A stretch of DNA of 53,693 nt, from assembly GCA_902590705.1 (NCBI GenBank), contig CACIXU010000010.1, positions 1 through 53,693 on the forward strand. The letters are read 5' to 3'. Made by a program: the position numbers and the translations under genes. The notes below the pieces were generated by a model, which worked only from the letters and a program-made list of their open reading frames with translations, was not told where the DNA came from and made no database searches. Origin of the DNA: an uncultured Bacteroidota bacterium (GTDB lineage: Bacteria; Bacteroidota; Bacteroidia; Flavobacteriales; Flavobacteriaceae). Each line of letters begins with the position of its first letter. Position 1 is the first letter of the stretch. Shown here piece after piece: positions 1-53,693 of the stretch.

Positions 1-1461
1 AAACTTCCCCCTCAGGCGCTTGATCTGGAGGAGGCAGTTATAGGGGCTATGTTGATAGATAAAAAAGGAGTTGATGAAGTAATTGACCTTCTCCAGCCTG
101 ACGCTTTCTATAAAACGGCTCACCAAAATATTTTTGAGTCAATTCTAAATCTTTTTCAGAACTCCCAACCGGTAGATTTACTCACGGTTTCTGCAGATTT
201 GAAAAAAAATGGGAAGCTGGAGAGCGTAGGAGGAGATTATTATTTAGTTCAATTAACTCAAAAAGTAGCCTCCTCTGCACATATTGAATTTCACGCTAGA
301 ATCATTCTACAAAAGTTTATTCAACGAAGTCTTATACGTATTTCAAACGAAATAATTGAATCCTCATATAAGGATTCAACTGACGTTTTTGATTTGTTAG
401 ATGAAGCAGAGTCAAAGCTCTACGATATCGCTCAAGGAAATATTAAAAAATCTTCTGATACTGCACAAAACCTTGTAATGTTAGCCAAAAAGAAAATTGA
501 GGAAATTGCAAATAAAGATGGTTTAAGTGGAATCTCAACTGGATTTGAAAAACTTGATACTCTAACATCTGGCTGGCAACCGAGCGATCTTATTATTATA
601 GCTGCCCGTCCTGGTATGGGTAAAACAGCCCTTACACTTTCGATGGCGAGAAATATCGCAGTTACTAAGCAAGTCCCTGTGGCGTTCTTTTCACTTGAGA
701 TGTCATCTGTACAGCTAATTACTAGACTAATTTCCGCTGAAACTGGACTTTCCTCGGAAAAGTTGAGAACAGGGAAATTAGCTGATCATGAGTGGAAACA
801 ATTAAATGTCAAAGTAGGTGATTTGGAAAAAGCTCCCTTATATATTGATGATACCCCTGCTTTATCGATTTTTGACCTTAGGGCGAAGGCTAGAAGATTA
901 GCTTCTCAACACAAAATTAAATTAATCGTTGTTGATTATTTGCAGTTAATGACGGCTGGAAATAATAATAAGGCTGGTAACCGTGAACAAGAAATATCAA
1001 TGATTTCAAGAAATTTAAAATCATTAGCTAAGGAATTGGATATTCCGGTTATTGCCCTTTCACAATTATCTAGGGCTGTGGAGACAAGAGGAGGGACCAA
1101 GCGTCCCCAGCTTTCCGACCTTAGGGAGTCAGGAGCTATCGAACAGGATGCAGATATCGTTTCTTTTATTTATCGTCCCGAGTATTATCAAATAGAGGAG
1201 TGGGACGATGAGGAACATTCATCATCAATCGGACAAGCGGAGTTTATTGTTGCTAAACATCGAAATGGTGGATTAGATAACATTCGAATGAAATTTATAG
1301 GTCAGTTAGGAAAATTTGAGGATTTACAATCAGTTGATTCTTCTTTTGAATACCAATCTAAAATGAATGAAGACGATAATTCTAAAATTGACACATTGTC
1401 CAATCCAGATGATGCTTTTGACATCCTTGATAAGGGAGATGAGGACAATATTCCTTTTTAA
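1..1461 (+). CDS. dnaB: replicative DNA helicase DnaB (5' end missing)
   Basis: Hexameric helicase that unwinds the chromosome at the replication fork. The reading frame is open from base 1, before the first internal ATG at 49, and reads PPQALDLEEAVIGAML, the usual start of the DnaB N-terminal domain. Only a short N-terminal piece is therefore outside the window. The N-terminal domain covers roughly the first 150 visible residues. The RecA-like C-terminal domain follows, with Walker A AARPGMGKTAL, Walker B-like LIVVDYLQLM and the SQLSRAVE / LRESGAIEQDAD segments typical of DnaB. The C-terminal tail is acidic and low in complexity. There is no intein interrupting the motifs. It converges on the HAD gene with an 8-base gap. 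The identification is secure. Confidence 0.97.
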   Translation, partial: KLPPQALDLEEAVIGAMLIDKKGVDEVIDLLQPDAFYKTAHQNIFESILNLFQNSQPVDLLTVSADLKKNGKLESVGGDYYLVQLTQKVASSAHIEFHARIILQKFIQRSLIRISNEIIESSYKDSTDVFDLLDEAESKLYDIAQGNIKKSSDTAQNLVMLAKKKIEEIANKDGLSGISTGFEKLDTLTSGWQPSDLIIIAARPGMGKTALTLSMARNIAVTKQVPVAFFSLEMSSVQLITRLISAETGLSSEKLRTGKLADHEWKQLNVKVGDLEKAPLYIDDTPALSIFDLRAKARRLASQHKIKLIVVDYLQLMTAGNNNKAGNREQEISMISRNLKSLAKELDIPVIALSQLSRAVETRGGTKRPQLSDLRESGAIEQDADIVSFIYRPEYYQIEEWDDEEHSSSIGQAEFIVAKHRNGGLDNIRMKFIGQLGKFEDLQSVDSSFEYQSKMNEDDNSKIDTLSNPDDAFDILDKGDEDNIPF

Positions 1462-1469
1462 AATTCCAA

Positions 1470-2087
1470 TTATATTTTTATTCCGATTTCATCCAGATAA
1501 TCAGATAATTTCGCTGCATTTTCGAATTGTACAGAATTAATACCTATTTCAATTGCAGCCCTCACATTTCTGAGATTGTCGTCAATGAATAGGGATTCTT
1601 CAGCTTTCATGTTGTAACGACTTAGTGCCAATCGATAAATTTCGGGAAAAGGCTTTCTTGTTTTTTCCTCTCCAGACACAATAATCCCTTCGAAACGATG
1701 TAAAAAATCAAAACGTTCTAATGCTACTGGGAAAGTTTCTGCACTCCAATTTGTTAAGGCAATAACCCTGTAGTCAGGGTGTTCAAAAAATTTTTCCAAA
1801 ATTTCAACTGTTTCTTGAATAGACTCTCCAAGCATATCTTTCCATCGGCCATAATACATTCGTATCCATTCTTCATATTGTGGAAATATTTTTACTCGAT
1901 CTTCAGTCGCTTTTTGAAGTGAATATCCAGCATCTTGATTCTCATTCCAATCATTAGTACAGATTTCGTTAAAAAACCATTCCATTTTTTTGTAATCTCC
2001 ATTAAATACATCGAGATAAACATATGCTGGATTCCAGTCGATTAAGACACCTCCTAAATCGAAAATGATATTTTTAATTTTATTCAT
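1470..2087 (-). CDS. HAD-superfamily phosphatase (subfamily IA, YihX-like)
   Basis: Probable small-molecule phosphatase of 205 residues. HAD motif I is IIFDLGGVLIDW with the nucleophile D10; motif II is ALTNWS; the motif III lysine lies in KTRKPFPEIY; motif IV is FIDDNLRNV. The second Asp of the usual DxD in motif I is Gly here, as in the DLGG/DLGN subgroup that includes YihX-type sugar phosphate phosphatases and epoxide-hydrolase N-terminal domains. The residues between motifs I and II form a helical cap of type I. It starts 7 bases after the prfB stop on the same strand and is probably cotranscribed with it. The substrate cannot be read from the sequence. Confidence 0.88.
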   Translation of the reverse strand: MNKIKNIIFDLGGVLIDWNPAYVYLDVFNGDYKKMEWFFNEICTNDWNENQDAGYSLQKATEDRVKIFPQYEEWIRMYYGRWKDMLGESIQETVEILEKFFEHPDYRVIALTNWSAETFPVALERFDFLHRFEGIIVSGEEKTRKPFPEIYRLALSRYNMKAEESLFIDDNLRNVRAAIEIGINSVQFENAAKLSDYLDEIGIKI

Positions 2088-2094
2088 TTTTAGA

Positions 2095-3190
2095 TCAATT
2101 TTGTTTTTGTCCAGACAGCATTAAAAAACTTTTAAGAAATTGATCAATCCCTCCATTCATTACGTTGTCTACGTCATTGGTTTCCGAATTCGTTCGGACA
2201 TCTTTGACTAACTTATAGGGGTGCATGACATAGTTTCTAATTTGAGAACCCCATTCTATTTTCTTTTTAGAGGCTTCGATCTCATCTCGAGCCTTGAGCT
2301 TTTTTTGAAGCTCAATTTCATAAAGCTGAGATTTTAAAAGTTGCATAGCCTTGTTTTTGTTTTCCAATTGTGAGCGCGTCTCAGAATTTTCAATTATAAT
2401 CCCAGTTGGATAATGTCTTAATCGTACTGCGGTTTCTACTTTGTTTACATTTTGCCCTCCTGCACCACTGGATCGCATTGTCTCCCAACTAATATCTGAG
2501 GGGTTAACTATGATCTCAATGGAATCATTAACCAGCGGATATACATAAACAGAGGCAAATGATGTATGCCTTTTAGCATTGCTATCAAAAGGAGATATTC
2601 GCACCAATCTGTGAACCCCGTTCTCTCCTTTAAGCCATCCAAATCCATACTCACCATTAATTTCTATAGTAACAGTCTTAATCCCGGCGATATCCCCTGG
2701 CTGATGGTTTAACTCTTTTACTGAGAACATGTTTTTTTCAGCCCACATGAGATACATACGCATTAGCATTTCCGCCCAGTCACAGCTCTCTGTTCCACCA
2801 GCGCCGGCTGTGATTTGAAGAATAGCACTTAGGGAGTCTCCTTCTTCAGAAAGCATGTTACGGAATTCAATGTTTTCCAAATGATCAAAAGCCTCGATAA
2901 TTTTTTTTTCTACTTCCTTTTCCGAAACTTCCCCCGTTTTATGAAATTCAATCAGAACCTCTAAGTCCTCTTTTTTTATCTTTAATTCTTCATAAGCTTC
3001 AACCCATTTCTTTAGGTTTCTGATTTCACGCATCAATAACTCCGCTTTCTGGGCATCATTCCAAAAATTTGGATCAATCGTTTTTTCCTCTAGATTTAAA
3101 ATTTCTGTCCTTTTGGCATCAATGTCAAAGATACCTCCTTAACGCGCCAAGACGATCAATAAGTTCTTTTACCTTTTCGGAAGTAATCAT
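2095..3190 (-). CDS. prfB: peptide chain release factor 2, with programmed +1 frameshift
   Basis: Recognises UGA and UAA stop codons and triggers release of the finished protein. The gene needs a +1 frameshift. Translation starts at the ATG at 3190-3188 and reads 21 codons ending LGALRRYL, then meets an in-frame TGA at 3127-3125. Shifting one base at CTT-T-GAC enters the main frame, which reads DIDAKRTEIL and later FWNDAQKAE before the first in-frame ATG at 3036. The total is about 364 residues, the normal RF2 length; the 3036 start alone would lose about 50 conserved residues. The main frame holds the RF2-type tripeptide SPF (in VRISPFDSNAK) and the catalytic GGQ (in SSGAGGQNVNK). The divergent neighbour is the S9 peptidase gene at 3289. 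Confidence 0.96.
3124..3139 (-). promoter_or_regulatory. RF2 programmed frameshift site
   Basis: On the minus strand this reads AGGAGG-TAT-CTTTGAC. An internal Shine-Dalgarno-like AGGAGG (3139-3134) lies three bases before the slippery CTT, which is followed by the TGA stop and C. This is the layout known from bacterial prfB autoregulation: when RF2 is scarce, the slow UGA allows +1 slippage from CTT to TTT. Both frames encode RF2-like sequence up to the junction, so this is not a sequencing error. Confidence 0.95.
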
Positions 3191-3288
3191 TTTTTTTTTG
3201 TAAAAATAAATAAAAGACAGCCTAATATTTAATTTATTTACTTGTAAATTGTTTTTAAATAAAAAGCGTTCAAAACGAAATTCTTACT

Positions 3289-5424
3289 GTGAAAAAAAGG
3301 ACACTTTATTTAAAAATATTTTACTCGATTATTATATTAGTCGGCTGCAACTCAAAAATAAGAAAATATCCAATGGAAAACTTGATGCCCCCAATTGCTA
3401 ATGTAATTCCCTATCAGCATAAAATTCACAATCACATTAGAATAGATAATTATTATTGGCTTAAAGAGCGTACCAATCCAGAGGTGGTTGACTACCTTGA
3501 GCGTGAGAATGAATATTATAAAAAAAAGACCGTTCACTCCATTCCCCTTCAAGAGGAATTGTATACAGAAATGAGAGAACGAATCAAAGAAGATGATAAT
3601 TCGGTCCCCTATTTTTTTAATGGCTATTGGTATATTACCCGATTTGAGGAAAATAAAGATTATCCCATCTACACAAGGAAAAAAGAAAAATTGACATCTA
3701 AAGAAGAAATTATTATTGATTGTAATAAAATGTCAAAAGGACATGAATACTTTGATTTAGTTGGTTTATCTGTAAGCCCAGATAACAGTAAGGTAGCATT
3801 TGGAGTAGATACTATCTCCAGAAGACAATACACCATTCATGTTAAAGACCTGTTAACTAATGAGATTTTAAAAAATAAAATTGAAAATACTACTGGAGGG
3901 AGTGTATGGGCAGCTGATAATAAATCTCTTTTCTATAATAAACAGAACCCCTTAACTCTCCGCTCAGAGGCAATATTAAAACATAATATTAATCTTCCTG
4001 AGAAGAATGATAGGATAGTTTATCATGAAAAAGATGAAACTTTTTCTGTATATGTTAGTAAATCAAAATCTCAGGAATACCTTTTTATTAATTCAGTGAG
4101 TACCTTGACTAGTGAGTGCCGATATATAAAATCAACTAACCCAAACGATGAATTTAAGATTTTCCAAAAAAGAATTATAGGATTGGAATATAGTTTGGAT
4201 CATTTTGGAAACCATTTTTATATTTACACGAATCATAACAAGGCAAAGAATTTTAAAATTATGCGAACTAATGTTAATAAAATAAATAATGAATATTGGG
4301 AAGATATACTTCCTCATAGAAAGCATACTCTTATTGAGGATTTTGATTTATTTGAAAAATATTGGGTTGTTAACGAGCGAGAAAATGGTTTATCTAGACT
4401 AAGGGTTATCCATTGGGATGGAAGTAATGACTACTATATACCAATGAATGACGAAACTTACACACTTTACATAAATAATAATCCAGATTTAAAGTCAAAT
4501 ACTTTTCGTTATGTTTATAACTCAATGACCACTCCTACATCCGTCATAGAATTTAATACAGCCAATAAAGAAACTTTAGTCCTTAAAACACAAGAGGTTT
4601 TGGGAGGAAAATTTAATAAGGAGAATTATAACTCTAGAAGGCTTTGGGCAGATGGAAGAGATGGAAAAAAAATCCCAATCTCAATTGTTTATAACAAAAA
4701 TACCGAGTTTAATCGAGATACACCCATTCTTCTGTACGCTTATGGTTCATATGGTAGTACCATTGACCCTTCGTTTTCCTCTTCACGTTTAAGTTTATTA
4801 GATCGGGGTTTTGCTTTTGCTATAGCTCACATTAGAGGAGGCGAATACTTAGGACGTCAGTGGTATGAAGATGGTAAACTTTTAAATAAAAAAAACACCT
4901 TTCAGGATTTTGTGGATTGCTCAAAATTTTTAATTGAAAAACAATTTACTTCTCCAGAACATCTTTATGCTTATGGAGGTTCTGCAGGGGGATTGCTAAT
5001 GGGAGTAGTAATAAATATGGCTCCAGAATTATATAATGGTGTTATTGCTGCTGTACCGTTTGTCGATGTGGTCACCACCATGCTAGATGAGACAATCCCA
5101 TTAACGACCTCTGAGTTTGACGAATGGGGGAATCCTAAAAACAAGAAATATTATGATTATATCTTATCATATTCCCCTTACGATCAGATCAAAACTATGA
5201 ATTATCCTAATCTTTTGGTTACATCTGGATTTCATGACTCTCAAGTGCAATATTTTGAGCCTACTAAATGGGTAGCAAAACTAAGATCAATGAAAACAGA
5301 TAAAAATCTTCTTTTTTTACACACCAATATGGAGGCAGGACATAGTGGGGTGTCTGGCCGATTTGACGGCTTGAAGGAATTAGCAAAAAAATATGCATTT
5401 TTAATTGATCTTGAAGAAAAATAA
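3289..5424 (+). CDS. prolyl oligopeptidase family (S9A, oligopeptidase B-like) lipoprotein
   Basis: Serine peptidase of 711 residues that probably cuts short peptides in the periplasm or at the outer membrane. It starts with GTG. The N terminus is a lipoprotein signal, with a hydrophobic stretch ending in a lipobox-like ILVGC at about residues 16-20. The middle is the beta-propeller typical of S9A. The C-terminal alpha/beta hydrolase domain has the catalytic Ser565 in YGGSAGG, Asp650 in SGFHDSQV and His685 in EAGHSG. The domain order and length match oligopeptidase B (PtrB). The cleavage preference (basic residues versus proline) cannot be decided here. It stands alone between divergent prfB and the promoter of the next gene. 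Confidence 0.92.
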
Positions 5425-5440
5425 TCTTTAAAAAAAGTGT

Positions 5441-5448
5441 TATTTTTG
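5441..5448 (+). promoter_or_regulatory. Bacteroidota -7 box upstream of the PLP-enzyme pair
   Basis: TATTTTTG fits the TAnnTTTG -7 element of Bacteroidota housekeeping promoters. No good -33 TTG is seen at the expected distance. A start point 5-7 bases downstream would fall at about 5454, too close to an ATG at 5457 for a normal leader but about 30 bases before the ATG at 5484. This supports the later start for the gene. Confidence 0.5.
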
Positions 5449-5483
5449 CAGCGAGAATGATAATAAACAAAACTAAAGATCTG

Positions 5484-6506
5484 ATGAAGGTTCAAGAAAA
5501 TATTTTATCTCTCATTGGAAATACCCCTTTAATTCGTTTAGAAAAAATTGTAGCTGGATTTGATGGTAGTTTTTTCACCAAGTTAGAATCATTTAATCCT
5601 GGTCATTCAAATAAAGACCGAATCGCACTTCACATAATTGAAGAAGCAGAAAAAAAAGGTATTCTCTCCGATGGTGATACCGTTATCGAAACTACTTCGG
5701 GCAACACAGGTTTTAGCTTAGCTATGGTCTCATTAGTAAAAGGGTACAATTGCATTTTGGCGGTTAGTTCAAAATCCTCAAATGATAAAATTGAAATGTT
5801 AAACGCTATGGGTGCTAAGGTATATGTCTGCCCCGCTAACGTATCTGCTGAAGATCCAAGATCATATTATCAGGTTGCAAAAAAATTACATAAAGAGTTA
5901 AAAAATTCGGTATATATCAATCAATATTTCAATGATTTGAATATTGAGGCTCATTACAAATCCACAGGTCCAGAGATTTGGGAACAAACTGCAGGTAAGA
6001 TTACCCATTTAGTAGCATGCTCTGGAACTGGAGGAACCATCTCTGGCTGTGCTAAATATCTAAAGGAACAAAACGCAGCCATTGAAATCATTGGAGTTGA
6101 CGCTTACGGATCTGTGCTTAAAAAATATCATGAGACTAGAGAGCTAGATGTTAACGAAATTTACCCTTACAGAATTGAAGGCTTAGGTAAAAATATGATT
6201 CCAACCGCAACTGATTTTGATATTATTGATACCTTTATAAAGGTAACTGACGAGGACAGTGCATATACTGCTAGGGAACTAACTAGAAGCGAGGGTTTAT
6301 TTGTGGGTTATACTTCAGGTGCTGCCATGCAGGCCGTAAAGCAACTTAACCAATTAGGCCATTTTCATAATGAAAGTGTTGTTGTTATTATCTTTCCTGA
6401 CCATGGATCTCGTTATATGAGTAAGATTTACAGTGATACTTGGATGAATGAACAAGGCTTTTTTGAAAACGCTAATCAAGTAAAAAATAAAATAATTTAT
6501 ATATAA
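5484..6506 (+). CDS. PLP-dependent cysteine synthase family protein (possible cysteate synthase)
   Basis: A beta-replacement enzyme of the CysK/CBS fold type II family, about 340 residues from this start. An ATG at 5457 is in frame but adds nine unconserved residues and sits almost on the predicted transcription start. The N-terminal signature [15 protein letters not shown] is typical. The PLP lysine is in NPGHSNKDR (K44 from this start), where standard CysK has NPGxSVKDR. The substrate loop is TTSGNTG and the phosphate loop is GTGGTISG. The protein ends after [19 protein letters not shown], a tail seen in a Bacteroidota-specific subgroup. It lies 22 bases before an alpha-oxoamine synthase gene. 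That pairing suggests it supplies an amino acid such as cysteate for lipid synthesis. A plain O-acetylserine sulfhydrylase role is the alternative. Confidence 0.88.
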
Positions 6507-6528
6507 TAACATTGAACCAGGATTTATG

Positions 6529-7785
6529 ATGAGGGATTTATTTGAAAGATTTTATGAGAACAAAGGACCACTGGGAAAATGGGCCAAATACGCAGAGGGT
6601 TATTTTGTGTTTCCAAAGTTGGAGGGCCCAATCAGTAACCGAATGTTTTTTAAAGGAAAAGAAGTAATTACATGGAGTGTCAATGACTACTTGGGACTGG
6701 CTAATCACCCTGAAGTCAGAAAGGTAGATGCTGAGGCTGCCTCTGAATTTGGGTCTGCTTACCCAATGGGTGCCAGAATGATGTCTGGACATACTGAATT
6801 ACATGAACAACTTGAAAGCCAACTTGCAGATTTTGTTAATAAAGAATCTGCTTATCTACTAAACTTTGGTTATCAGGGTATTTTATCAACTGTAGACACT
6901 TTAGTGGGAAAAGATGATGTAATTGTTTATGATGTCGATGCACACGCTTGTATAGTCGATGGAGTAAGACTTCATTTAGGAAAACGTTTTACTTACAAAC
7001 ATAACGATATTGAAAGTTTAGAGAAAAATCTTCAAAGAGCTCAAAAAGTAGCTAGCCAAACAGGAGGGGGTATTTTGGTAATATCTGAGGGAGTTTTTGG
7101 TATGAGAGGAGAGCAAGGCAAACTTAAAGAAATTGTTGCTCTAAAAGCAAAATATAATTTTAGATTTTTATTAGACGATGCCCATGGTTTTGGAACTCTA
7201 GGTAGAAATGGGGCTGGAGCAGGAGAAGAGCAGGGAATACAGAATGATGTGGACGTTTATTTCGCCACATTTGCAAAATCAATGGCCTCGACTGGTGCAT
7301 TCATAGCAGCTGACAAAGAAATCATTGACTATTTAAGGTATAATATGCGATCTCAAATGTTTGCTAAATCCCTACAAATGCAGCTAGTTAAAGGAGCACT
7401 TAAGCGTTTGGATATGTTAAGAACTCAACCAGAATTTAAGGCGAAGTTGTGGGAAAATGTAAATGCCCTTCAGAATGGATTAAAATCTAATGGCTTTGAT
7501 ATAGGTAATACGCAAAGTTGTGTTACGCCAGTTTATCTTAGAGGCAGTATTCCAGAGGCGATGGCCCTTGTAAAGGATTTAAGAGAGGAATACGGGATTT
7601 TTTGTTCTATAGTTGTTTATCCTGTAATACCTAAGGGCATAATTTTATTACGATTAATCCCAACGGCTTCACATACATTAGATGATGTGCACGAGACCGT
7701 TGAGGCTTTTGCTAGCATCAGGGAAAAGCTAGAAAAAGGACTTTATAAGCGTTTTTCAGACGCACTTATGAATTCTGACAGTTAA
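6529..7785 (+). CDS. alpha-oxoamine synthase family PLP enzyme (SPT/KBL/cysteate acyltransferase-like)
   Basis: Joins an amino acid to an acyl thioester with loss of CO2. The protein has about 418 residues; ATG codons at 6526 and 6529 are adjacent, and the second gives the MRDLFERFYENKGPLG start. Family marks are GARMMSGHTELHEQLE near residues 84-99, LLDDAHGFGTLG for the PLP-binding Asp and His, the Schiff-base lysine in FATFAKSMAS (about K250) and the C-terminal IPKGIILLRLIPTASHT. Members of this family include serine palmitoyltransferase, 2-amino-3-ketobutyrate CoA ligase, 8-amino-7-oxononanoate synthase and the cysteate acyltransferase of sulfonolipid synthesis. The gene forms a two-gene unit with the cysteine synthase-like gene upstream, which favours an amino-lipid role. 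It converges on dnaN with an 8-base gap. Confidence 0.9.
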   Translation: MRDLFERFYENKGPLGKWAKYAEGYFVFPKLEGPISNRMFFKGKEVITWSVNDYLGLANHPEVRKVDAEAASEFGSAYPMGARMMSGHTELHEQLESQLADFVNKESAYLLNFGYQGILSTVDTLVGKDDVIVYDVDAHACIVDGVRLHLGKRFTYKHNDIESLEKNLQRAQKVASQTGGGILVISEGVFGMRGEQGKLKEIVALKAKYNFRFLLDDAHGFGTLGRNGAGAGEEQGIQNDVDVYFATFAKSMASTGAFIAADKEIIDYLRYNMRSQMFAKSLQMQLVKGALKRLDMLRTQPEFKAKLWENVNALQNGLKSNGFDIGNTQSCVTPVYLRGSIPEAMALVKDLREEYGIFCSIVVYPVIPKGIILLRLIPTASHTLDDVHETVEAFASIREKLEKGLYKRFSDALMNSDS

Positions 7786-7793
7786 GAAAATCA

Positions 7794-8912
7794 TTATTCA
7801 TTTAACATTACGGGCATTACCAACATAGTAATATCTTCACCTTCGTCGATATTACCAATAGGGGTAATAATTCCAGCACGATTTGGAAGAGACATGGATA
7901 GCTTGATCTCATCACAACTTAAATTATTTAACATCTCAATCAAAAACCTTGAGTTGAATCCAATCTGAAGATCGTCTCCTTTATATTCACAATCTAAACG
8001 CTCTTCTGCTTTGTTGCTGTAATCGAAATCCTCAGCGGAAATTTGAAGTTCGGCACCAGCAATTTTTAGTCTTACTTGATGGGTAGTTTTGTTTGAAAAA
8101 ATACTAACTCTTCTGACAGAGTTTAGGAAATCTACACGACTGATTTGCATTACATTGGGATTTTCTTTTGGAATTACCGCTTCATAATTTGGATACTTAC
8201 CTTCGACTAAACGACATGTTAAACTTAGGTTACCAGATTTAAACTCAGCATTAGTTTCATTATATTCGATAAATAAATTATCATCAACACCGTGTAAAGT
8301 GTTTTTTAACAATTGCAAAGGTTTTTTAGGCATAATAAACTCAGCATTACTTTCAGCTGAGAGATCTTTTCGTGTGTATTTTACTAATTTGTGGGCATCC
8401 GTTGCAACAAATGTTAGCTCAGTTGAAGAAAATTGAAAGAAAACACCACTCATAACAGGTCTCAGGTCATCATTACCAGAGGCAAATAATGTAGCATTTA
8501 TAGCTGCAGACATAACTTTACTATTAATTTTTATCTGGGTAGGATCTTTTACTTGCGCCGATCTTGGGAAATCTTCTCCATTTAAGTATGCAACAGCATA
8601 TTTTCCGTTGTTGGCACTTATTTCAAGAGAGTTATTTTCTGTTTTGATAAAAGTCAAAGGTTGTTCAGGAAATGTTTTTAGTGTATCCAATAAAATTTTT
8701 GCAGGGAGAGCGATCATACCATTGTCCTCTGATTCCACATCTAAAGTACATGACATTGTTGTCTCAAGATCAGATGCAGTTAAAATAAGCTGATTGCCAT
8801 TCAAATGAAAAAGAAAATTATCTAAAATTGGAAGGGTATTGGAGGAATTGATTACTCCACCTAATATTTGCAATTCTTTAAGCAGTGCCTCACTTGAAAC
8901 GATAAATTTCAT
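7794..8912 (-). CDS. dnaN: DNA polymerase III subunit beta (sliding clamp)
   Basis: The ring-shaped clamp that holds the replicative polymerase on DNA. The protein has 372 residues, the standard length, made of three repeated clamp domains of about 120 residues. Recognisable segments are MKFIVSSEALLKELQILGGV at the start, the VEGKYPNYEAVIPKE and VDFLNSVRRVSIFSNK segments, and the C-terminal LVMPVMLNE. It lies 68 bases downstream of gldG on the same strand and may be read partly from the gldF-gldG transcript. I see no DnaA-box cluster next to it, so nothing suggests that the origin is here. Confidence 0.97.
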   Translation of the reverse strand: MKFIVSSEALLKELQILGGVINSSNTLPILDNFLFHLNGNQLILTASDLETTMSCTLDVESEDNGMIALPAKILLDTLKTFPEQPLTFIKTENNSLEISANNGKYAVAYLNGEDFPRSAQVKDPTQIKINSKVMSAAINATLFASGNDDLRPVMSGVFFQFSSTELTFVATDAHKLVKYTRKDLSAESNAEFIMPKKPLQLLKNTLHGVDDNLFIEYNETNAEFKSGNLSLTCRLVEGKYPNYEAVIPKENPNVMQISRVDFLNSVRRVSIFSNKTTHQVRLKIAGAELQISAEDFDYSNKAEERLDCEYKGDDLQIGFNSRFLIEMLNNLSCDEIKLSMSLPNRAGIITPIGNIDEGEDITMLVMPVMLNE

Positions 8913-8980
8913 GTGTTTATATTTTTATTAATTTAAAAATATACTTATTGTCAATAAGAATAAAATGAAGTTATTAAAAG

Positions 8981-10636
8981 TTATTGACTATATCTTGATT
9001 TTCTATACTTAAAAAAAATAGTTCCAATTCCTGCAATTAAAAGTAGAGGGAGTATCAAAATAGTGATGCGCCACCGATTACTTTTTTGAGAAACTGATTC
9101 TAAATCAAAAATAGGGATACTAATGGATTTATTTCTAATTTTTAAAAGTTCATGGTCGTTCATTAAATAATGAATACTATTTTTTAAAAATACTTTATTA
9201 TCGTAAAAATTATTTGTCCATTTATCATAACCCAACACTAGTGGGTTTCCTTTTTCTAGCTGATTTTCAGCCAATGTACCATCGGAAAAAATAATCATTT
9301 CACTTTCACCTTGCTCCGCATGATTGTCTAATTTAAAAGGTTTTATCCGATTTTTAAATGCTGACAATAAATTACCATAAATCAGAATTCCAAGGGTTTG
9401 ACTAGGTTGGTTAAAGGAGGAGGGAATTAGTTTTTCTGATGCCTCATTTAACTGAATATTTATTGGTGCTTTAACTTTTTGAGAAAAATCAGAAGTAGTT
9501 ACCAAAACTGTTTTTTTGGCAGTACTTTTTAAAGTGTCAATTGTCGAGGGAAACTTAAACCATAAATTTGAAATACCATTTCCTATAGGATGATTAGTTG
9601 GCTGAACTAATGGGTAATAAGGCCATGGTATAGGTAGGTATTGAGTCTGATTCTGAGTTCCAGTTGCTAGAACTATAGGTGCACAGTAAAGATCCTTAAC
9701 GAGATTTTTTTCTAACCTAAAACCGTATTTAAAAAATATATCCGACATATTAAGTTCGATTGTTGAAGCAACTGCGTTGCCTCCAGGATTGAATAAGCTA
9801 TCCTGATTTATTGCAACGGGATTAATCATCCATAATTGTTTACCTCCATTAATAAGATGTTGATCCATGATGTATTTTTCCTCTTTTGAAAAAGTATTTT
9901 TTGGATTTGAAATAACCAATAATTGAAACATATTAAGGTTTTCCAGTGTTTTAATTGGATCTTTTTCTAGAGCTTTCATGTCAAATGAGGCCAATTTATA
10001 ATATTGCTGGAGATCTTTCATTAAATCGGTAATTTTTTTATTACTCGAAGTGCCGTGAGAGGTAAGTACTGCTAATTTTTTCTTTTGTTTACTATTTAAT
10101 TTAAAGAAAGCATCAAAGAATTTAAACTCAATCTGAGCTATTGAACGATTTATTTTTTCTTGCCTACTATCGCCAAGTTTATTTGTTATTAGTGGGATTC
10201 TAAAAGTTTTATTTCCATCATTAACAATTGCCCAAGGAAAAATGACTATTTGCTCTAATGCTTGGTTTTTTTCAGAAAGAATATATTCTGGGCTAATTCC
10301 ATATTCATTCATTTCATTGATAAGTTCAGCTGAGTTGGAAGCACCCTCATAAGGGTCTATATACTCAATAAAAATTTTGTTGCTATAAGCTTCCATGCTC
10401 TGAATAAGTCCTTTAATTTCTCCTAATAGACGGAGATAATCTGCAGGGAGTTTCCCACCTAAGAAAACTTCAATTTTTATTGGTCTATCTAGTGTTTCTA
10501 ATATTTCTATTGTAGATGGGTTCAGGGTATATCGTTGGTCTTGAGTAAAATCAAGTCGAAAATCAATCCACTGAGCTAAAGTTACCAAGAGAACAGGAAA
10601 TAATAAGTTTATTAATAAGTTTAATCTGTTTTTCAC
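8981..10636 (-). CDS. gldG: gliding-motility ABC transporter auxiliary protein GldG
   Basis: Part of the GldA-GldF-GldG transporter known from gliding Bacteroidota. The protein has 551 residues. An N-terminal membrane helix (about residues 7-24) is followed by DFTQDQRYTLNPST, the conserved opening of the GldG extracytoplasmic domain. A long periplasmic region follows, and a C-terminal helix (about residues 525-545) ends in a short basic tail. It overlaps the gldF stop by 4 bases (ATGA), showing translational coupling. The ATPase gene gldA is not in this window. Homologues occur in non-gliding bacteria too, so the gene alone does not prove motility. Confidence 0.92.
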   Translation of the reverse strand: MKNRLNLLINLLFPVLLVTLAQWIDFRLDFTQDQRYTLNPSTIEILETLDRPIKIEVFLGGKLPADYLRLLGEIKGLIQSMEAYSNKIFIEYIDPYEGASNSAELINEMNEYGISPEYILSEKNQALEQIVIFPWAIVNDGNKTFRIPLITNKLGDSRQEKINRSIAQIEFKFFDAFFKLNSKQKKKLAVLTSHGTSSNKKITDLMKDLQQYYKLASFDMKALEKDPIKTLENLNMFQLLVISNPKNTFSKEEKYIMDQHLINGGKQLWMINPVAINQDSLFNPGGNAVASTIELNMSDIFFKYGFRLEKNLVKDLYCAPIVLATGTQNQTQYLPIPWPYYPLVQPTNHPIGNGISNLWFKFPSTIDTLKSTAKKTVLVTTSDFSQKVKAPINIQLNEASEKLIPSSFNQPSQTLGILIYGNLLSAFKNRIKPFKLDNHAEQGESEMIIFSDGTLAENQLEKGNPLVLGYDKWTNNFYDNKVFLKNSIHYLMNDHELLKIRNKSISIPIFDLESVSQKSNRWRITILILPLLLIAGIGTIFFKYRKSRYSQ

Positions 10637-11382
10637 CGACCTTGATTTTTTATTTTTAATAATACGTAAGAACTTAGATATAGTAAAATATAGTTTAAAG
10701 CGATAAAATAAATTAAATCTTTACTTGAAATCAGTCCTTTACGAAGTCTTAGATAATGTTCAAAAATCCCGATCTGATTAAATAAATTATAAGTTTTGGC
10801 ATCAAGCATTAAATCTGCAATACCTTTCCATAAAAAAAACTGAATAAAACAAAGTATGAGTGCGAGCACGAATGCAGTCACTTGGTTTTTGGTAATCAAG
10901 GAGCTTAGTAATCCTATAGCTACAAAAACACTGCTTACTAGTATGAGTCCAAGATATGATATAAAAGTACTTCCCCAGTCTAAAGGAATACTGTTTGTTT
11001 TCAAATCGTATACTGCAAAAAAATATATAAAAGTTGTTAAAAAAACAGTCATCACCAAAAGCATTGCACCAATGTATTTCCCCAAAATAATCTGCCAAAG
11101 GGCTAAAGGTTTGGTTAGTAATAGTTCTAGGGTTCCAGTACGTCTTTCTTCTGAAAAACTTCTCATACACAACGCCGGAATCAAAAACATTAATAGCCAT
11201 GGACTTAAAACAAAAAAACTATTTAAGTCAGCAAAACCTGAGTTAAACAAGTTAAAATCTGTATCAAAAAACCAAAGAAATAATGTGGTCACTGTAATGA
11301 AAGCCCCAATAATTATATAACCGATTCCGCTACTAAAAAAAATAATTAATTCTCTTTTGGTAATGGCCCACATACTATTCAA
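10633..11382 (-). CDS. gldF: gliding-motility ABC transporter permease GldF
   Basis: ABC-2 type permease subunit of 249 residues with about six membrane helices. It opens with WAITKRELIIFFSSGIGYII and has the conserved cytoplasmic segment RSFSEERRTGTLELLLTKPL between helices 2 and 3, characteristic of ABC-2 permeases such as NosY and GldF. The order SAM hydroxide adenosyltransferase, gldF, gldG, dnaN on one strand with overlaps of 8 and 4 bases indicates one transcript. It needs an ATPase partner encoded elsewhere. A 154-residue open frame on the opposite strand inside this gene is an antisense shadow and is not annotated. Confidence 0.92.
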   Translation of the reverse strand: MNSMWAITKRELIIFFSSGIGYIIIGAFITVTTLFLWFFDTDFNLFNSGFADLNSFFVLSPWLLMFLIPALCMRSFSEERRTGTLELLLTKPLALWQIILGKYIGAMLLVMTVFLTTFIYFFAVYDLKTNSIPLDWGSTFISYLGLILVSSVFVAIGLLSSLITKNQVTAFVLALILCFIQFFLWKGIADLMLDAKTYNLFNQIGIFEHYLRLRKGLISSKDLIYFIALNYILLYLSSYVLLKIKNQGR

Positions 11383-12205
11383 ATTTTACCGTTACTGAAT
11401 CTCGATATTCTAATCCAAATAAGGAGTAAGCGCTTCCTACAGATTGAGGATTACTCTTATAAATTGCCAACTCAAGATGATCCGCATCATTAAACAAAGC
11501 TATTTTTTTACCGTCCTCATCTCTTTTTCCCTTTGGAATATTGAAATCTATTGCATCAGAGTAGGCCTCGAATACTTTCCTAAATTTAACATTTCGAGCA
11601 AAAATGGTAAATCCTCTAGATTTACCAATTTCGTTAAAGAGCTTTCTTGTGATATTTGTAATTACATTTCCATAATTGTCCACATAAATTACACTGCCTA
11701 CAACTTGATCCCCAGTTGGGTTGATCACTGGCCGTAATTCTACCAATTCTCTTATCTGATTGGTGGTCTTTCCAATTACCTCTAAAGTTCCACTTCTTGA
11801 TAAATGTGCAGCTACTTTTATAAATGTATCTAGTACGGGAAAAACAACTGCGCTTTGATCATGAATATTTATAGTCACTATTTTGTCTGCTTTAAAAACT
11901 CCCTTAATTATTGAGAAAATACCATTATCAGCTCCAATAAAATAATGCCCATCAAAAAACATAGCCAAATGATCGTTTTCTGGAGTTTTTTCTGACTCAA
12001 CGCCAACGATATGAATTGAACCTTTAGGGAAGGTTTTATAGGCGTTTTTAAGAACATAGGCTGCCTGAGTAACGTTGTATGGTTCTATCTGGTGGCTAAT
12101 GTCAATTACTTGGGGGTTTTGAACGGTACTTACTAAAGCTCCCTTAACAGCAGCCACTGAATAATCTTTATTTCCAAAATCAGTAATTAAAGTTACAATG
12201 GGCAT
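11375..12205 (-). CDS. S-adenosyl-L-methionine hydroxide adenosyltransferase family (DUF62)
   Basis: Hydrolyses SAM to adenosine and methionine using activated water; the family also contains fluorinase and chlorinase. The protein has 276 residues. Characteristic segments are the N-terminal VTLITDFGNKDYSVAAVKG, IDISHQIEPYNV, HIVGVES and FIGADNGIFS in the N-terminal domain. A C-terminal beta-barrel domain contains VIYVDNYGNVITNI, with the conserved NxxGN-type loop. Halide-specific insertions are not evident, so the ordinary hydrolase activity is most likely. It is the first gene of the unit leading into gldF, which it overlaps by 8 bases. It is divergent from phoH across an 82-base gap. Confidence 0.9.
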   Translation of the reverse strand: MPIVTLITDFGNKDYSVAAVKGALVSTVQNPQVIDISHQIEPYNVTQAAYVLKNAYKTFPKGSIHIVGVESEKTPENDHLAMFFDGHYFIGADNGIFSIIKGVFKADKIVTINIHDQSAVVFPVLDTFIKVAAHLSRSGTLEVIGKTTNQIRELVELRPVINPTGDQVVGSVIYVDNYGNVITNITRKLFNEIGKSRGFTIFARNVKFRKVFEAYSDAIDFNIPKGKRDEDGKKIALFNDADHLELAIYKSNPQSVGSAYSLFGLEYRDSVTVKFE

Positions 12206-12287
12206 AGGAATTTAATGCTAATTATTTTTTAAATTTGAAATTTAGACTACTCGTTAACAAAATTAAATTATTTTAATTGACTATCCT

Positions 12288-13241
12288 TTGAACGAATTAA
12301 AAATTGAACTAATTGAGGTCGATCCTCAAGATTTTTTCGGGCACCAAAATATTCATATTGATAAGCTAAGAGACTATTTTCCTAAACTCAAAATTGTCGC
12401 TAGGGGAAGTAATATAATTGCATTCGGAGAACAACCTATATTAAAGGAGTTTCAAAAACGTGTTGATATGTTGATTGCTCATTTTGGTAAGTTTAATAAA
12501 TTAAACGAGGAAATCATTGAGCGTGTAATTATGTCTAATAAACCTGAAGACTTTGATCCTTCTTCCGTTGAAGACAGTTTCATTCTTCATGGCGTAGGGG
12601 GGAAAATAATTAAAGCACAATCTTTTAACCAACAAAAGTTAGTGGCATTAGCTAAAAAGAATGACATGATTTTTGCCATTGGCCCCGCCGGTACAGGAAA
12701 GACCTACACAGGTGTTGCTTTAGCTGTTAAAGCACTTAAAGATAAACAGGTCAAAAGAATTATTCTGACCCGACCTGCAGTGGAAGCTGGAGAGAATTTA
12801 GGTTTCCTTCCTGGTGATCTGAAAGAAAAGTTAGATCCATATATGCAGCCACTTTATGACGCTTTAAGAGATATGATACAACAAGAAAAACTAAATAGTC
12901 ATTTAGAAAAGGGCACAATACAAATCGCACCTCTTGCTTTTATGAGAGGAAGGACTTTGGACAATGCTTTTGTGATTTTAGATGAAGCCCAAAATACAAC
13001 CCATTCGCAAATGAAGATGTTTTTGACTCGTATGGGCAGGAATGCAAAGTTTATGGTAACCGGTGATCCTGGACAGATTGATTTACCTCGCAAAGTAACT
13101 TCTGGATTAAATGAGGCACTGTTAATTCTTAAAGAAACTAATGGAATTGGTATGGTTAAACTAGACCAGAAAGATGTAATTCGACATAGTTTAGTTAAAA
13201 AAGTTATAGATGCATATGAACGAATTGAACATAATAATTAG
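12288..13241 (+). CDS. phoH: PhoH-family ATPase
   Basis: Cytoplasmic P-loop NTPase of 317 residues, in a family linked to RNA metabolism and phosphate stress; the exact role is unsettled. Translation appears to begin at TTG, since no ATG gives the conserved opening NELKIELIEVDPQDFFG. The N-terminal part resembles a small KH-like domain. The PhoH ATPase domain follows, with Walker A GPAGTGKTYTG, the LTRPAVEAGENLGFLPGDL segment, MRGRTLDNAFVILDEAQN (Walker B) and the MVTGDPGQIDLP sensor motif. It is followed after 7 bases by purC and the two are probably cotranscribed. Confidence 0.94.
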   Translation: MNELKIELIEVDPQDFFGHQNIHIDKLRDYFPKLKIVARGSNIIAFGEQPILKEFQKRVDMLIAHFGKFNKLNEEIIERVIMSNKPEDFDPSSVEDSFILHGVGGKIIKAQSFNQQKLVALAKKNDMIFAIGPAGTGKTYTGVALAVKALKDKQVKRIILTRPAVEAGENLGFLPGDLKEKLDPYMQPLYDALRDMIQQEKLNSHLEKGTIQIAPLAFMRGRTLDNAFVILDEAQNTTHSQMKMFLTRMGRNAKFMVTGDPGQIDLPRKVTSGLNEALLILKETNGIGMVKLDQKDVIRHSLVKKVIDAYERIEHNN

Positions 13242-13248
13242 GTGATTA

Positions 13249-14196
13249 ATGGATACGATCACTAAACCTAATTTCCAATTTCCAAAACAGTTATCCAAAT
13301 ATTCAGGAAAAGTTCGAGAAGTATATGAGTTAGAAAAAGGTATCCTCGTGATGATTGCTACTGATCGCTTGTCTGCCTTTGATGTTGTTATGCCTTCGGG
13401 AATTCCATACAAAGGGCAAATTCTTAACCAGATTGCTAATCAAATGATGAGTGCCACTGCCGATATAGTCCCTAATTGGCTTGAGGCTTCACCTGATCCA
13501 AATGTTTCAATTGGAAGACACTGTACTCCTTTTAAGATTGAAATGGTAATTCGAGGTTATTTGTCCGGACATTCCGCAAGAGAATACAAGGCAGGAAAAA
13601 GAATACTTTGTGGAGTAGAGATGCCTGATGGTATGATCGAAAATGATGCTTTCCCTGAACCAATAATTACTCCTGCAACAAAGTCAGATCATGGTCACGA
13701 CGAGGATATTTCTAAAGAACAAATTATTGAAAAAGGTATTGTTAGTGAAGTCGATTATTTACAGTTAGAAAAATATACTCATGCTCTTTTTCAAAGAGGT
13801 ACCGAGATTTCAAAATCTAGAGATTTAATCTTGGTAGATACTAAATACGAGTTTGGAAAGACTATTGAAGGACATATTGTTTTGATTGATGAAATTCATA
13901 CACCAGATTCCTCACGTTATTTTTATAGTGATGGTTATAAGGAAAGACAACTAAGAGGAGAGCCTCAAAAGCAATTATCTAAAGAGTTTGTTAGGCAGTG
14001 GTTGATTTCTAAAAATTTTCAAGGCCTAAGAGGCCAGAAAATACCCTTAATGACAGAATCATATATTAAATCAGTATCGTCACGCTATATTGAGCTCTAT
14101 GAAAAAATTACAGGAGAAAATTTTATTAAAGCTGATACCTCAAATATAGAGAAACGAATAGAACGAAACGTACTAGACTATTTATCTAGAATCTAG
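13249..14196 (+). CDS. purC: phosphoribosylaminoimidazole-succinocarboxamide synthase
   Basis: Purine synthesis enzyme that joins CAIR and aspartate with ATP to form SAICAR. The protein has 315 residues, the longer form common in Bacteroidota and eukaryotes rather than the roughly 240-residue form of E. coli. Motifs are [11 protein letters not shown] near the start, [21 protein letters not shown], the [16 protein letters not shown] segment and [10 protein letters not shown] for nucleotide and metal binding. It follows phoH by 7 bases and is followed by a 61-base gap before the convergent miaA gene. Confidence 0.96.
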
Positions 14197-14257
14197 TTTC
14201 TTTTTATAGAAATTTGATACACTAAATATCAGATTACTATTTTTTAATGTCATTATT

Positions 14258-15163
14258 TTAGTTTAATATTTTGATTATTTGATCAAATGTTTGACTTATT
14301 TCATCCATCTCTACACAAATAGTATTTTCCTTTTTAAACCATGTCAATTGGCGTTTAGCATAGTTGCGAGTATTTTTTTTTATCTCTTCAATCGCTTCGT
14401 GAAATTTTATTTTACCTTCAAAATATTCAAATAGTTCTTTGTAGCCAACTGTTTGTAACGCTGGCAGTTCTTTGTGGGGTAATAAGTTTCTGGCTTCCTT
14501 CTCTAATCCAGAGTCTAACATCTGATCTACCCTTTGGTTAATTCGTTTATACAGATTTTCTCTAGGCATTTGCAAGAATAAAGTTTTACTTTTAAATGGT
14601 CTAGCTGAGCGAGTTTGATTTAAAAAAAATGAAAACGGCTTTTGGACACTTTCACATACCTCAAGGGCTCTTATAAGTCTCCTAGGGTTTTTTTTATCAA
14701 CAGTTTGGTAATATTCAGGGTCTATTTTTGCCAATGCTAATTTTAATCCTTTTAAACCTGAACTTTGATAGAGTTCTTTTATTTTTTTTACTGCCTCAGG
14801 TTCTGTTTTTGGAAATTTATCTAATCCGTCAATTAAAGCTTTTGCATAAAGACCTGAGCCTCCAACCATAATTATTTTGTCATGTTTTTGAAATAAATTC
14901 TTAAGCAATTTTAATCCTTCTTTTTCAAATTTGCCAGCATTATATGGCTTATGGATACTTTTATTTTGAATAAAATGATGTTTTATTTCTTGTTGTTCTA
15001 ATTTTGATGGAACAGAAGTTCCGATTGACATTTCCATGTATAATTGCCTCGCATCGCACGATAAAATTTCAGTTTTAAAGTATTTTGCTAGCAATACACT
15101 TATTGAAGTTTTTCCAATTGCGGTAGGTCCGGCCACATAAATCAATTCTTTAATCGACATCAT
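14258..15163 (-). CDS. miaA: tRNA dimethylallyltransferase
   Basis: Adds a dimethylallyl group to A37 of tRNAs that read codons starting with U. The chosen start is one of two adjacent ATGs (15163 or 15160), giving about 300 residues beginning MMSIKELIYVAGPTAIGKTS. A longer in-frame start at 15199 would lie deep in the upstream channel gene and adds no conserved sequence. Motifs are the P-loop GPTAIGKTS, CDARQLYMEMSIGTS (the DSRQ motif with Ala for Ser), VGGSGLYAKALIDGLD, RRLIRALEV and the C-terminal NTRNYAKRQLTWFKK. It overlaps the end of the channel gene by 14 bases and closes a five-gene minus-strand run. Confidence 0.95.
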   Translation of the reverse strand: MMSIKELIYVAGPTAIGKTSISVLLAKYFKTEILSCDARQLYMEMSIGTSVPSKLEQQEIKHHFIQNKSIHKPYNAGKFEKEGLKLLKNLFQKHDKIIMVGGSGLYAKALIDGLDKFPKTEPEAVKKIKELYQSSGLKGLKLALAKIDPEYYQTVDKKNPRRLIRALEVCESVQKPFSFFLNQTRSARPFKSKTLFLQMPRENLYKRINQRVDQMLDSGLEKEARNLLPHKELPALQTVGYKELFEYFEGKIKFHEAIEEIKKNTRNYAKRQLTWFKKENTICVEMDEISQTFDQIIKILN

Positions 15164-15971
15164 TAAGGATTTCACCACATTGGTGACAATATTTTGCATT
15201 GTCTTTATGTTGAGTATGCATACAATGAGGGCAGGCCTGGGTATTTTTATCTACCTTGAAGGCTTGAGAAGTGAATTCGGCAGAAACTATTCCAGTTGGT
15301 ACGGCAATGATTCCATAGCCTAAAACCATTATTATTGAAGCGATAAATTGTCCTAAGGGAGTTATGGGAGCTATATCCCCATAGCCGACCGTAGTCATTG
15401 TTACTATGCACCAATAAATACTTCGAGGAATACTCGTAAAACCACTGGAATCATCTTCAACCATATACATTATTGTTCCAAAAATAATACACATCACCAC
15501 TACACTAAACATAAAAACTAGTATTTTAGTACGACTTCGAACTAATGCATTAATTAGAGAGTTAGACTCTCCTACATATCGGGTTAGTTTTAATATCCGA
15601 AAGACCCTCAGTAATCTCAAAGCTCTCAAAGCTAATAATGACTGTGTTCCCCCAACAAAAAGAGAAATGTATTTAGGGGCGGTAGATACAAGATCGATTA
15701 TCCCGTAGGGACTTAGAATGTATTTTAGTGGCTTACTAACTGCAATAATCCTTAGTATATATTCTAAAGAGAAAATTACGGTAATTACCCACTCTGCAAT
15801 GTTTATTAAGTCGTGGTGTTTTTCATCAATCCAGTTGATACTCTCAAGAGCTACTAATACCAAACTGGACAGAATAAAAATAAGAAGCAGAATATCAAAA
15901 ATCTTTCCATAGGGCGTATCTGCCTCATATATTATTTCATGTAAACGGTGTTTAAAATTTTTTAAACTCAA
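15150..15971 (-). CDS. voltage-gated potassium channel with C-terminal zinc ribbon
   Basis: Inner-membrane ion channel of the six-helix voltage-gated type, 273 residues. The S4 voltage sensor is RALRLLRVFRILKLTRY at about residues 117-133, with arginines or lysines roughly every third position. The selectivity filter is TTVGYGDI near residues 190-200, between S5 and S6. The C terminus carries a compact zinc ribbon with CPHC and CHQC pairs instead of a cyclic-nucleotide-binding or RCK domain. It sits 16 bases after the nuclease gene and overlaps miaA, so it is part of the same transcript; no functional link to those genes is obvious. Confidence 0.93.
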   Translation of the reverse strand: MSLKNFKHRLHEIIYEADTPYGKIFDILLLIFILSSLVLVALESINWIDEKHHDLINIAEWVITVIFSLEYILRIIAVSKPLKYILSPYGIIDLVSTAPKYISLFVGGTQSLLALRALRLLRVFRILKLTRYVGESNSLINALVRSRTKILVFMFSVVVMCIIFGTIMYMVEDDSSGFTSIPRSIYWCIVTMTTVGYGDIAPITPLGQFIASIIMVLGYGIIAVPTGIVSAEFTSQAFKVDKNTQACPHCMHTQHKDNAKYCHQCGEILNDVD

Positions 15972-15987
15972 ATCAATTAATTTTTGA

Positions 15988-17364
15988 TTAAACTACAGTT
16001 GTATTAACCAAAGGTATTAATTTTGAATACTTTTCTCTTTTTATAAAAGAAAGTATCAATGCCCGACAATCTGAATTATCATCCATTGAAGTAATACGTG
16101 ATAAAATCTTTTCATGGGTTTTTATTTGATAGTTCAATTCAAAAAAACCATAACCCCTGTAAACTTGATCTTGGATATAAATAAAGCTTGATTCTCCATT
16201 TTTCCGTCCTTCCCCTATCAACAAGAAATGATTGTGTGGGTAATCACTTTTATGAGCAAGTTGGGCAACCCTAAGATTGTACTCCTGAGGATTTTCTTCT
16301 TTTACACAAGCTCCTTTGCACTGGTCATTTTTGTATGCAAAACAAGGGCCATCAGATTCTTCAATCGAGCAGTAATTATAGCAAAGTTTATTTTCAGTTA
16401 TCCATTGATTTAGAATATGTTTGGCAACCCTACCATTCTTAAATACAACAATGTATTTTCTTTCTTTCCTTACTTGTTCCAAGACCAGCTGATGGTAAAT
16501 AGATTCTTTATCTATTCTTATACCCATAGGGTAGAGGCGATACCGACCATCTTTATTGATACGAGGTTGATTTTTCTTAATTTCATGTTGTTCTTTTAAG
16601 AGGGCTATAAGCTCACTTCCCGTAGTTTCAAAATTAACCTTATGAATGTGCTTCTGAATCTTCAATGCCTTAATTGTTCTTCCCGTTAGGTGATTTCTCA
16701 CTCTTTTTTGGATGTTATTACTTTTACCGATATAAATTATATCTCCGGCAGCATTATGTAAATAATACACTCCAGAACTATCGGGCAATTCTTCAATGAT
16801 CTTTAAATATTTAGATTGGACGTGCTCTCGATGAAGTGCTTTGACTTGGGATTTTAAGATTTCTTTGCAGCTGTCTTTCTCCAATAAAAGCTCGAAGAGC
16901 TTAACCGTTGCCAGGGCATCTCCTTGGGCTCGATGTCGATCACTGATCGGAATCCCCAAAGAACGAACAAGTTTTCCTAGTTTATAAGACTCCATATTGG
17001 AAAGTAGCTCCTTGGATAAGCTTACGGTACATATTGATTTTTTTTCAAAATTATAACCTAGTCGTTTGAACTCAGTTCTTAAAATACGATAATCAAAGTC
17101 TGCATTATGAGCAACAACTAAGCAATCTTCTGTTATTTCAATTATTCTTTTAGCAACCTCAAAAAAACGAGGGGCACTGCGAAGCATTTTACTGTTAATA
17201 CCAGTGAGTTTTTGAACAAATGGTTGGATTTCTCGCTCTGGATTTACTAAACTTATGAACTGATCAGTTATTTCAAGTCCATTATGTCGATAGATTGCTA
17301 TTTCAGTTATCCCCTCTTCATTAAACTTTCCTCCAGTGGTCTCGATATCTAAAATTGCATACAT
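15988..17364 (-). CDS. DnaQ-like exonuclease fused to UvrC-type GIY-YIG nuclease domain
   Basis: Probable DNA repair nuclease of 458 residues. Residues 1-170 are a DEDDh 3'-5' exonuclease: AILDIETTGG gives D and E, AHNADFDYRIL gives the second D, and HRAQGDALATVKLF gives the final H and D. Residues about 200-280 form a GIY-YIG domain: GVYYLHNAAGDIIYIGKSNN with the catalytic R in QKRVRNHL, as in the UvrC N terminus and Cho. The remaining region, with cysteines in CYNYCSIEESDGPC and QCKGAC, has no assignment I can support. All catalytic residues expected of both domains are present. It starts 3 bases after yggS. Confidence 0.88.
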   Translation of the reverse strand: MYAILDIETTGGKFNEEGITEIAIYRHNGLEITDQFISLVNPEREIQPFVQKLTGINSKMLRSAPRFFEVAKRIIEITEDCLVVAHNADFDYRILRTEFKRLGYNFEKKSICTVSLSKELLSNMESYKLGKLVRSLGIPISDRHRAQGDALATVKLFELLLEKDSCKEILKSQVKALHREHVQSKYLKIIEELPDSSGVYYLHNAAGDIIYIGKSNNIQKRVRNHLTGRTIKALKIQKHIHKVNFETTGSELIALLKEQHEIKKNQPRINKDGRYRLYPMGIRIDKESIYHQLVLEQVRKERKYIVVFKNGRVAKHILNQWITENKLCYNYCSIEESDGPCFAYKNDQCKGACVKEENPQEYNLRVAQLAHKSDYPHNHFLLIGEGRKNGESSFIYIQDQVYRGYGFFELNYQIKTHEKILSRITSMDDNSDCRALILSFIKREKYSKLIPLVNTTVV

Positions 17365-17367
17365 AAA

Positions 17368-18024
17368 TCAATAATTTCTCTCACCGAATATTTTACTTCC
17401 TACGCGGATCATATTGCTGCCTTTGGCGATAGCAATTTGGTAATCTCCACTCATACCCATTGAAAGTATTTCAAATTCGCTGTATTTATTAGCCAATTGG
17501 TCATATAATTGCTTTAGTCTATCAAACTCTTGCTCGACTTGATAGTGATCATCTGTGAAAGTAGCCATACCCATTAACCCTTTTATTCTTATATTTTTTA
17601 GGGATTCAGCAGCAGTTAAAGCTTCGATACACTCCATATTAGATAGTCCAAATTTGGTACTTTCTTTTGCTATATGGACCTGCAATAAACAATTGATTAC
17701 CCTGTTATTTTTTAATGCTTGTTTGTTTATTTCTTTTAGCAGTTTTAAGCTGTCTACTCCATGTATTAATGCTACAAAAGGAGCCATATACTTGACCTTA
17801 TTAGATTGCACATGCCCTATCATATGCCATTGAATATCTTTGGGTAAGACCTCATGTTTGCGAGTCATTTCTTGAACTTTATTTTCACCAAAAATTCTTT
17901 GACCGGCTTCATAGGATTCCAGTATTTCCATATTAGATTTAGTTTTAGAGACTGCTACCAATTGAACTTCAATTGGTAATTCATTTAATAGGTGTACCGT
18001 ATTTTCCTTAATATTCATATCCAA
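17368..18024 (-). CDS. yggS: pyridoxal phosphate homeostasis protein YggS/PROSC
   Basis: Small PLP-binding protein that buffers the cellular PLP pool; it has no known catalytic activity. The protein has 218 residues, a TIM barrel like the N-terminal half of alanine racemase. The PLP lysine is in VAVSKTKSN near residue 28. Further conserved stretches are GENKVQEMTRK, WHMIGHVQSNKVKY and GLMGMATF. The C-terminal LSMGMSGDYQIAIAKGSNMIRVGS is the standard PLP phosphate-binding end. It lies 49 bases after the oxidoreductase gene and 3 bases before the nuclease gene. Confidence 0.95.
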   Translation of the reverse strand: MDMNIKENTVHLLNELPIEVQLVAVSKTKSNMEILESYEAGQRIFGENKVQEMTRKHEVLPKDIQWHMIGHVQSNKVKYMAPFVALIHGVDSLKLLKEINKQALKNNRVINCLLQVHIAKESTKFGLSNMECIEALTAAESLKNIRIKGLMGMATFTDDHYQVEQEFDRLKQLYDQLANKYSEFEILSMGMSGDYQIAIAKGSNMIRVGSKIFGERNY

Positions 18025-18073
18025 AGGTTTTTAAAAGGAGTCAGATTCACTTTTAATTTTTAATTAACAGCCC

Positions 18074-19036
18074 CTAGCTATATGCTTTAATAATTTGAAA
18101 AGCTATATTTAGTGCTTCAGTTCCATTTTCGAGACTTACTGATGGTGTATTTTTGCCCTCAATTGCATCAGAAAAAGCTTCCAGCTCCTCAAGAATTGCA
18201 TTTGAATTATTAATAACAGGATTCTCGAAGTAAATTTCTTTTTTTTGACCTTCAGCATTTTGAAGAATCATAGCAAAGTCAACTGGTTTCTCAGGAGCTT
18301 CCTTCATTTTAACAATTTCTGCTTTTTTATCTAAAAAATCCACTGATATATATGCATCTTTCTGAAAAAAACGTGTTTTTCGCATTTTTTTTAGTGAAAT
18401 TCTACTGGCGGTAAGGTTAGCAACACAACCGTTTTCAAACTCAATCCTTGCATTCGCTATATCTGGTGTAGTACTAATAACTGATACTCCAGAAGCTGAA
18501 ATGGCTTTAACTTTTGACTTAACAACACTTAAAAGGATATCAATGTCATGGATCATTAAATCTAAAACTACTGGGACGTCAGTTCCTCTTGGATTAAACT
18601 CTGCCAAACGATGCGACTCAATAAACATTGGGTTTGTAATGGCATGGCGAGCCGCTTTAAAAGCTGGATTAAAACGTTCTACGTGTCCTACTTGTCCTAA
18701 TACTCCTTTTTTCTTAGCAGCTTTTGTTATTTCTTTAGCCTCAAAAACACTATTCGCAATTGGTTTTTCAATAAAGATATGTTTCTTTTTTTCTATAGCT
18801 TTAAGTGAAATTTCATGATGAAATAAAGTTGGAGTAACAATATCAATCATTTCACATGATTCAATTAGCTCTTCCAAAGAATGAAAGAGTCTGTATCCTT
18901 TTTCTCTGCTTAGAATTTTGGCATTTTTAATATTTGAATCGTAAAACCCAATCAATTTGTAACGTTTAGAGGCTTCTAATAAACGCAAATGTATTTTTCC
19001 TAAATGTCCTGCACCTATTACGCCTGCTTTTATCAT
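18074..19036 (-). CDS. Gfo/Idh/MocA-family oxidoreductase
   Basis: NAD(P)-dependent dehydrogenase of about 320 residues; the substrate is not recognised. The chosen start gives MIKAGVIGAGHLGKIHLRLL, where the nucleotide-binding GAGHLG lies directly after the start as in the family. An in-frame start at 19135 would add 33 unconserved residues and run into the divergent pcm gene. Other marks are the EKPIA segment in FIEKPIANSVFEAKEI, with the conserved Lys, and VLDLMIHDIDILLS, with the catalytic His region. The C-terminal domain is an alpha/beta sheet. It is the first gene of the run toward miaA. Confidence 0.9.
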   Translation of the reverse strand: MIKAGVIGAGHLGKIHLRLLEASKRYKLIGFYDSNIKNAKILSREKGYRLFHSLEELIESCEMIDIVTPTLFHHEISLKAIEKKKHIFIEKPIANSVFEAKEITKAAKKKGVLGQVGHVERFNPAFKAARHAITNPMFIESHRLAEFNPRGTDVPVVLDLMIHDIDILLSVVKSKVKAISASGVSVISTTPDIANARIEFENGCVANLTASRISLKKMRKTRFFQKDAYISVDFLDKKAEIVKMKEAPEKPVDFAMILQNAEGQKKEIYFENPVINNSNAILEELEAFSDAIEGKNTPSVSLENGTEALNIAFQIIKAYS

Positions 19037-19053
19037 TTTGATTCTATATTTTT

Positions 19054-19061
19054 CAAAAGTA
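19054..19061 (-). promoter_or_regulatory. -7 box for the oxidoreductase-to-miaA run
   Basis: On the minus strand this reads TACTTTTG, matching TAnnTTTG. It would start transcription near 19048, about 12 bases before the ATG at 19036. The box agrees with the shorter start chosen for that gene. No convincing -33 element is visible. Confidence 0.45.
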
Positions 19062-19092
19062 AGATCTTTTTCTGATATTTTTTGGAACTTAT

Positions 19093-19100
19093 TACATTTG
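19093..19100 (+). promoter_or_regulatory. -7 box overlapping the pcm leader
   Basis: TACATTTG matches TAnnTTTG. It ends 2 bases before the first ATG of pcm and 5 before the second, so the expected start point falls at or next to the ATG codons. That implies a leaderless or nearly leaderless transcript. The -33 element is weak. Confidence 0.4.
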
Positions 19101-19102
19101 TA

Positions 19103-19750
19103 ATGATGACAGATTCGGCAAAGCACAAAGGTCAAAGAAGGCAGTTATTAATTAAGTTAAAGGATAAAGGCATATGTGATAATCGTGTTTTAGCAGCAAT
19201 GGAAAAAGTCCCTAGGCACTTTTTCATGGATTCAGGTTTGGATGATTATGCTTATGTTGATAAAGCATATCCAATAGGAGCTGATCAAACAATATCTCAA
19301 CCTTATACAGTCGGATTTCAAACCCAATTACTAGAGTTAGAAAAAGGGGATAAAGTATTAGAAATTGGAACAGGTTCTGGTTATCAAACAGCTGTGCTAT
19401 TGGCATTTGGTAATTTAAAAATTTATACTATTGAGCGACAAAATGAGCTTTTTAAAAAAACCTCAATATTATTTAAAAAACTAAATCTACATCCAAAAAA
19501 AGTTGTTTTTGGAGATGGATATAAAGGGCTAAAAGAATCAGGGCCCTTTCAAGCTATATTAGTTACAGCTGGTGCACCTAGTGTTCCCAAAGCACTTTTA
19601 TCCCAGCTGACCATTGGTGGACGATTGGTGATTCCAGTAGGTGATAAAGAACAAATTATGACTAGGTATATTCGTAAAGGTGAAAAGGATTTTGATCGAG
19701 AGAGCTTTGGAGAATTTAGATTTGTTCCGATGTTAAAAAATAGAAACTAG
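19103..19750 (+). CDS. pcm: protein-L-isoaspartate O-methyltransferase
   Basis: SAM-dependent repair enzyme that methylates isoaspartyl residues in damaged proteins. The protein has 215 residues from this ATG; a second ATG follows at once, and the longer TTG start at 19082 is unlikely because it lies upstream of the promoter-like box. Motifs are RVLAAMEKVPRHFFM, the ADQTISQPYTVGFQTQLL substrate segment, SAM motif I VLEIGTGSGYQTAVL and motif III RLVIPVGD. The gene converges on smpB, and the two stop codons share the palindrome CTAG at 19747-19750. Confidence 0.95.
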   Translation: MMTDSAKHKGQRRQLLIKLKDKGICDNRVLAAMEKVPRHFFMDSGLDDYAYVDKAYPIGADQTISQPYTVGFQTQLLELEKGDKVLEIGTGSGYQTAVLLAFGNLKIYTIERQNELFKKTSILFKKLNLHPKKVVFGDGYKGLKESGPFQAILVTAGAPSVPKALLSQLTIGGRLVIPVGDKEQIMTRYIRKGEKDFDRESFGEFRFVPMLKNRN

Positions 19751-20211
19751 TTTTTTTTGAATGCCTTCTTAACCCGATCTAAATTCCTTTTGTTATCACG
19801 ATCTTTAATAGTCTCTCTTTTATCATAGAGTTTTTTTCCCCTGGCCAAAGCTATAAGCATTTTGGCAAATCCTTTATCGTTTATGTAAAGTTTGAGAGGT
19901 ACAATCGTCAATCCAGTTTTTTTTATTTCTTTATTGAGTTTTTTTAACTCTTTTTTATTGAGTAATAATTTTCTGCTCCCACGTGGTTGATGGTTAAATT
20001 GAGAACCAAACGCGTATTCTTCTATGTACATATTTACAGCAAATAGCTCCTCGTTTTCGTTAAATTCACAAAAGCTTTCAACGATAGAAGCCTTGTTGTC
20101 TCGAATAGATTTTATTTCAGTTCCTGTTAGGACTATTCCCGCTATGTATTTATCAAGAATTTCGAATTCAAATCTAGCACGTTTGTTTTTTATACTGACC
20201 GTCTTTTTCAC
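19747..20211 (-). CDS. smpB: SsrA-binding protein SmpB
   Basis: Binds tmRNA and brings it to stalled ribosomes for trans-translation. The protein has 154 residues, normal length. Family marks are NKRARFEFEILDKYIAGIVL, the TGTEIKSIR segment, YIEEYAFGSQFNHQPRGSRK, the LYINDKGFAKM loop and the basic C-terminal tail with ARGKKLYDKRETIKDRD. It lies 17 bases after clpB and is probably cotranscribed, grouping two protein quality-control genes. The tmRNA gene ssrA is not in this window. Confidence 0.96.
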   Translation of the reverse strand: MKKTVSIKNKRARFEFEILDKYIAGIVLTGTEIKSIRDNKASIVESFCEFNENEELFAVNMYIEEYAFGSQFNHQPRGSRKLLLNKKELKKLNKEIKKTGLTIVPLKLYINDKGFAKMLIALARGKKLYDKRETIKDRDNKRNLDRVKKAFKKN

Positions 20212-20228
20212 AATTTAAAGTTAAGAAC

Positions 20229-22835
20229 TTATTTCGTTGTCTTTTTCTTGTTTCTAAATACAATTTGATTGTCAAAATAATCTATTATTATGTTACTCCC
20301 CTTATCAATATCCCCTGCAAGCAATGATTTGCTAAGTGAGTTTAGTATATTTTTTTGAATAACGCGCTTAACTGGTCTTGCGCCATATTCTGGCTCAAAA
20401 CCAAGTTTTGAAAGCGCATCTATTGCTTCATCTGTTACTTTGATTTCCAGACCTTCCTGCTTTAACCTTAGAGCCAATTTACTTAATTGTAACTTAATAA
20501 TTAGCTGGATTTCCTTCGCTGTCAATGGAGAAAAGATCACAATGTCATCAATTCTGTTTAAAAATTCTGGCTTTACAGTTAATTTTAGCTGATCTAGAAC
20601 AGCTATTTTTGCTTCACTTTCTGCAATTTCAAAATCTTTATTCTTCATAAAAGATTCTTGAATTTTATTACTTCCAATATTACTAGTCATTACAATTATT
20701 GTATTCCTGAAATCAACCCTACGTCCTTTACTATCTGTTAAATGGCCTTCATCTAGAACCTGAAGTAAAACATTAAATGTATCTTGGTGTGCTTTTTCTA
20801 TTTCGTCTAAAAGTATAACGGAATAAGGTTTTCTTCTTACTGCCTCTGTCAATTGTCCTCCCTCATCATATCCGACGTAACCTGGAGGAGCACCAATTAA
20901 TCGACTTACCGAATGGCTTTCTTGGTATTCACTCATGTCAATTCGTGATAGATTATTTTCATCATCAAATAGAACTTCTGCAAGTGCTTTAGCTAGTTCG
21001 GTTTTACCGACTCCTGTCGTTCCAAGAAATAAAAAACTACCAATAGGTTTTTTTTGGTCTTGTAATCCCGTTCGATTTCTTCTGATTGCATCGGATACTG
21101 CCTCAACTGCGTTTTCTTGGCCAACCATGCGCTTATGAATTTCATTTTCTAGTTTCAAAAAACGTATTTTATCTGATTTTAACATCTTGGTAACAGGTAT
21201 TCCAGTCCATCGAGCAACAACTTCGGCTATATCATCATAGTTTACTTCCTCTTTTATCATGGAATCCTTTTTTTGAAAAAGTAGTAGCTCTTTCTGAAGA
21301 TTCTCTAATTTTTCCTGAACTATTTTTATCTTACCATAACGTAATTCAGCTACTACCGCAAAATCTCCGTCTCTTTCTGCTTTATCAGCCTGCAATTTAT
21401 AGTTTTCGATTGCCTCCTTATTTTGCTGGATTTCATCAACTAATTTTTTTTCTTGACTCCACTTAGAAAATAAATTGTTTCGATCTTCTTTCAAGTTCGA
21501 AAGTTCCTTATTTAATTCATCGACTTTTTTATTTTCTTTCTCTCTTTTAATTGCAACTACTTCAATTTCAATCTGTCTTATTTTACGATCTAATGAATCA
21601 AGCTCCTCGGGTTTTGAATTAATTTCAATTCTAAGTTTTGATGCGGCTTCATCAATTAAATCGATTGCTTTGTCGGGTAGAAATCTATTTGAAATATATC
21701 GACTGGATAACATTACTGAGCCAATAATAGCCTCATCTTTTATTCTTACCTTATGATGAGCTTCATATTTTTCTTTTATTCCTCTCAAAATAGTTATAGC
21801 ACTTTCGGTATTAGGTTCATCTACTATAACCTTTTGAAATCTTCTTTCTAAAGCTTTATCTTTTTCAAAATATTTTTGGTATTCATCCAAAGTAGTAGCT
21901 CCAATCGCTCGGAGCTCTCCTCTTGCTAAAGCAGGTTTTAAAATATTTGCAGCGTCCATCGCGCCCTGACCACCACCTGCACCAACTAAAGTGTGTATTT
22001 CATCTATAAAAAGTAATATATCACCATCACTATTTACTACTTCCTTAATAACATTTTTTAGGCGCTCTTCAAATTCTCCTTTATATTTTGCCCCAGCAAT
22101 CAGGGCTCCCATATCTAGTGCAAAAATTTGTTTTTCCTTTAGGTTTTCCGGTATATCCCCATCTATTATACGATGGGCCAGTCCTTCAGCTATTGCGGTT
22201 TTACCTGTTCCTGGCTCTCCAACAAGTATTGGGTTGTTTTTGGTTCTTCTAGATATTATTTGAAGCAAACGCCTAATTTCTTCATCTCGACCAATTACAG
22301 GGTCTAACTTTCCATTTTCAGCCAATTGGTTTAAATTTCTGGCGTATCTTTCAAGAGAGTTGTAGTTTTGTTCTGCAGATGCTGAAGTTATTTTTTCTCC
22401 TTTTTGTAACTGATTAAGTGTTTCTTTTAAATTCTTCTTTGTGATACCCTGGTCCTTTAACATTTGACTAACGTCACTATCAGACTCAAATAATGCGGTT
22501 AACAGGTGATGAGTTGCAACAAACTCATCTTTGTGTGCTTTGGATATATTAATAGCGTTAATTAAAGTTTTCGAGGCTTCTGTCGATAGCGTCAAGCTCC
22601 CTCCGGATATTTTTGGTAAGCTTTTAAGAGAACTGTCTGTCATTTTTTTTAATAGGGAGAAATTCACCTGTAATTTTTTAAAAACGAAAGGCAAAACATT
22701 ATCATCTATTTCCATTAGCGCTTTAAAAAGATGTTCATTTTCAATTTGCTGATGACTGAATTCTTGAGAAAGTTCTTGAGCTTTCTGAACTACCTCTTGC
22801 GATTTGATAGTAAATTTATTTAAGTTCACATGCAT
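20229..22835 (-). CDS. clpB: ATP-dependent disaggregase ClpB
   Basis: Hexameric AAA+ chaperone that pulls proteins out of aggregates together with DnaK. The protein has 868 residues, full length. The N domain (about 1-150) has the two Clp-N repeats. NBD1 has Walker [10 protein letters not shown] and Walker [18 protein letters not shown] long coiled-coil middle domain spans about residues 405-530. NBD2 has Walker [11 protein letters not shown] and the [13 protein letters not shown] pore loop. The middle domain separates ClpB from ClpA and ClpC. I looked for a CIRCE or other heat-shock operator in the 244 bases upstream and saw none. Confidence 0.97.
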
Positions 22836-23055
22836 TTTATTTATTCTAAATCAATATTTATTCCATTGGTTTACAACAGACTAATTGTCCTTAATAAGCT
22901 CTGTTTAGCTGACACAATGTCAAGAAATATTATTTAGTGTTTCAAACATTGAAAAAAGTAGGTTTAAAAAAAGTCATAAAATCATTTGGATTTAAATTGT
23001 TCAAAATATTTTGAAGTTTATTTGATAATAAATATTTAAGCTTTTATTAAAATAT

Positions 23056-23063
23056 TATTTTTG
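23056..23063 (+). promoter_or_regulatory. -7 box upstream of glyA
   Basis: TATTTTTG matches TAnnTTTG, about 20 bases before the glyA ATG codons at 23080 and 23083. This gives a short leader of roughly 10-15 bases. No clear -33 TTG at 19-21 bases spacing. The rest of the 244-base clpB-glyA gap is AT-rich and shows no RNA gene or conserved operator. Confidence 0.45.
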
Positions 23064-23082
23064 TGAATTAAAATGATTTATG

Positions 23083-24360
23083 ATGATTGAGCGTGATTCG
23101 ACTATTTTTGAATTGATAAATTCAGAAAAGAGTAGACAACTAAATGGTATTGAGCTAATTGCCTCAGAAAACTTCACAAGCCCAGATGTTATGGAGGCTA
23201 CAGGTTCTATACTTACAAATAAATATGCTGAGGGATATCCAGGAAAGCGATATTATGGAGGATGTGAGGTGGTAGATAAGATTGAACAGATTGCGATTGA
23301 TCGTGCCAAGGAGCTTTTTGGCGCTGTATATGCCAATGTTCAGCCTCACTCTGGATCACAAGCTAATACAGCTGTATTTCATGCTTTTTTAAAACCAGGT
23401 GATAAAATACTAGGTTTTGATTTATCTCATGGTGGTCATTTAACTCACGGATCACCAGTTAATTTCTCAGGTAGATTATATAAAGCTCATTTCTATGGAG
23501 TTGAGAGGGAAACGGGTCTATTAGATTATGAAAATATTTTAACTATAGCAAAAGAGGTATCTCCAAAAATGATCATTGCTGGTGCCTCAGCCTATTCGCG
23601 TGATATTGATTATTCAAAGTTCCGTGAAATTGCTGATCAAGTAGGAGCATTTTTACTGGCTGATATTTCTCACCCTTCAGGAATGATTGCAGCTGGCTTG
23701 CATAGTGATCCAATCCCTCATTGTCATGTAGTAACAACAACAACCCACAAGACTTTGAGAGGACCTCGTGGTGGTTTGATTTTAATGGGTGAGGACTTTA
23801 AAAATCCTTTTGGTGAGAAACTTAGGAGTGGGGAATTAAAGAAGATGTCAAATTTAATTGACATGGCTGTATTTCCAGGAAATCAGGGTGGTCCACTTGA
23901 ACATGTTGTAGCTGCAAAGGCTGTTGCTTTTGGTGAAGCACTCCAACCTTCTTTCAAGGTTTATATGCAGCAGGTGAAAAAAAATGCTGACTCAATGGCT
24001 AAAGCTTTTGTTTCAAAAGATTACCATTTAATATCTGGAGGAACTGATAATCACATGATGCTAATTGATCTTCGTAATAAGAATATTACCGGAAAATTAG
24101 CTGAGGAAGCTTTAGTAAAAGCTGGAATAACCGCGAATAAAAATATGGTTCCATTTGATGATAAGTCCCCCTTTGTGACTTCAGGGATAAGATTTGGTGT
24201 TGCAGCAATAACGACTCGTGGACTCAAAGAAAGTGATATGACAACAATAGTTGATTTGATTGATCGAGTAATCACTAGACCTGATGATATTGTAAATATT
24301 AATAATGTTGCAAAAGATGTACACCAGCTGATGAGTGGAAGATCCCTTTTTTCCGTTTAG
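23083..24360 (+). CDS. glyA: serine hydroxymethyltransferase
   Basis: PLP enzyme that interconverts serine and glycine with tetrahydrofolate, the main source of one-carbon units. About 425 residues; ATG codons at 23080 and 23083 are adjacent and cannot be told apart by sequence. Motifs are [47 protein letters not shown], and the PLP lysine in [15 protein letters not shown] near residue 225. The C-terminal domain contains [16 protein letters not shown]. The gene is monocistronic, followed by a 98-base gap before the PSD1 operon. Confidence 0.97.
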
Positions 24361-24425
24361 ACCATTTTTTTGATAAATCGCTCACTATCAATTATTTTAA
24401 TCATTTTGTGATGGTCTTTTGTTTT
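24359..24425 (+). terminator. possible terminator after glyA
   Basis: An inverted repeat AGACCAT (24359-24365) / ATGGTCT (24411-24417) brackets a smaller hairpin TTGATA-N10-TATCAA and is followed by TTTTGTTTTTG. The outer stem is short and the loop long, so this is weak support for a rho-independent terminator separating glyA from the next operon. Confidence 0.3.
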
Positions 24426-24458
24426 TGTAAATTTATAGCCAATCAACCTACTTAATAT

Positions 24459-26774
24459 TTGAAAAAGACATTACCATTACTTTCTTTTTTAGCTTGTTTT
24501 GCTCTAGTTTTTGGTGTAAAAACTTATTTTTTACTTCAACCTAGAAGTGAAGTATCTGTTTTGGAAAATGAATTTGATGATTCCTTTGAAAAAAACATAT
24601 CAATACCTGAAACTGTTAGTTATAATTTTGATGTAAAGCCAATTCTTTCAGATAAATGTTACAAGTGCCACGGGCCAGATCCAAATTCAGTTCAAGCAGA
24701 TTTTAGATTAGATATTAGTGAAGACTGGTATCGCATAAGCATGGAAAATGATAATAAAAAGATTATTAGTTCAGGCGATCTCTCAAAAAGTGAGTTAGTT
24801 GATCGTATCAGATCCACACGCGCTTCTCATCAAATGCCTCCTCCAGAATCTAATTTAGTCTTATCAGAACGTGAAAAGCTAATCATCGAAAAATGGATAA
24901 CTCAAGGTGCAAAATGGGAACCTCATTGGGCTTATATTTCCCCCTTAAAAATCGAGGGGAAAATTGATTCTAAATGGAATATTGATAAATTTATTTTACT
25001 CGAGTTAGAAAAAAAAGGCTTAAATATCTCGAATGAAGCTCCAAAGGAATTACTCTTAAGAAGGCTTTATTTTGATTTAATTGGACTTCCTCCCACATTA
25101 GCTCAAATAAATCAATTCCTTCAAGATAAAAGTGAAAGTGCATATGAGAAGGTAGTCGATAAATTACTTTCCTCTCAAGCTTATGGAGAGCGAATGGCCT
25201 CAATTTGGATGGATATTGCTAGATATGCAGACACGAACGGATATCAAGATGATACCGAACGAACAATGTGGCCCTGGCGTGATTGGGTGATTCACGCCTA
25301 CAATAAAAATATGCCGTATGACCAATTCGTAACCTGGCAATTGGCAGGTGATCTACTACCTAACGCAACCAAAGAACAAATTTTAGCAACTGGATTTAAT
25401 CGTAACCATATGATTACCCAAGAGGGAGGGGTTATTGAGGAAGAGTATAGAGTTGAATATGTAGCTGATCGGACCGTTACTACAGCTAAAACCTTTATGG
25501 GCCTTACAGTGGAGTGCGCAAGGTGCCACGATCACAAATATGATGAAATAAGTCAAAAAGATTTTTTTAATTTATTTGACTTTTTCAACCGGATTGATGA
25601 GGATGGTAGAATTTCTTATACTGATAAAGCACCAAAACCAAATATTAAGCTTGATCACAATTTGATAAAAGAAAAACTTCCTTTTATTAAAATCCCAGAC
25701 AGTATAATTGAACTTGATCTTATGGTAATGAAAGAGGCTGATAACCTAAGAAAAACTTATTTACTTAATCGAGGAGCATATGATTCTCCTACAGATATAG
25801 AACTAAATGGAAGTATGCCATCGGTTATTTTACCTTTTGATCAAAATTTTGAAAAAAACCGTTTAGGACTTTCAAAATGGCTATTTGACCCTAAAAATCC
25901 AATCACATCAAGGGTGGCAGTAAATAGGCTTTGGCAACAGTTTTTTGGAATTGGTATTGTTTCTACACCATCTGACTTTGGAAATCAAGGTGCATTACCG
26001 ACTCATCCTAAACTTTTAGATTGGTTATCAAGAAAATATATTGAAGAGAGTTGGAATACTAAGAAAATGATTAAAAGGATTGTTATGTCAAAGACTTACA
26101 AACAATCCAGTAAGCCAACCCCTTTTAAATCAAAAATAGATCCTAAAAATTATTATCTTTCTCATTTCCCACGTCAAAAACTAACTGCAGAAATGATTCG
26201 TGATAATTTTTTGGTTAGTAGTGGGCTATTTGTTGACAAAGTAGGTGGTCCAAGTGTTAAGCCATACCAACCTCCTGGTCTTTGGGATGAATTAACAGGA
26301 GGAAGTACATCAAATTCCCTTAAACGTTATAAAATGTCAACTAATGGCAATCAATATAGAAGAAGTCTTTATACTTATTGGAAGAGAACAGCCCCCCCAC
26401 CAGGAATGATTACATTTGACGCTTCAACTAGAGATTATTGTACGGTTGAACGCCAAAAAACAAGTACCCCGCTTCAATCACTTGTTCTTCTAAACGACCC
26501 TCAAGTTCAAGAAGCAGCAGAGTATTTAGCTACAAGTTTATTATCTAAAGAATTGAAATCTCACAAGGAAAATATTATACATATCTATCGAAAAATTACT
26601 GGAAGATCACCTCAGAAAAAAACTTTAAATTATTTGATTGATTACAGAAAAGAAGTTGAAAAAATACACTTACAAAAAGCGGAATCGTTGGATAAGTTTG
26701 ATATTCGAAATAAAGTATACACCTCACTATCATTATTGATTTATAACCTAGATGAAACATCACAAAAAAGTTAG
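24459..26774 (+). CDS. PSD1 / planctomycete-type cytochrome c protein (DUF1549-DUF1553)
   Basis: Exported protein of 771 residues; the family's function is unknown. Translation probably starts at TTG, giving MKKTLPLLSFLACF, a signal peptide or membrane anchor. A planctomycete cytochrome c domain follows with heme motif CYKCH at residues 67-71 and a distal HQMPPPES methionine. The DUF1549 region contains a second CxxCH, CARCHDHKYDEIS at about residues 353-365. The DUF1553 region in the C-terminal half includes VAVNRLWQQFFGIGIV, PSDFGNQGALPTHP and PLQSLVLLNDPQVQEAA. Such proteins are abundant in Planctomycetes and occur in some marine Bacteroidota, nearly always beside a DUF1501 gene, as here (3-base gap). 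Two heme sites suggest an electron-transfer or heme-linked oxidoreductase role in the periplasm. Confidence 0.9.
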   Translation: MKKTLPLLSFLACFALVFGVKTYFLLQPRSEVSVLENEFDDSFEKNISIPETVSYNFDVKPILSDKCYKCHGPDPNSVQADFRLDISEDWYRISMENDNKKIISSGDLSKSELVDRIRSTRASHQMPPPESNLVLSEREKLIIEKWITQGAKWEPHWAYISPLKIEGKIDSKWNIDKFILLELEKKGLNISNEAPKELLLRRLYFDLIGLPPTLAQINQFLQDKSESAYEKVVDKLLSSQAYGERMASIWMDIARYADTNGYQDDTERTMWPWRDWVIHAYNKNMPYDQFVTWQLAGDLLPNATKEQILATGFNRNHMITQEGGVIEEEYRVEYVADRTVTTAKTFMGLTVECARCHDHKYDEISQKDFFNLFDFFNRIDEDGRISYTDKAPKPNIKLDHNLIKEKLPFIKIPDSIIELDLMVMKEADNLRKTYLLNRGAYDSPTDIELNGSMPSVILPFDQNFEKNRLGLSKWLFDPKNPITSRVAVNRLWQQFFGIGIVSTPSDFGNQGALPTHPKLLDWLSRKYIEESWNTKKMIKRIVMSKTYKQSSKPTPFKSKIDPKNYYLSHFPRQKLTAEMIRDNFLVSSGLFVDKVGGPSVKPYQPPGLWDELTGGSTSNSLKRYKMSTNGNQYRRSLYTYWKRTAPPPGMITFDASTRDYCTVERQKTSTPLQSLVLLNDPQVQEAAEYLATSLLSKELKSHKENIIHIYRKITGRSPQKKTLNYLIDYRKEVEKIHLQKAESLDKFDIRNKVYTSLSLLIYNLDETSQKS

Positions 26775-26777
26775 GAT

Positions 26778-28244
26778 ATGGAGGAATTAAATAAATACTT
26801 TTTGAATAATAATCGTCGTCATTTCCTAAAAAATATTGGATTTGGAATAGGAGGTCTTGCACTTGGAAGCATGTTGGATCCTTTTAATTTAGCTGATTCT
26901 AATAAAATGTCTAAGCTCCATTCAGGATCATTACCATTACCTCATTTTGCTCCTAAGGCAAAAAGGGTTATATATCTTTTTCAAAGTGGAGGACCGTCAC
27001 AATTAGACTTATTTGATTACAAGCCTTATCTGAATAAATTTCGTGGTATAGATTTGCCAGATTCCATCAGAAAAGGGCAGAGATTGACTGGAATGACTTC
27101 AAATCAAAGTAAATTTCCAGTTACAGGTAGTATTTATGACTTTAAACAATATGGTGAATCTAGGGCATGGGTGAGTAGCTTAATGCCCAATGTTTCAAAG
27201 ATAGTCGACGAATTATGCTTTGTTAAATCTATGCACACGGAAGCTATCAATCACGACCCTGCAATAACTTTTTTTCAAACTGGTTCACAGCAACCAGGTA
27301 GGCCAAGTATTGGCTCATGGATGAGTTACGGCTTGGGTAGTCTTAATGATAATTTACCCTCATTTATTGTTCTTCTTTCAACTGGGAATGGAAAACCTCA
27401 ACCACAGCCGCTATATTCAAGACTTTGGGGTAATGGATTTTTAAGTTCTCTCCATCAGGGTGTTCAATTCAGGTCTGGTAAAGACCCAGTTTTATATCTT
27501 CAAAACCCTGAAGGTGTCTCAAAAGAAGAGCGAAGGAAAATGCTTGATCATTTAGCAGTGATTAATGAGACTCAGGAGAAATCCTTTGGAGATTCTGAAA
27601 TAAGTAGCAGAATTTCAAATTATGAAATGGCCTATCGTATGCAGACATCTGTTCCTGATGTAATGGATATATCCGATGAGCCTGATCATATCCTACGAAT
27701 GTATGGCAAGAACTCATACAAACCTGGAACCTATGCAGCAAACTGTTTGCTGGCGAGAAGATTAATTGAAAAAGATGTACGTTTTGTTCAGTTATATCAT
27801 ACAGGATGGGATCAACATGATAATCTACCATCTCAAATTAGCCGTCAGGCTAAAGACGTGGATCAAGGGACTGCTGCACTCATTATGGATTTGAAACAAA
27901 GAGGCCTTTTGGAAGACACTTTGGTAATTTGGGGTGGAGAGTTTGGAAGAACTAATTATTGTCAAGGAAAATTAACTGACATAGACTACGGTAGAGACCA
28001 CCATCCACGCTCATTTACGATTTTTATGGCGGGCGCTGGAATTAAACCTGGATTTAGTTATGGTGAAACTGACGATTTTGGATATAATATTGTAAAAGAT
28101 CCAGTTCATGTTCACGATTTACAAGCAACTATTTTGAATCAGTTTGGAATAGATCATGAAAGAATGACATATAAATTCCAAGGGAGAAGGTTCCGATTAA
28201 CGGATGTTCATGGAGAGGTGAAAAAAGAGTTATTAGATATATAG
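26778..28244 (+). CDS. DUF1501 family protein, Tat-exported
   Basis: Protein of 488 residues, a member of the DUF1501 family, which is structurally related to the sulfatase/alkaline phosphatase superfamily; no activity is established. The N terminus has a twin-arginine signal NNRRHFLKN (Arg13-Arg14) followed by the hydrophobic GFGIGGLALGSML. It is therefore probably exported folded, perhaps with bound metal. Family segments are IYLFQSGGPSQLDLFDYKP, MHTEAINHDPAITFFQTGS, GWDQHDN and WGGEFGRTNYCQG, with YGRDHHPRSFTIFMAGAG near the C terminus. Conserved Asp and His residues in these segments could bind metal. It is the middle gene of a three-gene unit, 3 bases after the PSD1 gene and 9 before the next. 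Confidence 0.92.
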   Translation: MEELNKYFLNNNRRHFLKNIGFGIGGLALGSMLDPFNLADSNKMSKLHSGSLPLPHFAPKAKRVIYLFQSGGPSQLDLFDYKPYLNKFRGIDLPDSIRKGQRLTGMTSNQSKFPVTGSIYDFKQYGESRAWVSSLMPNVSKIVDELCFVKSMHTEAINHDPAITFFQTGSQQPGRPSIGSWMSYGLGSLNDNLPSFIVLLSTGNGKPQPQPLYSRLWGNGFLSSLHQGVQFRSGKDPVLYLQNPEGVSKEERRKMLDHLAVINETQEKSFGDSEISSRISNYEMAYRMQTSVPDVMDISDEPDHILRMYGKNSYKPGTYAANCLLARRLIEKDVRFVQLYHTGWDQHDNLPSQISRQAKDVDQGTAALIMDLKQRGLLEDTLVIWGGEFGRTNYCQGKLTDIDYGRDHHPRSFTIFMAGAGIKPGFSYGETDDFGYNIVKDPVHVHDLQATILNQFGIDHERMTYKFQGRRFRLTDVHGEVKKELLDI

Positions 28245-28253
28245 TTTAGTTTT

Positions 28254-30347
28254 TTGGAAACATTATTTGAAATAGTAAAGTATTTAGGTAAATTCCACCC
28301 TTTGGTTTTACATCTCCCAATAGGCTCATTGTTAATGACCTTTCTATTGTTTGTCATCTCAAAACTTCAAAAATCGTCTCTTGATAAAGCAATACGTATA
28401 GGGGTTGATTTTTCATTTTTAGGAGCTCTAACCGCAACGATACTGGGGTATTTTTTATCATTAGACGACACCTACGATATTGAAAATCTCAAGTCCCACT
28501 TATTTGCGGGTCTGATTACCCTCTTTTTAACTTTTAGCTTGTGTATAAGTCATCGATTACAGGGGAAGGAAAATCTTTTTATTAGTTTGTTTGTAATGAC
28601 TCTTATCGCATTGTCCATTACAGGTCATAAAGGTGCTATGATTACTCACGGTGAAGATTACTTAGTTCCTGAAGCTTTTTTTGAAGAACCAAAAGTTGAA
28701 AAACTTAAAGACAGCATTCATCTTTATGAAAAAGTGGTAAGTGTGATTTTGGAGGATAAGTGTGTTAGTTGCCATAATGCATCCAAAAGCAAAAATAACC
28801 TTCGATTAGACAGCTATGATTTGATGATGGAAGGAGGCAATCTTGGAAGTCTATTTGATGAAGATCAACCTGAAAAAGGTCTTCTAGTTAAATATATTTC
28901 ATTACCAATGGAGGATAAGCTTCATATGCCTCCAAAAAATAAAGCACAATTATCCGATAATGAAAAGTGGTTACTCAACCATTGGGTAAATTCTGGTGCT
29001 TATAAAAAATCTACATATACTAAAATAGATGATGGAGATTTGCTTAAAAAACAGCTTATTTCTTTCTTGGGCATAGAAAAAAAGGTAAAACAAGCTCGTG
29101 GAGATGTATTGGCAAAATTAGTTGCAATGGGCTTTAGAATTAACGCTAATGCAATTGGAGATAATTTGCTCAAAGCAAAATTTATTAAAAATAAGTTGAA
29201 AAGTGAACACATTAAAGCTTTGACCAAAATCAAACAACAACTTGTTGAATTGGATTTAAGTAATTCAAGCTTTAACGATGAAATGGCATCAACTCTAGCT
29301 GATTTTCAAAACTTGAGGGTACTTAGGTTAGATAGAACTGCTATAAGTGATAAAACATTATCCTATTTGCATGGTAGTGAGTTGAAAGTTTTAAATATAT
29401 GTAATACTTCTGTTACATTTAGTGGTGTTTCATCTTTATTAAAATATACAAATCTCAAAAAAGTATATGCTTGGAATACATCCATTAAAGATGAAGGAAA
29501 AACTCAACTCTCAGCATTGGGCTCAGGCTTAATTAATTTTGGAACATCTAATTTATTTTCAGAAAAACTAAGCCTTAGAGCCCCTGAAATTAATTCATTA
29601 AATAACATATTTGATGACTCTACATACGTTTCGTTTGAAGAGCCTCAAATTAAAAATATAAATATTCACTTTACTTTAGATGGAAGTGAACCCAATAAAA
29701 ATTCTACTATATACAAAAAACCTATTAAATTAAACAATTCATCTACTGTAAAAGCTAAATCTATTAAAGAGGGTTGGTTAGACAGTAGTGTAGAAGAGGT
29801 AATGTTTTTTAAGAATAATAATTATGTTATAGATTACAAAGTAAAAAGCAAAACTGAAAAAAAATACTCTATAAGTCATAAGATTGATTTCACATATGAA
29901 GACAATGAGAAAGTCATTTTTGATAATAAAAAAGGATATAGAGTATACAAAGGAACTAGCATTGAGAATGCAAAGACTTGGATGGGATTTTACAAGGAAG
30001 ATTTTGTTGTTGATATTAATTTAAGGAATTCTAATAATATTAACTTTTTAACGGTCAGCATGTTAGAAAATTTAGATATGATGGCAATTTTTCCAAAAAG
30101 AATTGAAATATATGGTTTTTCTAATAACAAATGGGTCAAGTTAAATGAGAAAAAAATTCCGTTGCAGAGTCATCCAGATGAGCGTATATCTTATTTCAAA
30201 GACTTTACACTACCAGTTAGTTTGAATAATTATAATAAAGTTAGAATCATTGCGGTTAATTATCAAAAATTCCCAAATGCACCTGTCTATCAATTAAAAA
30301 GAAAAAAGAATTCATGGATTTTTATTGATGAATTAATTTTCTGGTAA
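28254..30347 (+). CDS. membrane cytochrome c-like protein with LRR-like, Fn3-associated and discoidin-like regions
   Basis: Multi-domain protein of 697 residues with no characterised relative that I recognise. It probably starts at TTG (METLFEIVKYLGKFHPLVLHL...). Residues 1-130 hold about four membrane helices and resemble a DUF2231-type membrane domain. One cytochrome c-like motif, CVSCHNA, is at residues 170-176 with HMPPKNKAQL after it. Residues about 310-430 contain leucine-rich-repeat-like units (VELDLSNSSF, LRVLRLDRTAI, LKVLNICNTSV). Residues about 450-525 look like a chitobiase/Fn3-associated domain (FTLDGSEPNKNSTIYKKPI). The C-terminal 150 residues look like a discoidin-type beta-sandwich. 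It is the last gene of the PSD1-DUF1501 unit and could be its membrane anchor and ligand-binding part. Confidence 0.82.
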   Translation: METLFEIVKYLGKFHPLVLHLPIGSLLMTFLLFVISKLQKSSLDKAIRIGVDFSFLGALTATILGYFLSLDDTYDIENLKSHLFAGLITLFLTFSLCISHRLQGKENLFISLFVMTLIALSITGHKGAMITHGEDYLVPEAFFEEPKVEKLKDSIHLYEKVVSVILEDKCVSCHNASKSKNNLRLDSYDLMMEGGNLGSLFDEDQPEKGLLVKYISLPMEDKLHMPPKNKAQLSDNEKWLLNHWVNSGAYKKSTYTKIDDGDLLKKQLISFLGIEKKVKQARGDVLAKLVAMGFRINANAIGDNLLKAKFIKNKLKSEHIKALTKIKQQLVELDLSNSSFNDEMASTLADFQNLRVLRLDRTAISDKTLSYLHGSELKVLNICNTSVTFSGVSSLLKYTNLKKVYAWNTSIKDEGKTQLSALGSGLINFGTSNLFSEKLSLRAPEINSLNNIFDDSTYVSFEEPQIKNINIHFTLDGSEPNKNSTIYKKPIKLNNSSTVKAKSIKEGWLDSSVEEVMFFKNNNYVIDYKVKSKTEKKYSISHKIDFTYEDNEKVIFDNKKGYRVYKGTSIENAKTWMGFYKEDFVVDINLRNSNNINFLTVSMLENLDMMAIFPKRIEIYGFSNNKWVKLNEKKIPLQSHPDERISYFKDFTLPVSLNNYNKVRIIAVNYQKFPNAPVYQLKRKKNSWIFIDELIFW

Positions 30348-30351
30348 GAAC

Positions 30352-30759
30352 TCAGAAAGATGCTTTTTCTTTTATAAATAAATCTTGAATCTTAGTAGGG
30401 ACATTCATTGGTTTTCTGGAAGCAGGATTAATCCAGCACCATTGGGTTTTACAACTAACTATTAATTGACCTGTTTTATTATTGTAAAATTCTACTATTC
30501 TAAGACTCAGGGGTCCTTTTATTTTTTTCACATGAGTTTCAATTCTGATTTCATCGTTCAAAAATGCACCAAGCCTATATTGCACTTCATGGCCTCTGAC
30601 CATCCATACTCCCTCAACATTTATTTTATTATTAATTTTTTGCCAATGGGCTTTGGCAATTTCTTGTGACCAAATAAGGTATTGAACGTTGTTGACATGG
30701 TTTAGATCATCAAGATGATCTTTAATGACTTTAATTTTTAAAATATAAAGTTGACTCAC
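30352..30759 (-). CDS. hotdog-fold acyl-CoA thioesterase (4HBT family)
   Basis: Small thioesterase of 135 residues that probably hydrolyses acyl-CoA or acyl-ACP in the cytoplasm. The N-terminal DDLNHVNNVQYLIWSQEIA matches the YbgC/FadM-type motif, with the catalytic Asp replaced by the DLNHVNN form common in Bacteroidota. The RYQLGA-like segment VQYRLGAFLNDEIRIETHV follows. Its ATG overlaps the stop codon of the glutaminyl cyclotransferase gene (ATGA), so the two are translationally coupled. It converges on the end of the PSD1 operon with a 4-base gap. The natural substrate is unknown. Confidence 0.85.
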   Translation of the reverse strand: MSQLYILKIKVIKDHLDDLNHVNNVQYLIWSQEIAKAHWQKINNKINVEGVWMVRGHEVQYRLGAFLNDEIRIETHVKKIKGPLSLRIVEFYNNKTGQLIVSCKTQWCWINPASRKPMNVPTKIQDLFIKEKASF

Positions 30760-31781
30760 TTTTTCTGACTTATTTTAACTTCAAATAGTTTACTCCAGTT
30801 TTTTCCAGTGATAAAAAAGGTTTTTCTTTTTGGATGATAAGCAATTCCATTTAAAACATCTAAATTACTGACTTGATCTACTCTTTTTTTTAGGCCTGAA
30901 AAATCAATAACACCTTCCACAGCACCATTAGTAGGGTCAATTATAATTCCTACTTCTTTATTGTATTGATAAGTGTTAGCGAAAATTTTACCATTCACCC
31001 ACTCAAGTTCGTTTATCTTATTTAAAGCAGTCTTATCAGTCATAACTTGTATTTTTTCAATTTCCTTCTGGGTTTTTGGATCGAGAATCCAAATTTGGTT
31101 TGAGCCATCTGATTTATACAATCTTTCTCCATCATTACAAAGTCCCCAACCTTCTTTACTTTTCTGATAATTAAAAGATCTCTCAACGTTTAAATTATTT
31201 GGATTATATTGAAAACCAATATTTCCTCGCCAAGTAAGTTGAAAGAGTTTTTGATTCAAAAAAGTAATTCCTTCTGCAAAGTAGACTTTGTCCAGAGATT
31301 TTTTTTCGAATATAGCACCAGTTCTAAAATTTACTTTTCTAATACTTGACTTGCCTCTAAGACCAGTGCTTTCATAGAGTGTATCACGATAAAACTCCAG
31401 CCCTTGGGTATAAGCCTGTCTATCATGAGGATATTCATTTATAACCTCGTAAGTGTATAATTCTGGCTTAACGTCAGATAACAAGGTAATTTGGGTTTCA
31501 TATTTGGATTTAGTATCCTTATAATATACTAAGACGGTGAGAGGGTGAATACCAAGTTTAAAGTCTGATAAAGCAAAATTTTCTGTGATTCGCTTTTCAT
31601 TCAAGAAATAGCTTATTGAGTCAATATTGTGGTTCTCTCTGTTGGAGATTTTAATTTGAAGTGTATCACTTTGTATGAATTTCTTATCTTTTTTAGATAT
31701 CAAAATATTAAAATCTTTGGAGATATCTGAATTACATTTAAGTAACAGTAGTGGGAATAAAAACAAAAACCAGACTTTCAT
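30756..31781 (-). CDS. glutaminyl-peptide cyclotransferase (GQT family) lipoprotein
   Basis: Converts N-terminal glutamine of peptides to pyroglutamate. The protein has 341 residues and is of the plant/bacterial beta-propeller type, not the zinc-dependent animal type. The signal sequence MKVWFLFLFPLLLLKCNSD has a Cys at position 16 that is probably lipidated, although Lys at -1 is an unusual lipobox residue. Family segments are EYPHDRQAYTQGLEFYRDTLYESTGLRG and FAEGITFLNQKLFQLTW, then WGLCNDGERLYKSDGSNQIW, ELEWVNGKIFANTYQ and NGIAYHPKRKTFFITGKNW. Residues before about 110 form an extra N-terminal domain. It is divergent from the SRP RNA gene. Confidence 0.9.
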   Translation of the reverse strand: MKVWFLFLFPLLLLKCNSDISKDFNILISKKDKKFIQSDTLQIKISNRENHNIDSISYFLNEKRITENFALSDFKLGIHPLTVLVYYKDTKSKYETQITLLSDVKPELYTYEVINEYPHDRQAYTQGLEFYRDTLYESTGLRGKSSIRKVNFRTGAIFEKKSLDKVYFAEGITFLNQKLFQLTWRGNIGFQYNPNNLNVERSFNYQKSKEGWGLCNDGERLYKSDGSNQIWILDPKTQKEIEKIQVMTDKTALNKINELEWVNGKIFANTYQYNKEVGIIIDPTNGAVEGVIDFSGLKKRVDQVSNLDVLNGIAYHPKRKTFFITGKNWSKLFEVKISQKK

Positions 31782-31829
31782 AGAATTTTTACAATACTAA
31801 TAGTTTTTAAAATTAAGAATTTAAAATAA

Positions 31830-31859
31830 TTGCTTAACGATCTAAACCTATTATATTTG
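31830..31859 (+). promoter_or_regulatory. promoter of the SRP RNA gene
   Basis: TTG at 31830-31832, then 19 bases, then TATATTTG at 31852-31859. This is a complete match to the Bacteroidota housekeeping promoter TTG-N(19-20)-TAnnTTTG. The first base of the RNA at 31864 lies 5 bases after the -7 box, the expected spacing. Confidence 0.8.
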
Positions 31860-31863
31860 TTAT

Positions 31864-31960
31864 GGGCAAGTCCTGCACAACCAGCTCCTGCCGAATCCCC
31901 CCAGGGTGGGAACGCAGCAAGGGTAGGCGGTTGAAGCGGTGTGATGTAGATCGCTTGCCC
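31864..31960 (+). ncRNA. ffs: signal recognition particle RNA (4.5S-type small SRP RNA)
   Basis: RNA core of the signal recognition particle, which binds Ffh and targets membrane and exported proteins. The ends pair perfectly: GGGCAAG (31864-31870) with CTTGCCC (31954-31960). The tip has the conserved domain IV layout: CAGG, a GTG/CGC stem closed by a GGAA tetraloop at 31909-31912, then AGCAAGG on the 3' side. The length is about 97 bases, as for small bacterial SRP RNAs. It is directly followed by TTTTTT (31961-31966), so the terminal helix also serves as the terminator. It lies 13 bases before the SDR gene. Confidence 0.93.
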
Positions 31961-31973
31961 TTTTTTATCACCC

Positions 31974-32795
31974 ATGACTAAAGTAATACTAATTACAGGG
32001 GCATCATCCGGCCTTGGCAAGGCTACCGCTATCTATTTGGCTAGCAAAAACTACAAAGTTTATGGAACCAGTAGAAACCCTAACAATTACCCCAAAAATG
32101 ACACTTTTGAACTGTTACAATTTGATTTAAATAAATCGCAAACCTCACAGGCTTTGGTAGATCTAATTATAAAGAAGTCTGGAAGAATTGATGTTTTAAT
32201 TAATAATGCAGGTGTTGGGATTACTGGAGCAATAGAGGAAACGGATATTGTAGCTATGGAGTCTAATTTTAAAACCAATTTTTTCGGTCCTTTAGCTTTA
32301 ACTCAACAGGTTCTACCTGTAATGCGTTCACAAAAATCAGGATTGGTGATTAACATTACCTCTATTGGAGGTTATATGGGCTTACCCTTCAGAGGGATTT
32401 ATTCATCTTCAAAAGGAGCTCTAGGCACGGTATCAGAAGCCTTACGAATGGAGGTTAAGCGATTTGGAATTGATGTAGTCACCTTGGCTCCAGGTGATTA
32501 TGCTACTGAAATTGCATCTCGAAGGCATTATTCACCACTAAAGGAGGCATCTCCATACTATGATACTTATAAATTTTCCCTTGAAACTATTGATAAACAT
32601 GTAGATTCTGGAGGTGATCCTAATGATCTAGCCAAAATGGTCGATACAATAATCAAAACTAAAAAACGAAAAGTACACTATATATCGGGTTCTTTCCTTC
32701 AAAAAATCTCTGTTACACTTAAAAAAATATTATCCGATACTATTTACGAAAAACTTATAATGAATCACTTCAAAATTAAAAACTCAACGAAATGA
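31974..32795 (+). CDS. short-chain dehydrogenase/reductase
   Basis: NAD(P)-dependent oxidoreductase of the classical SDR family, 273 residues, cytoplasmic. Motifs are the cofactor loop TGASSGLGKATA, the NNAGVG segment, the catalytic Ser in NITSIGGY and the YSSSKGAL catalytic pair (Tyr and Lys four apart). The C-terminal part is extended and partly hydrophobic. The substrate cannot be assigned. The stop overlaps the start of the transaldolase gene by 4 bases (ATGA), so the two form an operon downstream of the SRP RNA terminator. Confidence 0.93.
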   Translation: MTKVILITGASSGLGKATAIYLASKNYKVYGTSRNPNNYPKNDTFELLQFDLNKSQTSQALVDLIIKKSGRIDVLINNAGVGITGAIEETDIVAMESNFKTNFFGPLALTQQVLPVMRSQKSGLVINITSIGGYMGLPFRGIYSSSKGALGTVSEALRMEVKRFGIDVVTLAPGDYATEIASRRHYSPLKEASPYYDTYKFSLETIDKHVDSGGDPNDLAKMVDTIIKTKKRKVHYISGSFLQKISVTLKKILSDTIYEKLIMNHFKIKNSTK

Positions 32796-33445
32796 AATTT
32801 TTTATAGACACAGCAAATTTAGATCAAATCAAAGAAGCTCAAGACTTAGGAGTATTGGATGGGGTGACCACAAACCCCTCTCTTATGGCCAAAGAAGGGA
32901 TTACAGGCCGTGAGAACATCCTAAAACATTACTTAGACATCTGCGAAGCCGTCGAAGGGGATGTCTCTGCTGAAGTAATTTCGACAAGTTTTGAAGGTAT
33001 GATAAAAGAAGGGGAGGAGTTAGCTTCTTTGCACTCGCAGATCGTTGTGAAAATCCCTATGATTAAAGATGGAGTAAAGGCATTAAAATATTTTTCGGAC
33101 AAGAATATTAAAACCAATTGTACTTTAATCTTTTCTGCTGGTCAGGCATTATTAGCTGCTAAGGCTGGTGCAACTTATGTTTCGCCTTTCATTGGTCGAC
33201 TAGATGATATTTCTACAAATGGACTGGGATTGATAGACGAAATCCGCTTGATTTATGACAATTACAATTTTGAGACGAAAATATTAGCTGCATCTATTCG
33301 CCATACAATGCATGTAATTGACTGTGCAAAAGTAGGAGCTGATGTCATGACAGGACCTTTAAGCTCAATTGTAGGTTTACTTAAGCATCCATTAACAGAC
33401 TCAGGTCTTTCAAAATTCTTAGAGGATTACAAAAAAGGAAACTAG
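32792..33445 (+). CDS. transaldolase (small, fructose-6-phosphate aldolase-like type)
   Basis: Transfers a dihydroxyacetone unit between sugar phosphates in the non-oxidative pentose phosphate pathway. The protein has 217 residues, the compact single-barrel class annotated as Tal or FSA. Motifs are FFIDTANLDQIKEAQ, DGVTTNPSLMAKEG, the Schiff-base lysine K87 in QIVVKIPM, NCTLIFSAGQALLAAKAGA and VSPFIGRLDD. Whether it is a true transaldolase or an FSA-like aldolase cannot be settled from the sequence; small Bacteroidota members are usually transaldolases. It converges on the thioredoxin-fold lipoprotein gene, sharing a CTAG stop overlap at 33442-33445. Confidence 0.92.
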   Translation: MKFFIDTANLDQIKEAQDLGVLDGVTTNPSLMAKEGITGRENILKHYLDICEAVEGDVSAEVISTSFEGMIKEGEELASLHSQIVVKIPMIKDGVKALKYFSDKNIKTNCTLIFSAGQALLAAKAGATYVSPFIGRLDDISTNGLGLIDEIRLIYDNYNFETKILAASIRHTMHVIDCAKVGADVMTGPLSSIVGLLKHPLTDSGLSKFLEDYKKGN

Positions 33446-34839
33446 TATTTTTTTAGTAGATCTGAAAAGTCAGGGGAACTAAAATTTCCAAACCCTTCTT
33501 TTATGATCCCTCTTCTATCCAAAACTATAGCTCGATTTAAAAGGGAAACAACCCATTTCTTGCTACCTTGCTCAAAATCAATGAATGCCAATTGAGATTC
33601 TACTGGAATCCTCATCATTCTATGCACCTGAAATACGATCTCATTAAATGGTTGTAAACAAACCCCTTTAAACTCATATTGAGGAAATTGTTTAGAGAGT
33701 ATTTTAACTTTTTTAATGGTGTTTCGGTAGTGCCCCATTTGTGTTTGAGACCAAAAGTAAAGCACTGTTGGTTTTCCAATAAATAAGTTACTGCTTTTAA
33801 CAGTCTCTAGCTTATGATTTTGTAAATACAATTCTGGTAATTTTCTTCCTTTGGACATGTTTTTAATATCGTTATGAAGTCCCAAAACTTCTTTAAAATG
33901 TGAACTAGAGTTGTTTACAACTAGAAATTGATTTAAAAATTCATCGTGATTTTTATGATTTTCAAGATTTAATAACTCTTCAAAAGCTATTGCTCGAGCA
34001 AGGTTGTTTTTTAGTACAGAACCTGATATATGTTCATTTATTAATTTTAAACGTTTGATATTGTGGTCAGTGGTTTGTTTATTTTTAAAATAATTTTGGG
34101 CACTATCCAAAGCTTTTTCGCTTAAATAATTCATCAAATAGTTGATGTAGGGATCAAAAAAGGCTAGATCAGTTTCTCCAAAGTTTAGGTGTTTTCTATA
34201 GTCAAAAAAACTTTTATTTTCTCTTTCACTCCAGTTTGTACCCCTCAGTAACGCATATCGCTCTTTTCTTGTAGCATAAGGATATAAATATGCAGCTTGT
34301 GTTATTTTTCGGGCGATTGAAGTAAGTTGATTAATTGAATCCATTTTAGTCCATCGTTTATTTTTTTGATTAAGTAAGGAATCGATGAGGTTTTTAAAAC
34401 TAACTCCATCACTAGAATATTTTGATGACAGAAAGGAATTTTCTTTATCATAAGATAATAACAAATCCATCATAAAATTATTTTTTGCAGCCCCCCTTCC
34501 AGAATAAACTATTGATTCGTTAAAAGACGAAGCATTTATTCTAACCCAGATACTGTCTCCTTTTTCCAAAAAAACCGATTTATATTCTGGAATATGTTCT
34601 AGTTTATAAATCCCAACCTCAAGAGAGTCATAATATTTAAAGAAACGATAATTGTTGTTTAATGAAAGGCAATCAATAGTCTTATTATCCTTATATAGGG
34701 TAACAAAGCTTGCCGAGGGATTAATTATTTGTCCACCAAAGAAGATTCTATCAAATGTTTTATTCGATTGGCATGAATAAATGCTAATAAGAATTAAAAG
34801 GTTTAAAAACCATTTAATATTGATTTTTTTTTTAATCAT
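33442..34839 (-). CDS. thioredoxin-fold (TlpA/AhpC-like) lipoprotein lacking CxxC
   Basis: Exported lipoprotein of 465 residues. The signal ends in ISIYSCQSN with Cys about residue 23 as the lipidated residue. The N-terminal part (about 30-110) resembles the small beta domain found in Bacteroidota TlpA-like proteins. A helical middle follows. The C-terminal 120 residues are a thioredoxin-like fold: KPTVLYFWSQTQMGHYRNTI, then EFKGVCLQPFNE. In TlpA proteins the WCxxC active site lies where this one reads WSQTQMGH, so both redox cysteines are absent. A thiol-disulfide activity is therefore unlikely; a binding or structural role is possible. Confidence 0.8.
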   Translation of the reverse strand: MIKKKINIKWFLNLLILISIYSCQSNKTFDRIFFGGQIINPSASFVTLYKDNKTIDCLSLNNNYRFFKYYDSLEVGIYKLEHIPEYKSVFLEKGDSIWVRINASSFNESIVYSGRGAAKNNFMMDLLLSYDKENSFLSSKYSSDGVSFKNLIDSLLNQKNKRWTKMDSINQLTSIARKITQAAYLYPYATRKERYALLRGTNWSERENKSFFDYRKHLNFGETDLAFFDPYINYLMNYLSEKALDSAQNYFKNKQTTDHNIKRLKLINEHISGSVLKNNLARAIAFEELLNLENHKNHDEFLNQFLVVNNSSSHFKEVLGLHNDIKNMSKGRKLPELYLQNHKLETVKSSNLFIGKPTVLYFWSQTQMGHYRNTIKKVKILSKQFPQYEFKGVCLQPFNEIVFQVHRMMRIPVESQLAFIDFEQGSKKWVVSLLNRAIVLDRRGIIKEGFGNFSSPDFSDLLKKY

Positions 34840-34863
34840 ATATCTGCAATTTACGCTAACTAA

Positions 34864-36549
<1,686 letters not shown>

Positions 36550-36686
36550 ATTTGACAACTAGACTTTTGTTTTATTACAATGCTGTTGTTTCAATATATG
36601 AATAGGAAATCTAGAGCTAGGATGGATTACAATCATCCAATAACATTAAGTGAGATATAGCTTTGGAAATTAATCTCAGTTCGAAT

Positions 36687-37385
36687 TTAAAAAGAATGGT
36701 GGATACTTAATTGTAATTGGTTTTTACCTGAAAGATTGGTGGTTTGTCTCATCAAACCAAATTGCACTTTTAACCCTTCCCTAATCATATAGCCAAAAGC
36801 ACTATACAATCGATTTCGATCAAAAAACTCAACGGTTCTACCCATACCAATGTTGCGTTGCCCATTGATGAAAAGCTCATTATAGAAGGCAAAATATGGT
36901 GTTTTTGCCACAATCATTTCTCCTTTAAGAGGGATATTTATAAACAAGTTGTAACGGTATCGCGTTCTTTTATCGTGATCATCTACATAACGCAATTCAT
37001 AACGAAACCGATGATTTGAGTATATTTTTTTACCAAGCTTGAGTGCAAAAGAGGTTTCCTGATACAAGCGGTTTTCTGCAAATATAGTGTTGGAAGAACC
37101 TTGTGTTCCGGTAGTTATATTTGCATAACCAAAAACTAGTTTTAAAGGGGTGTTTTTCGGTTTGTAATTGATTCCACCTCGCAGCATAATTTGTTGCAAA
37201 TCACCTAATATATTAAAGTTACGATGCTGAATATCTCCCTGAAAACCCCATTGACTATCGTTAAAACTGGTATTAAAAATATACATGTACCAGGCACCCA
37301 TCTCATTTGGATCTGATTGTGAATTGGATTGATGATGGAAAAATAAAGCTAACCCAAAAAGCATTAATGATATTTGCTTTTTCAT
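36687..37385 (-). CDS. DUF2490 family exported protein (outer-membrane beta-barrel-like)
   Basis: Exported protein of about 232 residues. The chosen ATG at 37385 starts a clear signal peptide (MKKQISLMLFGLALFFHHQ); an ATG 15 codons upstream would put unrelated residues before it and lies beyond the promoter-like box. The mature part is rich in alternating hydrophobic strands and aromatic residues (WGFQGDIQHRNF, YELRYVDDHDKRTRYRYNLF, NQLQLSIHHSF) and ends in Phe, as in outer-membrane beta-barrels. The family's function is unknown. It converges on the ABC-F gene across a 137-base gap in which I see no gene. Confidence 0.82.
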   Translation of the reverse strand: MKKQISLMLFGLALFFHHQSNSQSDPNEMGAWYMYIFNTSFNDSQWGFQGDIQHRNFNILGDLQQIMLRGGINYKPKNTPLKLVFGYANITTGTQGSSNTIFAENRLYQETSFALKLGKKIYSNHRFRYELRYVDDHDKRTRYRYNLFINIPLKGEMIVAKTPYFAFYNELFINGQRNIGMGRTVEFFDRNRLYSAFGYMIREGLKVQFGLMRQTTNLSGKNQLQLSIHHSF

Positions 37386-37390
37386 GCTGG

Positions 37391-37398
37391 CAAATATA
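37391..37398 (-). promoter_or_regulatory. -7 box immediately before the DUF2490 gene
   Basis: On the minus strand TATATTTG (TAnnTTTG) is followed by only five bases before the ATG at 37385. The predicted start point is at or next to the start codon. Confidence 0.4.
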
Positions 37399-37431
37399 GA
37401 AAATAAATAAAGAATTGGCCAGTGCTCCATT

Positions 37432-37466
37432 TAGTACTTAAAATGCTATGTGCTATATAGTACTTA
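37432..37466. repeat. paired 9-base direct repeat
   Basis: TAGTACTTA occurs at 37432-37440 and again at 37458-37466, 26 bases apart, each containing the palindrome AGTACT. It lies upstream of the DUF2490 gene in the 258-base gap and could be an operator, or chance in AT-rich DNA. Confidence 0.35.
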
Positions 37467-37613
37467 TCTGTAAAACCAGTTCGTCTTTATCATTAGTCAT
37501 GAATAAAAAATCGATTAAAATGATTGCCTCATTAAGAGTGTTTTTAGTCACAATACGAAGCCATGGAATTTTAACGCAAACTTAAACTCCTTATAATGAT
37601 TAGAGAGCTATTG

Positions 37614-37655
37614 AAAAAATTAAACAAGTTTTGGACACGTAGGTTAAGACTTGTT
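37614..37655 (-). terminator. possible terminator of the 224-residue membrane protein gene
   Basis: On the minus strand AACAAGT (37655-37649) and ACTTGTT (37629-37623) form a 7-base stem with a 19-base loop, followed by TAATTTTTTC. The stem starts inside the end of the gene. AT-rich and long-looped, so only weak support. Confidence 0.35.
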
Positions 37656-38318
37656 GTATCTATTATTCCAAATTGCAGGGTTAAAATTTTTCCCTAAAGC
37701 GAATCCATAAAACAATACTATTGAAGCTATTGCTTTGAACATGAAGAAATATAACATCCAAAAAGTTGAGTTTGACGGAGTTTTGGTGAAAATTTCATAC
37801 GGCGTTATGTAGGTAGCAAATAGACTTACGAACAATATTGCAATGAGAAGATTCCAAATGTTTTTAAAAGGCCATGCCCATAGTTTTCTTAGGGGAGAAA
37901 GGTCGTTTCCCCATTTGTGGATTAAATAATAATAACCATTTCCGATAGGAACAAATAAAAGTGGATCATCAGTCTTTTTAAGACGAAACAATATACTAGG
38001 TGCCATTATTTTAAAACCTTTTATAGAGGTTTCATGGGTTTTTTCAAGTTCGCATATCTTCTCAATCGCTGAGGCAGGGATATTACCCTTAAAATACTTC
38101 AAATCTAAAAACCTTAAGCGGTAATCAATACAAACCTTTCTAATTTGATTAATATGAAAGATTTTGTTATGGGATAAAAGATCAAAATCAAATTGATTAA
38201 TATTGTCTTTATTTGGCTGAAGTAAGCTACTAATTAAACTGTTAAAATCTTTTTTAGGATTTTGTCGAGCAACTTTTTCTAGTATTTGATCTAACTGGGT
38301 TGGGGTGAGGAGTTTCAT
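37644..38318 (-). CDS. unrecognised two-helix membrane protein
   Basis: I do not recognise this 224-residue protein. Residues 1-145 look soluble and mixed alpha/beta, with a run of charged helices at the start (LTPTQLDQILEKVARQNPKK) and VPIGNGYYYLIHKWGNDLSP near 125-140. Two membrane helices follow at about 155-172 (NLLIAILFVSLFATYI) and 187-207 (MLYFFMFKAIASIVLFYGFAL), leaving a short basic tail. With the N-terminal part presumably cytoplasmic, it could be a small membrane-tethered regulatory or assembly factor. It follows pheT on the same strand after 81 bases. Codon use and base composition look like its neighbours, so transfer is not suggested. Confidence 0.75.
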   Translation of the reverse strand: MKLLTPTQLDQILEKVARQNPKKDFNSLISSLLQPNKDNINQFDFDLLSHNKIFHINQIRKVCIDYRLRFLDLKYFKGNIPASAIEKICELEKTHETSIKGFKIMAPSILFRLKKTDDPLLFVPIGNGYYYLIHKWGNDLSPLRKLWAWPFKNIWNLLIAILFVSLFATYITPYEIFTKTPSNSTFWMLYFFMFKAIASIVLFYGFALGKNFNPAIWNNRYNKS

Positions 38319-38399
38319 TTACATTTATCTTTTTCATTTATACAAAATTATAAATAAAATTAGGTTTTAACAATAAGAAAAAAGGAAAAGGATAAAATT

Positions 38400-40820
38400 T
38401 TAACGTAGCTGAGCTCCAAGCTTACTTTCAAACTGTTTCTGAAGTTTTCCCATAATCTTGTCAACATATTTATCTGTCAATGTTTTTCGTGGGTCTTGGA
38501 AGTAAAAACTTACTCCATAAGACTTTTTACCCTCAGGTAGATTTTTACCTTGATAAACATCAAAAAGTTCAACAGTGTAGAGAACACTTTTTTCTGTTTT
38601 GTATGCTATTTCCTTTATACTGTCAAATTTAACCGTGTTATCTAATAATAAGGCAAAGTCTCTCCTAGAATTTGGGAATCTAGGGACTTCTTTATACTCG
38701 ATATGATTTTTTTTAGCAACTTCTGAAAGTGATTCAAAATCAATTTCAGCATAAAGAACCTCTTGATCTATGTCGAAAGTTTCAAGGATTTGTTTTTTTA
38801 AAAATCCAAATTCGAGTAAAGGTTGGTCATGAATGAAATAAGATAAACCTTCAGAAAAAATATCTAAAAGAGTATTTTTTTCTTCCCATTCAATAGAAGT
38901 GTGTTTTTTAAGAATTTTATTTAAGACTCCTTTAAAATAGAAGAAGGTTCCAGGTTGGTTATCGACATTCCAATTTTCATTATATACATTACCGGTAAGG
39001 CAGAGGGAAAGATATTTCGATTCCTTGTAGGATCCATTAAATTCCTGATAGGTCTTACCCAGCTCAAATAATTTAAGATTTTTAGATTGTCGGTTAATGT
39101 TAAATTTCACAACCTCGATGGCACTGGGAAGCATTGAACTTCTCATTTGTGAAAGCTCCTGTCCCAATGGATTTATAATATTGACAGTTTTTAAAGCTTT
39201 AAGATCTGGAGTTAATTCATTGTATTTTGTTGTGGTAATGGAGTTATTAATCATTTCGTTAAAACCTAGATCTACCAAATGATTTGATAGTCGTTCCTCG
39301 ATTTGGTGGTTATCAACTGCTACATATGTAGGTATTTTACTCAGTAATGAAGGTGATATCTCAATATTATTATATCCGTATATCCTCAGTATTTCTTCAA
39401 TCATGTCTGCTGGTCTAGTGACATCAACCCGATAGCGAGGAATTTCAATAAGTAAACCATCTTCATCCGAATGCTCGACAATTACTTCTAATCCATTTAG
39501 GATTTTAGAAATATCTTCTTTGGAAATTTCTTGGCCAATGGTTTTATTAATGTCGTCATATTTCAGTATAAACTTTGGTGCTTTGGGAAGCTCAGAAATC
39601 ACCTCATAAATCTCGCCTTTAATAATTCCGCCAGCCAGCTCCACAATCATATTTGAAGCATATTTAAGTGCATATTCCGTGAGATCAGGATCAATACCTC
39701 TCTCAAATCGGAAAGAGGCGTCTGTATTGAGTCCATGTCGCTTAGCAGATTTTCTCACACTAACTGGATCAAAATAGGCACTCTCCAAGAATATACTTGT
39801 AGTGTTTTCACTTACTCCAGAATCAATCCCCCCAAATACTCCGGCAATGCAAAGAGGTTTCTCGTGATCACAAATCATTAAATCCTCTGAATCTAAATTT
39901 CGTTTAATACCATCTAGTGTAATAAAAGATGTATTTTGGTCAACGGTCTTAACTACGATCCCTTTTTCAATTTTATTAAGATCAAAGGCATGAAGGGGTT
40001 GACCTATATCGTGTAAAACAAAATTGGTAATATCAACAACATTATTTTTTGGACTAAGCCCCAAGGATCTTAACCGATTTTGTAACCAGGGTGGGGAGGG
40101 AGCTATTGTTAAATCTGAAATAGTTACTCCTAAATAAATGGGAGATTTATCAGTTGCTTCAACAGTTACAGAAAAGGACTCGGTTGAAATTTCTGTTTTA
40201 AAACTTTCTACACCAGGTATTGACCATTGATAAGGAATTCCCCTAAACTGACAAAGAGCTTTTAGATCTCTTGCTACCCCCATATGGCTCATAGCATCTG
40301 CTCTGTTAGGAGTTAATCCTATTTCAAAAACTTGATCTGACTCTAAATCAAAAACTTTATTGCAAAGGGTGCCGTTTGTTAAATTTTTATCCAAAACCAT
40401 TATTCCATCATGAGAATTACCAAGGCCTAATTCGTATTCTGAACAGATCATACCAAAGCTTTCTTCACCACGTATTTTACTTTTTTTTATTTTAAAAGCA
40501 TCTCCTTTATGGTCATATAGTTCAGTCCCAACAGTAGCTACAGCAACTTTTTGTCCTTTAGCTACATTACTAGCGCCACATACGATTTGAACTTTTTCGC
40601 TACCTAAATCAACTTGAGTTATCATAAGACGATCGGCGTTGGGGTGAGGGATGCAATTCAATATTTCACCTGCAATAACCCCTTTTAGCCCACCTTTAAT
40701 AGATTCAAAAAAAGAAATTCCTTCGACCTCTAGCCCAAGTTCAGTCAGCATTTCCGAGACTTGCTCTTGGGGAAGGTCTACTTTTAGAAATTGTTTAATC
40801 CAGTTATATGCTATTTTCAT
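38400..40820 (-). CDS. pheT: phenylalanine-tRNA ligase subunit beta
   Basis: Large subunit of the alpha2-beta2 enzyme that charges tRNA-Phe. The protein has 806 residues, full length. Domains in order: N-terminal helix and OB-fold tRNA-binding domain at about 40-150 (GVIAGEILNCIPHPNADRLM, VQIVCGASNVAKGQKVAVA); B3/B4 editing domain at about 210-390 (NNVVDITNFVLHDIGQPLHAFD); B5 domain at about 405-475; the catalytic-like core (RPADMIEEILRIYGYNNIE, NPLGQELSQMRSSMLP); and the C-terminal anticodon-binding FDX-ACB domain (VPRFPNSRRDFALLLDN to the end). The partner pheS is not in the window. It follows recG on the same strand after 63 bases. Confidence 0.97.
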   Translation of the reverse strand: MKIAYNWIKQFLKVDLPQEQVSEMLTELGLEVEGISFFESIKGGLKGVIAGEILNCIPHPNADRLMITQVDLGSEKVQIVCGASNVAKGQKVAVATVGTELYDHKGDAFKIKKSKIRGEESFGMICSEYELGLGNSHDGIMVLDKNLTNGTLCNKVFDLESDQVFEIGLTPNRADAMSHMGVARDLKALCQFRGIPYQWSIPGVESFKTEISTESFSVTVEATDKSPIYLGVTISDLTIAPSPPWLQNRLRSLGLSPKNNVVDITNFVLHDIGQPLHAFDLNKIEKGIVVKTVDQNTSFITLDGIKRNLDSEDLMICDHEKPLCIAGVFGGIDSGVSENTTSIFLESAYFDPVSVRKSAKRHGLNTDASFRFERGIDPDLTEYALKYASNMIVELAGGIIKGEIYEVISELPKAPKFILKYDDINKTIGQEISKEDISKILNGLEVIVEHSDEDGLLIEIPRYRVDVTRPADMIEEILRIYGYNNIEISPSLLSKIPTYVAVDNHQIEERLSNHLVDLGFNEMINNSITTTKYNELTPDLKALKTVNIINPLGQELSQMRSSMLPSAIEVVKFNINRQSKNLKLFELGKTYQEFNGSYKESKYLSLCLTGNVYNENWNVDNQPGTFFYFKGVLNKILKKHTSIEWEEKNTLLDIFSEGLSYFIHDQPLLEFGFLKKQILETFDIDQEVLYAEIDFESLSEVAKKNHIEYKEVPRFPNSRRDFALLLDNTVKFDSIKEIAYKTEKSVLYTVELFDVYQGKNLPEGKKSYGVSFYFQDPRKTLTDKYVDKIMGKLQKQFESKLGAQLR

Positions 40821-40883
40821 CTAAAGTGTAAAGAATTTTTTAATAAAAGCGTAAAGATAATAATCTATGGATAAGGATGGGTT

Positions 40884-42983
40884 TTAACTTATGTAATTCC
40901 AAATGTTTTTGAAGGCTTTCATTTTGGCAAGAGTTTGCCTTAAAGGCATGTTTTCAGGAGATTCTAGTTTTGAATCCAAACGTAAAAGCTTTTTTGCGTC
41001 ATTTCTTGCAATTTTGAGCCATTGATTATCTTTTATAATATCTGCAATTTTCAACTGCAACACACCACTTTGTTTTGTACCCATTAAATCGCCTGGTCCC
41101 CTAAGCTTCAAATCAACCTCTGCAATTTCGAATCCATCACTCGTTGCAGTCATCGTTTCTAGGCGAGTTTTGGCATCTGAACTAAGCTTGTGACTACTTA
41201 TCAAAACACAAAAACTTTGATCATTTCCTCTTCCCACACGTCCGCGAAGTTGATGTAATTGAGAAAGTCCAAAACGTTCAGCACTTTCAATGATCATTGT
41301 AGATGCGTTTGGAACATTAACCCCAACCTCTATTACAGTGGTAGCAACCAAAATCTGCGTTTGTTTTTTAATAAACCTATCCATTTCATAATCTTTATCT
41401 TTGGCCTTCATCTTCCCATGTACGATACTGATTTGATATTTTGGTTGAGGGAAAGCTCTAACAATACTTTCATAACCATCCATTAAATCTTTGTAGTCCA
41501 TTTTTTCAGACTCTTCTATTAGCGGGTAAACAACATAGATTTGTCTTCCCTTTTTGATCTCATCACTCATAAACTTAAAAACCTTTAATCTATTACTGTC
41601 ATAGTTGTGCAAAGTTTTTATTCTTTTTCTTCCGGGAGGCAGTTCATCAATTATGGAAATGTCAAGGTCACCGTATACACTCATGGCAAGCGTTCTAGGG
41701 ATTGGTGTTGCAGTCATTACCAGTACATGGGGTGGTAAGGTGTTTTTTCTCCATAGTTTTGCTCTTTGAGCTACACCAAAGCGATGTTGTTCATCAATTA
41801 TAGCCAATCCAATATTTTTAAATTTAACTGTGTCTTCAATTACAGCGTGAGTGCCAATTAGAATATCCAAGGTTCCAGATTCTAATTTATCAGAAATTAT
41901 TTTACGCTCAGCTTTTTTAGTACTTCCAGTCAAAAGGGCAATAGAAACTTTGAGCTCGTCTAGTATGTCAGTAATGGATTGAAAGTGTTGTTTAGCCAAT
42001 ATTTCAGTAGGCGCCATAAAACAAGACTGAAACCCATTATCCGAAGCAATAAGCATAATCATTAAAGCTACAATTGTTTTTCCAGAACCAACGTCTCCTT
42101 GGAGAAGCCTATTCATCTGTTGGCCGCTGCCTAAATCTTTTCTAATTTCTTTAATGACTTTTTTTTGTGCATTAGTCAAATTAAAAGGTAGATTTTTATT
42201 AAAAAAAGTATTAAAACGTAACCCGACTCTTTCAAAAATATACCCTTTTATTTTTTGTTTATGTTGAATATTTTTAATTAATAATTGTAATTGAATAAAG
42301 AATAGCTCTTCGTACTTCAATCGATTCAGGGCTGAGGTTAATTTTTCTTGATTCTGAGGGAAATGAATATTTATTAATGCCTCGTGTTTATTAATAAATC
42401 GATATTTTTCTATTATTCCTGGGGGAAGGGTTTCAAAAAAAGGAGTTTTAATAGATTTTAATAACTCTTCAATCATTCTTGAAATTAATTTTTGTGAAAT
42501 TCCTTTTGTAAGAAGTTTTTCTGTACTAGGGTAAACAGCCTGAAGTGATTTAGAAAACCCTTTTTTATAGTTTTCCTGTGTTTCCATCTCGGGGTGTGGA
42601 ATACTGGGTTTTCCACCATACCAATTTAGTCGACCAAAAATTACATACTCTAAATTGGGCTTAAGATTATCTTTAATCCACTGGTGTCCACGGAACCAAA
42701 TTAATTCCATTTGATGAGTGCCATCAGAGAAATCTGCTACAAGACGTTTACCTCTCTTTTGGTTAATCATTTTAACTCTTGTGATTGATCCCGTAAGTTG
42801 AACCTCTGAATTATTTTGTGGTAATTCATTGATTTTGTAAAATTTTGATCTGTCTATATAGCGGTGAGGAAAAAAATACAGCAAATCTTGAAAGCTAAAT
42901 ATATTAAGTTCGTCCTTTAGAAGATTAGCACGGTTAGGACCAATGCCTTTAAGAAACTCTATGGGGGTTTGTAATATGTCCAT
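40884..42983 (-). CDS. recG: ATP-dependent DNA helicase RecG
   Basis: Branch-migration helicase that processes stalled forks and Holliday junctions. About 699 residues from the chosen ATG, which opens MDILQTPIEFLKGIGPNRAN as RecG proteins do; an upstream in-frame ATG at 43016 adds 11 unconserved residues. An OB-fold wedge domain covers about residues 50-150. The helicase motor has motif I LLQGDVGSGKTIVAL, Ia MAPTEILAKQHF, II AIIDEQHRFGVAQR, III TATPIPRTLAM, V/VI VATTVIEVGVNVPNAS and QLHQLRGRVGRG. It is divergent from uvrD across a 177-base AT-rich gap in which I see no RNA gene. Confidence 0.97.
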   Translation of the reverse strand: MDILQTPIEFLKGIGPNRANLLKDELNIFSFQDLLYFFPHRYIDRSKFYKINELPQNNSEVQLTGSITRVKMINQKRGKRLVADFSDGTHQMELIWFRGHQWIKDNLKPNLEYVIFGRLNWYGGKPSIPHPEMETQENYKKGFSKSLQAVYPSTEKLLTKGISQKLISRMIEELLKSIKTPFFETLPPGIIEKYRFINKHEALINIHFPQNQEKLTSALNRLKYEELFFIQLQLLIKNIQHKQKIKGYIFERVGLRFNTFFNKNLPFNLTNAQKKVIKEIRKDLGSGQQMNRLLQGDVGSGKTIVALMIMLIASDNGFQSCFMAPTEILAKQHFQSITDILDELKVSIALLTGSTKKAERKIISDKLESGTLDILIGTHAVIEDTVKFKNIGLAIIDEQHRFGVAQRAKLWRKNTLPPHVLVMTATPIPRTLAMSVYGDLDISIIDELPPGRKRIKTLHNYDSNRLKVFKFMSDEIKKGRQIYVVYPLIEESEKMDYKDLMDGYESIVRAFPQPKYQISIVHGKMKAKDKDYEMDRFIKKQTQILVATTVIEVGVNVPNASTMIIESAERFGLSQLHQLRGRVGRGNDQSFCVLISSHKLSSDAKTRLETMTATSDGFEIAEVDLKLRGPGDLMGTKQSGVLQLKIADIIKDNQWLKIARNDAKKLLRLDSKLESPENMPLRQTLAKMKAFKNIWNYIS

Positions 42984-43160
42984 CTCAAAAACTAAAATAA
43001 TTGATTTAGAAAACAATCAACACGATTATTTAAAACTTCTTTGAATATGAGTTGATATTATTTTTAGAATGTAGATAATAATTTTTAAAGTTTTTAATGT
43101 TTATAATTAGACTGAATTTTAAAAGTTTTTATTTAATTATTGCATTAAATTTATTTTAAA

Positions 43161-45497
43161 ATGTCATTATCTAAAGAATCTTCTTTATTATCAAATTTAA
43201 ACGATGCTCAACAAGAGCCAGTTCTTCATCGTGACGGCCCACTAATCGTTATCGCAGGGGCCGGCTCAGGTAAGACCCGAGTTTTAACTTACAGGATTGC
43301 AAATCTCATGAAACATGGCGTAGATAGCTTCTCTATTTTAGCTCTTACTTTCACAAATAAAGCAGCACGTGAAATGAAAGCAAGAATTTCTGAGATTGTA
43401 GGTGAGGGAGAAGCTAAAAATCTTTGGATGGGTACATTTCACTCTATTTTTGCTAGAATTCTTCGACAGGAAGCTGATAAGCTTGGTTTTCCAAGAGATT
43501 TCACAATTTATGATACCCAAGATAGTGGACGTTTAATTGCCTCTATTATCAAGGAAATGGGTTTAGACAAGGATATTTATAAGTTTAAACAGATTCGCAC
43601 CCGTATATCAGCCTTTAAAAATAGTTTAATTACCGTCAAGGCCTATTTCAATGATCCTGATCTGCAAGAGGCAGATGCCATCTCTCGCCGTCCAAAAATT
43701 GGAGAAATTTATAAGCAGTATGTTGAACGTTGTTTTAAGGCAGGTGCAATGGATTTTGACGATTTACTGCTTAGAACAAATGAGCTACTTAATATGCATC
43801 CTCCTGTATTAGCTAAATATCAGGACCAATTCAAATACATATTGGTTGACGAGTATCAAGATACAAACCACTCCCAGTATCTAATTGTGAGAGCTCTTTC
43901 AGATAAGTTCCAAAATATTTGCGTGGTTGGTGATGATGCCCAAAGTATTTATGGTTTTAGGGGAGCAAACATTAGTAATATACTTAATTTTCAAAAAGAC
44001 TACGATGATGTAAAGTTATATCGCTTAGAGCAAAATTATCGTTCAACTAAAAATATAGTCAATGCAGCTAATTCAATCATAAATCATAATAAGAATAAGA
44101 TTGATAAGTTAGTGTGGACCTCAAATACTGATGGGAGCAAAATAAAAGTTCAGCGATGTTTAACTGATGCAGATGAGGGTAGGGAAGTTGCGTCAAGTAT
44201 CTTTGAAATCAAAATGCATGAGCAAAGGCTAAACAAGGAATTTGCAGTACTTTACAGAACTAATGCACAGTCTAGAGCAATTGAGGATGCATTGAGAAAG
44301 AGAGATATTCCCTATCGCGTTTATGGCGGGCTGTCTTTTTATCAAAGAAAGGAGATTAAGGATTTACTTGCTTACTTAAGGTTAATAGTCAATCCCAATG
44401 ATGAAGAAAGCCTTAAAAGGATAATCAATTATCCCGCACGAGGAATTGGTCAATCTACACTAGATAAATTAATAATAGGAGCTAAAAATAATGATCTTTC
44501 GTTATTTGATACTATAAAAAATTCTTCTAAATTGAATTTATCTCTTAACAGAGGTGTGCTTGGGAAACTATTAGATTTTTCAGATTTTATCTTGAGTCTT
44601 CAGATTGAAAATCAAAAATTCAATGCATTTGAAATTGCAGATTTGGTTACTAAGAAGACTGGACTTGTTTTAGAATTAAAAAAAGACGGTACTCCTGAGG
44701 GAGTATCAAAAGTTGAAAATGTTGAGGAGTTACTGAATGGGATTCACGATTTTGTCGAGGGACAAAAAGAAATTTCAGATGCTTCGGGAAGTCTTTCGGA
44801 GTTTTTGGAAGATATTGCTCTAGCTACTGATTTTGATAATAATAAAAACGATGATATTGATTGTGTGTATCTAATGACGGTCCATCTATCCAAAGGACTT
44901 GAATTTCCCATTGTCTATATAGTGGGTTTGGAGGAAGATCTTTTCCCATCAGCTTTAAGTCTTAATACACGAAATGAACTGGAGGAAGAAAGGCGCTTGT
45001 TTTATGTTGCTCTTACTCGTGCTATGGAAAAGGCAGTAATCACTTACACATTGTCTCGCTATAGATGGGGAAAATTAGTGGATGCTGAACCAAGTAGATT
45101 TATTGAGGAAATGGATAAAAAATATTTAGATTTTACAGTTCCTATAAGTGACTATGTATTCAAGCCAATTTTGGACAAAGAAATTTTTGGTGGATTTGAA
45201 TCCCCAAAAACTAAAAATATTCCCTTAAAAGGGGGGGGTAAGGTTAATACAATGCCAAGTCAAAAACAATTGGGCAAACTTAGAAAAATAAATTCTAATG
45301 AAATGGCTTCAACAGTTTCAATTGATAAGCAGATCGCTGAGCTTCAGGAGGGAATGAATGTGGAGCACTCCAGATTTGGAAATGGAAAAGTATTGAGAAT
45401 AGAGGGAAAAGGAAACGATAAGAAAGCACTTATAGACTTTGATAGTAATGGCAAAAAAAATCTATTACTTCGATTCGCGAAGCTTAAGATTAAATAG
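43161..45497 (+). CDS. pcrA: UvrD/PcrA-family DNA helicase
   Basis: Superfamily 1A 3'-5' helicase for nucleotide excision and mismatch repair. The protein has 778 residues. Motifs in order: Q-motif LNDAQQEPVL, I GAGSGKTRVL, Ia LTFTNKAAREMK, II LVDEYQDTN, III GDDAQSIYGFRGA, IV LEQNYRST, V VHLSKGLEF and VI EERRLFYVALTRAM. The C-terminal end (GMNVEHSRFGNGKVLRIEG) is the Tudor-like RNA polymerase-binding segment typical of PcrA and UvrD. It is followed after two bases by the YrdC-domain gene and is probably cotranscribed with it. Whether to call it UvrD or PcrA is a matter of convention. Confidence 0.95.
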   Translation: MSLSKESSLLSNLNDAQQEPVLHRDGPLIVIAGAGSGKTRVLTYRIANLMKHGVDSFSILALTFTNKAAREMKARISEIVGEGEAKNLWMGTFHSIFARILRQEADKLGFPRDFTIYDTQDSGRLIASIIKEMGLDKDIYKFKQIRTRISAFKNSLITVKAYFNDPDLQEADAISRRPKIGEIYKQYVERCFKAGAMDFDDLLLRTNELLNMHPPVLAKYQDQFKYILVDEYQDTNHSQYLIVRALSDKFQNICVVGDDAQSIYGFRGANISNILNFQKDYDDVKLYRLEQNYRSTKNIVNAANSIINHNKNKIDKLVWTSNTDGSKIKVQRCLTDADEGREVASSIFEIKMHEQRLNKEFAVLYRTNAQSRAIEDALRKRDIPYRVYGGLSFYQRKEIKDLLAYLRLIVNPNDEESLKRIINYPARGIGQSTLDKLIIGAKNNDLSLFDTIKNSSKLNLSLNRGVLGKLLDFSDFILSLQIENQKFNAFEIADLVTKKTGLVLELKKDGTPEGVSKVENVEELLNGIHDFVEGQKEISDASGSLSEFLEDIALATDFDNNKNDDIDCVYLMTVHLSKGLEFPIVYIVGLEEDLFPSALSLNTRNELEEERRLFYVALTRAMEKAVITYTLSRYRWGKLVDAEPSRFIEEMDKKYLDFTVPISDYVFKPILDKEIFGGFESPKTKNIPLKGGGKVNTMPSQKQLGKLRKINSNEMASTVSIDKQIAELQEGMNVEHSRFGNGKVLRIEGKGNDKKALIDFDSNGKKNLLLRFAKLKIK

Positions 45498-45499
45498 TT

Positions 45500-46117
45500 A
45501 TGGCTAAAATTATAAAGTTTTACAACTCAAGTCCAAACTTAAAAAAACTCAAAGTGGCTGCCGATTTTCTTGAAAAAGGTGCTCTAATCATTTATCCAAC
45601 CGATACTGTTTATGCAATAGGATGTTTAATCAATCAACCTAAAACACTAAATAAGCTTGCTAATTTACAAGGGGTTAAGTTAGAAAAGGCTATGTTCAGT
45701 TTTTTTTTAAAAAATTTTGAAGAACTTTCCAAATATGTCAAACCACTTGACAATCCAACATTTAAACTACTTAAACGCTGTTTACCTGGTCCCTTCACAT
45801 TTATTCTACCAAGTTTAAAATTACCTAAGCCTTTTCATAAGAGAAAATCTATCGGTATTCGCATTTCCAATCATCCGGTTCTTGACGCATTACTTGATTT
45901 TTTATCTGTCCCTTTAATTACTACATCTCTTCATGATCAAGACAAAATCATTGATTACTCTACAGATCCTGAATTGATTTTTGATCGGTGGGCAAGCAAT
46001 ATTGATTTAATGCTAGAAGATGGTTTTGGAGGCAATATTCCTTCAACAGTCATTGATCTTTGTAAGGATAGTACTATTATCCTGAGAAAAGGTAAAGGGG
46101 ACTTGGATTTAATTTAA
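45500..46117 (+). CDS. YrdC/Sua5-domain protein (YciO or TsaC/TsaC2-like)
   Basis: Protein of 205 residues with the YrdC fold, either the enzyme that makes threonylcarbamoyl-AMP for tRNA t6A modification or its YciO paralogue. Conserved parts are GALIIYPTDTVYAIGCL, LKRCLPGPFTFILP, SIGIRISNHPVLDALL and ASTVIDL-like PSTVIDLCKDSTIILRKG. At the TsaC nucleotide-binding position KRP/SxPL it reads GVKLEKAMFSFFL instead, so the usual Lys-Arg pair is changed, as in Bacteroidota YciO-like members. The length of 205 residues also fits YciO. No other Sua5-family gene is in this window. It ends at a strong terminator shared with ompA-like gene. Confidence 0.85.
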   Translation: MAKIIKFYNSSPNLKKLKVAADFLEKGALIIYPTDTVYAIGCLINQPKTLNKLANLQGVKLEKAMFSFFLKNFEELSKYVKPLDNPTFKLLKRCLPGPFTFILPSLKLPKPFHKRKSIGIRISNHPVLDALLDFLSVPLITTSLHDQDKIIDYSTDPELIFDRWASNIDLMLEDGFGGNIPSTVIDLCKDSTIILRKGKGDLDLI

Positions 46118-46151
46118 AAAAAAGCACGCTAGGTATAAGCGTGCTTTTTTA
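46117..46151. terminator. bidirectional rho-independent terminator
   Basis: GCACGCT (46124-46130) pairs perfectly with AGCGTGC (46138-46144) around a 7-base loop. It is flanked by a run of A on the left and T on the right, so it has a U-tract in both directions. It lies between the convergent YrdC-domain and OmpA genes and probably ends both transcripts. Confidence 0.92.
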
Positions 46152-46163
46152 TTAATGATGTAT

Positions 46164-47021
46164 TTATTTAGAGGCTTGTTCCATACCTTGTTGTATTAGA
46201 TCATAAAACTGATCTAACTTAGGTAGTACAACAATTCTAGTTCTTCTGTTTTTAGCTCTTCCAGCTGCAGTGTCATTATCAGTGAGAGGCATGTAAAAGC
46301 TTTTTCCAGATGCGGTCATTCTTTCTGGACTTACGTTGAAATCGTTTTGAAGAATTCTAACAACTGAAACAGCACGCTTAACACTTAAGTCCCAATTGTC
46401 CTCAATTCCATCGATTTTGATTGGTACATTATCGGTGTGACCTTCAACCATGAATTCTAATTCAGGTTTATCATTTACCACCTTAGCTACTTTTCCAAGA
46501 ACCGCTTTAGCTCTTTGAGTGACCGTATAGCTTCCGCTTCTAAATAAGAGTTTGTCAGAAATTGATACATACACTACTCCTTTTTCAACATTGATTTCGA
46601 TATCATCATCACTCATATTACCTAATACACCTTTAAGGCTTGTGACAAGAGCCAAAGTTACAGAGTCTTTTCTAGTCACTGCATCTTGCATACTCTGAAT
46701 TTTAATATCTTTTTCTTTCATGCTCTCCAAAGATTTCTCGAGGTTTTCAGCGCCTTTTTGAGAAAGTGTAGTCAGGTTACCTATATTATTAATAAGATCC
46801 TGATTATTTGCTTGGAGGAAATTAACTCTATCCTGTAATGAGGCCAATCGAGCTTCAGAGGCCTCTTTTTCCTCATTACAAGTATTCAATTTAATGGTCG
46901 CGCTATCAAGTAGGCTTTTGGTGTTTTGCTGTAGTGATTCTAATTCAGTATATTTTTGCTGAGAAACACACGAAGAAATTAATACACCTAACAATGTAGC
47001 TATTGCAAAATATTTTTTCAT
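46164..47021 (-). CDS. OmpA/MotB-family lipoprotein (peptidoglycan-binding)
   Basis: Outer-membrane lipoprotein of 285 residues that ties the outer membrane to peptidoglycan. The signal ends LLGVLISSCVSQQ with the lipidated Cys at residue 18. Residues about 20-130 form a long coiled coil (ELESLQQNTKSLLDSA, ARLASLQDRVNFLQ, LEKSLESMKEKDIKIQ). The C-terminal OmpA domain has FMVEGHTDNVPI, the peptidoglycan-binding Asp region, and DTAAGRAKNRRTRIVVLP with the conserved Arg. The second part is similar to MotB and Pal domains. There is no beta-barrel, so this is a Pal-like rather than classic OmpA protein. It stands alone with its own terminator. Confidence 0.93.
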   Translation of the reverse strand: MKKYFAIATLLGVLISSCVSQQKYTELESLQQNTKSLLDSATIKLNTCNEEKEASEARLASLQDRVNFLQANNQDLINNIGNLTTLSQKGAENLEKSLESMKEKDIKIQSMQDAVTRKDSVTLALVTSLKGVLGNMSDDDIEINVEKGVVYVSISDKLLFRSGSYTVTQRAKAVLGKVAKVVNDKPELEFMVEGHTDNVPIKIDGIEDNWDLSVKRAVSVVRILQNDFNVSPERMTASGKSFYMPLTDNDTAAGRAKNRRTRIVVLPKLDQFYDLIQQGMEQASK

Positions 47022-47084
47022 AATTAACTATTGAAGTTTTTAGTTTTCACGGGTAAAAATAACATAAAAACCGAAAAATGCACT

Positions 47085-48071
47085 TCAAAGGCGCAAGATT
47101 TTCTTTTTTTTAGGAAATAAATATCTTATTGGGAGGAATTTAACAGAAAAATAACTCCTTAATGACTGATTATTAACCTTTTTCGATGCTATTTTATTAA
47201 AGTTTCTATAAAATGAAAAATGAGCTTTTAAGATAGCTAAAGCATTTTTAAATTCTAATTTTAATAGAAATAAAAAGATTACAAATACATCCCAAATCAT
47301 CCTTTCTGTAATTCTTAGAAAACGTTTTTCCGGTAGGTTTTTTAACAAAAGATACAGACTGTTTCGGAAGTTTAAATAGGTTTTTTTTCCTGATAAAGCT
47401 AAAGTTCCTCCGCCTAAATGGTATACTTTGCTTTTATATAAAGAGTAAACCTCAAGATTTTGATTGAACATTCTCCAGCATAGGTCAATCTCTTCCATAT
47501 GAACATAAAAGTCCTCATCAAATCCACCTAATGCATCAAATTTGGCTTTTCTTATGAAAAAACATGCACCACTTGCCCAAAAAACTTTTTTGTCTTGGTC
47601 ATATTGCCCATTATCCTTTTCGATATGGTGAAACACCCTTCCATTACAATAGGGGTATCCCAGTCTATCAATAAATCCTCCAGCTGCCCCTGCGTATTCA
47701 AAATACTCGGGTTGATTTAAATTCATTATATGTGGTTGGGCAATCGCAGTCTTTGGATTAGCTTTAAAATGATACAATATGGGAGGTAGCCATTTTTCTT
47801 TGACCATTACATCGTTATTTAGCAGGCAAACTAATTCTGCATTAATCTTTTTTAATCCTCGATTATATCCACCAGCAAAACCAAAATTGGAATCTAATTG
47901 AATCAAGTCAACTTCTGGATAATTTTGTTTGATATAATTTTGAGATCCGTCATTAGATCCATTGTCTATAATAAATACACTAGCCTCAGGGCTATTATTA
48001 ATAACTGATGGTAAAAAACGCTGAAGTAGTTTTTTCCCATTCCAGTTTAAAATGGCAATTGCTAATTTCAT
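47085..48071 (-). CDS. glycosyltransferase family 2 protein
   Basis: Transfers a sugar from a nucleotide donor, probably to a cell-surface polysaccharide or lipid. The protein has 328 residues. The N-terminal GT-A fold shows LAIAILNWNGKKLLQRFLPS, VFIIDNGSNDGS, NFGFAGGYNRGL and a metal-binding LLNNDVMV in place of DxD. EVDLCWRM-like EEIDLCWRMF and GGGTLALSGKKTYLNFRN follow, typical of rhamnosyltransferase-like members. A hydrophobic segment near 255-270 (MIWDVFVIFLFLL) suggests membrane association. The start overlaps the end of the HsdR-N-domain gene by 4 bases (ATGA). Confidence 0.92.
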   Translation of the reverse strand: MKLAIAILNWNGKKLLQRFLPSVINNSPEASVFIIDNGSNDGSQNYIKQNYPEVDLIQLDSNFGFAGGYNRGLKKINAELVCLLNNDVMVKEKWLPPILYHFKANPKTAIAQPHIMNLNQPEYFEYAGAAGGFIDRLGYPYCNGRVFHHIEKDNGQYDQDKKVFWASGACFFIRKAKFDALGGFDEDFYVHMEEIDLCWRMFNQNLEVYSLYKSKVYHLGGGTLALSGKKTYLNFRNSLYLLLKNLPEKRFLRITERMIWDVFVIFLFLLKLEFKNALAILKAHFSFYRNFNKIASKKVNNQSLRSYFSVKFLPIRYLFPKKKKILRL

Positions 48072-48523
48072 TTCATATTTGATTTGTATGGGGGTAAGTC
48101 TTTTAGAAAAATATACTTTTTCTGTTCAAAGTCCATTTGGCAATAATAGTGATATAGTCCGTTGGTTATCATCAAATAATCACTATTCAAACTTAAGTTA
48201 TATCGTGCAATTTGATCAAAAGTTTTTTGGGTGATCGATACATTAGGTCGCTTGCATTCAACTAGAAGACTTATGGCGCCCTCTCTATTGAAAACAATTA
48301 TATCATACCTTTTTTCAATTCTATTCACTATTAATTTCTTTTCCACTTGCATTAAACCCAAAGGGTATCCTTTATATTCTATTAAATAACGAATACAATG
48401 TTGCCTCACCCATTCTTCTGGAGAAAGTATCAACCATTTTTTCCTTAAGGAGTCAAAAATAAAGGTTTTATTTTCCTTACTTTTAACAGGTAAATTAAAT
48501 GTGGGAAAATTAAGTTTTTCCAT
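48068..48523 (-). CDS. type I restriction enzyme HsdR N-terminal domain protein (stand-alone PD-(D/E)XK)
   Basis: About 151 residues from the chosen ATG at 48523 (MEKLNFPTFNLPVKSKENK). Upstream in-frame ATGs at 48538 and 48583 add unconserved residues, and the furthest overlaps the divergent holA start. It resembles the HSDR_N_2 domain: LILSPEEWVRQHCIRYL, then the nuclease-like core DIIVFNREGAISLLVECKRPN, with Asp and Glu-x-Lys of a PD-(D/E)XK active site. There is no helicase motor, methylase or specificity subunit nearby, so it is not a restriction system. Similar single-domain proteins recur next to holA in Flavobacteriia. The function is unknown; a DNA-processing role is possible. Confidence 0.83.
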   Translation of the reverse strand: MEKLNFPTFNLPVKSKENKTFIFDSLRKKWLILSPEEWVRQHCIRYLIEYKGYPLGLMQVEKKLIVNRIEKRYDIIVFNREGAISLLVECKRPNVSITQKTFDQIARYNLSLNSDYLMITNGLYHYYCQMDFEQKKYIFLKDLPPYKSNMK

Positions 48524-48551
48524 ATGGCAAAATTGCATATAATTTTTAAAG

Positions 48552-49553
48552 ATGCGTGAATTTAACGAGTTAATGTCTTCCATAGAAAATGGAAACTACT
48601 CCCCTTTTTACTTGTTATCTGGGGTTGAACCTTATTTTATTGATCAAATTGAATTAAAAATTAAAGATAAATTGGTTGACGAAGAATCCGAGTCTTTTGA
48701 TTATTCTCTTTTTTATGGAAAAGAAGTTGAATCCAATCGTATCGTAGAGGCAGCTAAACGATTTCCGATGACTTCTCGCTATCATTTGGTTGTTGTTAGA
48801 GAGGCACAACATTTAGACAAGTCTATTGATGTAATTGCTGATTACCTGTCAAGTCCACAACGCAATACTGTATTGGTCCTCTGTTATAAACACAAAAAAT
48901 TTGATAAAAGAAAAAAACTCTATAAGGCAGCCAAAGATAAAGGAGTTTTTTTTGATAGCAAGCCATTGTTTGATAGTCAGTTAGGCCCTTGGATTTTAGC
49001 GAAACTAAAAGCTTCAAATTTTTCTATAGATAATACTGGATTGCAGCTACTTGGAGAGGCTTTAGGAAATGATTTAAATAAAATTGAAAAAGAAATTGAT
49101 AAACTGAAGATAGTATTAAAAAAAGGAACAATTATTTCTCCCCAAATAATCGAAGATCATATTGGATTTAGTAAGGATTATAATAATTTTGAACTTTATA
49201 AATCATTAGGAAAAAGGGATTTTAACAAGTGCTGTCAAATTATCAAATACATGTCTGAAAATCCTAAAAACCATCCATTAATTTTAACCATTTCCGGCTT
49301 ATATACTTTTTTCAGAAGGGTATTGACATATCAAGTTATAATTGATAAATCCAAAGCAGCTTCTGTATTAGGAGTCAACCCCTATTTTTTAAGAGATTAC
49401 GAAGAGGCTGCGCTATCTTTTGATATAGAACAAGCAAGTAAAGCGATAAGTCTTACCTTAGAGGCTGATCTAAAAAGTAAAGGTGTAGGTGTTAAGTCTG
49501 GCAATCATAAATTTATTCTTCAGGACTTACTAGTTAAAGTATTTGCAATTTAA
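48552..49553 (+). CDS. holA: DNA polymerase III subunit delta
   Basis: Clamp-loader subunit that opens the sliding clamp. The protein has 333 residues. It opens MREFNELMSSIENGNYSPFY followed by LLSGVEPYFIDQIE, the degenerate P-loop region of HolA. Further marks are RFPMTSRYHLVVVREAQ, VLVLCYKHKKFDKRKKLYK, FDSKPLFDSQLGPWI, and the helical C-terminal collar domain with LGVNPYFLRDYEEAA. It is divergent from the HsdR-N gene, the two ATGs being 28 bases apart. It converges on the E1 gene with a 2-base gap. Its partner clamp gene dnaN is elsewhere in the window (7794-8912). Confidence 0.95.
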   Translation: MREFNELMSSIENGNYSPFYLLSGVEPYFIDQIELKIKDKLVDEESESFDYSLFYGKEVESNRIVEAAKRFPMTSRYHLVVVREAQHLDKSIDVIADYLSSPQRNTVLVLCYKHKKFDKRKKLYKAAKDKGVFFDSKPLFDSQLGPWILAKLKASNFSIDNTGLQLLGEALGNDLNKIEKEIDKLKIVLKKGTIISPQIIEDHIGFSKDYNNFELYKSLGKRDFNKCCQIIKYMSENPKNHPLILTISGLYTFFRRVLTYQVIIDKSKAASVLGVNPYFLRDYEEAALSFDIEQASKAISLTLEADLKSKGVGVKSGNHKFILQDLLVKVFAI

Positions 49554-49555
49554 AA

Positions 49556-51967
49556 TTAAAGTTTAGGGTATTTTGAAGGATTTGTCTCATGCATAATTTC
49601 ATAGACCTCCTCAAATATATCATCTGCAGAAGGTTTTGAAAAATAATCACCATCCTCTCCATAAGCTGGGCGGTGAGGCTTTGCAGAAATTAATTTGGGT
49701 TGTGTATCCAAATATTGATAAATATTCTGATTATCCATCAACTGCTGAAGGATATATGCTGAGCCTCCCCCTGGCATGTCTTCGTCAATTATAACTAACC
49801 TACTAGTTTTTAAGATACTTTGCTTTATCTCAGATTTTATGTCAAAAGGTAACAAGGTTTGAATATCAATTACTTCTGCACTAATTTCGTATTTCTCTAA
49901 ATCAATAGCTGCTTTTTGAACAATTCTAAGGGTGGAACCATAGGAAATAAGTGTAATATCAATTCCTGACTTAAGGACTTCAATTTCGCCTAAAGGTATC
50001 GAAAAATCACCTAAATTTGAAGGCATCTTTTCTTTGATTCTGTACCCGTTTAGACATTCAATAATAATTGCAGGTTGATTGGCTTGAAGGAGTGTATTAT
50101 AAAATCCTGCCGCTTGAGTCATATTTCTAGGAACAAGAATATGGATTCCTCTTAAAAGGTGTATCATTCCTGCCATTGGGGATCCAGAATGCCAAATCCC
50201 TTCCAGTCGGTGTCCTCGAGTTCGAATAATTAGAGGAGAAATCTGTCTTCCTTTTGTTCTGTAACTGAAAGTTGCCAAATCATCACTTAGTATTTGTAAA
50301 CAATATAGTATATAATCCAGGTATTGAATTTCAGCTATAGGTTTCAGTCCTCTAAGCGCCATACCTATTCCTTGACCTATAATAGTGGCTTCTCGAATAC
50401 CTGAATCTGAAACACGAATTTCACCATACTTCTTCTGTAAGCCCTCCAAACCTTGATTTACTCCACCTATTTTTCCACTATCCTGCCCAAAAATTATTAA
50501 GCGATCCTCTTTTTCCAAAAGCTTTTCAAAGTTATCCCTAAGTATAATCCTTCCATCAACCATTTTAGCATCTTCAGAATATTCAGCAGGAACTTTTTTT
50601 ACTTTATAAACAGAATTTAAACCTTCACTATATAGATGGGAAGAAAATTTCTTTTGTAATACATCTTTGGACTTATTAATCCATACTTTGAAATTTTCTA
50701 TGTCACTAATACCATTTTGAATTAATATATTTCGAGTTTTCCTTGCAGAATTGATAATATCATGATAAAATAATTCAGTTTTTTCATTTATATAGTTGTG
50801 AAGAATTTTTAACTCAACTTCATTATTTGTCTTTGAAATGAAATCTTCTAAAAAAACATTGAGCTGATCCCTAAACTCAATGATTGGTTTTTGATAATTT
50901 TTCCAAGCCGACTTTCTAGCTTGTTTTACTTTGTTTTTAATTGAATTCTCAATTTCAATTAGATCTTTTTCAACGGAAAATCCATTAGACAGAATCCACT
51001 CTCGCATTTTTTTATTACAATCATTTTCCCTCTCCCACTCCAAACGTTCTTTTGACTTGTAACGCTCATGTGAGCCGGAGGTGGAGTGCCCTAGAGGCTG
51101 GGTTAGCTCTGTTACATGAACTAAAACAGGAACATGATTTTCTCTAGCTAATTTTGATGCATATGAATAAGTTTTAATTAACTCTGAGTAGTCCCAACCC
51201 TTTACAGTAAGTATTTCAATACCACTTAAATCCTCTTCCTTTTTAAATCCATCTAAAGCATCTGAAATACTTTGTTTAGTGGTTTGTTTTTCGTTTTTAA
51301 CAGAAATCCCGTAACCATCATCCCATACACTCATAACAATTGGAATTTGAAGAACTCCAATTGCGTTTATTGCCTCAAAAAATACACCTTCACTCGTACC
51401 AGCATTACCTATAGTTCCCCAAGCAATTTCATTCCCATTTTTTGAAAACTTTTCTGATCCTCTAATATCTAATTTTCTATAAATTTTAGAAGCTTGAGCT
51501 AGGCCAACAAGTCTTGGCATTTGAGCGCCTATTGAAGAAACGTCCGAAATATGATTTATTTGTTTAGTTTGATCAAGCCAATTACCATTTTCATCAATTA
51601 ATTTATTTGAAAAATGCCCCACCATTTGTCTTCCAGCAGACATTGGTTCATATTTTATGTCAGGGTGAGCGTAAAGTGCAGCAAAGTGATCCTCAGGTGT
51701 TAAATAACCTTGAGCCATCAATAAGGTTTGGTCTCTGTAATATCCAGATCTGAAATCCCCATTTTCAATAAAATGATTCATGGCAACTTGGGGAAGTTCT
51801 TTTCCGTCACCAAATATTCCAAATTTTCCTTTTCCACTTAAAACTTCTCTGCGTCCAAGAATACTCGTTTCTCGGCTAAGGAATATCGTGCAATAGTCTT
51901 TAAGCACCAACTTTTTGTAGTCCTCAAAGTTAAAAACAGATGTTTGTTCTTGGATTTTAGAATTCAT
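49556..51967 (-). CDS. fused alpha/beta E1 component of a 2-oxoacid dehydrogenase complex
   Basis: Thiamine diphosphate enzyme that decarboxylates a 2-oxoacid (pyruvate or branched-chain type). One protein of 803 residues joins the alpha and beta subunits, as is common in Bacteroidota. Residues 1-400 are the alpha part (SAGRQMVGHFSNKL, GNAGTSEGVFFEAINAIGV, WDDGYGISV, HSTSGSHERYKSKERLEWE). Residues about 470-800 are the beta part (IIFGQDSGKIGGVNQGL, RVSDSGIREATIIGQGIG, IAEIQYLDYI, PGGGSAYILQQLMD, KPHRPAYGEDGDYFSKP). The ThDP/Mg motif is GNA where GDG or GDA is usual. The E2 and E3 genes are not nearby. Choice among pyruvate and branched-chain substrates is open. Confidence 0.9.
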   Translation of the reverse strand: MNSKIQEQTSVFNFEDYKKLVLKDYCTIFLSRETSILGRREVLSGKGKFGIFGDGKELPQVAMNHFIENGDFRSGYYRDQTLLMAQGYLTPEDHFAALYAHPDIKYEPMSAGRQMVGHFSNKLIDENGNWLDQTKQINHISDVSSIGAQMPRLVGLAQASKIYRKLDIRGSEKFSKNGNEIAWGTIGNAGTSEGVFFEAINAIGVLQIPIVMSVWDDGYGISVKNEKQTTKQSISDALDGFKKEEDLSGIEILTVKGWDYSELIKTYSYASKLARENHVPVLVHVTELTQPLGHSTSGSHERYKSKERLEWERENDCNKKMREWILSNGFSVEKDLIEIENSIKNKVKQARKSAWKNYQKPIIEFRDQLNVFLEDFISKTNNEVELKILHNYINEKTELFYHDIINSARKTRNILIQNGISDIENFKVWINKSKDVLQKKFSSHLYSEGLNSVYKVKKVPAEYSEDAKMVDGRIILRDNFEKLLEKEDRLIIFGQDSGKIGGVNQGLEGLQKKYGEIRVSDSGIREATIIGQGIGMALRGLKPIAEIQYLDYILYCLQILSDDLATFSYRTKGRQISPLIIRTRGHRLEGIWHSGSPMAGMIHLLRGIHILVPRNMTQAAGFYNTLLQANQPAIIIECLNGYRIKEKMPSNLGDFSIPLGEIEVLKSGIDITLISYGSTLRIVQKAAIDLEKYEISAEVIDIQTLLPFDIKSEIKQSILKTSRLVIIDEDMPGGGSAYILQQLMDNQNIYQYLDTQPKLISAKPHRPAYGEDGDYFSKPSADDIFEEVYEIMHETNPSKYPKL

Positions 51968-52039
51968 ATTATATAATAAAAATACAATATTTGCCTATTT
52001 AGTGAGGTTTAATTTTAACCAATTGTTTTAACAATAATG

Positions 52040-53693
52040 TTAAAACCACCTCCTTGAAAATAAACCCAAAAATTGTTTTGTATTAAGTGTTAATACAAAC
52101 CTAATTTTCTTTTCATAATCACTCTGATTAATTTCCCATCCATTTGAACTTATAAAGGGAAAATATAATTCAAGATAGTCTGGGATTATATTGAATCTAA
52201 TACCAGAGCCAAAAAAAGTATATACTTTTTCGCCTCTGTTTTTGAGTGACCCAATATCGCTGTAAGCTTCAATCCATTTCCATATACCTAATGTTATATT
52301 TGTTGAAAACAAATAATCATTTGCTGTAGCTGTTGAATGCATAGATTTAAACCCACCCTCAGCCATTACTATCTGTTGGCTATAAAACCCCTTATCTTCA
52401 GATCTTCCAAAATAATTATACCTGAAAAGATAATCTTGAGGACGATTTAAATTAAAATCAAAGAATTTAGTTTGTTTGCTATTATGATTTAAAAATTTAC
52501 CTATAAAGAACCTTGCAGATATTTGGCTTCCATTCGGCAATAACCTTCTGATATCAAATTCAAATTCCATTTTAGTGAACTTTTGAGAGAACTGGAAATT
52601 ACTATCGAAAGTAATATGCTTAATTGCACCGGGATTAGAATAAAGGTACCTTAAATTAACCAGTTCGTAATTTGGGTTGGAATTCGAATTCTTCGATTTC
52701 TCGCGATTTACATTGAAATAGTATATCCCTAACAAGTGTCTTTTGTTTAGTCTAAAGTTGTCAGTTCTAAAATACAAAGTCAATGCAGGTCTAAAAACCT
52801 GATATCTCAACCCTTCGTCATAATGATAGCTGCTGGCAAAAAAATTGAATATTGAGGCATAATTATTTTTTTCTTCATTATGAATTAATAACGAAAAATT
52901 CATTTTGCCCACTAGGTTTCTGTTTACAGATGAGTATTGAGGCATAACCTCAAAAGTAAACTTCTGAGCTAAAATTCCTTTATCATAAAACTTTGAGCCA
53001 TATGAAACTCCGTCATAAAGATTATAGTTAAAAGTTGGGTTATAAAACATATGGTTTCTCTGAGGAGATTGATAATCTTTAAGAAAATTAAAATGAATTG
53101 GTTTGATGTTTAAAAAATTGTTCAAATACTTCCAATTGTTAATTTTATTTTTTTCACTAAAACTTACATCAGGGTTTATAGCAATGTAATCTGGGTTTAA
53201 ATTTTTTAAATTAACAATATCTTCCTTCTCAATGTCACTGATCCACTGTTGACTAATTACACTATCATTTTTTACCTGTGCAAGTATAAATGGAAGCTTG
53301 TTGTTTGAAAATTTTTTGATTTTGACAATTAAGCTATCATTTTTCTTTTTTACTGATTTAATACGGATGTCAATTGAAGTTCTTTTTGCTAAATAAAATT
53401 CGTTGAACCAATCTATGTTTTTATTCGAGTGTTTCTTTAAAACTTCAATAAAATCTTTGTTTCCACCTTTCTTAAAATATTCTTTCAATGCGTTTTCAAA
53501 CTGATTTCCAAGATAACTCTCTAAAAATCTTAATCCAACTCCAACGTGATAAGGTGATCCAAACCTCTCGTTAAACTTAATCAATTGATCTTTGGGTAAA
53601 AGATCAGATTGTTGAAGGTTAGTTTTTTCCATGAGTTCATAAAACATAAAAAAACTTTCATTAAAATTAATATCGGCAATGTTATATCCCTTC
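52040..53693 (-). CDS. M1-family metallopeptidase fused to a C-terminal beta-barrel (5' end missing)
   Basis: The frame is open to the right edge; the first in-window ATG at 53647 is internal. The visible N-terminal 130 residues match the end of an M1 aminopeptidase catalytic unit, with GVGLRFLESYLGNQFENALKEYF, then DFIEVLKKHSNKNIDWFNEFY. The zinc-binding HExxH would lie outside the window. Residues about 200-535 change to strand-rich, aromatic sequence (FYNPTFNYNLYDGVSYGSKF, NKRHLLGIYYFNVNREK, KMEFEFDIRRLLPNGSQISA) ending in SRRWF. A terminal Phe after alternating residues is the outer-membrane beta-barrel signal. The gene stands alone on the minus strand. Peptidase activity cannot be confirmed without the missing part. 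Confidence 0.78.
   Translation of the reverse strand, partial: KGYNIADINFNESFFMFYELMEKTNLQQSDLLPKDQLIKFNERFGSPYHVGVGLRFLESYLGNQFENALKEYFKKGGNKDFIEVLKKHSNKNIDWFNEFYLAKRTSIDIRIKSVKKKNDSLIVKIKKFSNNKLPFILAQVKNDSVISQQWISDIEKEDIVNLKNLNPDYIAINPDVSFSEKNKINNWKYLNNFLNIKPIHFNFLKDYQSPQRNHMFYNPTFNYNLYDGVSYGSKFYDKGILAQKFTFEVMPQYSSVNRNLVGKMNFSLLIHNEEKNNYASIFNFFASSYHYDEGLRYQVFRPALTLYFRTDNFRLNKRHLLGIYYFNVNREKSKNSNSNPNYELVNLRYLYSNPGAIKHITFDSNFQFSQKFTKMEFEFDIRRLLPNGSQISARFFIGKFLNHNSKQTKFFDFNLNRPQDYLFRYNYFGRSEDKGFYSQQIVMAEGGFKSMHSTATANDYLFSTNITLGIWKWIEAYSDIGSLKNRGEKVYTFFGSGIRFNIIPDYLELYFPFISSNGWEINQSDYEKKIRFVLTLNTKQFLGLFSRRWF

Follow-up and report, generated by a model that had tools for sequence, protein, structure and literature searches.

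The window analysed here, 53,693 nucleotides long, is one entire contig of a 1.93-Mb genome that is 83% complete. Three genes lie head to tail on its forward strand, separated by 3 bases (genes 1 and 2) and 9 bases (genes 2 and 3):

24459-26774, forward strand: gene 1, 771 residues, TTG start (open reading frame call)
26778-28244, forward strand: gene 2, 488 residues (open reading frame call)
28254-30347, forward strand: gene 3, 697 residues, TTG start (open reading frame call)

The initial annotation had described three adjacent reading frames with these gaps, encoding two CxxCH sites in gene 1 (residues 67-71 and 353-357) and a further one in gene 3. Both the arrangement, spanning 24459-30347, and the motifs were found as described, the gene 3 motif occupying residues 170-174. 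The genes upstream are presumably glyA-like and clpB-like, and those downstream are a thioesterase and a glutamine cyclotransferase by Pfam. The genome encodes TatC and likewise a cytochrome c assembly protein. A profile search gives 59 matches to the sulfatase family genome-wide, none of which is on the window contig.

The dN/dS ratio of all three genes, compared with two congeners, is 0.05-0.25. Together with the near-universal CxxCH motifs described below, this confirms at the sequence level that the trio is real and excludes chance. In the same comparison dN is higher for gene 3 than for the DUF1501 gene, a point against the preferred reading given below.

Gene 1

The product of gene 1 matches three Pfam families: PSCyt1 (46 bits, cut-off 22), PSCyt2, also called DUF1549 (297 bits, cut-off 29.8), and PSD1, also called DUF1553 (311 bits, cut-off 28.5). 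PSCyt2 is an addition to the initial annotation. The features of the protein are:

residues 7-26: N-terminal hydrophobic helix, consistent with an exported protein
24657..24848, forward strand: haem 1, PSCyt1, with C67xxC70H71 and Met126-Pro127
25515..25529, forward strand: haem 2, C353xxC356H357, within PSCyt2
25857..26636, forward strand: PSD1 (DUF1553) domain, Pfam 311 bits, including the region of best alignment to DUF1800

The AlphaFold2 model of the protein has a pLDDT of 78 and a pTM of 0.83. Both CxxCH motifs are invariant in an alignment of 28 PSD1 proteins, as is Met126-Pro127 (28/28, together with C67, C70 and H71), and Met126 is likely to be the axial ligand of haem 1. C353, C356 and H357 are also invariant in all 14 rows of a PSD1 alignment that includes the fused clade described below. 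In the larger set the N-terminal CxxCH is found in 143 of 148 PSD1 proteins and CxxCHxH in 145 of 148, so that the proposal of a PSD1 protein with two haem sites, at residues 67 and 353, holds across homologues.

The two haem sites differ in their surroundings. Among the 14 PSD1 proteins, drawn from both clades, haem 1 has near-invariant H71 and M126; there is no invariant histidine other than H357, and no invariant methionine. H156 and H359 are invariant inside the unfused clade, where either could ligate haem 2. A second haem that lacks a conserved sixth ligand leaves room for an oxygen-activating role. Electrons would then run outwards: quinol would reduce the five-histidine site of gene 3 (described below) and the c haems, haem 2 would activate oxygen or peroxide, and glycans would be cut oxidatively in an LPMO-like manner. 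The lack of invariant ligands agrees with such a scheme, as does the distribution reported in the excerpted part of PMC5615132, where PSCyt genes are commoner in epilimnion genomes, inversely to glycoside hydrolases. However, no catalytic distal residue was found, and H156 or H359 could fill the sixth position in the unfused clade. Outward electron flow is considered improbable.

Gene 2

The product of gene 2 belongs to DUF1501 (PF07394, 521 bits against a cut-off of 27). It had been annotated as Tat-exported. This claim stands in part: a twin-arginine motif, RR-x-F-L, is present at residues 13-17, its arginines being residues 13-14, and across 156 rows no fewer than 98% of relatives have R13. 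The score against the NCBIfam Tat model, however, is 13, under the cut-off of 16.7.

Seven residues of DUF1501 (H159, D345, H347, E388, F389, R391 and D432) are found in 156/156 sequences. An hhalign comparison of DUF1501 with sulfatases gave a probability of 94.8% and an E-value of 5.4e-8 over 104 columns, confined to the C-terminal part of DUF1501; the N-terminal half is unaligned. The DUF1501 proteins of the DUF1800 type gave just P 0.005 in the corresponding comparison. Matches of gene 2 in the PDB are weak (E at least 0.086), and 14 of the 15 belong to the alkaline phosphatase superfamily. On this profile evidence DUF1501 is related to sulfatases and belongs with the alkaline phosphatase superfamily. 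Sulfatases that use formylglycine carry a C/S-x-P-S/A-R (CxPSR-type) modification motif. This motif is absent from the gene 2 translation and from the conserved columns of DUF1501, so that, although such enzymes can be aligned with the C-terminal part of DUF1501, gene 2 as a formylglycine sulfatase is ruled out.

Gene 3

Gene 3 consists of a membrane domain, a haem domain and two further parts, the leucine-rich repeats and a GH20-type tail, which are additions to the initial annotation:

28296..28649, forward strand: DUF2231-like membrane domain, four helices, five invariant histidines
28761..28937, forward strand: haem c, PSCyt1 36 bits, with C170xxC173H174 and Met225-Pro226
29112..29549, forward strand: leucine-rich repeats
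29574..30344, forward strand: carbohydrate-binding-like tail, CHB_HEX_C/Fn3_assoc and F5/8-type

The predicted helices span residues 20-39, 44-69, 76-101 and 106-132; the AlphaFold2 model has a pLDDT of 80 and a pTM of 0.40. H15, H20, H82 and H125 are each present in 140/140 relatives and H132 in 139/140. Judging from the order of the helices, the five histidines would all lie at that end of the bundle which connects to the haem domain. The haem motif and Met225-Pro226 are invariant in 23/23 aligned sequences, and CxxCH is found in 139/140 of the larger set. On the CxxCH motifs, the PSCyt1 methionines and the maturation gene in the genome, the products of genes 1 and 3 are predicted to be c-type cytochromes.

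The match of gene 3 to DUF2231 (PF09990) is 14-18 bits, under the cut-off of 26.4, which is passed by four fused relatives with 27-44 bits; of two unfused relatives scanned, one scores 23 and the other is unlisted. General DUF2231 proteins were surveyed at 28 of 30 loci, two being skipped and one of those read, L302, being plainly in the wrong frame. H15, H20 and H82 are kept in 26 of the 28 and all five histidines in two, one of which (L310) is itself a gene 3 protein. Since the first three are common to DUF2231 at large and the full set is rare, H125 and H132 mark the haem-linked type. No fold match makes the five-histidine domain a cytochrome b: the structure-search rows shown for gene 3 (Foldseek, VIA-align) cover the repeats and the tail, and the sole hint is a b561 match on a fusion protein, below threshold (E 0.013).

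The tail matches CHB_HEX_C_1 with 47 bits and Fn3_assoc with 46 bits, and is homologous to the C-terminal domains of the GH20 beta-hexosaminidase BT0459 (6q63). Whereas BT0459 has a catalytic domain, Pfam gives no GH20 catalytic TIM barrel in gene 3. As the match is limited to the C-terminal domains, gene 3 is rejected as a GH20 beta-hexosaminidase.

Conservation of the gene neighbourhood

Gene 3 neighbourhoods were examined for the best 80 of at least 404 relatives. All 80 are from Bacteroidota except one Verrucomicrobia MAG, one Thalassobius MAG and one untyped bacterium; gene 3 occurs in Dyadobacter, Echinicola, Pedobacter and others. PSD1 and DUF1501 genes are found within 5.5 kb of gene 3 and on the same strand at 64 of these 80 loci. 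The objection foreseen in the initial annotation, a third gene not conserved beside the pair, is thereby answered. The remainder comprise three loci with DUF1501 only, one with PSD1 only, one with a PSD4/DUF1552 pair, three with a sulfatase and an asparaginase, one with an asparaginase at a contig end, and seven with other neighbours, the left side being cut off in five of these seven. In the same genus, DUF1501 adjoins gene 3 at 17/17 loci fetched from 21 other genomes, and PSD1 is visible at 15 of the 17, the contigs of the other two ending inside DUF1501; gene order is the same at all 17 over the sequence that the contigs cover.

PSD1 was found in 49/395 sampled Bacteroidota genomes, the source genome being counted. 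Its neighbourhoods were read at 60 places from 46 of these 49: each genome contributed its best place, a further 13 were selected because of a short frame, and one other was added; genome G306 and five low-scoring places, picked for their low score, were added later. For the source genome the PSD1 loci used were those of the window, L006 and L007, and G271 was left out. DUF1501 adjoins PSD1 in 65/69 unfused PSD1 genes (63 loci), and gene 3 follows within 6 kb downstream in 42 of the same 69; the other 27 have no gene 3 nearby, and just one of them is short of sequence. The trio thus co-occurs in Bacteroidota.

Gene 3 also has partners other than the PSD1/DUF1501 pair. Its neighbours are a sulfatase together with an asparaginase-type hydrolase at L153, L160, L175 and L255, and the asparaginase alone at L139, where the contig end cuts the locus. 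In one relative, G519, gene 3 is at one locus and a PSD1-DUF1501 pair at another, as might be expected if the three genes were chance neighbours and formed no functional unit. Against this stand the 64 of the best 80 loci and two kinds of fusion, which make chance association extremely unlikely. From the sequences compared, the partnership of the three genes is a firm, well-supported result.

Fusion proteins

The two kinds of fusion join the membrane-cytochrome domain to different haem proteins. Seven single chains have the order DUF2231-PSCyt1-PSCyt2-PSD1 with DUF1501 as the next gene (L274, L276-L280 and L094). L274 and L094 were assigned by Pfam and L276-L280 by custom models and alignment; low-scoring places were fetched on purpose, and therefore the seven are not a random sample. 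At L094 the fused pair is in tandem with an unfused trio, and L275 retains two PSCyt1 domains.

In the second kind, represented in the source genome at L257:6678-10328, DUF2231-PSCyt1 is fused to PSD3-PSD5-PSD4-PSCyt3-PSD2, and the gene shares four bases with an overlapping DUF1552 gene. Seventeen loci of this PSD2-5/PSCyt3 type were found, in the source genome, 15 of its genus and one of its family. One open frame joins the parts at 16 of the 17, three of them cut, and L271 is split; DUF1552 is next at 14, and the remaining three stop at a contig end. Among 390 sampled Bacteroidota genomes PSD4 is found in one, the source genome. Each fused group forms one clade in a tree built by a quick method from 67 of 159 sequences.

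The initial annotation had proposed gene 3 as the link between the pair and the membrane. The fusions to PSCyt2-PSD1 and to the PSD2-5 module support this, and as comparative evidence they are stronger than what that annotation had asked for. It is very probable that the three products form one complex.

Probable relationship to DUF1800

DUF1501 has a second partner. DUF1800 adjoins DUF1501, on its upstream side, at 29/30 loci, and in the source genome, too, a DUF1800-DUF1501 pair is next to sulfatases. Loci were available for 30 of 56 listed DUF1800 matches; 25 of the proteins were aligned for CxxCH, which is found in 0/25, and 30 entered the larger hhalign profile. Operons of this kind are already in print (PMC5122149), where, in the portion available, the DUF1501 partner is the same and has a twin-arginine motif. 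The pairs differ in that DUF1800 has no haem motif whereas gene 1 has two.

The fused PSD1 clade is co-linear with DUF1800 by hhalign (probability 93%, E 2.9e-7; E 6e-5 once L281 is removed). The score of 61.6 compares with a best of 27.2 for 60 column shuffles, 19.9 for the reversed profile and up to 56.2 for 60 block shuffles. Unfused or mixed PSD1 alignments gave P 0.0037, P 0.0012 (a larger alignment with the window's gene 1 product at its head) and E 1.4e-4. These comparisons suggest that the PSCyt2-PSD1 core and DUF1800 probably share common descent.

Because DUF1800 has no haem and yet keeps the same DUF1501 partner, the haem need not be central. The haem-free DUF1800 is the strongest reason to think that the haems might be accessory. 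The core would in that case be hydrolytic and haem-independent, DUF1501 and a partner of the DUF1800/PSD1 fold cleaving or transferring a group borne by a glycan or by a polymer of the envelope, while the c haems and five-histidine domain merely anchor it or sense redox state or gas. The profile relationship, the 29/30 adjacency of haem-free DUF1800 to DUF1501 and the company that gene 3 keeps with plain hydrolases (sulfatase, asparaginase) in relatives are consistent with this explanation. However, the haem motifs are near-universal in PSD1 and gene 3 proteins, the fusions retain their haem domains, and L275 has two PSCyt1. A purely hydrolytic core is therefore regarded as rather unlikely.

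Substrate

Glycan-type modules are often, by sequence, part of the putative complex, in shifting positions. Laminin_G_3 is found in both long PSD1 proteins scanned, and a Glyco_hydro_2_N match in L274 is sub-threshold. With truncated genes left out, a long gene 3 accompanies a short PSD1 in 17/24 cases and a long PSD1 in 0/15 (p 7.4e-6, a value that ignores kinship). Two loci, L095 and L096, have a small additional gene of the tail type immediately before gene 3 (checked by Pfam for L095), and gene 3 has its own tail as well.

Some loci have sulfatases nearby. In the source genome two of the three PSD1-type DUF1501 loci are among sulfatases, the window copy being the exception, and sugar dehydrogenase- and isomerase-like genes, with sub-cut-off matches, are near one copy. 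It tells against the preferred reading that the window contig has no sulfatase match and that a simple search showed a sulfatase in the loci of only 10/68 PSD1 genes. The sister clade of the window gene 3 (SH-aLRT 99) consists of L139, L153, L160, L175 and L255, with asparaginase in 5/5 and sulfatase in 4/5, L139 being cut. In G519, a sister-clade genome, the PSD1-DUF1501 pair is near a gene that is sulfatase-modifying-factor-like, as named by eye. A glycan substrate is, on these grounds, somewhat favoured; that it is sulfated is less likely than not. No substrate, cofactor or activity was found reported for any member.

The unit might instead serve envelope assembly or secretion and not catabolism. 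According to PMC5122149, chitin synthases accompany DUF1800-DUF1501 pairs in certain bacteria, and the source genome encodes one DUF1501 protein with a sub-cut-off match to a type IX sorting tail. The glycan-type modules, the sulfatases near two source-genome copies and, near one, the sub-cut-off matches to sugar dehydrogenases and isomerases nevertheless point to catabolism, and an envelope role is very unlikely.

A possible mechanism

We infer the mechanism, that is, the oxidation of a substrate and the route of its electrons, from the anatomy of the proteins. The preferred reading, to which we give an even chance, is a redox-hydrolase complex of the periplasm, seated on the inner membrane and acting on oligosaccharides, perhaps sulfated. 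The three products would form one periplasmic complex, anchored in the inner membrane, that processes glycan fragments. Gene 3 would supply the membrane subunit, a four-helix DUF2231-type domain whose five histidines would lie together at the same membrane face as the c-type haem domain. Gene 1 would dock onto gene 3, the two being one polypeptide in some relatives, and bring two further c haems, haem 1 having a methionine ligand and haem 2 having no universally conserved sixth ligand. Gene 2 would be the substrate-handling partner of gene 1. A carbohydrate-binding module, on gene 3 here and on gene 1 in some relatives, would hold the substrate, for which an oligosaccharide bearing sulfate or an amino sugar is the probable candidate. 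Electrons from its oxidation would travel along the c haems, reach a haem b (or metal) at the five-histidine site and continue to the quinone pool; that electrons do reach the membrane is put at slightly better than even. The initial annotation, which had inferred a periplasmic oxidoreductase or hydrolase complex passing electrons to the membrane, is thus supported in part: the conserved unit, the conserved haem motifs and the membrane link hold, while oxidoreductase activity and the direction of electron flow stay proposals.

More tentatively, the proteins may represent a modular class. A five-histidine DUF2231/haem-c module would be joined, by operon or by fusion, to exchangeable partners: a haem partner, PSCyt2-PSD1 or PSD2-5/PSCyt3, and a hydrolase-type partner, DUF1501, DUF1552 or a true sulfatase. 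PSCyt2-PSD1 and DUF1800 would then have a common ancestor, haem having been lost or gained.

Comparison with known systems

The closest published genes are the PSCyt2-PSD1 genes of Verrucomicrobia and Planctomycetes, whereas the present unit is in Bacteroidota. As far as the excerpts of PMC5615132 go, those genes resemble the trio in the domains of gene 1, a conserved neighbour of unknown family, a sulfatase neighbourhood and carbohydrate-binding domains, and have no known function. The excerpts of PMC5615132 and PMC4452313 mention no membrane third protein, fusion or relation to DUF1800; the latter source cites the DUF1501 clusters of Kamneva 2012. The LacABC periplasmic glycoside 3-dehydrogenase, in the portion of PMC9007349 concerned, is a case of membrane-bound periplasmic sugar oxidation, and the trio would work alike. 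The trio is rejected as a LacABC-type dehydrogenase, since none of its three products has a dehydrogenase domain by Pfam. In the open-access literature searched, neither the membrane partner nor the fusions nor the link to DUF1800 was found described.

The membrane part offers a way into protein families of unknown function. With the membrane partner, the two kinds of fusion, the five-histidine signature and the probable link to DUF1800, what had been an obscure pair becomes a defined complex, one that is open to purification, to tests for haem and for quinone reduction, and to deletion in culturable Bacteroidota.

Gene 3 and its neighbours

The predicted start codon (ORF calls) is TTG in two of the three genes of the window's operon, at 24459 and 28254. 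In several Bacteroidota loci a gene for an NHL propeller protein lies between DUF1501 and gene 3; this gene is absent from the window. The protein is represented by one frame, besides which 38 further frames match among the fetched loci.

L055:11978-13003, Tat-type exported NHL propeller protein, about 340 residues

The genome from which the window comes also carries, in a fused form, the parallel PSD2-5/PSCyt3 module, next to DUF1552.

L257:6678-11671 (G000:C2:144677-149670), DUF2231-PSCyt1 fused to PSD3-PSD5-PSD4-PSCyt3-PSD2, plus DUF1552
L207:3457-8353, Imperialibacter, three consecutive separate genes: PSCyt1-PSD3/5/4-PSCyt3-PSD2 protein, DUF1552 and gene 3

The fused frame and the DUF1552 gene share four bases, and the row in Imperialibacter is its unfused equivalent. 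Because PSD4 was found in one of the 390 sampled Bacteroidota genomes, the fusion locus may have been acquired by transfer. A 949-residue frame of another genome is possibly one more fusion.

G134:C1:1165855-1166226, DUF2231 match inside that frame

Association with sulfatases

The 1.93 Mb of the window's own genome hold 59 sulfatase-family matches, about one per 33 kb, grouped in clusters. Sulfatases lie in the interval of about 8 kb between the second PSD1-DUF1501-gene 3 operon of this genome and a DUF1800-DUF1501 pair, whose DUF1501 protein has a type IX sorting tail scoring below the cut-off.

L006:2135-5169, DUF1800-DUF1501 pair

Elsewhere, a long gene 3 forms an operon with a sulfatase and an exported Asparaginase_2-type hydrolase.

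L153:2497-9103, sulfatase, hydrolase and long gene 3
L175:3-6469, the same
L160, the same
L255:2417-9005, the same

L139, a cut locus, belongs with them. A DUF255-type protein is encoded upstream in L153, L175 and L255, and SusC/SusD-like genes, named by eye, lie downstream in L175. This operon appears to target asparagine-linked glycans that carry sulfate.
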